This document shows, piece by piece, positions 1 to 33,305 of a stretch of DNA of 33,305 nucleotides. The notes beneath the pieces are model-generated. The model saw nothing but the letters and a program-made list of their open reading frames with translations, was not told the origin of the DNA and searched no databases. This stretch comes from a virus. Within the stretch, counting starts at the first letter, position 1. Every line of letters begins with the position of its first letter. The DNA is taken from positions 1 to 33,305 of the IMG/VR virus record IMGVR_UViG_3300045010_000538. One strand, given 5' to 3'. The translations under genes were made by a program, and so were the position numbers.

Positions 1-1
1 G

Positions 2-208
2 CTCGCACTCCTGCCGGCTCGGGTGAGCTCCTACGGCTTGCCCGGTCGGGCGAAGCCGAAGCCGCCCGAGGACGCCCCGGCCCCCTCCTCGCCCCCGCCG
101 CCGCCCAGCGAGATCGCGGCGGGTGCCGCCGGCACCCTCGCCCACCTCCGGCGGGTCGGCGAGGGCGGGACGGGATCCATCGTGCCTCGGGTGAGGGCGA
201 GCGCGTGA
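2..208 (+). CDS. C-terminal part of an unrecognised protein (partial at left edge)
   Basis: This frame is open from the left edge to a TGA at 206-208. Its codons are strongly GC-ending, unlike the other two frames, which supports real coding. The visible part is proline-rich (a run of prolines around the middle) and then has a short ordinary-looking tail containing GTLAHLRRVGEGG. A GTG at 23 could make it a complete 61-residue protein, but there is no clear ribosome binding site in the few bases available, so a truncated upstream gene is more likely. No function can be assigned. Confidence 0.4.
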   Translation, partial: LALLPARVSSYGLPGRAKPKPPEDAPAPSSPPPPPSEIAAGAAGTLAHLRRVGEGGTGSIVPRVRASA

Positions 209-227
209 GGGCGCCTTGGAGGGGTGC

Positions 228-332
228 ATGGGAGATCGGACGGTCCGAGGTGCGGCCGGGCCCACTTCGCCCGTGAAACAGGCCATCCTGCCCGTGAAAC
301 AGGCCATGCCCAAGGAGGGCGAGGGCGCGTGA
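228..332 (+). CDS. 34-residue small ORF coupled to the helicase gene
   Basis: An ATG at 228 is preceded by a GGAGGGG ribosome binding site at about 217-224. The ORF ends in a TGA at 330-332 that overlaps the GTG start of the helicase gene (GTGA, 4 bases), the same arrangement as many coupled genes in this window. The peptide carries a duplicated PVKQA segment, produced by an 18-base direct repeat. The helicase ribosome binding site (AAGGAGGG) lies inside its last codons. No family is recognised. It may be a real small protein or a leader ORF that sets helicase translation. Confidence 0.45.
   Translation: MGDRTVRGAAGPTSPVKQAILPVKQAMPKEGEGA
269..307 (+). repeat. 18-base direct repeat, 21-base period
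   Basis: GCCCGTGAAACAGGCCAT occurs at 269-286 and again, identical, at 290-307. The period of 21 bases is seven codons, so the small ORF at 228-332 encodes PVKQA twice. It is either a coding duplication or a tandem site upstream of the helicase gene. Confidence 0.8.
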
Positions 333-1807
333 GCCGTCGTCGAGGGTTCCAGCGGCCGGAGAGGCCGGCCGAACCGCCCGTCGTCGCGGGGCGCGTACCC
401 CCGCACGACCTCGACGCCGAGGCCATGGTGCTCGAGGCCTGCATGCGGAGCGCAGACACGCGGGCCGAGGTGTTGGACGTCCTGCGCGAGGAGCACTTCT
501 ACTCGGACGCGAACCGCACCGTGTTCCAGGCCGCCGTCGCGCTCGAGGAGGCCGGCGCCGAGGTGAGCGAGACCTCGGTCGTCGGGTGGCTCTCGGACCG
601 AGAGCGCCTGGCCGGCATCGGCGGGCGCGCCTACCTCTTCCGCCTCGCGAACGAGATCCCGGCGACGTTCCGGATCCGCCCGATCGCCGAGCGCCTGATC
701 GAGAAGTGGCAGCTCCGCCGTGTCATCGCGACGTGCCAGCGGGCGGCGGCCGAAGGCTATGGGGACGTCGGCGAAGTCCGGGCGTTTCTCGACGAAGTCG
801 AGCAGTCCATCTTCGAGGTCGCACACCGGTCGAAGGCGTCGCCGACCGAGCACATCGCCGACATCGCGAAGAGCGTGTTTCGGGAGATCGAGGCGGCGGC
901 GGCGCGTGGCGACCGCATCACCGGCACGAGCACGGGATACGCGCGACTCGACGCGAAGACCTCGGGCCTGCACCCGGGGCAGGTCTGGATCATCGCGGGA
1001 CGACCCGGCATGGGCAAGAGCGCGATCGGCGCTGGCATCGCGGTGAACGTCGCGGCGCCGCGCGCGATCATTGGGCCCGACGGGCGCCCGACCGATGAAC
1101 TCACCCACGGCGACGGGGTGCTCTTCTGCTCGCTCGAGATGCCGAAGAAGGATCTCGCGATCCGCCTCGTGTGCGCCGAGTCCAGGACCGACCTCAGCAC
1201 GATCCGAAATGGGTGCAAGGTCGACTGGAGGCCGCTCACCGAAGCGAGCGCGTTCTTGACGTCGCTCCCGCTCTGGATCGACGAAGAGCCGGGCATCACG
1301 CTCCTGCAACTCCGTGCGAAGGTTCGTCGCACGCAGGCCATGATGGCGCGGTTCGCCAACGCCCCGGCGGGGCGCACGAGCAAGCTCGGGCTCGTCGTCG
1401 TCGACTACCTCCAACTCATGAAGGGTCGACCGGATGCGCAGAGCCGCGAGCAGGAGGTGAGCGAGATCTCGCGCGGGCTCAAGGAACTCGCGAAGGAGAT
1501 GCAGGTGCCGATCATCGCGCTCGCGCAGCTCAACCGCGACGTCGAGAAGCGCGGGAAGGACAAGCGCCCGCAACTCGCCGACCTGCGCGAGAGCGGGAGC
1601 ATCGAACAGGACGCCGACGTCGTCATCGGGATGTACCGCGATGAGTACTACAACCGCGACAGGGACTCGCCCCTCCGGGGGATCGCAGAGGCGATCATCC
1701 TGAAGCAGCGGCAGGGGCCGACGGGGAAGGTGCTGCTTCGCTACACCGCGAACTGCACCCGGTTCGACAACCTCGCGGAGGGCGAAGGCCCCCCCGAGGA
1801 CGAGTAG
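329..1807 (+). CDS. dnaB: Replicative DNA helicase, DnaB family
   Basis: This is a 492-residue protein with the two-domain DnaB layout: an N-terminal primase-interacting domain (from about residue 25, PHDLDAEAMVLEACM) and a RecA-like C-terminal ATPase. Walker A is AGRPGMGKS near residues 222-230. Walker B is LVVVDYLQLM. The DnaB signature RESGSIEQDADVV follows, and then the YRDEYYN region. It should unwind DNA at the phage replication fork as a hexameric ring. The GTG at 329 is chosen because AAGGAGGG lies 9 bases upstream and because it overlaps the upstream ORF by GTGA; an in-frame GTG at 224 has no usable spacing. No primase or helicase loader is visible, so these lie outside the window or come from the host. 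Confidence 0.95.
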   Translation: MSRRRGFQRPERPAEPPVVAGRVPPHDLDAEAMVLEACMRSADTRAEVLDVLREEHFYSDANRTVFQAAVALEEAGAEVSETSVVGWLSDRERLAGIGGRAYLFRLANEIPATFRIRPIAERLIEKWQLRRVIATCQRAAAEGYGDVGEVRAFLDEVEQSIFEVAHRSKASPTEHIADIAKSVFREIEAAAARGDRITGTSTGYARLDAKTSGLHPGQVWIIAGRPGMGKSAIGAGIAVNVAAPRAIIGPDGRPTDELTHGDGVLFCSLEMPKKDLAIRLVCAESRTDLSTIRNGCKVDWRPLTEASAFLTSLPLWIDEEPGITLLQLRAKVRRTQAMMARFANAPAGRTSKLGLVVVDYLQLMKGRPDAQSREQEVSEISRGLKELAKEMQVPIIALAQLNRDVEKRGKDKRPQLADLRESGSIEQDADVVIGMYRDEYYNRDRDSPLRGIAEAIILKQRQGPTGKVLLRYTANCTRFDNLAEGEGPPEDE

Positions 1808-1821
1808 GCAAGGAGGGACTC

Positions 1822-1884
1822 ATGGGCAAGGGAACCGAGATCGAGTGGGTCAGTGCGCGGACGCGCGTGTCCCCGTGTTCATGA
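1822..1884 (+). pseudogene. Remnant resembling the N-terminus of a phage Gp37/Gp68 (DUF5131) protein
   Basis: An ATG with a strong AAGGAGGGA ribosome binding site opens a 20-codon ORF, MGKGTEIEWV followed by ten residues ending TRVSPCS. Gp37/Gp68-family proteins typically begin with a short leader, then IEWT, about ten residues, then TKVSPGC before a CYA motif. Here the IEW and T-R-V-S-P-C pieces are both present, but the segment between them is shortened and translation stops at once. The inference is an internally deleted, truncated relic. The similarity spans only about ten residues, so a chance match or an independent micro-ORF cannot be excluded. Confidence 0.35.
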
Positions 1885-1921
1885 AGCAGCGCTCACGCTC
1901 GACCAAGAATGCTGAAAGAGA

Positions 1922-1953
1922 AAGGCCCCCGGCGCGCCAACGCCGAGGGCCTT
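1922..1953. terminator. Strong hairpin after the helicase gene, terminator-like
   Basis: The arms 1922-1934 and 1941-1953 pair over 12 base pairs with one C/A mismatch around a six-base loop. On the plus strand no T-run follows. On the minus strand the stem is followed by CTTTCTCTTT, so it is better as a minus-strand intrinsic terminator, or as a bidirectional or RNA-processing hairpin. It falls in the only sizeable gap between the helicase gene and the next operon. Confidence 0.5.
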
Positions 1954-1988
1954 CGAGTGGAGCCAACTAGACTGCCCAACACCTAGCA

Positions 1989-2007
1989 GGACGAGCGGGT
2001 CTCGTCC
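1989..2007 (+). promoter_or_regulatory. Hairpin just upstream of a ribosome binding site
   Basis: GGACGAG (1989-1995) and CTCGTCC (2001-2007) form a perfect 7-base-pair stem with a five-base loop. It ends directly before the AGGAAGGGGG ribosome binding site of the gene starting at 2023. It could act as a translational control or RNA-stability element; there is no direct evidence of function. Confidence 0.4.
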
Positions 2008-2022
2008 AGGAAGGGGGCACCC

Positions 2023-2823
2023 GTGAAGCTCCTACCGATCGCAGTCCACGACGAGCTGGTCTACTACTTCGCGAACGCCGAGTGCGACCAAGGCGCGAAG
2101 TCGAGCCACGAAGCCCTGGTCGCCATGATCGAACGTGGCGGCCCGAGCTCCGGCGGCGCCGACCCCGAGAACCAGATCACCGACCACCGCTTCGGCTGGC
2201 CCGCTCACGGCGGCGAGTGCCTCGTCGGCAAGGCCCGCCGCGTCTGGTGCGCCCTTCACGCCCTCCCACAAGGTACCCCGCATCACAACGTGCTCTTCGC
2301 GGCCCACGGCTGGATCCAGTGGTCTGGCGTCATCGACAGCGCCTTCGGCCGCGGCACCGCCGCCAAGGTCGTCGCCGCCGTCGGCCCCCACGTCGGCGTC
2401 GCCCTACTCACGTCGACCGCCCGCGACGGGTTCGCCGCCGCGCAGAAGGCCCGTCGTGAACGCTTGCTCGCCGCGGCCACAAGCGAGCACCTGAGCGCCT
2501 CTCGCTCCCCGAAGCCGCCCCCGCTCCGGTGGAAGGACCGCAGGGTCGCTTGGGAGAACGAGGGCGGGTGGCTCGTCGCCACCGTGATGATCGCTCGAAG
2601 CAAGGACGTCTCGGCGTCGTCTCGTCGCGACGCGGAAGAGGACCTCGCTCGGGTCCGGCGCGAGGTCGCCGAGCTCGTAGCCGGGGCCTACGAGGCGTAC
2701 GCGGTCGCACGCGGGATCCGCCTCGAGACCCCGGAGGAGCAGGCGCGCCAGCGCTCGCGAGCGCGCACGGTCCGCCTGACGCCGTTGAGAATGCCTCGCC
2801 GCCTCGGAGGGCTCGGGCGATGA
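2023..2823 (+). CDS. Unrecognised phage protein, 266 residues
   Basis: A GTG start with a near-perfect ribosome binding site (AGGAAGGGGG at 2008-2017) supports expression. I do not recognise the family. The first 130 residues look globular, with several His and Trp residues (HNVLFAAHGWIQW near residue 90). A charged helical stretch around residues 140-150 is followed by a second folded part, and the C-terminus (about residues 200-266) is a long Arg/Ala/Glu-rich helix. No signal peptide, membrane segment or catalytic motif is seen. Its stop overlaps the start of the helix-turn-helix gene (ATGA), so the two are probably translated together and may act together. Confidence 0.7.
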   Translation: MKLLPIAVHDELVYYFANAECDQGAKSSHEALVAMIERGGPSSGGADPENQITDHRFGWPAHGGECLVGKARRVWCALHALPQGTPHHNVLFAAHGWIQWSGVIDSAFGRGTAAKVVAAVGPHVGVALLTSTARDGFAAAQKARRERLLAAATSEHLSASRSPKPPPLRWKDRRVAWENEGGWLVATVMIARSKDVSASSRRDAEEDLARVRREVAELVAGAYEAYAVARGIRLETPEEQARQRSRARTVRLTPLRMPRRLGGLGR

Positions 2824-3137
2824 CCGGTGCCGTCCTCGGCCGCGCGAACATCATGAAGCTCCTCGGGATCGCGGACTGGCGCACCGTCGAGAAGCTCGCA
2901 GAGCGCCAGGTCGACCCGCTGAGCCTCCAGTGGGACGCCTTGGATCGACCGTGGCTCGACCTCGCCGAGTACGACGCCTGGCTGACGCGCAACAACCGCG
3001 GGCATCGCTACATGCGCGTCGAGCGCCGCGTGAAGGCGGACCCAGTACTCCTCGAGCGGCTCGGGGATCTCCTGCCGGCCGCAGCGCCTCGGCGGAAGGT
3101 CAAGAACAAGGCCACCGGAGACCGCGCGCGAGAGTAG
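2820..3137 (+). CDS. Small helix-turn-helix (excisionase/MerR-like) DNA-binding protein
   Basis: This is a 105-residue protein translated from an ATG that overlaps the previous stop by ATGA. Residues about 10-55 fit the winged helix-turn-helix layout of excisionase/MerR-like proteins: IMKLLGIADWRTVEKLAER as the two helices, then a wing, then WLDLAEYDAWL, which matches the usual closing 'dL.aWL' helix. The C-terminus is Lys/Arg-rich (RRKVKNKATG), as expected for nucleic-acid contact. It could be a phage regulator or an architectural protein. A small-terminase role is less likely, because a better candidate lies next to the large terminase gene. Confidence 0.65.
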   Translation: MTGAVLGRANIMKLLGIADWRTVEKLAERQVDPLSLQWDALDRPWLDLAEYDAWLTRNNRGHRYMRVERRVKADPVLLERLGDLLPAAAPRRKVKNKATGDRARE

Positions 3138-3197
3138 CCATGGGCCGGCTCTAGTCGTCAAGACACCAAAATCCGGGCCGGGCACTTCTCCGAGCGG

Positions 3198-3335
3198 ATG
3201 CAGGCGCTGAGCGAAAACAGCGAGCAATGGGCATCGAAACGCGCTCGCGATCTCCGGTTGCGCCATGTGCGGATTCACGTACCCTTTCGGTACGATCCCG
3301 CGCAAACCAAGCGCGCAATACGTGCGGCGCGGTGA
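3198..3335 (+). CDS. Possible 45-residue ORF or decayed gene tail
   Basis: Reading on in the frame of the helix-turn-helix gene after its TAG gives 20 codons and then an ATG at 3198. The resulting basic peptide (MQALSENSEQW at its start, ending TKRAIRAAR) looks protein-like. There is no ribosome binding site, and several codons end in A or T, unlike neighbours. It overlaps the inverted repeat at 3278-3294. It may be a remnant of a longer gene, a stop-codon readthrough extension, or noncoding. Confidence 0.2.
   Translation: MQALSENSEQWASKRARDLRLRHVRIHVPFRYDPAQTKRAIRAAR
3278..3294. promoter_or_regulatory. Perfect inverted repeat, operator- or hairpin-like
   Basis: CGTACC (3278-3283) and GGTACG (3289-3294) are a perfect 6-base inverted repeat around CTTTC. 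The right arm runs into TACGAT (3291-3296), which resembles a -10 element of high-GC bacteria, though no convincing -35 lies 16-18 bases upstream. A repressor site for the nearby helix-turn-helix protein is a reasonable guess. Confidence 0.4.
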
Positions 3336-3420
3336 GCCTCCGAGCGGGTCCGGGGCGGAACCGAGGGAGAGGCCGAGCGCCTCCCGGCGAGCAGGGCTCG
3401 CGCGTGGATGGGGTCCCTCG

Positions 3421-3450
3421 TGCGTCCGGCGGCCGTAGTTGGCGGACGCA
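3421..3450 (+). promoter_or_regulatory. 8-base-pair hairpin in the leader of the small basic protein
   Basis: TGCGTCCG (3421-3428) and CGGACGCA (3443-3450) pair perfectly around a 14-base loop. The hairpin ends about 22 bases before the ATG at 3473 and leaves the GGAG ribosome binding site (3462-3465) free. It could regulate translation or stabilise the message. There is no T-run, so it is not a standard terminator. Confidence 0.4.
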
Positions 3451-3472
3451 GGAAAGAAGCCGGAGACAGACG

Positions 3473-3760
3473 ATGGCGAAGAAGACGACGGCGCAGGTGC
3501 GGGCCAGCGACGGGAAGAAGGTCCTCCGCAAGCCGTACCAGGCGGGGATGCGGACGGGCCGGGACATGGCTCGCTCGGGGGCGGTCAAGCGGAATGGGAG
3601 CGGCCTGAGCCGCAAGGGCGCGGCGACGCTGCGCGCGGCGCCCGGCGCGGCTCCTCGGGGCCAGCGATCGTTTCTCCGCGGCGTCCGCGACGGCGTGAAG
3701 GCCCAGCGCGCGATGCCGCGGGCGGGGAGCGCGACGGCCGCGCGATCGAGCGGCAGCTGA
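3473..3760 (+). CDS. Small, highly basic protein, 95 residues
   Basis: The ATG at 3473 follows a GGAG element by 7 bases; the frame is open further upstream but reads as non-protein-like Arg/Ser-rich sequence, so this start is preferred. The product begins MAKKTTAQVRASDGKK and is rich in Lys, Arg, Gly and Ala with almost no acidic residues, suggesting nucleic-acid binding or a largely disordered protein. No domain is recognised. Its TGA (3758-3760) abuts the stop of the convergent minus-strand gene with no space for a terminator. Confidence 0.5.
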   Translation: MAKKTTAQVRASDGKKVLRKPYQAGMRTGRDMARSGAVKRNGSGLSRKGAATLRAAPGAAPRGQRSFLRGVRDGVKAQRAMPRAGSATAARSSGS

Positions 3761-4183
3761 TCAGGTCAGCCCGCGGAGACGAGACGACGTCTTCGCCTTC
3801 GTCGGCCACTTCGGGCGGGGCGACTTGAGTTCGAGGCCGAGTTGAGCGGCGACAACCTCCCCGTCTAGGTATTTGTCGCCGAGCTCGAGGAGGCCCAGTG
3901 CGCGGAGGAACTCTTCCTTCTGTGCGCGGGACTGAAACGTGATCGCGACCCAGTATTCCGAGTCGGTCGCGTCACGGAACCGCTGCTCTTCGTCCTTGGC
4001 GCGCTCCTGGAAGGCCGTCTGAACACGCTCGAGCGCCTGCTCGACGGCGACGGGGCCGGCATCTTCCTCGGGGGGCGCCTCGGGAGAGGCGTCCCGGAGC
4101 GGTGTCGGACCACGGAGGGCGACGGGGCCGCCTCGGAGCGACGCGGGGCCCCGGAGGGGAAGCGGGGAACGATTACGCGGCAT
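3761..4183 (-). CDS. 140-residue partner of the PP-loop protein, function unknown
   Basis: This minus-strand gene starts at an ATG at 4183 with GGAGGA just upstream and overlaps the end of the PP-loop gene by 11 bases, so the two are coupled. The first 35 residues are a low-complexity tract of repeated LRGP-like units (PLRGPAS, LRGGPVA, LRGPTP). The middle (about 48-75) is a charged helix, VEQALERVQTAFQERAKDEE. The C-terminal half has a compact motif, YWVAITFQSRAQKEEFLRAL, followed by GDKYLDGEVVAAQLG. This resembles uncharacterised phage proteins I have seen described but cannot name. The overlap suggests work with the PP-loop enzyme, perhaps as adaptor or targeting factor; that is inference. 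Confidence 0.7.
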   Translation of the reverse strand: MPRNRSPLPLRGPASLRGGPVALRGPTPLRDASPEAPPEEDAGPVAVEQALERVQTAFQERAKDEEQRFRDATDSEYWVAITFQSRAQKEEFLRALGLLELGDKYLDGEVVAAQLGLELKSPRPKWPTKAKTSSRLRGLT

Positions 4184-4928
4184 GGGTCCTCCGGGCGGCG
4201 TACTCGCGCCGCTGGATGTCGAGGTGGGCGAGCGGGAACCACTCGAGGATCTTCGCGTAGTCCCGCGGGAAGCGCTCCTTGATGGGCGCGAGGAAGCGGT
4301 AGTCGATCCCGTCGAAGCTCCGGCCGAAGAGCTCGTAGTCGACCGGCAGCTTGCAGCGTTCGGTGTGCAGACAGCACTCCACGTCGGCGATCTTCCAGTC
4401 GTAGACGGCGAAGAAGCTCCGCCGCGTGTGGTTCGCGGACCCGTACCGGCGCACGTTGGCGAGGCGGATGGGCGAGTCCGCGGTGCGGGTTCCGATCGCG
4501 ACGTACGCATCGGGCGCGCCGGCGACGCGGCGGACGTGGGCCTCGACCTGCTCGTAGCTGAGCCGGGGCATCGGCGTCGCCTGGAGCGCGCGGACCCGGT
4601 CCGGTGGCTGGTAGACGAAGTTCTCCAGCATCCGCGGAAGCGAGGGGTGCGGGAGGCGGAGGATCGGCGTCCCGAAGAAGTCCTCGTAGTAGCGCAGCCC
4701 CTGCTCGACGAACTCGAGCCCGGGCACGAGGTACAGGTAGAAGAGGACGAGCCGCGGGAACATCTCGCGCAGCCGGAGGGCGGCCACCACGCTGTCCTTG
4801 CCCGCGCTGAAGCTGACGATGCAGGTGTCGCCGGACATGGCGCGGACGAAGCGGCAGAGCTCCTCGGAGTTCGCAAAGTGTCGCGGAGACTCGGCGGCGG
4901 CGGGCTTATCGGGGACAGCGCGGGGCAC
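4173..4928 (-). CDS. PAPS-reductase / PP-loop adenine nucleotide alpha-hydrolase family protein
   Basis: This is a 251-residue protein. SFSAGKDS at residues 39-46 is the PP-loop (S-x-G-K-D-S) that binds the ATP/PAPS phosphate in PAPS reductases, DndC-like and related enzymes. The fold continues with helices and strands such as VVAALRLREMFPRLVLFYLY. A cysteine cluster (CCLHTERC) lies near residues 184-192 and might bind metal or take part in redox chemistry. It starts at GTG 4928 with AAAAGGAG 7 bases upstream, inside the end of the preceding gene. Phage relatives are common, but their substrate is usually unknown. Candidate roles include nucleotide or sulfur chemistry, for example DNA or tRNA thiolation; the sequence does not decide. 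Confidence 0.85.
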   Translation of the reverse strand: MPRAVPDKPAAAESPRHFANSEELCRFVRAMSGDTCIVSFSAGKDSVVAALRLREMFPRLVLFYLYLVPGLEFVEQGLRYYEDFFGTPILRLPHPSLPRMLENFVYQPPDRVRALQATPMPRLSYEQVEAHVRRVAGAPDAYVAIGTRTADSPIRLANVRRYGSANHTRRSFFAVYDWKIADVECCLHTERCKLPVDYELFGRSFDGIDYRFLAPIKERFPRDYAKILEWFPLAHLDIQRREYAARRTHAA

Positions 4929-5092
4929 GGGGCTGCTCCTTTTCGGCCGGCAGGGCCGCGTGGCAGGTCATGCGGATCCAGGACGAGAGGTCGAGCCCCA
5001 GCCGGCGCGCTTCGGCCAACGAAGGCCTCGTGCTCGGTGGGGGTCATGCGCAGGAGCAGGTGCTTCGTGCGCAGCTCGGGGGGCGAGCTCAT
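4906..5092 (-). pseudogene. Ribbon-helix-helix-like regulator gene with a +1 frameshift
   Basis: From the ATG at 5092 the frame reads 25 residues typical of a small Arc/MobC-like protein (TKHLLLRMTPTEHEAFV). The matching continuation, AEARRLGLDLSSWIRMTC, is in the +1 frame: skipping one G at 5017 joins them into a 61-residue protein ending at a TAA at 4906-4908. The strand-helix-helix pattern, with 'LSSWIRM' as the second helix, fits ribbon-helix-helix DNA-binding proteins. Without the shift the first frame runs on with no stop through the PP-loop region, giving nonsense-like sequence. Possibilities are a true inactivating indel, a sequencing error, or programmed frameshifting. The coding region overlaps the PP-loop start by 23 bases. 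Binding to the adjacent GATATC boxes would make it the cassette's own repressor. Confidence 0.6.
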
Positions 5093-5117
5093 ATCAGGAT
5101 GATATCTGATAGATATC
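5090..5117. promoter_or_regulatory. Operator-like array of three GATATC-type boxes
   Basis: CATATC (5090-5095), GATATC (5101-5106) and GATATC (5112-5117) start exactly 11 bases apart, so they face the same side of the helix. Pairs of them also form inverted repeats (ATATC-5 bases-GATAT and GATATC-5 bases-GATATC). The stretch is strikingly AT-rich for this genome and lies between the divergent starts at 5092 and 5139. It covers the -10 element and start codon of the minus-strand cassette. Evenly phased short boxes are the usual operator form for ribbon-helix-helix repressors. Confidence 0.65.
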
Positions 5118-5127
5118 CATCCGGCAA
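5099..5127 (-). promoter_or_regulatory. Sigma-70-like promoter of the minus-strand cassette, probably leaderless
   Basis: Read on the minus strand: TTGCCG (5127-5122) is a -35 with four of six consensus bases, followed by a 17-base spacer and TATCAT (5104-5099), a -10 with five of six. Only six bases (CCTGAT) separate the -10 from the ATG at 5092, so transcription should begin at or next to the start codon. There is no ribosome binding site before that ATG, consistent with a leaderless message. Confidence 0.55.
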
Positions 5128-5138
5128 AGGACAGATCC

Positions 5139-5726
5139 ATGGCCGAGACGGATCGGCCCGAAACACTTCGGGAAAAGCCCCAGCAGCCCCGGCCCAAGAC
5201 GACGAAGGCGACGCCGAGGAAGCGCTCGGGCGGTCGCCAGGACCTCACGCTGACGCGCGCGCGTCACGAGGCGATCGTCGAGTCCGTAAGGTGCGGCAAC
5301 TACTACAAGACGTCGGCGAAGGCCGCCGGCGTTCCACTCTCGACCTTCTACGAGTGGATGCAGAAGGGCCGCGAGACGACCAGACAGCCCTTCCGGAAGT
5401 TCTACCTCGACGTCGCCTCCGCTCGTGAGGTCGCCGTCGATGAGCACGTGAAGTCCATCCACAACGCGGGCTTCACGCAGTGGCAGGCCCACGCGTGGCT
5501 CCTCGAGCGGACGGATCCGGGGCGGTTCGGTCGGAGGGACCCGGCCGTCGCCGAACTCGAACGAAAGGTCGCCGAGCTTGAAGGGCGCCTCGCTGCGGCA
5601 GCGGATTCAGGACGTCGAAGCGATCCTCAACGAGAGGGCTTCCAGGTCCTCGGCGCCGATGGAGTCGCGCTCGATCCGCCTGAACGGGCCACAGACGAAG
5701 GCCTACCGGAGCCTCCAACCGGGTAG
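5139..5726 (+). CDS. terS: Terminase small subunit
   Basis: This is a 195-residue protein directly before and overlapping the large terminase gene. After a basic, disordered N-terminus (residues 1-35), residues about 40-75 form a helix-turn-helix: ARHEAIVESVRCGNYYKTSAKAAGVPLSTFYEWMQKG is the classic order of phage small terminases, where Y-K-T-S-A-x-x-A-G-V and TFYEWM are the recognition elements. A central helical region and a coiled coil (ELERKVAELEGRLA, about 138-151) suit oligomer formation. It should recognise the packaging site and load the large subunit. The last 49 codons overlap the large subunit gene in another frame and have poor GC at third positions, suggesting that this tail is under weaker constraint. 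Confidence 0.88.
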   Translation: MAETDRPETLREKPQQPRPKTTKATPRKRSGGRQDLTLTRARHEAIVESVRCGNYYKTSAKAAGVPLSTFYEWMQKGRETTRQPFRKFYLDVASAREVAVDEHVKSIHNAGFTQWQAHAWLLERTDPGRFGRRDPAVAELERKVAELEGRLAAAADSGRRSDPQREGFQVLGADGVALDPPERATDEGLPEPPTG

Positions 5727-7065
5727 TTCGGTCTGCATGCCGTGGGGGCGTGGCGTCGGGAAGAGCCTTTTCGCGAGGTTCGAGTGGTACGACCACATCC
5801 GCCGCTGGGACGGGGTGCCGCGACAGCGAGCGCTCAAGCGCCTGCTCGGCGTGCGCATCGTGCTCCTCATGCCGACGTTCAAGGCGTGTAAGGACATCCA
5901 CGGCAGGCTGGTCGACGAGGAACTCGCGCCGCAAGGGCCGTGGGGATTTCTTGGGGCCCGGATCAACCACACCGAGTGGACGATCAGCTTCCCGGGCGGG
6001 AGCTGGATACAGTTCTTCGGCGCCAAGGAGGCGAACGCCTCTCGCGGCCTTCGCTGCGACATCGTGACGCCCGACGAGAGCGACGACATCGACCCTGGCG
6101 TCCTCGACGCCGTCGTGAAGCCGTGGTTCTCCGAGCCGTGGTCGCTCCGCAAGACGCTGCTCGGCGGGACGCCGCGGCGTGGCCGCTACGGCCTGCTCTA
6201 CCGCGAGCACAAGAAGGGGCTCGTTGGGGACGAGGCTCGAGCGCGCGACCTTGCGACGATCGAAGACGACGCCGAGCGCGTGAGCCTTCTCGGCCAGCGC
6301 AAGCGCTACAGTTTTCACGCCACCTACCGGGACGCTCCCGAGACAGTGGATCCAGCGTATGTCGCCGAGGTGCGCGCGGACATGTACGAACACGGGCAAG
6401 GCCAGGTGTTCGAGCGCGAATGGGAGTGCTCGTTCGAGTCGGGCGAAGGTCTCGTGTACCCGATGTTCGACGAGCGCTTCCACGTCCGCGAGGGTACAAC
6501 TGGGGCGTGGTCCGAGGTGCTCGTGGGTGGCGACCACGGCTGGGAGGACCCGGGAGTGCTGCTCGTGGTCGGCGTGCGCGGCAACGGCGCCGATGCGGAG
6601 TGCCACATCCTCGAAGAGGTCTACGCACAGCACCAGATCGAGGACTGGTGGGTAGAACGAGCTCGCGAGATCGTGAGGAAGTACCCGGGGGCACGCTGGT
6701 ATCCTGACCCGTCACGACCCGACCGGGTCGAGGCGTATCGGCGCAAGGCCGGCGCGCGCGTCCAGGAGGTCAACAACGCCATCGAGGATGGCGTCTCAGC
6801 GGTCGCGAACAAACTCGCTATTCGCAGGGCGGACAGCGGCGACTCGGAGGTGCGGTGGGCGCAGCTCTACGTCAGCCGAAAGTGCCCACGGACGATCGAA
6901 GAACTCAGCAAGTACAGGCGCAAGCGCGACCCGAGGAACGCCGACAAGTTCCTCGACGACGTCGAGGACAAGAACAACCACGCCATGGACGCGCTCCGCT
7001 ACGCCATCTTCTCCCGCTTCGGTGGCCCCTCGCGCACACGCACCGAGTTCGGTCCCGGCTACTAA
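5578..7065 (+). CDS. terL: Terminase large subunit (ATPase and nuclease)
   Basis: This 495-residue protein has a packaging-motor ATPase with Walker A GRGVGKS at residues 57-63, an IVTPDES Walker-B-like strand near 162-168 and a likely coupling motif in LLGGTP near 195-200. The nuclease domain begins GGDHGWEDPGVLLVV near 317 and ends with HAMDALRYAIF near 468-478, the usual closing acidic motif. It translocates phage DNA into the prohead through the portal and cuts it. The TTG at 5578 is preferred to the ATG at 5659 because codons between them are already strongly GC-ending in this frame, while the overlapping small-subunit frame is not. The TTG start remains a judgement. Confidence 0.93.
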   Translation: MKGASLRQRIQDVEAILNERASRSSAPMESRSIRLNGPQTKAYRSLQPGSSVCMPWGRGVGKSLFARFEWYDHIRRWDGVPRQRALKRLLGVRIVLLMPTFKACKDIHGRLVDEELAPQGPWGFLGARINHTEWTISFPGGSWIQFFGAKEANASRGLRCDIVTPDESDDIDPGVLDAVVKPWFSEPWSLRKTLLGGTPRRGRYGLLYREHKKGLVGDEARARDLATIEDDAERVSLLGQRKRYSFHATYRDAPETVDPAYVAEVRADMYEHGQGQVFEREWECSFESGEGLVYPMFDERFHVREGTTGAWSEVLVGGDHGWEDPGVLLVVGVRGNGADAECHILEEVYAQHQIEDWWVERAREIVRKYPGARWYPDPSRPDRVEAYRRKAGARVQEVNNAIEDGVSAVANKLAIRRADSGDSEVRWAQLYVSRKCPRTIEELSKYRRKRDPRNADKFLDDVEDKNNHAMDALRYAIFSRFGGPSRTRTEFGPGY

Positions 7066-7071
7066 GGCGTC

Positions 7072-8880
7072 ATGTTGTCGTCCCAGTATGCCGCGGAGCG
7101 TGACCTCGCCGAGAAAACGCTTCGTGCGAACGTTGCGGCGCGAGCCTCTCGCATGGACATGCTGGTCCGCTATGCCGAAGGGCGCCAGTACGAGGGCCGC
7201 CCGTCATTCTGGGACGGGTCGGTGCCGCTCTTCCGGAGGGCGCCATGCGTGGTCTACGCGGCGCCGGCCATGGCCGCGCACTCGTTCGTGGCACTGCTAC
7301 TCGGCGAGGAGCGGTTCTGCGGCCTGACCTCGCATCCTGGCGAGAACGATGCGGCGTTCGACGATGCCTTCGGTCTGGACGAGGCCGACTCGGCCACGCT
7401 GGACCGATTCACCGAGTCGATGCTCCGGCGCGGGCACGTGTTGCGCTCGCTTCGAGCGTTGCTCTACCGGTCGCTCGTGGCCGGCTGCGCGGTCGCAGTC
7501 GGCTCGATGCGACACGGCACACCCGCTCTGTCGACCCTCCCCGCGGAGTGGTGCACGGCGGAACGCGGGGCCGACGGCCAGGTAACCAAGCTCGAGGTCC
7601 TCTACCCGCAGATCGAGGACGAGACCGCGGCCGACGGGTCGAAGCATCCGGTGTGCATGTTGTACCGGCGAGTCATCGACGGCACGACCGACACGACCTA
7701 CCTCCCAACGCGAGCGCTCCTCGACGGCACGAAGCCGGAGGAGTGGCGCGTCGACAGGGAGCGCACGGTCGAGCACGGTTTCGGGTTCTGCCCGGTCGTG
7801 TGGTACGCCAACCGGCACGAGTCCAACGACCTCGTGGCGGTCGACTCAGGGCGTGCGATCCATGACCTCGTGCTGGACGAGCTCGACGGGTTGAACTTCG
7901 CGCTATCGGTGCGGCACCGCGCCGCGATGATGTTGGGCGACCCGATGATCGTCGAGATCGGCGTCGACAAGGACTACCAGCAGGCGCCACAGGGCGCGGT
8001 CTGGCGCAGCGCGCACATGGGTCAGGGCGACCACCCGGACAACTACAGGTGGGGCCGCTGGGAGCAAAGCGGCGCCATGGGGACGATGAAAGGCCCGGGG
8101 ACGACGTGGCGGTACGAATCGCCGCAGACGAAGGTCGACATCCTCACGCTGCCATCGGGCGCACTCGACCCGCTCGTCAAGAACGCTGACGATCTCCTCG
8201 CCACCGTGGCCGAGAGCACGGCCTGGGTCCCCACGGACGCGAAGCAGCTGAGCCTCGGCACGGCACCGAGTGGCAGGGCGTTCGAGTGGCTGCACAAGAA
8301 GCAGATCGACCGCTGTCTCGAGCTGCGAGAGGACTTCGGCGAGGGCTGCATTCTGGCGTGCGTGGGGGTGCTGCTTCGCATGGTCCTTGCGACCCCGGCG
8401 GCGCGGGTCCGACTCGGCGGCGTCCGTGAAACGCAGGCGATCCTGGGGCGCTTTCTCGTGGCCGTCGAGGGCGGGTTCGACTGGGTGCCGCCAGAGTTCA
8501 AGTGCAAGTGGGGGCCGTTCTTCCCGCCGACCGAGGCGGACATGAGGCTCGTGAGCGAGGCGGCGCGCGCCGACCTACTCGCGGGCATCATCACGAAGCG
8601 CACGGCCGTCGAACGGCTGGCGCCGTTCTACGCCATCAAGAACGTGGATCAGTACCTCGATGCGCTTGAGGGAGAGGAGGCCGAGCGCGACGGCGCGCTC
8701 GAGGGCGCTCTGCGGAACCTTCAGAAGGCGAGCGCGGTGGACGAGGACGAAGCGGGCGAAGCGGACGAAGGTGTTGCGGCGTCGGCCCCCACGCCCGCGG
8801 CGAAGCCTGTTCCGCCGCGCAGGACCACTGTGGAGGTGGGCGTCGTGCGAGGCCGTACGCGCGCCGCCGCAGGAGGATGA
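7072..8880 (+). CDS. Portal protein
   Basis: This 602-residue protein lies immediately after the large terminase, the normal portal position, with a matching size. It has a long helical N-terminus (RASRMDMLVRYAEGRQY), then a mixed core and a long C-terminal helical section where residues such as VPTDAKQLSLGTAPSGRAFEW resemble the loop before the portal stem and wing. The last 70 residues are an acidic then Pro/Arg-rich tail. It would form the dodecameric ring through which DNA enters and to which the neck attaches. No single diagnostic motif is visible, so the call rests on position, length and overall pattern. Confidence 0.85.
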   Translation: MLSSQYAAERDLAEKTLRANVAARASRMDMLVRYAEGRQYEGRPSFWDGSVPLFRRAPCVVYAAPAMAAHSFVALLLGEERFCGLTSHPGENDAAFDDAFGLDEADSATLDRFTESMLRRGHVLRSLRALLYRSLVAGCAVAVGSMRHGTPALSTLPAEWCTAERGADGQVTKLEVLYPQIEDETAADGSKHPVCMLYRRVIDGTTDTTYLPTRALLDGTKPEEWRVDRERTVEHGFGFCPVVWYANRHESNDLVAVDSGRAIHDLVLDELDGLNFALSVRHRAAMMLGDPMIVEIGVDKDYQQAPQGAVWRSAHMGQGDHPDNYRWGRWEQSGAMGTMKGPGTTWRYESPQTKVDILTLPSGALDPLVKNADDLLATVAESTAWVPTDAKQLSLGTAPSGRAFEWLHKKQIDRCLELREDFGEGCILACVGVLLRMVLATPAARVRLGGVRETQAILGRFLVAVEGGFDWVPPEFKCKWGPFFPPTEADMRLVSEAARADLLAGIITKRTAVERLAPFYAIKNVDQYLDALEGEEAERDGALEGALRNLQKASAVDEDEAGEADEGVAASAPTPAAKPVPPRRTTVEVGVVRGRTRAAAGG

Positions 8881-9362
8881 TGTTCGAGTCGACCTTGCCC
8901 AGGACCGACGAGGATCGGCAGCGGATCGCCGACGTGCTGAACTCCTGCGTCGCCTCGGGGATCGACCTCTATAACGGTGCGAAGTTCGCGCACTGGAACG
9001 TGCGAGGCCCCGCGTTCGGCCCGTTGCACGCGCTCTTCGGCGAGGTCGCCGGCGTCGTCGCCGACCAGGTCGACATCCTCGCCGAGCGCGTCTCGCAGGT
9101 CGGCGTACTCGCGCTGGGCACGACGCAGCAGGTCGCGGCCGAGTCCAGACTCGACGACATGCCGACGGACGAGACCGACGGCTACGCGCTCTGCCGGATC
9201 CTGTTCGACCGGGTGCGGCAGTGCGTCGCGCTGCTCTCGCAGGCTCGAAACGACAGCGACGAGCTGGGCGCGCTCGACACGTCGCAACTCTTGAGCGACG
9301 CCATCCTGGCGTTCGACAAGCTCGGCTGGAAGCTCGTGGCGCACGTCCCCCGCGGTGCCTGA
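8880..9362 (+). CDS. dps: Dps-family ferritin-like protein encoded in the head module
   Basis: This 160-residue protein matches Dps along its whole length. The ferroxidase signature is complete: AHWNVRG gives His38, PLHALF gives His50, and DILAER gives Asp65 and Glu69. The spacings of 12, 15 and 4 equal those of Listeria innocua Dps. Further hallmarks follow: LALGT, then MPTDETDG, and a C-terminal helix ending WKLVAHV. Dps forms 12-mers that oxidise and store iron and, in some species, bind DNA. AGGAGG lies three bases before this ATG, which overlaps the portal stop (TGATG); an ATG at 8877 is the alternative. A Dps between portal and MuF genes is unusual: it may be packaged, protect DNA from peroxide, or be a cargo or decoration protein. 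Confidence 0.9.
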   Translation: MFESTLPRTDEDRQRIADVLNSCVASGIDLYNGAKFAHWNVRGPAFGPLHALFGEVAGVVADQVDILAERVSQVGVLALGTTQQVAAESRLDDMPTDETDGYALCRILFDRVRQCVALLSQARNDSDELGALDTSQLLSDAILAFDKLGWKLVAHVPRGA

Positions 9363-10116
9363 CCTCGTCGTCCCCCGGGACGTGCGCCGCGTGCATCGCC
9401 AGGCTCAGGCCGCCATGCTGAGCGTGGAGGCCGCCTCAAGGCGCGCGATGGCGGCCACCGTGGCCGACGTCGCCAAACGGAACGCCGGCCGCGCCGGGGA
9501 CCTCCCAGGGGCCAGCGGCGCACTCCGAGCCCGGCTCGCGCCCATCCTGCTCGAGACGCGACGGGCGGCCCGTGTGGCCGCGTCGCGTGCGCTCGCGAAA
9601 GAACTCGCCGTGTCGGCCAAGGTGGCCGCGGACTACGGCGTCGCGCTTCCCGTGACGGCCGAGGTCGCGTCGTTCATCAAAGGCGACGACTCCGAACAGG
9701 CGACGAACCTCGCCGCGGACTACGCCGACGCCTTCATCGCGAAGGCGCACGAGGGGCGAGCCACGGGGGTCACCCTCTCCGACGTCGTCAGGGCGCTGAC
9801 GTACCGCGTCGACCGCCTCGCGGCGACCGAGACCTCGCAAGCGTTCAACGGCCAGCGAGCGACGGTGGAGCGCGCCTACCGAGACCGGTACGCGGGGACG
9901 CAGTGGTTCCCGGCCATGGTGAAGGTCTGGGATGCGACGCTCGACCGCCACGTGTGCCGAGTCTGCGCTGGCAAGGCCGGGCAGGTGCGGCCGTGGGGCT
10001 TCTCGTGGAATGGCCTCGAGCCAGGCCAACCACACGTCAACTGCCGATGCACGGGCATGATGCTCTTCGCCCCGATCTACATGGGGCGCGAGTTCACAGA
10101 GGACGAGGCGGCGTAG
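9355..10116 (+). CDS. MuF-like head morphogenesis protein
   Basis: This is a 253-residue protein from a GTG that overlaps the Dps gene by 8 bases. The C-terminal half carries the Mu gpF-like minor head signature: helical ALTYRVDRLAATETSQAFN, then KVWDATLDRHVCRVCAGKAGQV near residues 188-207 and PHVNCRC near 225-231. The paired cysteines and histidine are the conserved, possibly metal-binding core of this family. The N-terminal half is helical and Ala/Arg-rich. Such proteins usually sit next to the portal gene and are minor internal head components, sometimes ejected with DNA. Confidence 0.88.
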   Translation: MPDLVVPRDVRRVHRQAQAAMLSVEAASRRAMAATVADVAKRNAGRAGDLPGASGALRARLAPILLETRRAARVAASRALAKELAVSAKVAADYGVALPVTAEVASFIKGDDSEQATNLAADYADAFIAKAHEGRATGVTLSDVVRALTYRVDRLAATETSQAFNGQRATVERAYRDRYAGTQWFPAMVKVWDATLDRHVCRVCAGKAGQVRPWGFSWNGLEPGQPHVNCRCTGMMLFAPIYMGREFTEDEAA

Positions 10117-10159
10117 TCCGCGAACCAACTCCCCATTCACCTCCGCGAGGGTCTGCCGC

Positions 10160-10513
10160 ATGGCTTCGACGATCTCCGTCCCGACCGCCGCAAACGTAGG
10201 TGGCTTTTCGACCGAGGTTGCGACCGACCAGGTCGCGGACGCCACGACGTTCACGGTGACGGCGTTCTTCCAGACCGTCGCCGCACTCCACGACGCCGAC
10301 GCGGATTGCGGCGGGACGACGAGCGCACTCACGGGCAACGCGACCGCGAAGACCGTCGCGGAGTTGACCCTCTCGATCACGGGGGCCGACTTGCCGCCGT
10401 CGCCGTCGGTGCTGACGTTCTCGATCAAGCCGACGGACGGCACGCTCGGCACCGACGACGCGATTGTTCATGGGATCTGGTTCGAGTACACCCGCAAGAC
10501 GCTGACGAGTTGA
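10160..10513 (+). CDS. Small beta-rich structural protein candidate, 117 residues
   Basis: This protein is rich in Thr, Ala, Ser, Val and Asp with alternating patterns typical of beta sandwiches, for example FTVTAFFQTV and VLTFSIKP. It has no basic stretches and no signal. It sits between the MuF-like gene and the scaffold/capsid genes, where decoration or accessory head proteins are often found. The family is not recognised. Its stop overlaps the start of the cysteine-rich gene (TGATG). Confidence 0.65.
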   Translation: MASTISVPTAANVGGFSTEVATDQVADATTFTVTAFFQTVAALHDADADCGGTTSALTGNATAKTVAELTLSITGADLPPSPSVLTFSIKPTDGTLGTDDAIVHGIWFEYTRKTLTS

Positions 10514-10719
10514 TGATGATCTGTGACGACTGCGGCGCCACGCTCGACGAGATGCGAGCGTTCGGCACGCCGGCCGGCTGGGTCTACCCCTGCGGCTCGT
10601 GCGCATGCCGCATGTTCGTGCCGCCGGCTGCGACGGCAGAACGCGGCAAGATCGACGCCGAGTCGGTCGGGCCGACCGTCAAGAAGACCACGGCTCGCAC
10701 GACGAAGGGAGACCGCTGA
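10513..10719 (+). CDS. Small cysteine-rich (zinc-ribbon-like) protein, 68 residues
   Basis: A short ORF starts at ATG 10513 (or the adjacent ATG 10516), overlapping the previous stop. It has CDDC at residues 4-7 and CGSC at 27-30 plus a further Cys at 32, the spacing of a zinc ribbon. The C-terminal half is Lys/Thr-rich. It would probably bind zinc as a small structural fold. Role unknown; it is the first of three consecutive small cysteine-pair proteins. Confidence 0.65.
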   Translation: MMICDDCGATLDEMRAFGTPAGWVYPCGSCACRMFVPPAATAERGKIDAESVGPTVKKTTARTTKGDR

Positions 10720-11090
10720 TGGCGTGCTCCTCGCCTGGCTGTCCGTGCGATGCGTTCTACGCTTCGCTCGGGGACTTTGGGATGCAGAGGCGGTGTCGCC
10801 TGTGCGGGTCGACGTGGCTCGACCAGGACGCGGCGCCGATCGTGGCTGCCACAGCGACGCTCGACGTCCCGATGGTGCGAACGACGTCGCACGTTCGGCT
10901 CGAGACCGCGCCGCCCACGCACGCCGTGGCAGACGTGGTGACCATGGCCCGACAGCGCCTCGCGGAGGTGCGCAACGAAGCGGCCCACTTCGAGCTAAGG
11001 CTCGCCGTATTGCGGACCGAAGAAACGATGCTGGCGGCCATGGTGCGGGCCGCCGACGACGTGGCCGCTCCTGACCCGTGCCCGAACTAA
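10719..11090 (+). CDS. Cysteine-pair plus helical protein, 123 residues
   Basis: The ATG at 10719 overlaps the previous stop (TGATG) and has AAGGGAGA upstream. Cysteines at 3, 8 and 10 and a CRLC at 26-29 suggest a small zinc-binding head, followed by a linker. The C-terminal half is a long amphipathic helix (about 68-115: MARQRLAEVRNEAAHFELRLAVLRTEE is split by heptad-like leucines and alanines) that could form a coiled coil. Function unknown; it is possibly a small head-assembly or scaffolding-associated factor. Confidence 0.65.
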   Translation: MACSSPGCPCDAFYASLGDFGMQRRCRLCGSTWLDQDAAPIVAATATLDVPMVRTTSHVRLETAPPTHAVADVVTMARQRLAEVRNEAAHFELRLAVLRTEETMLAAMVRAADDVAAPDPCPN

Positions 11091-11100
11091 AGAGCAACCC

Positions 11101-11286
11101 ATGAAAACGTGCCTCGTGTGCAGCGCCGACGTGCCCGATGAGTCGGCGACGTGCGTCTCCTGCGGATGCTGTGACCTCGCTCAGGTCGCAGCGGCGAACG
11201 CCGAGCCGCCGCCGCCTGCCGGCGATGGCGATGACTCCACCGCCGAGCCACCGCCTGCCGGCGAGAAGCGGAAGCGGGGGCGCTGA
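11101..11286 (+). CDS. Small cysteine-rich zinc-ribbon-like protein, 61 residues
   Basis: The N-terminal 24 residues hold CLVC (4-7) and CVSCGCC (18-24), the paired layout of a zinc ribbon. The remainder is a Pro/Ala/Asp-rich disordered linker ending in a basic tail (EKRKRGR). The stop overlaps the next gene by one base (TGATG). It may tether another component by its tail; function not known. Confidence 0.6.
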   Translation: MKTCLVCSADVPDESATCVSCGCCDLAQVAAANAEPPPPAGDGDDSTAEPPPAGEKRKRGR

Positions 11287-11723
11287 TGTTCGCTTTCGAC
11301 GAGTTCGTCATCAGCGGCACGTCGCCCGCGTCCGCGTCGACCGCCGTACTCGCGACCGAGTTCAGCGTCGCGCGGTTCTCGGCGCTCGCCGTGGAATGCG
11401 AGGTCGTGGGCGCCACGGGCGGGACGCTCGACATCTACTTCCAGATCCGAGGTGGCAACGCGGCGGTGTCGACCGACTGGTACGACTACGCGCACCTCCC
11501 CCAGCTTGCCGCAGGAGCCGCGGCCTCCGTTCGAGCGATGGCGTTCTCGCGCTCCGCGCAGCAGACCACCATCACCACGATCGGCAAGAACACGTCGCCG
11601 GTGCTCGCCGCGAACACGGTGGTCGGCGGCACGTTCGGCGCGACCATGCGGATCCTGTGCGTGGCTGGGGCCGGCACCTCGGCCGGCGCCGCCCTCGCGT
11701 TTCATTTCCTCGGGTCGAACTGA
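11286..11723 (+). CDS. Beta-sandwich-like structural protein, 145 residues
   Basis: This Ala/Thr/Gly/Val-rich protein has regular hydrophobic alternation, including GTLDIYFQIRGGNAAVSTDW, a pattern seen in phage decoration or adhesin-like beta sandwiches. The protein after the capsid gene (14163-14573) has the same order of elements, ending its strand pair with 'W.D...'. The two may be distant paralogues or both decoration proteins. The call rests on composition and position only. Confidence 0.6.
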   Translation: MFAFDEFVISGTSPASASTAVLATEFSVARFSALAVECEVVGATGGTLDIYFQIRGGNAAVSTDWYDYAHLPQLAAGAAASVRAMAFSRSAQQTTITTIGKNTSPVLAANTVVGGTFGATMRILCVAGAGTSAGAALAFHFLGSN

Positions 11724-11755
11724 CCCGCTGAAACCACCCCCAACAAGGAACCACC

Positions 11756-12154
11756 ATGGCCGCAGTTACCGGCACCGTCAACAGCGTGCGCCTGCTCGAT
11801 CTCGCGTCGGGCCCCACGTTCGACTCCAGCACCAACCTCGTCCACAGCGCCGTCATCTACGTCTCGTTCACCGGCACCTACGCGCAGTCGGATGACGGCA
11901 CGATCGCGGCGGCGAACACGGCCATCGCGAATGCGCGTCGCGACGGCAAGACCGTCACGATCCACAGCGCGGCGCTCCATTCCGCGGGCCTCGAAGGCAC
12001 GACGGCGATCGGCACGTACACGACCATCTCGCACTCGAGCGGCACGCTGACCGTGCAGCTCTCGACCGGCGCGCTCACGGCCGAGCACGCGAACGCGGCG
12101 CTCGGCACCTTCAACCGCGACATCGGGATCTACGTCTCGTACGTCCTGAGCTGA
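11756..12154 (+). CDS. Small structural protein candidate, 132 residues
   Basis: The ATG follows AACAAGGAACC. The product is Thr/Ala/Ser-rich with strand-like segments (SAVIYVSFTGTYAQ, GTLTVQLSTGAL) and one helix (AAANTAIANARRDGK). It ends DIGIYVSYVLS. It is located just before the scaffold and capsid genes, where decoration or head-stabilising proteins are common. No family is recognised. The longest gap of the head module, with a strong hairpin, follows it. Confidence 0.6.
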   Translation: MAAVTGTVNSVRLLDLASGPTFDSSTNLVHSAVIYVSFTGTYAQSDDGTIAAANTAIANARRDGKTVTIHSAALHSAGLEGTTAIGTYTTISHSSGTLTVQLSTGALTAEHANAALGTFNRDIGIYVSYVLS

Positions 12155-12160
12155 TCGGTC

Positions 12161-12190
12161 CGCCACGCGGCCTAGCGACGCCGTGTGGCG
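12161..12190 (+). terminator. Strong hairpin before the scaffold and capsid genes
   Basis: Arms 12161-12171 and 12180-12190 pair over 11 base pairs (one G-U) with an eight-base loop. A partly T-rich stretch (CGTCTTTCG) follows about 6 bases later. It could be a weak terminator/attenuator or an RNA-processing site that sets a different message level for the scaffold and capsid genes. Confidence 0.45.
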
Positions 12191-12255
12191 AACACGTCTT
12201 TCGTCGCATCCTCCAACGCTCTCGCGGGCGACATCGCGAGTAGGAGACCCACCCC

Positions 12256-12984
12256 ATGAGTGATACCGCCACCGCGGCGCCTGCACAGGCGACCGCAACG
12301 CCGCCGCTCGCCGTCGAGACGCCCGCCGTGGGCACTTCGACCACGGCCGCTCTCTCCACGACGGATGACGTGCGCATGTCGAGTGCGGCCCTGAAGGCCA
12401 GACTCGAAGAAGAGCGGCAGAAGGGCGCACGGAAGGCCGAAGAGTCGATCGCCAAGACGCTCGGCGTCTCGGTCGACGAAGCCCGGGCCGCCGTCGAGAA
12501 GGCCCGCGCACTCGAGGCCGAGAAACTCTCGGAGCTCGAGAAGCGAGACCTCGCGATCAGGGACCTGGCGCCGAAGGCCCAGCGCGCCGCCGAGCTCGAG
12601 GCCGTCGTCCTGGCGCAATCCGCCGCAGCGATGGCTGCCTTGTCCGAGTCGCAACGCGCCGCGGTCCAGGCCATCGCGGGCGAAGACCCCGTGCGCGTAC
12701 TGAGCACGATCCAGGCGATGCGCCCCACGTGGGAGCGCGCGCCCGTCGTCGAGGCGCCGGCCTCGCAGACCACAATCCCAACCGTGCCGCCTACTCGGGT
12801 GCAGCCTCCGGCGCACACCGAAGTGTCGAGCGCGCAAGTTCCGCCGCGAGCCCCCATGGGTGTGGACCACCTCGCCGAGTACGAGCGATTGGCGGCCAAT
12901 CCGAATGGAGGCCGGTTCGCTGCCGCCGTGTACTACGCGGCCAACGCGGCGGCCATCGACATGCAACGCAAGCACCGGGCGTAA
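12256..12984 (+). CDS. Probable scaffolding protein
   Basis: This 242-residue protein lies immediately before the major capsid gene, the usual scaffold position, with TAGGAGA before its ATG. The N-terminus (1-45) is a disordered Ala/Thr/Pro tract. Residues about 46-140 are an almost continuous charged helix or coiled coil (LKARLEEERQKGARKAEES, then KARALEAEKLSELEKRDL). A Pro-rich linker follows (about 160-190). The last 45 residues form a compact helical end with basic residues (MQRKHRA), which in scaffolds commonly binds the coat protein. It would guide procapsid assembly and then leave or be cleaved. Confidence 0.78.
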   Translation: MSDTATAAPAQATATPPLAVETPAVGTSTTAALSTTDDVRMSSAALKARLEEERQKGARKAEESIAKTLGVSVDEARAAVEKARALEAEKLSELEKRDLAIRDLAPKAQRAAELEAVVLAQSAAAMAALSESQRAAVQAIAGEDPVRVLSTIQAMRPTWERAPVVEAPASQTTIPTVPPTRVQPPAHTEVSSAQVPPRAPMGVDHLAEYERLAANPNGGRFAAAVYYAANAAAIDMQRKHRA

Positions 12985-13028
12985 GGCCAGATCTGGACCT
13001 GCGACTCGGCTGAGGACACAAAACAGAC

Positions 13029-14150
13029 ATGGCAACCACGATCGACCGCAGTTCGCTGCCGCAGGAGTTCCAGGACCTCACCTCGGAGCGCATGCTCCGC
13101 GCGCCGGAGCCGCAGTACTTCCACGCGGCTCTTCTCAAGGGCGTCATCGCCGCGCAGGCGCTCTCGATGGCCAACGAGATCGGCCTGGCCCTCCCGGGCC
13201 GCGATCCGCTGGCCTCTGGCATCGATGCGCCCGCCAACGCCTTCGCTGGACTCGTGCTGAACGACCCGAGCGGCATCTTCGAGGCCGTCAGCTACTTCGA
13301 CGACTTCGACCGAGCGGGCGGCGCGATGAACCCGGGGCACTCGGTGCGCATCAACCGCCCCATCTTCACCGACTCGACCTACACGCTCACGAGCCGCACC
13401 ATCCCGGTCGGGTCGTCGATCGCGACGACGGGCCAGGCGGTGCAGATGGGCCAGGTCGATCTCGTCCTGCGCCGCATCGGCGGCCCCTACGCGAGTTCGG
13501 CGGTCACGCCCTACGTGCTCGAGCGCTTCGACATGATGCGCAGCATCCACGGCGCGGCGAACGTCGTCGGGCGCTTCCTCCAGCGCGACTGCGACAAGAC
13601 GCTCGACAAGATCGGGATCGACCTGTTCGACCAGGTCGACTCGACCAACGGCACGGTGCGGCCGGACGGCATGTCGACGGACGACAGCAGTGCGGCGGCG
13701 GGCACGTTCCCGCTCGACTACGCGACCATCGCGAAGCTGAAGACGCGCATGGTGACGCAGCACGTGATGCCGTTCCGCAACGGCCGCTTCGGGCTCGTCC
13801 TGCACCCGCGCCAGATCGAGCAACTCAAGAGCCAGGCCGACTTCCAGCGCCTCTCGCAGTTCCACCGGGACATCAACCCGCTGTTCATGGCGTCGTACCA
13901 GTTCACGATCGACGGCTTCGACGTCTACCAGTCGACCACGCTGACGACCGCCACGAACGCGAACTCGATCACGGTCTACCGTGGCCAGGCGTTCGGGCGC
14001 GATGTCGTCGGCATCGGCTGCCCCCGCAAGCCCGAGGTCGTGCAGCACTCGAGCGACAACTATGGCGAGAGCTACCCGCTCGTCTGGCTCGCCTACCTCG
14101 CCGTGACCACGCTCGACAGCCGTTACACGTACCGCGTGACCACGGACTGA
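13029..14150 (+). CDS. Major capsid protein
   Basis: This 373-residue protein is flanked by the scaffold upstream and neck/connector candidates downstream. Its composition and length fit a HK97-fold coat protein of the P22-like or similar branch. Features include a helical N-terminus (FHAALLKGVIAAQALS), a long spine-helix candidate (ERFDMMRSIHGAANVVGRFLQRD), beta segments of the P-domain type (FGLVLHPRQIEQL), and a strand-rich C-terminus (FTIDGFDVYQSTTL). It forms the icosahedral head shell. The call is by position and overall pattern; the coat lineage is not certain. Confidence 0.85.
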   Translation: MATTIDRSSLPQEFQDLTSERMLRAPEPQYFHAALLKGVIAAQALSMANEIGLALPGRDPLASGIDAPANAFAGLVLNDPSGIFEAVSYFDDFDRAGGAMNPGHSVRINRPIFTDSTYTLTSRTIPVGSSIATTGQAVQMGQVDLVLRRIGGPYASSAVTPYVLERFDMMRSIHGAANVVGRFLQRDCDKTLDKIGIDLFDQVDSTNGTVRPDGMSTDDSSAAAGTFPLDYATIAKLKTRMVTQHVMPFRNGRFGLVLHPRQIEQLKSQADFQRLSQFHRDINPLFMASYQFTIDGFDVYQSTTLTTATNANSITVYRGQAFGRDVVGIGCPRKPEVVQHSSDNYGESYPLVWLAYLAVTTLDSRYTYRVTTD

Positions 14151-14162
14151 AGGGGAACCAAC

Positions 14163-14573
14163 ATGATCAAAAGGTTCTGGAACAGCACGGGCGTCGCCAC
14201 CACGGGGTTCTCCGGCGCGGCCCCGCAGACCGTAGCGGGCGCGACCATTGCGGTGCGCGACAAGATCAACCTGAGCGCGCTCATCTACGCGAAGGCGACC
14301 GTCAACACGCTTACGCTGACCGCGAAGTGGCAGGTCTCGCTCGACGGGTCGACCTGGCGCGACGTCTACGGGCCGAACCGTGCGACGAACGTGGTCATCG
14401 TGACGGGCACCGGTTCGGCCGTCACCGACACGATCGTGGTGCAGGCGCCGGAGGCCGTGTACGGCTACCCGAGCGTGCGGTGCATCGTCGTGAGCGGCGT
14501 CGGCTCGGGCTCGGGTGCGGGCTCGGACGAGGCGTCGATCACCTACTACGCGAACATCGATCAGTCGCTCTGA
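14163..14573 (+). CDS. Head decoration or beta-sandwich structural protein candidate, 136 residues
   Basis: It follows the major capsid gene by 12 bases with GGGGA as ribosome binding site. The sequence alternates hydrophobic and polar residues throughout (LTLTAKWQVSLDGSTWRDVYG, TDTIVVQAPEAVYG), as expected for a beta sandwich, and ends with a Gly/Ser-rich loop. Genes directly after the coat gene often encode decoration proteins. It shares its general pattern with the protein at 11286-11723. No specific family is identified. Confidence 0.6.
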   Translation: MIKRFWNSTGVATTGFSGAAPQTVAGATIAVRDKINLSALIYAKATVNTLTLTAKWQVSLDGSTWRDVYGPNRATNVVIVTGTGSAVTDTIVVQAPEAVYGYPSVRCIVVSGVGSGSGAGSDEASITYYANIDQSL

Positions 14574-14594
14574 GCGGCCGGGGGCTGACTCGTC

Positions 14595-15197
14595 GTGGCG
14601 CTACTCGCAAGCGAGCTGGAACGCATCAAGGCAGAGCTGGGGTACAACGTGCTCACGATCGGCGCCTTGCCGTACGTCGGGCACTCCCAGCTCTTCGACA
14701 GCGTTGTCCAGCCGTACCTCTCTGCGGGGGCGTCCACGACGAGCAGTACCTCGGTCACGGCGGCGTCGAGTGCGACCCCGGTCGCACTCACCCTCGCGAG
14801 CGCCACGGGCTTCTCTGCGGGCGCGCGCGTGGTCGTGGACGTGGACGACCGGCAGGAGGTCGTCACCGCGCAGAGCCTCTCGGGGAGCACCTTGACGGTG
14901 CTGCTGACGCTCGCGCATTCGGGGACCTACCCGATCACGGTCGAGGGCGGCGAGACCATCGTCCGCGAGATCCTGAAGCGGCTGCGCCTCATCCACGCTG
15001 CGATCGACGACGCGTCGAGTACGGCTGGCATCAAGCAGGTGGACGAGATCCACTTCTTCGGCGATGCGCTGAGCAGCCAAACGGTGATCCTGGAAAAGCA
15101 ACTCGAGATGGCGCGTGACCGGCTCGCCGCGGCGCTCGGCGTCCCGAACCTCTGGCGTGTGCGGCAAGGCACGTCGCAGTCGATCGCGCTCTACTGA
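14595..15197 (+). CDS. Head-tail connector (neck) protein candidate, 200 residues
   Basis: The start is GTG at 14595. The protein has a helical N-terminus (LLASELERIKAELGYN), a central Ser/Thr/Val-rich beta region (about 45-125) and a helical C-terminal part (ETIVREILKRLRLIHAAIDD, then EKQLEMARDRLAAALG). Genes in this position, after the capsid and before the tail-completion proteins, normally encode adaptor or head-closure proteins bound to the portal. The C-terminal helices suit such a role. Its stop overlaps the next start (TGATG). Confidence 0.55.
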   Translation: MALLASELERIKAELGYNVLTIGALPYVGHSQLFDSVVQPYLSAGASTTSSTSVTAASSATPVALTLASATGFSAGARVVVDVDDRQEVVTAQSLSGSTLTVLLTLAHSGTYPITVEGGETIVREILKRLRLIHAAIDDASSTAGIKQVDEIHFFGDALSSQTVILEKQLEMARDRLAAALGVPNLWRVRQGTSQSIALY

Positions 15198-15625
15198 TGA
15201 CGTTCCGCACGAACCTCCTGAAGACGGTGAACAGACTCCGGCGCTTGCCGGGGCCACCGGCCGAGGGCGGTCGGTTCGACGTCTACACCGCAACGGTGAC
15301 GCGGCGGCTGGTCTCGTGGAGCGGAGGAAGCGTCAAGCTCGGCACGGCGACGACGACGGACGTCGAGATCCGCCCGCGCCCGAAGGTGCGTGAGGTCTCT
15401 GGCGACGACGTGCTCCGCGTCGGGCCGGTCACGCCGCAGAACGCGGTCGGCGGCTACTCGCCGTCGCAGTTGAACCCGACCTCGCTCGCGGCGGGGGAGG
15501 AGTTCTACTACGTCGTCGTCGGCCCGTTCGGGACGAAGAACTACGCGCTGACCGCGTTCGACACGGGCAAGGCGTTCTCCTACTACCTCACGCTCGAGGC
15601 CCTCGAGCGCAAGCGGCCCTTCTAG
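15197..15625 (+). CDS. Head-closure or tail-adaptor protein candidate, 142 residues
   Basis: This protein is beta-rich after a short basic N-terminus (MTFRTNLLKTVNRLRRLPG). Strands such as FDVYTATVTRRLVSW, VEIRPRPKVREV and FYYVVVGPFG suggest a small barrel of the kind used by head-closure proteins. It lies between two other neck candidates and is coupled to the upstream gene. The assignment is by position and fold impression only. Confidence 0.5.
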   Translation: MTFRTNLLKTVNRLRRLPGPPAEGGRFDVYTATVTRRLVSWSGGSVKLGTATTTDVEIRPRPKVREVSGDDVLRVGPVTPQNAVGGYSPSQLNPTSLAAGEEFYYVVVGPFGTKNYALTAFDTGKAFSYYLTLEALERKRPF

Positions 15626-15629
15626 TCAC

Positions 15630-16406
15630 GTGGGCACGTCCTCGGTTCTCGGCGCGACGTCGCTACCGGTCGCAGCCGGCGCGTCGCTGTCGCACCTCAC
15701 CGACTCGGTCGTCCTCGGCCTCCTCGACTACTTCGCCTTCTGGATCAAGAACACGCTCGACGCGAAGCTGGCCGTCTTGACCCCGACGAGCTCGGACGCC
15801 GTGCCGACGGCCAACCGCTTCCCCTACTCGCCCGGGGAGTACTGGGTCCGCAGCAGCGTGCCGGCGCTGTACGTCTGGTGGAACGGCCCATCTCGCCGCG
15901 TCGCCGACACGCTGGTGTACGACCGACGCGATCGAGAGATTCACGTCCAGTACATCTTCGAGGAGTTGATCGCCCCCGACGGGGTCACTGCTCGCGCCGG
16001 CCTCATGTCGGCGGTCGACGCCGCACTCTTCAAGGCTTGCGCTCGCGGCCGACACCCGTCCTACGGGTACAACAGCTCGCCTGCGGGGACGCCACTCGTG
16101 GCGTCGCTGGCGCCCGAGTCGCACCTCGCCTTCGAGTACCTCGGGGGGACCGAGGGCATGATGTCGCCGGTCCCGTACTCCAACCCTCGTCCGGGCGGGG
16201 AGGGCGGGGGACACGTCATCCGCTTCTACCCGTCGCTCCTCGCGCGCGTGGCCGTGATGGAGCGCGTGGGCGCAGACCTGCCGGACGACCCCGACGACGT
16301 CTTCCGCGACGCCGACGTGACGATCTCGACCAACGAGACGGGCGACCCGACCGACGTCTACGAGATCCTCGAGCGCTACCTCCCAGGCTTCGACGGTGAC
16401 CCCTGA
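15630..16406 (+). CDS. Tail-completion / tail-terminator-like protein, 258 residues
   Basis: This 258-residue product of a GTG start has a hydrophobic helical N-terminus (SVVLGLLDYFAFWIKNTLD), a beta segment near 65-105 (YWVRSSVPALYVWWNG, REIHVQYIFEEL), a helix and a C-terminal part ending DVYEILERYLPGF. The position, last before tail genes, and the strand-helix-strand core fit tail-terminator or completion proteins that join the finished tail to the head. The ribosome binding site is weak. Longer than typical members, so it may carry an extra domain. Confidence 0.5.
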   Translation: MGTSSVLGATSLPVAAGASLSHLTDSVVLGLLDYFAFWIKNTLDAKLAVLTPTSSDAVPTANRFPYSPGEYWVRSSVPALYVWWNGPSRRVADTLVYDRRDREIHVQYIFEELIAPDGVTARAGLMSAVDAALFKACARGRHPSYGYNSSPAGTPLVASLAPESHLAFEYLGGTEGMMSPVPYSNPRPGGEGGGHVIRFYPSLLARVAVMERVGADLPDDPDDVFRDADVTISTNETGDPTDVYEILERYLPGFDGDP

Positions 16407-18124
16407 TGGCTGACCCCCGACGCGCGATCACGATCTACTCGACGGTCGCGACCATCGAAGCGGACCGAGGCGAGAAGCTCGCCCGCTACGCGGTCCCGCT
16501 CGACCGGCCGCACCTCTTCCAGTGGGTCCCTGACGACACGACGACGGCCGACTCGGTCAACGTCCTGACCCACACCGGCGGCTACACCGGGCGGTTCAAG
16601 CGCGTTCGGCTGTACGACCGAGGCTCCGACCTCGGCGACGCCACGACCACGGTCTACGTGAGCGGCAAGAAGGTGCGGCTTCTGCCGGTCTCGACGCTCA
16701 CGGCGAGCCGCACGGTCACGCTCGGCACGACGAACGCGGTGGCCGGCGACGACATCTGGATCGTGTCCGAAGACCGGAGCTCGTACGTCCTGAGCGTCGT
16801 CAACGGGGGGACGGGCGCGGGCACGCTCGCGGCGACGCAAGGCCCCGGCTGGGTCCACTGCCAGTTCAACGGGACCAACTGGTTCCGCGTGGCGTTCGGT
16901 GGCGGAGCGGTCGCAGGCGGCGACGTCGCGACACAGGCGGCGTGGTACATCGACCCGTCGAGCGGAAGCGACGCGAACGACGGCGCCGTGGCGACGCCGC
17001 TGCGCACGATGGCCGAGTTCACGCGCCGGGTCCGCGGGCGCACCTTGCTGGCCTCGACCATCACCGTGACTGCGGTCGGCACGCTCTCGGAGGCGGTCGA
17101 CTTCGACGTGATGCTGGGCGACACCGTAGCGCTGACGCTCCTCGGCTCGCGGTCGTCGTCGCTGCTCTCGGGCACGCTGACGGCGGTGCAGAATGTCGTC
17201 GAGGCGTCCGGGACGATCTCGACCATCACCGACAGCGCAATCGCGACGTCGTGGACGTCGTCGCTCGGCTCGAACCTGAATTGCCTTGTGCGCGTCGCGC
17301 TCGGCGCTGGGTCCTACGCGCACATGTGGATCGCGAAGGATCTCGGGAGCAAGACCGCACGGGTGTCGGACCCGATGAACCCGGCGACGTTCACCTCGGC
17401 GTCGCTGTCGACCTCGCTCGCGTACACGACGCACACGCTCACCCGGATCGGGAACGCGAACGTGACCTTCAACGCGAAGGTCGGCCATGCAAGCTACATC
17501 CTGATCCAGGACTGCGAACTCGGCTCGGCCGGGACGCACAGCGTCGAGTTTAACGACGGCAACTACACGCTGATCTCGTGCGCGGTGAACGGGGCCGACT
17601 TCTTCGGGACGCGGAACATGGCCTCGCTGAACTGCAAATTCACGGACGGATACCGAGCCCACAATGGGGCCTATGCTCAGGACTACAGCGGGCTGCTGTT
17701 CTCGGCGTCGTCCCCGCCGGCATCGCGCAGGAGCGCGGAGTTGAACTTGAACGCGACCCTCGTGCAGGGCAGTGCGCTCGTGTCGCGCGGGACCATTTCG
17801 GTCTCCTCGGGCACGTGGGCCGCTGTGTACGACCCCGCGGTGGCGGCCAACGCGAACGGGGTCGAGGTGCTGTCAGGCGGCCATCTCAAGGTGGTGGGCC
17901 GACTCTTCGGAACCACGACGACCACCGGGACCAACGCGGGCGTGTGGGTCGACGCAACCGGCCGCGTGTCGTTCAACTCCTCGAAGCCCCTCGCGATCAC
18001 CGGGGCGACGAACGACACGCTCATCGGCGGGACGTCGAAGTCGTACGCCACGCTCGGGTCGACTGGCTTCCTGAACACGAACAACGGCGCGGTCATCGGC
18101 GCCACGGACTTCGCGCGCGGCTAA
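16406..18124 (+). CDS. Right-handed beta-helix protein (fibre, whisker or collar candidate)
   Basis: This is a 572-residue protein, coupled to the upstream gene by TGATG. After about 175 residues of beta-rich adaptor sequence, YIDPSSGSDANDG followed by 'PLRTMAEF' is the standard entry to a right-handed beta-helix of the pectate-lyase/tailspike type. It is followed by a Ser/Thr/Val/Asn-rich solenoid with repeated short turns (about 180-570). No catalytic residues are assigned. Such domains bind or cleave surface polysaccharide in tailspikes. Unusually, it sits between neck and sheath genes rather than with the fibres, so a neck whisker or collar fibre is possible. Confidence 0.75.
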   Translation: MADPRRAITIYSTVATIEADRGEKLARYAVPLDRPHLFQWVPDDTTTADSVNVLTHTGGYTGRFKRVRLYDRGSDLGDATTTVYVSGKKVRLLPVSTLTASRTVTLGTTNAVAGDDIWIVSEDRSSYVLSVVNGGTGAGTLAATQGPGWVHCQFNGTNWFRVAFGGGAVAGGDVATQAAWYIDPSSGSDANDGAVATPLRTMAEFTRRVRGRTLLASTITVTAVGTLSEAVDFDVMLGDTVALTLLGSRSSSLLSGTLTAVQNVVEASGTISTITDSAIATSWTSSLGSNLNCLVRVALGAGSYAHMWIAKDLGSKTARVSDPMNPATFTSASLSTSLAYTTHTLTRIGNANVTFNAKVGHASYILIQDCELGSAGTHSVEFNDGNYTLISCAVNGADFFGTRNMASLNCKFTDGYRAHNGAYAQDYSGLLFSASSPPASRRSAELNLNATLVQGSALVSRGTISVSSGTWAAVYDPAVAANANGVEVLSGGHLKVVGRLFGTTTTTGTNAGVWVDATGRVSFNSSKPLAITGATNDTLIGGTSKSYATLGSTGFLNTNNGAVIGATDFARG

Positions 18125-18157
18125 GCGCTCGCACCCTAGACATCACAACGCACAACG

Positions 18158-18177
18158 CGCGCTCGATGCGGAGCGCG
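18158..18177 (+). promoter_or_regulatory. Hairpin before the sheath operon
   Basis: CGCGCTC (18158-18164) and GAGCGCG (18171-18177) form a perfect 7-base-pair stem with a six-base loop in the short gap before the gene at 18191. It could be an RNA-processing or translation-control element at the head/tail boundary. No T-run follows. Confidence 0.35.
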
Positions 18178-18190
18178 GATGGGGAGATCC

Positions 18191-18493
18191 ATGCCTCGGT
18201 TCCACAAGGTCATGGGCGTGCCCGGCCGGCTCATGCCGGACCCGCGCGCGCTCTACGCGAGCCCGGCCCGCTACGTCGGCATGCGGCACATGCCGCGGCC
18301 CGAGGACGTCGTCGAGACGCGCAAGAAGCACGAGCAGTACGAACCGGTGGAGCAGGTCGTGCCGGACGACCCGCCGGGGCACTTCCAGGCCGCCGCGGCG
18401 AACGGCGACATCCGCCTCCTCGGCACCTGTGTCGCCGAGACGATGACTCAGGCGTTCGCGGTCAAGGCCGTGACCGAGCAGGAGGTCGAGTAG
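18191..18493 (+). CDS. Small protein preceding the tail sheath, DUF2635-like
   Basis: The ATG at 18191 has GGGGAG 4-5 bases upstream, which is better than the in-frame ATG at 18179. The 100-residue product contains short motifs such as GRLMPDP and VVPDDPPGHFQAAAANGDIRLLG. The pattern (Met/Pro-rich start, 'Vp..p...r....GDi.l') resembles the short DUF2635 proteins found directly before sheath genes in Mu-like phages. Function in tail assembly is unknown. Its stop is one base before the sheath start. Confidence 0.55.
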   Translation: MPRFHKVMGVPGRLMPDPRALYASPARYVGMRHMPRPEDVVETRKKHEQYEPVEQVVPDDPPGHFQAAAANGDIRLLGTCVAETMTQAFAVKAVTEQEVE

Positions 18494-18494
18494 C

Positions 18495-20057
18495 ATGGCT
18501 CTCACCGGGATCGACCCCGCGGCGCGTACCGCGGGCGACTATCGCGAGATCTTCTTCGCGCAGGGCCAGGCCGCCGGCTCGCAGACCGATCGGTCATACA
18601 TGATCATCGGCAACAGGACGTCGGCGGGCGACGCCACCGTCAACACGGTTTTCGGGCCCGTGGAGGACGACGACGCCGCGGTGCGCAAGGGCGGCCGGCG
18701 CTCCGAGTGGTATCAGATGTGGAAGAAGGTCCGGGCGGTCGATCCGACCGGCAAGGTCTACGGGATCTGCCCGACGGAGAGCGGCGGGACCGCGGCGTCG
18801 AAGACCATCACGTTCGCGGCCGGCGCCGCCACGGCAACCGTGACCGTGGACGTCGAGCTCATCGGTGAGTCCACGAGCTTCACGGCGCTCTCGGGCGACA
18901 CCGCGATCACGCAGGCCGCGGCGTGCGCCGCCGCGATCAACGCGGCGTCCAACTCGTCGTGGCCGGTGACCGCAGCCGTCGGCGCGAACCCGAACGAACA
19001 CATCGTGACGGTCACCGTGGCGAACAAGGGGCCGCGGTCCGACTACGTGCTCCAGGGGCTTCGCGTCACCTATCGGAAGAGCGCGACGACCACCGCAACG
19101 GTGTCCGCGGTCTCGAGCGGCACGACGGACGACGATCACACGACGGCATACGCCGCCATCGCGGCCGGGCGGTACTACTACATCATCAGCCCGAAGTACT
19201 CGACGAGTGCGCCGACCTCGACCGACGACGGCGTGGGCGAGGCGACGCTGATGGTGACCCAGCAAGCGCTCCCCGCGGCCGGCAAAGGTCAGCAGATCTT
19301 CTTCGGCTTCGTCGGCACGCAAGCGCAGGCGACGACCGTGGCGACGGACTCGGATGCGAACAACCCACGGCTGAAGATCTTTCACGCCGAGAACAATGAC
19401 TGGTATCCGGCGCTTCTCGCGGCCTACTGCGCGGCGGTCCAAGGGCTCGAGGAGCGGAAGCACCCGGGCGCGTCGCTCACGCTGTATCGTCAGAACGCGA
19501 CCATCAACCGGATCTTCAGCATCCCCGACCCGTACTCGAAGAGCGACCGGCCGACGGCGACGGAGATCGAGGCCGACCTGGCGAACGGCATCACGCCGAT
19601 CTGCTTCGACGAGAAGGGCAACGCGTACATGAACCGGTGCGTGACCTCGTACACCGAGGCCTCGGCGGGTGTGAAGGACTACCGTGCGAGCGAGGGGCAC
19701 ATCCCGAGCGTGATGGACTTCGTTTGGGATCTCATCTTCGCGCGGCACAACGTACTCCGTCTCGCCAACCCGTTCGTGGCAACCGATCCGGCGGCCGGGG
19801 AGAAGCCGAAGCCGCGCCACATGTACCCGAGCACGCTCAAGTCGATGGCGTTCAAGCTCATCGACGACCTCACGGCGGAGACCCCGCTCGGCCAGTACGA
19901 CGCGCCGATCCTGAACCCGAGTAAGAAGCAGGAGATGAAGGACTCGGTCGTCGTGACGTACCGCACGGGCGGCCTCGCGTTCTCGGCGAACTTCTTTGCC
20001 GTGGAGCACTATAACAAGGGCGAGTTCCGTCTGAACGAGACGAGCCCGAGCTACTGA
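18495..20057 (+). CDS. Contractile tail sheath protein
   Basis: This is a 520-residue protein of the Mu gpL-like sheath family. The N-terminal 90 residues, the central insertion (about 95-225, Thr/Ala-rich beta region, AVSSGTTDDDHTTAYAAIAA) and a conserved C-terminal core are in the usual order. The core has SLTLYRQNATINRIFSIPDP, EKGNAYMNRCVTSYTEAS and the helix VMDFVWDLIFARHNV, and ends GGLAFSANFFAVEHYNKGEF. The closing strands exchange between subunits in sheath proteins. It defines the phage as a myovirus and is followed directly by the tube gene. Confidence 0.9.
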   Translation: MALTGIDPAARTAGDYREIFFAQGQAAGSQTDRSYMIIGNRTSAGDATVNTVFGPVEDDDAAVRKGGRRSEWYQMWKKVRAVDPTGKVYGICPTESGGTAASKTITFAAGAATATVTVDVELIGESTSFTALSGDTAITQAAACAAAINAASNSSWPVTAAVGANPNEHIVTVTVANKGPRSDYVLQGLRVTYRKSATTTATVSAVSSGTTDDDHTTAYAAIAAGRYYYIISPKYSTSAPTSTDDGVGEATLMVTQQALPAAGKGQQIFFGFVGTQAQATTVATDSDANNPRLKIFHAENNDWYPALLAAYCAAVQGLEERKHPGASLTLYRQNATINRIFSIPDPYSKSDRPTATEIEADLANGITPICFDEKGNAYMNRCVTSYTEASAGVKDYRASEGHIPSVMDFVWDLIFARHNVLRLANPFVATDPAAGEKPKPRHMYPSTLKSMAFKLIDDLTAETPLGQYDAPILNPSKKQEMKDSVVVTYRTGGLAFSANFFAVEHYNKGEFRLNETSPSY

Positions 20058-20067
20058 GGGCTGACGC

Positions 20068-20445
20068 ATGTCCTTGGCGATCTACGACCGCGGGTTCTTC
20101 TTCGCAAACGGCGCGCTCCTCGGCGAATCGAGCGGTGGGAGCATCGAGTACCAGGGCGACCCGATCCCGGTCGCCACGCTGGTCAAGGAGTTGGCTGGTT
20201 TCACGCCGGCCCCTCGCAGCGCGATGATCAGCGTCGACTCGTTCGTGGCGTCGGCCGGCTTCGAGTTCGACGCCGTTGGCAAGTTCCTGAAGAACGAGTT
20301 CATCACGATGAAACTCCAGTTCGGCGGGAGCGGGATCTTCATGGAAGCCGACGGGATGGTGCTGCCCCCGAGCATCACCTTCAGCGCCACCGACTCGACG
20401 AAGCTCGCGTTCCGCGTGCACGTCGAGGCCAAGCCGATCGAGTGA
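20068..20445 (+). CDS. Tail tube protein
   Basis: This 125-residue protein immediately follows the sheath gene, the standard place for the tube of Mu-like tails. It is beta-rich with an N-terminal segment (MSLAIYDRGFFFANG), a central region with VGKFLKNEFITMKLQFGG and a C-terminal strand LAFRVHVEAKPIE. GAGGG precedes the ATG. It would stack as hexameric rings to form the inner tube through which DNA passes. Short for the family but consistent with the Mu gpM type. Confidence 0.75.
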   Translation: MSLAIYDRGFFFANGALLGESSGGSIEYQGDPIPVATLVKELAGFTPAPRSAMISVDSFVASAGFEFDAVGKFLKNEFITMKLQFGGSGIFMEADGMVLPPSITFSATDSTKLAFRVHVEAKPIE

Positions 20446-21008
20446 TCCCAGGCGTTCCGCCTGGCGACGTCGCGCCGGCTCGCCTCTTCCGCTGGCTGCT
20501 CAAGACGCCTCGCCCGTCGATCTCGATCGGGCCGGTCGTCGGCATCGACGCTCCTCTGCGCGTGGTCGGCCTGCGCAGCGACGAGGTGGAGGAGGTCTTC
20601 GCCGAAGCCAGCGATCCGATCGAGCTGGTGCGAGTGAGCCGGCGCATCGCCGGCCTGATCGCTCTCGCGGTACGGGTCGGCGATGCGCCGCTGTTCGAGG
20701 CCGCAGACGACGTGCGAGCGCTCTACCCGGAGACCGTCGCGGCGCTCGCGCAAGCGGTCGCCGCGGGGCTCGCCGTGGTCTCGCCGATCTACGGGCGATC
20801 GGCGCCATGGGAGGACGTGCTGCGGCGCGGCGCCCAGGACCCGAGCAACATCGTCGCGTACGCCGCGATCCGCTCGTGTCACGACGTCGCGATCGGCAGC
20901 CGCGCGGTGTGGCTGCCACGGCCCGAGCGCTACTTCGACCTCCCCCTGAATGCGATGACCGATGGTCAGTGGATGGCCTTCCGGGCCGCACGCGCCGACA
21001 TCAAGTGA
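20442..21008 (+). CDS. Tail-assembly protein candidate between tube and tape measure, 188 residues
   Basis: The start is GTG at 20442, overlapping the tube stop (GTGA). The middle is helical (DEVEEVFAEASDPIELVRVSR is followed by IAGLIALAVRVG), and the end contains RPERYFDLPLNAMTDGQWMAF. In contractile phages this interval normally encodes tape-measure chaperones, which these lengths fit. No slippery frameshift site like that of Mu gp41 was recognised. Family not identified; the assignment is positional. Confidence 0.5.
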   Translation: MIPGVPPGDVAPARLFRWLLKTPRPSISIGPVVGIDAPLRVVGLRSDEVEEVFAEASDPIELVRVSRRIAGLIALAVRVGDAPLFEAADDVRALYPETVAALAQAVAAGLAVVSPIYGRSAPWEDVLRRGAQDPSNIVAYAAIRSCHDVAIGSRAVWLPRPERYFDLPLNAMTDGQWMAFRAARADIK

Positions 21009-21610
21009 ACCCGACCAAGCCGACCCCCGAAGACATCGACGCGATCCGCGAACGTCTCAAGGCTCGTGACCGTCGCGGCCACGAGTTCGACATCGCGGAG
21101 ATCCTGAACGACAAGGAGCCGGCGAAGGTGCGCGTGCGCCGACCGACGAAGGCCGAGCAGGACTTCGCGCTCGCGGCGGCTCACGACTACGTCGCCAAGA
21201 AGGTCGCCCGTACGCCGAACGCCGCGCAGGACGAGGACCTCCTGCGCGACGCGAAGAGCGCGTGCATCGTGGCGACGTGCTTTCGGCGCGCGGACAAGGA
21301 CCTCCCGCTCTGGCCCACGGGCGAGGTCCTCATGGAGGAGCTCGAAGCGGACGCGATTGGCGCACTCGTCGCCGTCGTGAACCTCGTTCGCGAACGGGAC
21401 TTCGCAGGGTTCGTGCCCCTCGACGAAGCCACGCGGGAGACCATCGTCCGCCGGTGCGTGGACGGGGCGAGTGCGGCGTTCCCGGAGGAGCCCATGGCGC
21501 TCTACTCGCACGGCTTCCTGGCGCGCCTCGTGGTCGACCTGTCGCTCCTGATTGAGACCATGCGGCAGGAGAAGGCACTCGCGACGGAGTCGGAGCCCGA
21601 GCCCTCGTGA
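21005..21610 (+). CDS. Tail-assembly protein candidate, 201 residues
   Basis: The start is GTG at 21005 within a GTGA overlap with the previous gene. The protein is mostly alpha-helical and charged (DIDAIRERLKARDRRGHEF, then KAEQDFALAAAHDYVAKK), with a C-terminal helix ending in acidic ESEPEPS. It is likely the second of a pair of tail-assembly chaperones. Its charged N-terminal DNxExE-like and basic segments suggest protein-protein binding. The call is positional. Confidence 0.5.
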   Translation: MNPTKPTPEDIDAIRERLKARDRRGHEFDIAEILNDKEPAKVRVRRPTKAEQDFALAAAHDYVAKKVARTPNAAQDEDLLRDAKSACIVATCFRRADKDLPLWPTGEVLMEELEADAIGALVAVVNLVRERDFAGFVPLDEATRETIVRRCVDGASAAFPEEPMALYSHGFLARLVVDLSLLIETMRQEKALATESEPEPS

Positions 21611-21957
21611 TGCGTGTCGCCGTCGATCTGCGCGACCTCGAGCGGCTCACGCGTGAGGGGGTCGACGAGATGGGCCTCGCGCCGCGGCTCATGGAGAACG
21701 CGCTGAAGGACGCAGCGCGCGAGGAGCGCCAGACGCACACCTACCAGAACCAGACCGGCCACCTCGAGCAAAGCACGAAGGCCGGGATCGTCTCGGAGGT
21801 CGCCAACGAACTTGTGATCGACCTGGAGATGGGCGAGCCGTATGCGTCCTTCGTGATCGCGCGCGGCTACTCGCGCTTCCCACAAATCGCGGAGAAGATC
21901 CAGCGGCGGATCGCCCGCGAGTTCGCAGCGGCTGAGCGGCGCATCGGGAGGCGGTAG
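21610..21957 (+). CDS. HK97 gp10-like tail-completion protein candidate, 115 residues
   Basis: The start is ATG 21610 overlapping the upstream stop (TGATG); a GTG at 21607 is also possible. The motif YQNQTGHLEQSTKAGIV (about 45-62) matches the 'N.TG.L..S' core of HK97 gp10-type minor tail or tail-completion proteins, followed by GEPYASFV and a closing helix (IAEKIQRRIAREFAAAERR). That family usually sits next to the neck genes; here it directly precedes the tape measure. No base separates it from the next gene. Confidence 0.6.
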   Translation: MRVAVDLRDLERLTREGVDEMGLAPRLMENALKDAAREERQTHTYQNQTGHLEQSTKAGIVSEVANELVIDLEMGEPYASFVIARGYSRFPQIAEKIQRRIAREFAAAERRIGRR

Positions 21958-24147
21958 GTGGCAGACGTCGTCTATCGGTTCATCGCGTCGGGCCAGGACA
22001 CGGTCGCTGGAGCCTTCCGCTCGATCCACAAGGCGGCGCTCGACTACGGGAAGGCCGTGGAGGGGGCGTACGGACGGACGGAGCGCGCGGCGGCGCGCTC
22101 GGGTCGTGCGATGGCGGGTCGTGGAGCCACGCCGACGGAACGACTGGCCGAGCGAGTCGAACGAGACCAGGTCCGCGCAGCGAAGAAGAAGGCGGACGCC
22201 GAAGCGCGCGAGGCCAAGCGGTCGGCGGACGTGCAGATCCGCGAGGCGGACCGCGTCGAGCGCGAGAAGCAGCGCATTGCCGCTCGAGCGGAGCGCGAAC
22301 GAGTTCGCCTTGTCCAGCAGCAAGCGCGCCTGCACCAACAGTCGACCGAGCGGGCGCGACGCGAGCGTGCGGAGACCCTGACCCGACTTGGCAAGAGTAC
22401 GTTCGACATCGGCGGAGGCGCCGTACTCACAGGCAGTACGCTTGCCATTGGACTCGCGACGGGGGCGGCGCGCGACGCTCTGCGCACGCAGGAGATGGCG
22501 AACCGCATCTCGATCAACGCGCGCAAGCGAGGCCAGGACTTCGTCGACCCGACGGCTCTGCGCCGCGAGTTCGAGGCGACGGCCCAGGCGACGCCAGGGA
22601 TCGGCGCGGCGGACGTGGCGGACGCCGTCCAGCGCTTCATCACGTTGACAGGCGACATCGACACGGCTCGCCGAGGGCAAGGCGTGTTCGCGACGGTGGC
22701 CAGCGCGACCGGGGCGAACATCGGCGACGTCGCAGAGGCCGCGGCGTCGATCTCGCAGCAGTTCGACATCAAGGGGCTCGAGGACATGAAGGATGTCCTC
22801 GCGTCCCTCACGTTTCAGGGCAAGGAGGGGGCGTTCGAGCTCAGGGACGCTGCGGCCCAATTCCAGCGGCTCGCGGCGTCGGGCGCGTCATTCGGCATCC
22901 CGAAGACCGTGCAGGGCGTCAAGACGCTCGGGGGCATCACGCAGATCGCGCGCACGGGCACCGGATCGGCGGAGCAAGCGGCCACCGCGGTCGAGAACTT
23001 GCTCACGCAGTTCAAGGCAAAGAGCGGGGTGCTCGCGAGCAAGTACAAGGTCGACGTGTTCCGGGACGGCAAGGCGAGGCCCATCGAAGACCTGATCGTC
23101 GAGACGATCGCGAAGGTCGGCGGCGGCGACATCGCCAAGAAGCAGGCCGGGCTGACGTCGGTCTTCGGGGAGCAAGGGATCCGCGCGATCAACCCGTTGG
23201 TCTCGAAGTACAACACGACCTATCAGGAGACGAGCGGCACTGCGGCCGAGAAGACCGCGGCGGGGATGGCGGTCCTGCGCGCCGAGCTCGAGAAGGCCAT
23301 CAACGCGGCCGGCACGTACTCCGACGTCCAGCGCGACGCGGCACGCGCGCAGCAAGACGCAACCGCTCAACTCACGGCGGCCTGGGAGAAGGTCACGGCG
23401 CAGGCAGCCGACCAGATCGTCCCCGCACTCATCCCGCTCGTGGGCGAACTCCCGAAGCTGACTGGCGCGTTGCGACCCGCGATCGAGGGGCTGGGGCTGT
23501 TCGCCCGTGGGCTCGTGATGATGGTGGAGTCCCTCCAAGACCTCGGATTCATCGACAAGCCGACGCGGCAGGAGGAGTACGCCCAGGTCAAGCGCGAGTC
23601 CGATCTGTTCGAGGCGACGATCGACCCGATGCAGATGTCGAGGGCGCAGATCGAACAGCGAAAACGCTACCGGGAGAAGCTGGCTGCGTTCGAGGTGGGC
23701 GGAGCGAAGGCGGTGTTCGAGAAGGCAGGAGACGTCAAGGACATCGGCAGTAAGGAAGAGTTCGCCAAGCGCATGGCCGAGGCGGAAGGTCTGAAGGTCT
23801 ACACGCCAAAAGAGCAGATCATGGCGTATGGGGGGCTCTACGACCGCATCCTTGCGAATCCGAGCGCCGCGATCGCCGACGCGCAAGGCGTGTTCTGGTC
23901 GAGTTACAGCCAAGAGGGACAGGATGTCATCGGGCGGTATGCCGACCAGGTGATTGCGGGGCGGATGGTGAACAGCGGCGCGCCGAGCGGCGCCGAGGGT
24001 GTGAACGCCGAGGGCGTCGTCGTGGCGTCCGAGGAACTCTCGGGCGCGATGGCCGACCTCGTGCAGAAGGTCACGCAGGCGGCGAGCGCGATGGAGCGAC
24101 TGAGCGTCAACAACCGCGCGTCGACACTGAATCCTGGGGGGAGCTGA
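21958..24147 (+). CDS. Tail tape measure protein
   Basis: This is the longest protein of the tail module, 729 residues. It has a basic coiled coil of about residues 45-135 (ERVERDQVRAAKKKADAEAR and similar), a hydrophobic Gly/Ala stretch near 143-166 (GGAVLTGSTLAIGLATGAA), and a tape-measure core with VASATGANIGDVAEAAASIS, AFELRDAAAQFQRLAASG and LTSVFGEQGIRAINPLVS, all typical of Mu gp42-like tape measures. Further helices and an Asn/Gly-ending C-terminus follow. At about 1.5 angstrom per residue the predicted tail is near 110 nm. Starts with GTG. Confidence 0.92.
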   Translation: MADVVYRFIASGQDTVAGAFRSIHKAALDYGKAVEGAYGRTERAAARSGRAMAGRGATPTERLAERVERDQVRAAKKKADAEAREAKRSADVQIREADRVEREKQRIAARAERERVRLVQQQARLHQQSTERARRERAETLTRLGKSTFDIGGGAVLTGSTLAIGLATGAARDALRTQEMANRISINARKRGQDFVDPTALRREFEATAQATPGIGAADVADAVQRFITLTGDIDTARRGQGVFATVASATGANIGDVAEAAASISQQFDIKGLEDMKDVLASLTFQGKEGAFELRDAAAQFQRLAASGASFGIPKTVQGVKTLGGITQIARTGTGSAEQAATAVENLLTQFKAKSGVLASKYKVDVFRDGKARPIEDLIVETIAKVGGGDIAKKQAGLTSVFGEQGIRAINPLVSKYNTTYQETSGTAAEKTAAGMAVLRAELEKAINAAGTYSDVQRDAARAQQDATAQLTAAWEKVTAQAADQIVPALIPLVGELPKLTGALRPAIEGLGLFARGLVMMVESLQDLGFIDKPTRQEEYAQVKRESDLFEATIDPMQMSRAQIEQRKRYREKLAAFEVGGAKAVFEKAGDVKDIGSKEEFAKRMAEAEGLKVYTPKEQIMAYGGLYDRILANPSAAIADAQGVFWSSYSQEGQDVIGRYADQVIAGRMVNSGAPSGAEGVNAEGVVVASEELSGAMADLVQKVTQAASAMERLSVNNRASTLNPGGS

Positions 24148-24150
24148 ACC

Positions 24151-25065
24151 GTGGCCGACCCCATGAACATCATCGCGGCGCTCCCCCCGTTGCGATGGCG
24201 AGGGCTCACGGCCCCGTGCGAGACCGCGTCGTACCAAGGCGGGCACGACCAGGCGCGGCGCCGCTACCCGTACAAGGACGCGGCGAGTCACGACAACACG
24301 GGCCGCCAGCCGTACGTCACGACCGTCGTTCTGCACTTCAACAACGGCATCGGGCGCACGGCGGGCAGCAGCGACTACCCGAACGGCAAGCCGTGGTATC
24401 CCGACTACTGGAACGACTGGAAACTCGCGATCGAGGACGGATCGATCGGCGAGCTCCAGCACCCGGACCTCGGGACGTTTCAGGCTCGGGTGATGGCATT
24501 CAGCCTCGACCTGACGGCCCAGTACCGGTCGGGCGCGCGCGTCACCGTCACGTGGGAGGAGTCGATCGAGGATCTCACCGAGCAGCCGCAGTTCGAGACG
24601 GCGTCGGTGGACCTCGGGTCCGCGGCGAAGAACGCCGATCAGCAGTGCGCGAAGTTCGGCATCTCGTACCCGGACGGGCAAGGGGCGACGTCGCTCTTCG
24701 ACATGGTGAACCAGATCGAGGGCGCGCTGTTCTCGCTGTCGCTCAGCGTCAACGGGCTTCTGAACCGGGCGCTCGGCGCCGTGAACTTCATGTTCGACGC
24801 GGTCGAGGCGCTGAACGACCCTTCGACGTGGCCGGCGGCGGATGCGCTGCTCCAGACCTTCAACGCGCTACGGGCGACCGCAGACAAGATCGCTCGAGCG
24901 GCGCGCACGACGGCGAAGACGACGACGACGGCAGAAACCACGCTTGACGCCTTCGCGACGAGCACGGGGAACACGCTGCAAGAGATCCAAGGGCTCAACC
25001 TCTTCGCGTTGCGCTCGCCGCTGGTCCCGAAGGGGACCACGCTCACCTACTACACCGACAAGTGA
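24151..25065 (+). CDS. Mu gpN-like (DNA circularisation protein family) baseplate protein
   Basis: This 304-residue protein directly follows the tape measure, as gpN does in Mu. The N-terminal half has strands leading to FQARVMAFSLDLTAQYRSG and VTVTWEESIED. The C-terminal half is helical (residues about 185-280). It ends LFALRSPLVPKGTTLTYYTDK, resembling the 'R.pliPkGt' closing loop of this family. Its product connects tail tube and hub. The GTG start is preceded by GGGGGGAG. The name is historic; DNA circularisation activity is not implied. Confidence 0.65.
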   Translation: MADPMNIIAALPPLRWRGLTAPCETASYQGGHDQARRRYPYKDAASHDNTGRQPYVTTVVLHFNNGIGRTAGSSDYPNGKPWYPDYWNDWKLAIEDGSIGELQHPDLGTFQARVMAFSLDLTAQYRSGARVTVTWEESIEDLTEQPQFETASVDLGSAAKNADQQCAKFGISYPDGQGATSLFDMVNQIEGALFSLSLSVNGLLNRALGAVNFMFDAVEALNDPSTWPAADALLQTFNALRATADKIARAARTTAKTTTTAETTLDAFATSTGNTLQEIQGLNLFALRSPLVPKGTTLTYYTDK

Positions 25066-26336
25066 CCGAACGGAACCGCGCCCTCGTCGAGCTGGCGTGG
25101 GATTCAGACGGATTCGTGATCGACGCGTGGGACTCGCTCGCGCTGCGCGACTCGTTCATCGACCCGCTCGGGGACTTGTCGTTCTCGGTGGGGCCGCCAC
25201 GGAAGGAACTCGACTCCTACCGTCAGCGCCTCGTGAAGGGCGAGGCCGTTACCCTGCGCATCAACGGCACGTTGCAGGGCAAGTTCGTGGTGCAGGAGAG
25301 CGTGATGGCGATCGGCATCAACGGCGTCTCGTTCTCGCTCTCGTGTCAGACGCCACTGTGCGTGGCCTACGAGGCGAGCGTGGATCCGCGGGTGTCCTAC
25401 GGCGGCGCGAACAACGTGAGCGTCTCGGAGGTCGTGCTCGCCGTCATGGCGCCGTTTGGCTTCGAGGCCGTCGCCGCAGACGCGCTCGCGAACGTGGCCG
25501 CGCGCACCGGCAAGCCGATCGGCAACGGCGTCGCCACGCCGAACCTGAAGGACCTGACGGCCAAGGAGATGCAGGCGCAGGACGGCGAGACCGCCTACCA
25601 GTTCGCGCACCGGATCTTCTCCCGCTACGGCGTGCAGCTCCGGGTGGCGAACGACGGGACGACGCTCCTACTTGAGGCACCAGACTACGAGCAGGAGACG
25701 TCGTACACGGCGGCGCAGACGTTCGACACGGGCCCCGTGGCCGACTACTTCCTGGCCGAACCGGCCGTGGTGGTGCACTCGGGTAACCGTAGCCAGTACA
25801 GCGAATGCACCGTGATCGGCGTGGCAACCGACGACGACGGGACGCGGCGAACCGGGGCACCTCGCGTGACCGTCGAGCCAAGCGTGCCGATCGTCGGCGT
25901 CGCGTCGTCGGTCGTGACGGAGACGCAGTCCACGCTGGCCGAACGCCGGGCGCTCGCGCGCGGGGACAGCACGACGACGAAGGTGGAGGTGGCGAGGCCG
26001 GCGTACCAGTCGCGGTCGAGCCCGTACAAGCCGAAGATCATCAAGGACAAGAACTCGGCTTCGCTGAAGCGGTGCGGCAGTACGGCCAAACTTGGCCTGT
26101 CGCTCGGCTGTGAGACCGGCTTCTGTGTCACCGGCACGGTCGACGGCTTCGTGTCGCAGACCGGGCGCGTCTGGACCGTTGGCACGATTGCTCGCGTCGT
26201 CGTCGAGGCGTACGGGCTCGACGAGCGCATGTTCCTACTCGAGGTCACGAGACAGCAGGACGCGACCTCGGGCCAACGGACCGCGCTGAAGTTCATCCCG
26301 CTCTACTCGCTCGTGCTCGGAGACATCGCGACGTGA
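25062..26336 (+). CDS. Mu gpP-like baseplate hub protein
   Basis: This 424-residue protein overlaps the preceding stop by GTGA. It starts with beta-rich hub domains (LRDSFIDPLGDLSFSVGP, then VTLRINGTLQGKFVVQES), typical of gpD/gp27/gp44 hub folds. A long C-terminal region has ECTVIGVATDDDGTRRTG and IARVVVEAYGLDERMFLLEV, the latter typical of the closing barrel. The hub joins tube to spike and forms a trimer. Three cysteines lie near 345-355. Confidence 0.82.
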   Translation: MTERNRALVELAWDSDGFVIDAWDSLALRDSFIDPLGDLSFSVGPPRKELDSYRQRLVKGEAVTLRINGTLQGKFVVQESVMAIGINGVSFSLSCQTPLCVAYEASVDPRVSYGGANNVSVSEVVLAVMAPFGFEAVAADALANVAARTGKPIGNGVATPNLKDLTAKEMQAQDGETAYQFAHRIFSRYGVQLRVANDGTTLLLEAPDYEQETSYTAAQTFDTGPVADYFLAEPAVVVHSGNRSQYSECTVIGVATDDDGTRRTGAPRVTVEPSVPIVGVASSVVTETQSTLAERRALARGDSTTTKVEVARPAYQSRSSPYKPKIIKDKNSASLKRCGSTAKLGLSLGCETGFCVTGTVDGFVSQTGRVWTVGTIARVVVEAYGLDERMFLLEVTRQQDATSGQRTALKFIPLYSLVLGDIAT

Positions 26337-26809
26337 GTGTGCTTCCCAGCTACACGACCTTCCGCGCGCTCTTCGCGACGACGGCGACACCGGTGGACCC
26401 GGACGGGTACGAGCCGTGGCCGTACGCCACGAAGATGCGGTCCGGCGGCTTCACCGGCGGCTTCTCTGGGATCCTGTCCTTCGGCACCTCGGCCGTTGCG
26501 TTCCCGTTCACCGTCTCGGTGGACGGCCAGGCCGTCGGCGCGGTGGCGTACGACATCTACTTGTCGCAGCGCACCGACGACACGGCGAGCCAGTACTTCA
26601 CGCTGACCGAGGTATCCGGCAAGAGCGGCACGTGGACGCTAGCGTTGACCAGCGTGGCGACGTCGAAACTCGGCCTCGCGGCGCCGACGACGGCGCTGAC
26701 GCCGAACCAGGGCGCGCAGGCCACACGCAACGTCCACCTCTACGTGCGCCGACTGTCGGATGGTGCGATCCAGTGGGCCAGCCTGTCCGACTCGGTGATG
26801 GGTAGCTGA
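26333..26809 (+). CDS. Unrecognised baseplate-region protein, 158 residues
   Basis: The start is GTG at 26333 overlapping the previous stop; the stop overlaps the next start (TGATG). The protein is beta-rich with Gly/Thr/Ser content (GGFTGGFSGILSFG, QYFTLTEVSGKSGTWTLAL). It is inserted between gpP-like and gp45-like genes, where Mu has no gene. It may be a spike-associated or baseplate accessory protein. Family not identified. Confidence 0.55.
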   Translation: MSVLPSYTTFRALFATTATPVDPDGYEPWPYATKMRSGGFTGGFSGILSFGTSAVAFPFTVSVDGQAVGAVAYDIYLSQRTDDTASQYFTLTEVSGKSGTWTLALTSVATSKLGLAAPTTALTPNQGAQATRNVHLYVRRLSDGAIQWASLSDSVMGS

Positions 26810-27477
26810 TGAGGTTCGCGGATCACGCCACCGCCATCGCCGACGTGCTGCTCTCCGAGGTGACCGCGGAGGGCGAGGTGCGCGTCAACCTGGGCGACGT
26901 GGTGACCGGGGACGGCTTCGGCGCCTTCACGGCGACGTGGGGCGCGGACGGATTCGTCGCGCGTCCGCTCGACCCCGTCGGCGGCGAGGCCGCGCGAGCC
27001 CTGTTCATCTACGACGGGCAGAGCAAGCGCATCCTCGGCATGCGCGATGCCCGCTACGCCGCGAAGGTCGGCTCGCTGCAACCGGGCGACCGCGCGATCG
27101 TGAGCGACTGCGAGGCGCGGTTCTTCCTGAAGCGAGCGACGAACGCGCTCACGCTCTACACGACCAACGACACCGACGACGGCAACGCCATGATGGTCCA
27201 CCTCGACGGGGCCGCGGGCGAAGTGCAGGTGCGGTGTAGCGACGTCTTCGCACTGTTCAAGAAGGGCGAGATCACGCTCGCGGTGAACGGGGGCGGGTCG
27301 ATCATCATCGACGCGAACGGCGTGCAGATCGGCGGGCAGAAGTTCTCCGCCAACGCGGCGACGGTTACGCTCGGGCTGCTCGCAGGAGCGCCGCCGCCGC
27401 CCGGGGTGTCGTCCGCACTCATCGGGCCGAGCGGCCTCGCGGGCGTTCCGTCCACCAGCGTCACGATCGCGCCGTAA
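26809..27477 (+). CDS. Mu gp45-like baseplate spike protein
   Basis: This 222-residue protein starts at an ATG within a TGATG overlap. The N-terminal OB-like part is followed by KVGSLQPGDRAIVSD, and the C-terminal part by the triple-beta-helix-type sequence ITLAVNGGGSIIIDANGVQIGG. This is the spike layout of Mu gp45 and P2 gpV. It would form the trimeric needle that pierces the cell envelope. Unlike P2 gpV and phi92 gp138, no HxH metal-binding tip motif is seen; the protein ends in a Pro/Gly/Ala/Ser tail. A separate tip protein may complete it. Confidence 0.8.
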   Translation: MRFADHATAIADVLLSEVTAEGEVRVNLGDVVTGDGFGAFTATWGADGFVARPLDPVGGEAARALFIYDGQSKRILGMRDARYAAKVGSLQPGDRAIVSDCEARFFLKRATNALTLYTTNDTDDGNAMMVHLDGAAGEVQVRCSDVFALFKKGEITLAVNGGGSIIIDANGVQIGGQKFSANAATVTLGLLAGAPPPPGVSSALIGPSGLAGVPSTSVTIAP

Positions 27478-27480
27478 GCC

Positions 27481-27801
27481 GTGGCCTCTGCCTGCAAGAT
27501 CCCGAGCTTCTCGTTCTCGCTACCGATCCCCGGCTTCTCGCTGCCGAGCTTCACGCTCCCGAGCCTACCGGGCCTACCCGACATCGGCTTCTCACTGAAG
27601 CTGCCGACGTTCTCGTTCGCACTGCCCATCCCTGGCTTCAGTCTCCCGAGCCTCACGCTTCCGAGTCTGCCGGGCCTACCCGACATCGGCTTCCCGCTGA
27701 AGCTGCCGACGTTCTCGTTCGCGCTCCCGATCCCAGGCTTCTCGCTCCCGTCGATCAAGTTCCCGCCGCCGCTGCCAACCCTCTACTGCCCGCTGGACTG
27801 A
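27481..27801 (+). CDS. Proline-rich 34-residue repeat protein, possible spike tip
   Basis: This 106-residue product of a GTG start is built almost only of Pro, Leu, Phe, Ser, Ile, Gly and Thr. Two full 34-residue units and a partial third make up the core: FSFSLPIPGFSLPS, then LPSLPGLPDIGF, then LKLPT. Near each end lies one Cys (ACKIPS, LYCPLD). It contains no charged segment apart from a few Asp and Lys. It sits between spike and fibre genes. It may be a tip, a cap or a spike-associated shaft; there is no recognised family, so the role is inferred from location. Confidence 0.6.
   Translation: MASACKIPSFSFSLPIPGFSLPSFTLPSLPGLPDIGFSLKLPTFSFALPIPGFSLPSLTLPSLPGLPDIGFPLKLPTFSFALPIPGFSLPSIKFPPPLPTLYCPLD
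27508..27753 (+). repeat. Tandem 102-base coding repeat (two full, one partial copy)
   Basis: Units start at 27508, 27610 and 27712, exactly 102 bases (34 codons) apart. Copies one and two differ at 3 of 34 residues but at about 8 further synonymous codons, including TCG to AGT for one serine. The repeated protein sequence is therefore kept by selection rather than being a fresh duplication. Confidence 0.9.
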
Positions 27802-27804
27802 CCG

Positions 27805-28527
27805 ATGCCTACAGGTAGCGTTTCGATCGCCGCGGACGGGACCGTCACGAAGAGCGGCACGGCAGGCACGATCTACGATTCGGCGGTCTCCGTGCACGCC
27901 GCGCTGTCGCCCGCCGTGTCGGCGCCGCCGGGGGAGGAGGGCGTAGGCATCAAGCAGACCTGGGCCAACATCGCGAACATCGTCGCCCCGTCGATCGAAG
28001 GCGGCGCGCCGACGGGCGCAGGCGCCCTCTGGTTCACGAACTCGGCCCCGACGGGGTGGCTGATCTGCGATGGGTCGGCGGTCTCCCGGTCGACCTACGC
28101 CAACCTGTTCGCGGTGCTGTCGACGACGTACGGGGTGGGCGACGGGTCGACCACGTTCAACCTCCCCGACTTCCGTGCGAGGTCCCCGCTCGGCGGCAAC
28201 AACGCGAGCTTGCCTAACGGCGTCAACGGCGCGCTGTCGTCGCGTGCGCTCGCGGCGGCGAGCGGCGCCGAGACGCACACGATCTCGTCCGGCGAGATGC
28301 CGACGCACACGCACACGCTCACCGACCCCGGCCATCATCACAATTCGACCGGGAACTTCGTGGTCGACGGGGGCGGCGCGCTCGCGATGGCCGGCGGCGT
28401 TACGCATACCATCGCGGCGACGACGAACACCGTGAGCACCGGGATCACGATCGCAAACACGGGCGGCGGGACCGCGCACAATAACATGCACCCGTTCGTC
28501 GTCATGAACGTGATCATCAAGACATGA
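27805..28527 (+). CDS. Tail collar-domain (microcystin-dependent-like) fibre protein
   Basis: This 240-residue protein has a short adaptor N-terminus. Residues about 74-130 form the phage tail collar domain: PTGWLICDGSAVSRSTYANL, then YGVGDGSTTFNLPDFRARSPLG, the canonical order. The following segment is His-rich (MPTHTHTLTDPGHHHN and later AHNNMHPF), as in fibres of the gp12/gp37 type, where HxH sites bind metal along the trimer axis. It likely acts as a short fibre or baseplate host-recognition element. It lies unusually between the spike/repeat genes and the wedge genes. Confidence 0.82.
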   Translation: MPTGSVSIAADGTVTKSGTAGTIYDSAVSVHAALSPAVSAPPGEEGVGIKQTWANIANIVAPSIEGGAPTGAGALWFTNSAPTGWLICDGSAVSRSTYANLFAVLSTTYGVGDGSTTFNLPDFRARSPLGGNNASLPNGVNGALSSRALAAASGAETHTISSGEMPTHTHTLTDPGHHHNSTGNFVVDGGGALAMAGGVTHTIAATTNTVSTGITIANTGGGTAHNNMHPFVVMNVIIKT

Positions 28528-28937
28528 GCGGCGGACTCGGCAGTGGCCCGTTCGGGCTCGGCCCGTTCGGCTCGCGGGCGGCGACGCTTGCGGACCAGGA
28601 GACCTCATCGCTTTCAAGTTCGCGCAGCATCGTGCCGCGGACCATGCGGTACGAGCTGAACGACGAGGGCGGCTTCGAGCCGATGGACGACATCGCGCAG
28701 ACCGCATTCCTACTGCTCATCCGCGAGTTCGGGCCGCGCCCTCAGTTCGTGACGGCACGAAGCGAGGAGGAGGTGCGCCAGCGCGTGCGCAAGGCGCTCG
28801 CCTCGCTGACGCCGCGGCGCGACCCCGCGATCCGCATCGACCGCATCACGGTGAACACGTCGCTTCCCGGCACGTTGTCCTATGTGGTCGACTACACGAA
28901 CCTCCGCACGAACACGAAGCAAACGCTGGAGCCGTAG
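28524..28937 (+). CDS. gp25-like baseplate wedge protein
   Basis: This 137-residue protein starts in an ATGA overlap. After a Gly/Ser/Phe-rich N-terminus (GGLGSGPFGLGPFG) it has the gpW/gp25-like fold pattern: helix AQTAFLLLIREFG, then EVRQRVRKALASL, then strands IRIDRITVNTSLPGTLSYVV. It corresponds to Mu gp46 and T4 gp25, which connect the sheath to the baseplate wedge. Its stop is 3 bases before the next gene. Confidence 0.8.
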   Translation: MSGGLGSGPFGLGPFGSRAATLADQETSSLSSSRSIVPRTMRYELNDEGGFEPMDDIAQTAFLLLIREFGPRPQFVTARSEEEVRQRVRKALASLTPRRDPAIRIDRITVNTSLPGTLSYVVDYTNLRTNTKQTLEP

Positions 28938-28940
28938 CGA

Positions 28941-30431
28941 ATGGCCGACCTCACCTTCCCGACGCCCGCCGAATTGCGAGATGGGATCCTCCGTCGCGTC
29001 GCCTACAGCTACCAGCGCCAGGGCCTCACGGCGAACATCCTGCCAGGCTCGGATCGCTACATCACGGCGGATGCCGTGGCGTCGCGTCTATCGATCCCGC
29101 TCGCGAACAGCGAGACCGCGAACACCGACCGCGACCCGCTGAACGCGACCGGGCAAGCGCTCGAAGACCTCGCCGGGGTCTACGGCGTCACGAAGCGCGA
29201 CGCCTCGAAGGCCGCGGGCTACGTTACGGTCACCATCACGGGGACCGCGACGATCCCGGCCGCGTTTCGGTGCACGTCGCCGGACGGGCAGAAGTACGAC
29301 ACGACCACGGCCACGGTCGGCGCGACGACCGGCACGAAGGTCGAGGTGCAGGCGGTCGAAGGCGGCGAGGCGTCGAACCAGGACGCCGACGTCATCATGA
29401 CGTGGGACTCGACCTCGATCGGCAACCTGAAGCAGACCGCGGTGGTCGACGCGGGGGAGCTCGATGGCGGTGCCGACGCGGACGACGACGAGACGCTACG
29501 CCAGCGCCTCCTCGACCGCCTCTCGTTCCCGCAGGGGGGCGGCAACGACGCGCAGGTGAAGGCGTGGGCCGAGGAAGCCTCAGCCGCCGTTGACAAGGCA
29601 TACGTGTACGCAGCGGTGCGTGGCGCCGGGAGCTTCGACATCGCGATCACCGCGGAGGGGGGCGACCGGACGCTGTCGAGCGCGACTGTGGCCGAGGTGG
29701 CGGCTTACGTGCGCGGCAAGGTGCCGGGCGGCTCGATCGACGTGAACGTGACCACGGTGGCGCCGCAGGCCATGGACATCATCGTGTACCTCTCCCTGCC
29801 GCTCCCGCAGAACGCGGGCGGAGCGGGCGGCGGATGGCGCGACGGAACGCCCTGGCCGTCGGGGTCGTTCGCCGCCGGCACGAACGACGGGAAGGTCACG
29901 TCCTACTCGGCGCCGACCGCGACGGTGCGAACGACGACGGCGCCCGTGGTCGGCAACCAGATCGGGATCTGGAATCCGACCGCCAAGAAGATGTATGAGT
30001 ACACGGTGACGGTGGTCGGCGGCGTCTCCGGCGCCTACACGATTCAGGTCCAGGACAGCAACGGGGCCACGGGATTCAAGGTGAGCCCAGCGAACGCCTA
30101 CGTATCGGCGGGGGCCTACAGCCTGGCGACCTACGCGGACGACCTCGCCGAGCAGATCGAACTCCTCGGGCCTGGGGAGAAGACGACTAACACCGACATC
30201 TTGCCGCGGGGGCGGCGCTTCCCCGGGACCGACGTATCGAACCCGAGCGACCTCACGAGCAAGATCCTCTCCGTCCTCGATCGCGAGCACGAGGAGATCC
30301 TGAACATCACCTACGCGGGCCGGCTGCTTACGGGCACGGCGACGTCGCAGACGAGTCCTACGGTGCCGGCGACGACTGCGGATCCGCCGTCCATTTTCTC
30401 TCTGACCTACCTCTCCTTCTGGCCGAGCTGA
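28941..30431 (+). CDS. Baseplate J-like protein
   Basis: This is a 496-residue protein corresponding to Mu gp47 and P2 gpJ. Residues about 1-60 give the helical start, then ANTDRDPLNATGQALEDLAGVYGV is the standard J motif. Beta strands (YVTVTITGTATIPAAF), DETLRQRLLDRLSFPQGGGN (about 187-206) and RGKVPGGSIDVNVTTVAP follow. An unusual Gly/Pro/Thr-rich insertion of about residues 293-380 interrupts the C-terminal part. The ending ILSVLDREHEEILNITYAG is separate in style, so an extra domain is fused. It forms the wedge ring with gp25-like and gp48-like proteins. Confidence 0.88.
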   Translation: MADLTFPTPAELRDGILRRVAYSYQRQGLTANILPGSDRYITADAVASRLSIPLANSETANTDRDPLNATGQALEDLAGVYGVTKRDASKAAGYVTVTITGTATIPAAFRCTSPDGQKYDTTTATVGATTGTKVEVQAVEGGEASNQDADVIMTWDSTSIGNLKQTAVVDAGELDGGADADDDETLRQRLLDRLSFPQGGGNDAQVKAWAEEASAAVDKAYVYAAVRGAGSFDIAITAEGGDRTLSSATVAEVAAYVRGKVPGGSIDVNVTTVAPQAMDIIVYLSLPLPQNAGGAGGGWRDGTPWPSGSFAAGTNDGKVTSYSAPTATVRTTTAPVVGNQIGIWNPTAKKMYEYTVTVVGGVSGAYTIQVQDSNGATGFKVSPANAYVSAGAYSLATYADDLAEQIELLGPGEKTTNTDILPRGRRFPGTDVSNPSDLTSKILSVLDREHEEILNITYAGRLLTGTATSQTSPTVPATTADPPSIFSLTYLSFWPS

Positions 30432-30434
30432 CCC

Positions 30435-30926
30435 ATGGCAACCCCGCGAGACATCGGCGACTACGGCGGCCCCTTCGAGAACGACGGCGTCGTGCAGGAC
30501 CCGACGACCGAACAGGACGCGAGCGACTACAACCGCCAGGCCGAGGACTGCGCGCAGATGACGCGCACGTCCGAGAAGTGGGACTTCACGTTCATCACCG
30601 ACTCGGGCGCGGCGCCGCTGACCGTGTCGGCCGCAAACGTGAGCGTGCTCAGCCACGCCGGCTCGGGCGCGAGCGCGAAGCCGGTGGTGACGAAGAGCGG
30701 GACGGGGCTGTACCTCGCGACGTGCCCGGCGACGTTCACCGACGGCCTCGCGGCGTCGGAGACAGTGTCGTTCTCGCGGGCGAGCGGCAGCGTGATGAGC
30801 ACGACCGCATTCGGCCATGTGCAGTGCACCGTGTCCTCGAACGCGATCTCGATCGCGATCGTCGACCTCGCTGCGGTGGCGACCGATCTCAGCGGCACGA
30901 CGACGATCCGCATCGTCGCGAAGTAG
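30435..30926 (+). CDS. Unrecognised structural protein between wedge genes, 163 residues
   Basis: The N-terminus (about 1-45) is charged and Asp/Gln-rich (DIGDYGGPFENDG, then ASDYNRQAEDCAQM). The rest is a Thr/Ser/Val-rich beta domain (FTFITDSGAAPLTVSAANVS, then TVSSNAISIAIVDLAAVA). The domain pattern resembles small phage immunoglobulin-like or fibre domains. It sits between J-like and gp48-like genes, so it may be an accessory baseplate or fibre-adaptor protein. Not identified. Confidence 0.55.
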   Translation: MATPRDIGDYGGPFENDGVVQDPTTEQDASDYNRQAEDCAQMTRTSEKWDFTFITDSGAAPLTVSAANVSVLSHAGSGASAKPVVTKSGTGLYLATCPATFTDGLAASETVSFSRASGSVMSTTAFGHVQCTVSSNAISIAIVDLAAVATDLSGTTTIRIVAK

Positions 30927-31583
30927 ATGGCGCACTTCGGTCGCAACTCGTTCCCGCGCCGCTTCGGTGGCCGACCTCGTGAGTACGAGGAGGAGCACAT
31001 CGCGCTCCTCGATGCGCTCGCCGACGTCTACAGCACGACCGAGGGCACGGAACTCTGGTGCGAGATGTACGCGATGGCCGGCGCCATCGGCATCGTGTGG
31101 AGCCTCGCGAGGCGTCAGGCGAACCAGGGGATCCCCGAGCGCATGATGGAAGCGCTCGAGTCGTGGGAGCGCGCGTGTCGCCTGCGCCCCGCGCCGACGG
31201 CGCGCGTGCAGGAGCGGCGCAAGGCGGTCGCGGCGAAGCTGCGAGGACTCGCGGGCAACACGATGACCGACATCACGGACGCCTGCGCCGCGATCGGCGG
31301 GCAGAACTTCGTCCAGATCCGCACGGTGCCGACAGCGAGCCAGGTCAACTACTGGCCCGGCATCTACCCGGGGCCGCCCGGGTACGAGTTCGCATCGAAC
31401 CGGCTGGTGATCTGCGCCGAGATGACGCGGGCGGGGCTGTCGGGGCGAGCGTACACGGAACTCCAGAACCGCACACAGGCGATGCTCTTCGGGATGCTGC
31501 CGTCCTACATGACGGCCGTGGTCGGGACGAACGACGGCGGCTTCATCTGTGATGTCGGCGTGGTCGGCGAAACTCTGCTCTGA
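30927..31583 (+). CDS. Mu gp48-like (DUF2313) baseplate protein
   Basis: This 218-residue protein has LLDALADVYSTTEGTELWCE (about 27-46), IGIVWSLARRQANQG, and a long helical middle with PTARVQERRKAVAAKLRG and DITDACAAIGGQNF. This order is that of Mu gp48/DUF2313 proteins, which link the baseplate wedge to tail fibres. The second half has a beta-rich C-terminus. It starts at an ATG directly after the upstream TAG without a spacer. Confidence 0.75.
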   Translation: MAHFGRNSFPRRFGGRPREYEEEHIALLDALADVYSTTEGTELWCEMYAMAGAIGIVWSLARRQANQGIPERMMEALESWERACRLRPAPTARVQERRKAVAAKLRGLAGNTMTDITDACAAIGGQNFVQIRTVPTASQVNYWPGIYPGPPGYEFASNRLVICAEMTRAGLSGRAYTELQNRTQAMLFGMLPSYMTAVVGTNDGGFICDVGVVGETLL

Positions 31584-31589
31584 GGTCAG

Positions 31590-32282
31590 ATGTCGTTCAC
31601 GAACCCGTACTCTACGAAGACGGCTGGAAGCTCGACCATCACGGCAAGCGAGACCAACGCCGCGGGCGTCTCGATCTCGCGTGCAGTCGATGGGACGGGC
31701 GGCGGCGACTACTCCCCGGGGACCGTCATCGGCATCGGCAGCGCGGGACTTCGGCTCAATGCGACGTCGGGGGCCGCATCGAACCTGCAACTCGCGAGCC
31801 GGGCCGGCATCGTGCGGCATCAGTCGATGCATGCGACGAGCATCTCGGGGAATTGGTCGCTGGATAACACGCCCGCGCTCGCGTGGCGGAACACAGCAGC
31901 CGGCGGGACGCTCTGGATCTCGATCGACCGTCTACCGCACGGTCAGCAGTTGGACAACGTGACGGTTCGCTGGAAGGGCGTGGCCGGCGCACACGCGGCC
32001 GACCTCGCGAACATCACGAAGCCGACGATCCGCGTCTTTCGTGTGGATTCGAGCGGAGTAGAGACCGGGCTTGCCGCGGCGACGTCGGACCCGAGCACGA
32101 CGAGCGCGGGGTACGAAGCCTACCACGACATCACGACGGGGGGGCTATCGCACAGCGTCGATCTGACCTTGTATCGGTACTACGTCGCGGTGATCGGAGA
32201 GCTTGGGGCCGGGTTCACCTCGGGCGCGCACGCGATTAGCTGCAAGGTGTCCTGCACGATCACGGGCTACACGGAATACTGA
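31590..32282 (+). CDS. Tail fibre or receptor-binding structural protein candidate, 230 residues
   Basis: This Ser/Thr/Ala/Gly-rich protein follows the gp48-like gene, where fibres normally begin. The sequence is beta-rich (TITASETNAAGVSISRAVDG, then WRNTAAGGTLWISIDRLP, DLTLYRYYVAVIGE). It has no collagen-like repeat and no clear catalytic site. The rather uniform pattern and length fit a fibre shaft, adaptor or small head domain. No family is identified. Confidence 0.55.
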   Translation: MSFTNPYSTKTAGSSTITASETNAAGVSISRAVDGTGGGDYSPGTVIGIGSAGLRLNATSGAASNLQLASRAGIVRHQSMHATSISGNWSLDNTPALAWRNTAAGGTLWISIDRLPHGQQLDNVTVRWKGVAGAHAADLANITKPTIRVFRVDSSGVETGLAAATSDPSTTSAGYEAYHDITTGGLSHSVDLTLYRYYVAVIGELGAGFTSGAHAISCKVSCTITGYTEY

Positions 32283-33290
32283 GTGGCCATCACGTACACG
32301 CCCACGTCGCCGCTCCCGGACGAGGAGGTCACGCTCACGCTCACGAGCGGGATCGGCACCACGGCGGAGTTCTCGATCACCTCGGTGCCATCCGGCTCGG
32401 AGGTCGACACGGGCCTACTCGTGGACGGGGCCGGCGACGCCACGCCGCTCGTGACGTTCGACGTGCCCGGCGCCTACGGCGTGACCGCGTACGACTACCT
32501 CGAGATCAACGGCGTTCAGCGCTTCCCCTTCGACCCGGCGGGGCGTGTGCGTCGGCGGCTCGTCGCGACGCAGACCGGGACGGTCTACGTGGCCGAGCTG
32601 CTCGACATCCCGATCCGCACGATCGTCGGCGACGGCGCGACGCTCCGGCTCAAGGTGGCGAACACGACGATCGTCTCCGCCTCGTTCGTCGACCCGCTCA
32701 CCGAGCTCGGGCGCACCGCGGCCCTCAATGCGACCGTCGTGGCCTCGCTCGCGTCGTTAGCAGGCACGACGGCATCAACGCTGTCCGCGCTCGAGGTGGC
32801 CGCGCGCGACATGCACGACGTGTACGGGCGGCACCGCGTCTTCACGACGGGGTCGGTGCATGCGGCGGCCGACACGGTCAATGCGACGACGCTCGACACG
32901 GCCTACTCGACGCGCAGCGCACGCGACGTCTTCAATCACGTCTACGACAAGTTCAGCGATCACATGCTCGCCGACGTCGCGCACTCGTGGCACACCCGAG
33001 GGGACACGAAAAACACGTTCATCATCGGCAAGGCGACCGACTGGGCGTCCACGCTCGTCCTTCGCTGCGACATGCACCGCGTGTACGAGGGGCATCGCGC
33101 CCAGATATCGACTCCCACGGTCCACGGCGGGACGGACAGCACGAACACGCTCGCCGCACTCAACGTGCTCGAGACGGTGATCCGCGACTACCTGAACGCG
33201 ATCATCGCGACGTCGCCGAGCATTCCGTCTGGCGAACAGACGGCCGTGGAGTATCTCAAGAACCGCTACGGCGCAAAGGCGGCACGTTAG
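32283..33290 (+). CDS. Tail protein with immunoglobulin-like start and three His/Asp/Asn repeats
   Basis: This 335-residue protein starts with GTG directly after the previous stop. Residues about 1-85 look like an immunoglobulin or PKD-like beta domain (EVTLTLTSGIGTTAEFSITS). The region from about 160 onward has three helical repeats: DMHDVYGRHRVFTTGSVH with ADTVN, DVFNHVYDKFSDHMLAD with GDTKN, and DMHRVYEGHRAQISTPTVH with TDSTN. Each has a helix, a His pair and a D-(T/S)-x-N loop. Similar helix-H-x-N repeats occur in structural proteins of several large phages. It may contact other tail or capsid parts, or bind metal. Complete in the window. Confidence 0.65.
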   Translation: MAITYTPTSPLPDEEVTLTLTSGIGTTAEFSITSVPSGSEVDTGLLVDGAGDATPLVTFDVPGAYGVTAYDYLEINGVQRFPFDPAGRVRRRLVATQTGTVYVAELLDIPIRTIVGDGATLRLKVANTTIVSASFVDPLTELGRTAALNATVVASLASLAGTTASTLSALEVAARDMHDVYGRHRVFTTGSVHAAADTVNATTLDTAYSTRSARDVFNHVYDKFSDHMLADVAHSWHTRGDTKNTFIIGKATDWASTLVLRCDMHRVYEGHRAQISTPTVHGGTDSTNTLAALNVLETVIRDYLNAIIATSPSIPSGEQTAVEYLKNRYGAKAAR

Positions 33291-33305
33291 TCGCAGCACC
33301 AGATG

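Follow-up and report, generated by a model that had tools for sequence, protein, structure and literature searches.

In phages and prophages of several bacterial phyla, including a 33-kb fragment of an uncultivated virus, a gene for a PP-loop ATP-pyrophosphatase is paired with a gene for a small partner protein, and at many of these loci short cationic proteins with a common C-terminal tail are encoded close by. Based on sequence comparisons we favor, with only slightly more confidence than doubt, the reading that the two proteins would form a two-subunit PP-loop/adaptor enzyme that acts on the tails of the adjacent short cationic proteins, an undescribed peptide-modifying or peptide-attaching system. 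In the stretch of 33,305 nucleotides that was analyzed (the window), the cassette lies on the minus strand between late genes, with the following features.

3473-3760, plus strand: gene for a small cationic protein of 95 amino acids, tail-tagged, ending ...ATAARSSGS-stop
3761-4183, minus strand: partner (adaptor) gene with the YLDG domain, ATG start, 140 amino acids
4173-4928, minus strand: PP-loop ATP-pyrophosphatase gene, GTG start with AAGGAG upstream, 251 amino acids
4906-5093, minus strand: interrupted gene for an RHH/NikA-like regulator, PF21983 match across the break
5091-5117: operator-like array, ATATC/GATATC at 11-bp steps plus the inverted repeat GATATCT-3-AGATATC
5127-5099, minus strand: sigma-70-like promoter TTGCCG-17-TATCAT, a consensus match (1 found, 0.1 expected from shuffles)
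5139-5726, plus strand: terminase small subunit, divergent from the cassette (phrog_4102, E=4.1e-21)
5578-7065, plus strand: terminase large subunit (phrog_2, E=8.5e-32)

A sequence-only reading of this DNA had described three overlapping minus-strand genes in a stretch whose other genes were all on the plus strand. Reading frames and starts were found for the overlapping PP-loop and partner genes, which confirms this part of the description; the partner start codon lies 11 nt inside the 3' end of the PP-loop gene, and the PP-loop frame gives the strongest minus-strand codon-position signal in the window. The RHH gene, in contrast, is frameshifted as sequenced, and although the other clear genes are indeed on the plus strand, a few weaker minus-strand frames pass a simple composition test. 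The plus-strand gene at 3473-3760, which that reading missed, is a member of the cassette system. It has a Shine-Dalgarno-like start at 3473, its stop codon (3758-3760) abuts the convergent stop codon of the partner gene (3761-3763), and its product has no Pfam or PHROG match. Elsewhere in the window, a Ferritin/Dps-like protein (8877-9362, plus strand; PF00210, 4e-10; phrog_3636) is encoded between portal and head genes, which is unusual in a structural operon.

The RHH-like frame starts at 5093 and is broken by one extra base near 5020 (GTTGGCCGAAGC). When read across the break, with X at the gap, it matches PF21983 (NikA-like RHH) over residues 8-44, with E=0.0018 and 18.8 bits against a cut-off of 27. 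Because this match spans both frames, the gene either was damaged recently or has been misread in sequencing; the description of the cassette therefore holds except for its third gene, which is not intact as sequenced. The promoter and the operator-like array precede this gene. ATATC occurs at 5091, 5102 and 5113, a spacing of exactly 11 bp, with only one further copy in the 33 kb, and this phasing, together with the consensus match of the promoter, makes the proposed autonomous control of the cassette plausible. Membership of an RHH gene in the cassette is not conserved among relatives, where other regulators are in place (for example, an XRE-type protein in locus L012). A regular-expression search for upstream RHH genes gave nothing usable, and inspection by eye picked out RHH-like genes in that position only at L092 and L015, where no Pfam match backed them. 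In the window the cassette is flipped and is probably under its own RHH-type control, whereas the tagged gene has kept the orientation of the late genes.

The position of the cassette relative to the terminase genes was assessed across 50 viral records; phrog_2 identified TerL in 31 of them and phrog_9 in a further five. Of these 36 records, 33 have the PP-loop gene no more than 3 kb from TerL and 34 have the two genes on one strand. Actinobacterial prophages with another terminase type likewise show the order PP-loop, partner, small terminase, large terminase, portal, and flipped cassettes stay beside the terminase, both in the window and in Cutibacterium phage CA1NRNZ, L013, L063 and L082. 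This placement does not hold for transposable-phage-like loci such as L001 and L038. Such proximity to TerL does not fit a moron, if that term means an accessory gene inserted at random.

Several lines of evidence connect the PP-loop protein to its partner. Among the named phages, all nine tblastn matches to the partner adjoin a PP-loop match. Alignment-based scans yielded 80 viral and 62 bacterial-genome loci. By profile HMM, 131 of 149 loci with a PP-loop gene (L147, missed by the distance rule, included) have the partner core domain immediately downstream of it. Fourteen of the remaining loci have a ParB_N protein whose last 45 residues align with the partner core and one has a diverged copy, so that a partner in some form is directly downstream in 146 of the 149, in phages and prophages of several bacterial phyla. 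In two loci, L069 and L134, the two proteins are naturally fused in a single chain. Values of dN/dS for close pairs are mostly 0.03-0.3 for both genes and 0.4-0.5 in Gordonia; both genes of the pair are under purifying selection. The two-component coupling suggested in the sequence-only reading is thus well borne out, as is the linkage in relatives for the two-gene core, and the PP-loop protein and its partner are a true two-component unit and an obligate pair.

The partner core has the pattern D-[ST]-E-Y-W ... R ... K/E-FL ... GDKYLDG ... A..LG. In the window protein the N-terminal third, before the adaptor domain, carries low-complexity PLRGP-type repeats. Profile searches with the partner against Pfam, NCBIfam, PADLOC and PDB sequences gave nothing convincing, and its structural model (pLDDT 81) matched no PDB fold, an absence that proves nothing. 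The PHROG families give independent agreement on the pairing: the one most touched by the partner and its relatives is phrog_9353, a ParB-type partner protein, and the match is at its C-terminus: positions 176-239 match with E=0.011 for the window partner alone and 1e-4 for the best relative, and also by iterated HMM. By this comparison the partner is the stand-alone form of the domain that ends the ParB-like protein of a sister clade. Gordonia and Bifidobacterium phages (L005-L007 and L004) carry a duplication of the partner core within one protein, with no recognized tagged peptide.

The window PP-loop protein has the motifs SFSAGKDS, GTRTADSxxR and FGRSFDGID and matches phrog_2302 with E=1.9e-18. 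Its AlphaFold model (pLDDT 94.8) resembles the PAPS domain of FAD synthase and PAPS/APS reductases with Z scores of about 12-13, over 154-193 aligned residues at 9-17% identity; a TtuA-TtuB structure is also among the fold matches, and a PDB sequence search with the PP-loop profile found sub-threshold TtuA only. The P-loop motif is intact. Across 147 sequences the near-invariant residues are the PP-loop itself, GxR..D...R, F205, P221, D223 and P232. No cysteine is conserved: the best column has cysteine in 54 of the 147 sequences, and there is no conserved C-terminal cysteine, so that the family has neither the CysH catalytic cysteine nor the Fe-S cysteines found in DndC and TtcA.

These features bear on the usual annotation of the family. 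PHROG and record names call it a PAPS reductase, and phage papers have interpreted it as an assimilatory enzyme encoded by an auxiliary metabolic gene (PMC10434257, PMC11318856). CysH and the PAPS domain of human FAD synthase do have the fold, the SFSxGKD PP-loop and the GxRxxxSxxR motif in common with the phage enzyme, but the latter lacks the catalytic cysteine (ECGxH in CysH), has its own C-terminal FGRSFDGID...FPxDYxxIL region, and is accompanied by an obligate, non-metabolic small partner and by tagged peptides; the Pfam PAPS_reduct match to the window protein falls below the cut-off. An assimilatory role is therefore hardly credible, being already contradicted by these sequences, and the label of sulfate-assimilation enzyme appears to be wrong for this family. 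Lambda NinC, which is also named PAPS reductase, is not a family member.

Sulfur chemistry of the DndC/TtcA/ThiI type, put forward from the window sequence, is also unlikely, since there is no conserved cysteine and no cysteine desulfurase (PF00266) was found in 37 phage records, where a host enzyme could still serve. DndC requires C280 for its [4Fe-4S] cluster (PMC11662687). SspD, DndC and BrxP belong to the same PP-loop superfamily as the phage enzyme, with weak profile similarity to SspD in six of 40 members and to BrxP in one, but the phage enzyme has neither their Fe-S cysteines nor a linked desulfurase. A broader proposal is that the enzyme modifies phage DNA, in base or backbone, before packaging, with the basic tagged proteins as mere DNA-binding helpers. 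The position ahead of the terminase and the SspD and BrxP similarities are consistent with this, as is the DNA-associated domain of ParB type in the sister clade, with ParB-methyltransferase fusions among its nearest relatives. The lack of a conserved cysteine and of a desulfurase in the 37 records counts against it, and it leaves unexplained an invariant C-terminal tail that switches with the enzyme clade, as described below. We regard DNA modification as unlikely. In L051-L053, a ParB-DNA methyltransferase fusion (2485-3837) lies about 1 kb upstream of a cassette of the stand-alone clade.

A tree of the 147 PP-loop sequences separates a clade with ParB-type partners (17 sequences) from a clade with stand-alone partners (130 sequences), with support of 100/100 for the split; the window protein groups with L012, L013 and the Myxococcota locus L092. 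The partner carries ParB_N in the former clade. Supply of ParB_N in trans was considered for the latter and rejected, as ParB_N is absent from 34 of 36 stand-alone-clade records; none is found in the window. The pair phrog_424/phrog_9353, a phage 'PAPS reductase' with a ParB-like protein, represents the sister clade and has the YLDG domain of the partner at the end of phrog_9353, but differs in the presence of ParB_N and in the tail found nearby (RRxSxGGxGG rather than [RK][ST]SG[ST]). IbrA/IbrB and E. coli YbdN/YbdM are likewise pairs of a PP-loop and a ParB-type protein encoded by overlapping genes, YbdN has the GIRADES and PIYDWK motifs in common with the phage enzyme, and IbrA/IbrB have been described as co-activators of prophage genes (PMC4490671). 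That the phage pair is such a transcriptional co-activator is nevertheless very unlikely: the DUF3440 region of those proteins was found in none of 40 members by Pfam scan, ParB_N is missing from nearly all stand-alone-clade records, and YbdM has no YLDG domain. The ybdN-ybdM locus of E. coli K-12 (L154, 2748-4570) is a cellular pair with the same motif layout, and its lack of the YLDG domain implies that PP-loop and ParB-type proteins have been paired more than once.

The 95-residue protein encoded beside the window cassette ends in a sequence that recurs next to its relatives. We defined a strict tail as [R/K][S/T]SG[S/T]-stop and searched ORFs of at least 20 amino acids in all six frames, calling tail genes from open frames. 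Strict tails were found on 65 of 34,010 ORFs in 139 non-redundant loci, and 59 of these, spread over 45 loci, were no more than 1.8 kb from the PP-loop gene; permuted control tails occurred 0-2 times each in the same 139 loci. The other six belong to one Burkholderiales family (MATRLVRGR...GRSSGS; L038, L044, L106, L111, L119, L125) encoded 3-5 kb upstream of the cassette on the same strand. Sixteen near-complete phage records (738 kb) contain 19 strict tails, of which 18, from 12 genomes, lie no further than 1.5 kb from the PP-loop gene; phage lambda has none. The gene at 3473-3760 is the only ORF in the window with a strict tail. The tagged proteins are short and basic (median 35 amino acids, net charge +8). 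Their bodies have no detectable similarity, 76 proteins forming 46 clusters unlinked by blastp; the tail codons vary synonymously, and up to three tagged ORFs occur in tandem at a locus. Loci of the ParB clade have a different tail, RRxSxGGxGG, just upstream of the PP-loop gene (ARRKSAGGTGG, RRRSLGGKGG, ARRKSMGGAGG and RRKSSGGGGG).

Two new scans provided 68 loci outside the original sample. In the stand-alone clade, a strict RSSGS-type tail was found nearby in 16 of 30 loci, with none far away and no GGxGG tail; in the ParB clade, [RK]..GGxGG was found in nine of 32 and RSSGS in none, and eight of these nine tails were within 155 bases upstream of the PP-loop domain on the same strand. When one tagged peptide was used as a query, four contigs were recovered, two of them new, and a PP-loop gene adjoined the match in all four. 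The tail thus tracks both the cassette and the clade of its enzyme. Searches for relatives of the window's tagged protein in viral contigs, and of two tagged peptides in named phages, found none, as expected if the bodies change fast.

Many loci have no recognized tail. Within the first-sample stand-alone clade a strict tail was nearby in 45 of 122 loci, so that over half are without one, and looser tails (STSGS, SSSGS, GTSGS, SGSSGS) add about ten; none was found in the Gordonia and Cutibacterium phages, most ParB-clade loci have none, and for all loci the proportion without is half or more. In Pasteurella phage Pm86 (L003, 6105-6421), tail-tagged ORFs lie in an unannotated stretch between partner and terminase, from which it appears that gene callers miss such peptides.

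In the system we propose, the short cationic neighbors would be cognate partners of the enzyme and most likely its substrates. The enzyme may recognize the C-terminal tail, [R/K][S/T]SG[S/T]-COOH here and RRxSxGGxGG-COOH in the ParB clade, and would spend ATP, yielding AMP and PPi, to activate either the C-terminal carboxylate or a tail serine, the simplest chemistry given that cysteines are absent. Members of the PP-loop superfamily form an AMP-activated intermediate with release of PPi. The activated tail could then be transferred to an amine, a hydroxyl or a nucleic acid, by which the peptide would be modified or joined to something. The strongly basic character of the peptides, and the location of their genes beside the packaging genes, make DNA awaiting packaging a plausible target. 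A precedent for a PP-loop enzyme handling the C-terminus of a small protein is TtuA-TtuB, in which a PP-loop thiolase engages the C-terminal tail, ending in GG, of a small carrier protein. TtuB is a ubiquitin-fold protein and TtuA depends on cysteines and Fe-S, whereas the phage tails sit on unrelated cationic peptides. A role for the YLDG adaptor could be to hold the tail or the second substrate; in ParB-clade proteins this domain is joined to a nucleotide-binding domain of ParB type, whose fold is known in fusions with many activities (PMC12704722).

A more specific version of this mechanism, which we offer as a doubtful conjecture, is that a PP-loop/adaptor ligase adenylates the tail and, shortly before packaging, links the peptides covalently either to phage DNA or to a packaging protein, a peptide-to-DNA or ubiquitin-like tagging in which tail and enzyme clade would co-evolve. 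Weighing against any reading of the tagged proteins as substrates, they could be co-located packaging proteins with a tail that is read by something else. A further alternative is that the enzyme matures, or confers immunity to, short cationic toxins such as bacteriocin- or superinfection-exclusion-like RiPPs by modifying or neutralizing the peptide. The loci do resemble RiPP systems in their small precursor-like ORFs, several per locus, with a variable body and an invariant recognition segment next to an ATP-using enzyme, and many tagged peptides look like cationic amphipathic helices. Others, however, consist of Lys/Gly repeats and resemble protamines, neither an exporter nor a protease was noticed next to the tagged peptides, and the genes are in the late region rather than the lysogeny region; unlike in RiPP systems, it is the extreme C-terminus that is invariant. 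The open-access literature searched yielded no RiPP class that employs this PP-loop family. We consider a toxin-related function quite unlikely.

The open-access papers searched mention the pair only under PAPS reductase and ParB annotations, and against these and the databases searched our comparisons point to the tail-tagged peptide system beside the PP-loop pair as new. Since the family is routinely reported as auxiliary metabolic genes of sulfate assimilation, the contrary evidence bears on many virome papers. The tail-tagged peptides offer a tangible starting point for identifying the target of the enzyme. If the peptides are modified or conjugated, this would be a new post-translational or DNA-linking chemistry, carried beside the DNA packaging genes by phages of several bacterial phyla.

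Follow-up and report, generated by a model that had tools for sequence, protein, structure and literature searches.

Three helically phased GATATC-like boxes at the start of a terminase-linked PP-loop ATPase cassette: a candidate autorepressor operator in a viral genome

Three phased boxes over the start of a minus-strand cassette

Analysis of the window, the whole 33,305-nucleotide stretch of viral DNA studied here, revealed three short boxes upstream of the terminase genes (Table 1) that are most likely an element of an ordinary kind, an autorepressor operator. The boxes would form the operator at the promoter of a minus-strand cassette of three genes, encoding a candidate regulator, a PP-loop ATPase and its partner g3. 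This is our best reading, which we hold with middling confidence, and it predicts that the regulator binds the boxes. By themselves the boxes would be one further autorepressor operator; the genes under their control matter more, and the cassette, rather than the boxes, is the surprising part.

Table 1. Features of the window in the region of the phased boxes
Feature	Position	Strand	Remarks
95-residue basic protein	3473..3760	+	23 K/R, 3 D/E; ends RSSGS; convergent with g3
g3, partner protein	3761..4183	-	motif DSEYW...GDKYLDG; no family
PP-loop ATPase	4173..4928	-	annotated phosphoadenosine phosphosulfate reductase in relatives
RHH-like (NikA-like) gene, possible autorepressor	4906..5092	-	two frames, +1 shift near codon 25
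Box 1, CATATC	5090..5095	.	overlaps ATG of first cassette gene
Promoter-like site TTGCCG-17-TATCAT	5099..5127	-	sigma-70-like; leaderless layout
Box 2, GATATC	5101..5106	.	overlaps minus-strand -10
Box 3, GATATC	5112..5117	.	within -10/-35 spacer
TerS, terminase small subunit	5139..5726	+	divergent from cassette; Shine-Dalgarno-like AAAGGA at 5126-5131
TerL, terminase large subunit	5578..7065	+

The boxes have several characteristic features, all of which bear out the initial annotation: (i) they follow one another at an exact 11-bp spacing, with centres at 5092.5, 5103.5 and 5114.5, two of the three being perfect palindromes, (ii) they occupy the most AT-rich spot of the window, as the maximal A+T stretches of 28, 40 and 60 bases, taken over the whole 33.3 kb (68% G+C), all start at 5089, (iii) they are located between divergent genes, TerS on the plus strand and the cassette on the minus strand, and (iv) they overlap both the -10 element and the start codon of the first cassette gene. 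A ribbon-helix-helix (RHH) operator has this arrangement, with palindromic subsites that recur on a single helix face across a promoter.

The clustering of the boxes, and not their total number, is what stands out, since SATATC occurs 7 times in the window against 7.6 expected. This lack of enrichment also fits a chance origin, in which the region is AT-rich as the starts of two divergent genes share 46 bases, and the repeated ATATC is a by-product. In the same direction point the four bases that box 2 has in common with the -10 element and the 7 identical 5-mer triples that the window contains when any single spacing between 7 and 22 bp is allowed. The ATATC triple at 5091 is the sole identical 5-mer triple at 11 bp in the window. 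A chance origin is opposed by composition-keeping local shuffles: 3 of 3000 dinucleotide shuffles of 5085-5140, and none of 300 in a second local run, contained an identical 5-mer triple spaced at 10 or 11 bp, the test being post hoc, as it was picked once the boxes had been seen. We consider a chance origin a possible but rather doubtful explanation.

Promoter and terminase sides of the boxes

The promoter-like site beneath the boxes is the sole sigma-70-like site in 3400-5700, where 0.1 would be expected. Its -10 element ends 6 bases ahead of the ATG at 5092-5090, and thus the transcript would start at or beside the start codon. With start codons chosen by hand, the same leaderless layout was observed in five of the six scored regions (the window, L036, L044, L047 and L051, not L046); in L047 and L051 it was no better than in shuffles (70/300 and 143/300, respectively). 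On the plus strand of 3400-5700, no sigma-70-like promoter was found for TerS, and the earlier suggestion that the boxes could also act on the terminase operon is therefore unsupported.

The boxes lie 22-49 bases 5' of TerS, and might instead serve packaging, as the places where TerS binds a cos or pac site located just 5' of this gene. TerS matches HTH models weakly, and one TerL relative (L019) has four TGCA copies one turn apart in a similar place. However, phased ATATC was found upstream of TerL in none of the 20 relatives with upstream sequence, where a single GATATC occurs in 27.9 kb, and 5-mer phasing was absent from 18 of 19 TerL relatives; the boxes are thus not kept ahead of TerS in TerL relatives, as a cos or pac site would be. 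Moreover, several TerL relatives share a GGCGGTAACGGGCG-like element, which is a stronger candidate for a packaging site or a late promoter. With TerL identities of 41-52% at best, the site may have drifted; nevertheless, we consider a packaging role unlikely. Counted over 23 regions upstream of TerS, 5-mer triples phased at 10 or 11 bp were missing from 21 and present in the window and L019 only.

The GGCGGTAACGGGCG-like element, a candidate cos/pac or late-promoter element, occurs shortly before TerS in L008, L011, L012, L013 and L014, and its place is taken by a ACGGTAAAAACACGG-like element in L016, L017 and L018. The TGCA copies of L019 (364-400; spacings of 11, 10 and 10 bp) are situated between a small frame that is HTH-like by eye and TerS; no cassette was seen in this locus. 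Further downstream in the window, a Dps/ferritin-like gene (8877-9362) directly follows the portal gene.

The candidate regulator

The first cassette gene was initially annotated as encoding an RHH protein, and this assignment stands in part. The read-through protein of 61 residues matches the Pfam NikA-like family PF21983 (E 1.5e-5) over residues 8-43, a match that crosses the frame junction and takes in both frames; its score of 25.4 bits is below the curated cut-off of 27 bits. The gene is not a single open frame, and the +1 shift may be an assembly error or the mark of a pseudogene. PHROGs yielded a weak Arc-like match (E 0.098). The RHH-like protein has no sequence match among solved structures; a tblastn search of 50,697 phage records, run up to E 1, gave no homologue, and the IMG/VR search no relative. 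In 49 related records, PF21983 was not found near the cassette, the three weak matches each lying far from it. NikA-like proteins, the mobilization family that provides the best Pfam match, are known chiefly as relaxosome accessories, not as repressors; unlike in NikA-like mobilization systems, no relaxase was seen in the cassette.

The autorepressor reading draws on the boxes themselves, the AT peak, the phasing, its rarity upstream of TerS elsewhere, the sole promoter-like site beneath the boxes and the NikA-like match, as well as on the comparisons with L019, L047, other upstream ORFs and RelB. It is weakened by the frameshifted regulator, for which no relative was found, by the sub-cut-off Pfam score, by the missing structural match, by the relaxosome role of NikA-like proteins and by the post hoc significance test. 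Given an intact regulator, one RHH dimer would occupy each palindromic box, and dimers placed one helical turn apart on the same DNA face would be expected to bind cooperatively. The bound dimers would cover the -10 element and the transcription start, and the product of the first gene would in this way turn off its own operon.

In the Arc/Mnt-type operators of P22, a small RHH protein is combined with subsites about 11 bp apart and with an operator over the promoter. The window would resemble them in all three respects, and differs in having three boxes, a GATATC core and a candidate regulator that is frameshifted and NikA-like by sequence. As described in PMC2812701, Escherichia coli RelB binds as RHH dimers to 6-bp repeats on one DNA face, and the spacing is essential. 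The 6-bp repeats, the dimers on one face and the autorepression of its operator relO parallel what we propose for the window, whereas relO consists of four TTGTAA-like hexads without spacing. Unlike in the RelB system, no toxin gene was identified in the cassette of the window.

Small DNA-binding genes of several families (HTH, RHH and others) precede the PP-loop gene in other loci; thus, the regulator is a variable part of the cassette, and a nearby operator is an expected kind of thing. Fourteen regulator-like upstream ORFs were hand-picked out of 90 loci, which is not a survey; four of them pass a DNA-binding Pfam cut-off (L048, where the ORF is two genes upstream, L051, L075 and L077), and four have weak Pfam matches (L044, L058, L066 and L120). 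The PP-loop gene of L047 is preceded by a gene that is Arc-like by eye (not significant in Pfam, E 0.08 or worse) and that has the palindromic boxes TTGTACAACA and TTGTACAATA, 10 bp apart, just 5' of its promoter; 3 of 200 control shuffles contained a 7-mer pair spaced by 10 or 11 bp. The PP-loop gene of L044 (1241-2182) encodes an HTH-like N-terminus in frame, and may combine regulator and enzyme in one protein.

The variety of the genes preceding the cassette, together with the frameshift in the RHH gene, would also suit an operator for a different regulator, from the phage or the host, acting as repressor or activator on one of the divergent genes or on both. TerS needs a transcription start yet shows no sigma-70 site, as in the case of an activated late promoter. 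However, no other candidate is tied to the boxes, and we consider this explanation improbable.

The cassette and its linkage to the terminase genes

To describe the cassette in other phages, we used a set of 91 loci, which fall into 77 clusters at 85% PP-loop protein identity. It comprises 80 IMG/VR loci, obtained with a profile of eight PP-loop proteins and kept out of at least 134 confirmed relatives, as well as the window and earlier loci. The g3 gene is paired with the PP-loop ATPase gene in 88 of the 91 loci, being missing from L041-L043, and both domains are encoded in one open frame in L109 (5989-7377) and L120 (2862-4112). TerL, which was searched in 50 of 90 loci, lies at most 2.1 kb from the PP-loop gene in 24 of the 27 IMG/VR contigs with a TerL match; among contigs of at least 20 kb, it is within this distance in 12 of 13, against 1.7 expected. 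The divergent arrangement of TerS and the cassette was also observed in Cutibacterium phage CA1NRNZ, L045 and L046. No PP-loop gene and no RHH gene were found in 32 TerL-relative loci, many of them short, and a genome-contig scan for relatives found one, L035. The operon is thus recurrent and terminase-linked. Our literature search found no description of the cassette or of the shared tail discussed below, and a cassette of this kind beside phage DNA-packaging genes appears to be undescribed in the literature and curated families searched.

No credible Pfam, NCBIfam or PHROGs family was obtained for the g3 proteins scanned. Comparison of a g3 profile with solved structures and of a g3 model (pLDDT 78, pTM 0.52) with the PDB likewise gave nothing credible.

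The PP-loop enzyme is predicted with high model confidence (pLDDT 95.7) to have the fold of N-type ATP pyrophosphatases, which it shares with CysH and with FAD synthase, TilS, LarE and TtuA. Among the best 50 structural matches listed, FAD synthase, phosphoadenosine phosphosulfate (PAPS) reductase, TilS and LarE are nearly tied at Z 13.0-10.8, with identities of 9-17%; 5gha, a TtuA-TtuB structure, is also among the matches listed. A profile of the PP-loop alignment retrieved nothing at E 0.01 from solved structures. The SxGKD motif is present in 88 of the 91 PP-loop proteins. The catalytic motif of CysH, CG[IL]H, sits near the C-terminus. In none of the 91 proteins was CG[ILV]H found in the domain, the one match in L045 lying upstream of the gene, and thus 'PAPS reductase' is here the name of a fold and of a putative activity. 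The group of the window differs from CysH in lacking the CGxH motif in the domain, in its identity of 9-17% and in its fixed partner g3. The Pfam score for PF01507 is 13.1 bits against a cut-off of 22.5 (20.4 for the Pm86 homologue). The DndC/SspD DNA-sulfur defence proteins were rejected as an assignment, as they gave just a weak SspD match (E 0.016).

Tiny basic proteins with a shared C-terminal tail

The RSSGS-ending protein of the window lies outside the operon under the boxes and is convergent with it. The tail [ST]SG[ST] closes 57 of the 3884 frames of 20-130 codons in a zone around the PP-loop gene (-1300 to +1800) that was set after examples had been seen. Outside this zone, 4 of 8491 frames of these loci end in it, two of them (in L079 and L084) apparently genuine, and the control loci L001-L032, which have no cassette, gave 1 of 4077. 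Such tailed tiny proteins were found in 44 of the 91 loci and in 32 of the 77 clusters. The residue before the tail, not part of the search pattern, is arginine in 51 of the 57. For the tiny proteins scanned, no credible Pfam, NCBIfam or PHROGs family was obtained.

The shared tail suggests that the tiny proteins could be substrates of the enzyme. In the TtuA-TtuB sulfur transfer system and in the adenylation of microcin C7 by MccB, an ATP-using enzyme acts on a small protein at its C-terminus. By analogy, the cassette may pair an ATP-using enzyme with small-protein C-termini; it differs in the RSSG[ST] tail and in the subgroup of the enzyme, the activity of which is putative. We tentatively propose, with low confidence, that the cassette is an unrecognised phage protein-modification system, in which the PP-loop ATPase, with g3 as an adaptor, would use ATP to activate RSSG[ST] C-termini, the tailed proteins would act on DNA or RNA at packaging, and the phased RHH operator would set the dose in the window. 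If so, 'PAPS reductase' and 'sulfur auxiliary gene' would be wrong labels for this group of PP-loop proteins. In PMC10434257 and PMC9144972, such phage genes are counted as sulfur-metabolism genes. The genes counted in this way include a large group characterized by the lack of the reductase motif, a fixed partner, a terminase-adjacent position and tailed tiny proteins, which does not imply that the phages of these two papers carry it.

Variant tails were recognized by eye in 8 further loci (L038, L056, L075, L081, L088, L090, L106 and L118), and the remaining 39 of the 91 loci have no acceptable [ST]SG[ST] or variant tail. In the Lactobacillus phages L041 and L042, which encode distant PP-loop relatives and lack g3, the next gene encodes a protein with the C-terminus GSTGSKGG or GSSGKSSG, perhaps a related tail.

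Follow-up and report, generated by a model that had tools for sequence, protein, structure and literature searches.

The window analysed here is a 33,305-base viral contig from IMG/VR. It belongs to a contractile-tailed phage: terminase, tail sheath, tape measure and baseplate genes were recognised in profile scans, and the tail sheath match (phrog_165) indicates a myovirus. Among the head genes, a gene for a Dps-type mini-ferritin lies between those for the portal protein and a MuF-like minor head protein. The locus is made up of the following features.

5139..5726, plus strand: terminase small subunit (phrog_4102, 4.1e-21)
5578..7065, plus strand: terminase large subunit (TerL), start uncertain (phrog_2, 8.5e-32)
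7072..8880, plus strand: portal protein gene, 602 aa (phrog_104, 0.0016, a weak match; 49% identical to the portal of contig L005, which has the same order; tblastn 5e-7)
8871..8876, plus strand: AGGAGG, a Shine-Dalgarno-like sequence at the end of the portal gene, also present in contig L002
8880..9362, plus strand: Dps-type mini-ferritin, 160 aa, ending in TGA, with an alternative in-frame ATG at 8877 (PF00210, phrog_3636, PDB, structure model)
9355..10116, plus strand: MuF-like minor head protein gene, 253 aa (phrog_3517, 2.0e-6; phrog_595, 2.9e-6; PF04233, 0.0062, under its cut-off)
13029..14150, plus strand: probable major capsid protein, 373 aa (98% and 61% identical in L004 and L005, respectively; phrog_267 at 0.012 only; model pLDDT 30)
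18495..20057, plus strand: tail sheath (phrog_165, 3.8e-34)

The weak portal call is strengthened by the TerL-portal-MuF order, by the 49%-identical relative and by distant portal proteins of Komagataeibacter phages, which match the window portal at 5e-7 in tblastn. Further downstream, an ORF at 12860-15118 was rejected as a shadow ORF together with other wrong frames at 10.5-15.1 kb, the likely capsid gene being 13029-14150; part of the null profile results for this stretch concern the shadow frames. TerL is only 52% identical to its counterpart in the sister contig, as against 84-94% for portal, Dps and MuF, so the terminase region probably carries a recombination joint. Two further genes were noted in passing. 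An ORF on the minus strand (4173-4928, GC3 0.95), in a phage whose other genes lie mostly on the plus strand, carries an SFSAGKDS motif that presumably resembles those of PAPS reductase and ATP-pyrophosphatase enzymes, and a short Pro/Phe/Leu-rich repeat protein (IPGFSLPS...) is encoded at 27481-27801, directly 5′ of a tail-fibre-like gene.

An earlier note on this DNA, made from the letters alone, had read 8880-9362 as a Dps ferritin inside the head genes, and Pfam, PHROG, PDB and fold all agree with this reading. The product matched the Pfam family Ferritin (PF00210) at 3.7e-10, with 40.3 bits against a curated cut-off of 24.5, and phrog_3636 at 7.5e-18. Fifty PDB sequences matched at E ≤ 0.001, the best being 3ge4 (8e-21); the best solved relatives are the Dps proteins of Brucella (3ge4) and Agrobacterium (1o9r), with 32-35% identity. 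An AlphaFold monomer model built from 18 aligned sequences reached a mean pLDDT of 93.7 and was found by Foldseek to match 3ge4 and 1o9r with TM scores of 0.90-0.91. The model has a four-helix fold with a short BC helix (helices at residues 10-40, 46-73, 82-88, 101-128 and 132-153). The product is thus a Dps beyond reasonable doubt. A GC3 of 0.93 and a dN/dS of 0.122 against the 94%-identical relative mark a real gene under selection. This selection is purifying, much as on the portal gene (0.141 in the same comparison, with 0.287 for MuF); dN/dS values against L005 and L009 were near saturation and were set aside.

To describe the iron site, we aligned 93 Dps sequences, consisting of 8 head-linked, 75 other viral and 10 cellular rows. 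The codons in question are, with positions of E. coli Dps obtained by alignment to 3ge4 and 1o9r:

8991..8993, plus strand: His38, at the position of His51 (H in 93/93 rows, a column partly selected because rows had to contain His-Trp)
9027..9029, plus strand: His50, at the position of His63 (H in 93/93 rows)
9039..9041, plus strand: Gly54, in the place of Asp67 (G in 53/83 viral and 0/10 cellular rows, as a trend)
9072..9074, plus strand: Asp65, at the position of Asp78 (D in 93/93 rows)
9084..9086, plus strand: Glu69, at the position of Glu82 (E in 93/93 rows)

His38, His50, Asp65 and Glu69 align without gaps with the ferroxidase residues of known Dps proteins, positions that we take to form the inter-subunit ferroxidase site. 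The intact site described in the earlier note therefore holds for these four residues, which are present as claimed, but the site is not fully canonical, since Gly54 replaces Asp67. We take Asp67 of E. coli Dps to be the fifth canonical ligand, one that is not universal and so not defining; the ten cellular rows have 5 D, 3 E, 1 M and 1 Q in its place. Glycine is found there in 6/8 head-linked, 47/75 other viral and 0/10 cellular rows, an excess that is a trend and not a rate because of near-copies among the viral rows. With glycine at the place of a canonical ligand, ferroxidase activity may be altered or lost.

The window Dps is an acidic protein with a pI of 4.64. Its N-terminus, MFESTLPRTDEDRQR, has no lysine within the first 15 residues, and the Lys-rich N-terminal tail of the DNA-compacting Dps of the E. 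coli type is absent. In addition, the PDB title of 1o9r, one of the best fold matches, speaks of DNA protection 'without binding'. An acidic protein that lacks the Lys-rich tail is unlikely to compact DNA, and the suggestion of DNA compaction in the earlier note was dropped.

The gene is linked to both of its neighbours. The portal stop codon (8878-8880) shares one nucleotide with the Dps ATG at 8880, and the Dps stop overlaps the MuF gene, which starts with GTG at 9355, by 8 nt. The linkage to both genes stated earlier is thus seen at both joints; however, stoichiometry is not set by an overlap of start and stop codons. When related contigs were surveyed for the portal-Dps-MuF order, it was found to recur at 40% Dps identity with overlaps kept at both joints. 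A close relative (IMGVR 3300044953_000554; L002/L004) has the arrangement of the window, with 94% identity in Dps and 93% in the portal. In L005 (3300011116_001153) the same order is present with 40%, 49% and 39% identity for Dps, portal and MuF, respectively, and with overlaps of 1 base between portal and Dps and 4 bases between Dps and MuF. The MuF frame of this contig (L005:1266-2014) looks broken, as the match changes frame near 1.7 kb, which may be a sequencing error. In L009 (3300036859_000984), Dps (39%) is followed by two small ORFs and then MuF (32%), and no portal match was found in the 422 bases before Dps. One apparent Dps relative, L003, was rejected as a chance match to a portal C-terminus. 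The portal query gave two contigs, each with a Dps gene, and the MuF alignment gave six, two of them with Dps. No Dps was seen in the other four MuF contigs (L140-L143), one of which has just ~0.6 kb upstream of the MuF match; the function of Dps is therefore dispensable for related heads.

Dps genes were also found in head or packaging modules of other kinds. Such a placement was seen in nine of 50 Dps-bearing viral records (L002, L005, L009, L010, L025, L026, L080, L074 and L092), which is not a population estimate, since the 50 were picked from 100 processed loci, themselves mostly those that score best against the window Dps, and the sample is biased. Nine is also a lower bound: the other 41 records were searched for portals with three profiles and for a protease with one, and some neighbours were scanned. 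Eight of these 41 have a portal match at a linear distance of 12 to 263 kb from Dps, three of the matches being marginal. L010 carries a Mu-type portal gene, one small ORF (99 aa) whose end is overlapped by the Dps start, Dps, and then a maturation protease and a capsid gene. Dps lies directly 3′ of a divergent Mu-type portal in L025 (4-base overlap) and directly 3′ of a PHROG 776 portal in L080. In L026 it stands between an SPP1-type portal, after which there is a gap of 615 bases, and a scaffold gene. In L074 the order is TerL, Dps, a PHROG 12 portal and a protease/capsid gene, and in L092 Dps is found between TerS and TerL, overlapping TerS by 8 nt. Start/stop overlaps of 1-4 nt between Dps and an upstream portal gene occur at five loci (window, L002, L005, L025 and L080). 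These loci amount to five or six portal/terminase contexts, as the weak match of the window portal, PHROG 104, is the family that the L026 portal matches strongly.

Phylogenetic analysis indicated that these placements do not share one origin. In a tree of the 93 rows, the Dps proteins of the window, L002, L005, L009 and L010 formed one clade (98/92), though the portal type of L010 differs, and those of L025, L026 and L080 were placed outside it. A second tree of 49 rows was made after 44 rows had been dropped to thin near-copies and long branches, with some end branches still long; here the clade had a support of 94/88. L074 and L092 were classed as head-linked on the basis of their genes once the first tree was known. 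The ten head-linked rows of the second tree need six changes, of which well-supported branches force at least three. A single clade of all ten was rejected (AU test, p 5.7e-7), whereas joining L025 to the window clade was not rejected (p 0.083). Head-module placement of Dps arose more than once. Together with the gene order and the overlaps kept at 40% identity, this shows that the link to head genes noted earlier is not an accident of one genome.

As far as tested, phage Dps genes elsewhere lie mostly outside head modules. Matches in the phage collection comprised 18 records with the window Dps and 19 with the L026 Dps. Eight annotated phages with a Dps match were viewed (7-11, LAh_8, BUCT695, S-SRM01, Mildred21, LpeD, BS162P1 and PKM.Lu.22.1), and no head gene was annotated in the stretch viewed around Dps. 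In five of the eight, nucleotide or replication genes surround Dps. Of the other three, S-SRM01 carries a tail fibre gene at a distance of three genes after Dps, the neighbours in LpeD are accessory genes, and those in BS162P1 are all hypothetical. A scan of genome contigs gave three Dps loci, none of which had recognisable phage head genes when the ORF lists were inspected by eye. Two prolific Dps groups, the jumbo-phage type and the L012 type, whose neighbour is presumably a sugar-nucleotide dehydratase-like gene, are not head-linked as far as tested. On another phage contig, two convergent Dps-type genes were observed (L052:5653-6462 and 6508-6951), one of them fused to a PHROG 2859 domain. 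Since the phage Dps genes tested mostly lie outside head modules, the protein can be useful without that context as well.

What does a Dps do among head genes? The probable role of head-linked Dps is in a step connected with assembly or protection of the virus particle. The specific reading that we favour, and that we believe and doubt in about equal measure, is late control of iron and peroxide around the DNA at head assembly by a predicted ferroxidase cage. The product is a true Dps-type ferritin-like protein, for which family and fold make a 12-subunit cage probable. As its gene lies inside the portal-MuF cistron series, we infer that it is made late in infection. Its predicted ferroxidase centres would oxidise Fe(II) using H2O2 or O2, and Fe(III) would be stored inside the cage. 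Such an iron and peroxide sink could keep hydroxyl radicals off phage DNA as heads form and take up their DNA; being acidic and without a basic tail, the protein would probably protect DNA without binding it. A report on infection by phage YerA41 lists the host's own dps among the most strongly upregulated genes (PMC7354516), so that oxidative or iron stress does arise in infected cells. A purely intracellular job, however, would offer no obvious reason for repeated recruitment to head modules.

This recruitment, to head and packaging modules alike, and the direct overlaps with portal genes also fit the strongest rival, that Dps is a virion component. In this case portal, MuF or scaffold would carry it along into the prohead, and it would stay in the capsid as an internal iron cage that protects the packaged DNA, or it would bring iron with the particle. 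We consider this possible, if tentatively so. In L010 the Dps gene is directly 5′ of the head-maturation protease gene. By Foldseek names and scores, three BFVD proteins named 'Prohead protease' have a Dps fold (A0A6J7WPK9, A0A6J7XDU5 and A0A6J7WIS1; 763, 333 and 432 aa) and are, by name, apparent Dps-protease fusions. Furthermore, an ORF of at least 541 aa in L099 (1-1626) has Dps at residues 44-186, followed by a ~355-aa C-terminal tail in which EEVE...xxE stretches recur. The prohead proteases of T4 and giant phages are described as cleaving after Glu (PMC5694885). A nearby ORF, L099 2613-3281, has similar KEEVEEFDEA stretches, and the two L099 proteins are possibly capsid-internal with protease sites. 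The L099 tail and the protease-named proteins hint at a virion role, but are suggestive only: the single L099 flanking gene scanned is a ribonucleotide reductase and not a head gene. Further points speak against a virion component. No targeting signal was recognised in the window Dps, and most phage Dps genes seen were not shown to lie in head modules. A Dps cage is ~9 nm wide, too wide for a tail tube, and could not be ejected intact. It is conceivable, though we find it somewhat doubtful, that Dps cages entered the prohead independently in several unrelated tailed phages, beside the portal or in fusion with the maturation protease, and guard packaged DNA there as internal traps for iron and peroxide.

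Alternatively, Dps might be a cargo gene ('moron') that has settled where the head operon tolerates insertions and that raises the oxidative tolerance of the host, its place being meaningless for its function. A study of gut phages lists DPS for 'Gratiaviridae' and for a further 36 genomes of gut phages, and interprets it as help for the host against oxidative stress; the same study has a HipA-like kinase gene lying between those for portal and capsid, so that the gap accepts unrelated, non-virion genes (PMC8008677). Related MuF loci without Dps exist as well. On the other hand, both overlapping junctions are kept at 40% identity and Dps was recruited repeatedly, which makes a mere cargo gene improbable. 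It is very unlikely that the Dps fold has been retained for a structural role, in a scaffold or at the portal vertex, with iron chemistry secondary or lost: the trend towards glycine in place of Asp67 in head-linked and other viral rows would fit, but glycine is also the commonest residue there in viral Dps outside the head-linked set, and the remaining four ligands do not vary, as they would be expected to do had metal binding been lost.

Should the site of action of head-linked Dps be on or in the particle, phages protect packaged DNA by ferritin chemistry. Iron could then pass from cell to cell in virions, a possibility that matters for the question of iron in phage particles. Should its action be confined to the cell, late expression of an antioxidant gene from the head operon has still been selected repeatedly. 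Head-linked Dps is in any case more general than one genome shows, and the list of loci in five or six portal/terminase contexts makes a particle role directly testable.

A literature search of open-licence papers, bioRxiv excluded, gave no description of a portal-adjacent or recurrent head-module Dps. Phage Dps has been described before as a host stress gene; within that search, the recurrent head-module placement is new. The Dps genes of gut phages (PMC8008677) and of Lactobacillus plantarum phages (PMC6669764) are likewise encoded by tailed phages; the passages on Dps in these papers describe no portal-Dps order, and the latter places the gene near DNA metabolism genes. For phage-encoded non-shell proteins carried in the head, the internal proteins IPI-III and Alt of T4 are a precedent; the T4 internal proteins have a capsid targeting sequence that is removed by the prohead protease (PMC9026906), the kind of signal not recognised in the window Dps. 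In the PDB alignment the window Dps has no N-terminal extension relative to cellular Dps, and profile scans of the window, some on shadow frames, recognised no prohead protease gene apart from a partial match of the MuF region to phrog_595, named head maturation protease. The cellular Dps proteins of Agrobacterium tumefaciens (1o9r, by its title protecting DNA without binding) and Brucella (3ge4) share fold, length and the four ferroxidase residues with the window Dps, whereas the latter has glycine as fifth ligand, is 32-35% identical to them and is encoded in a phage head operon. Finally, the 'Ferrojan Horse' hypothesis reportedly concerns iron in phage tails, as part of virions; there the iron is tail-bound, whereas the window has a gene for a ferritin-type cage in its head module.
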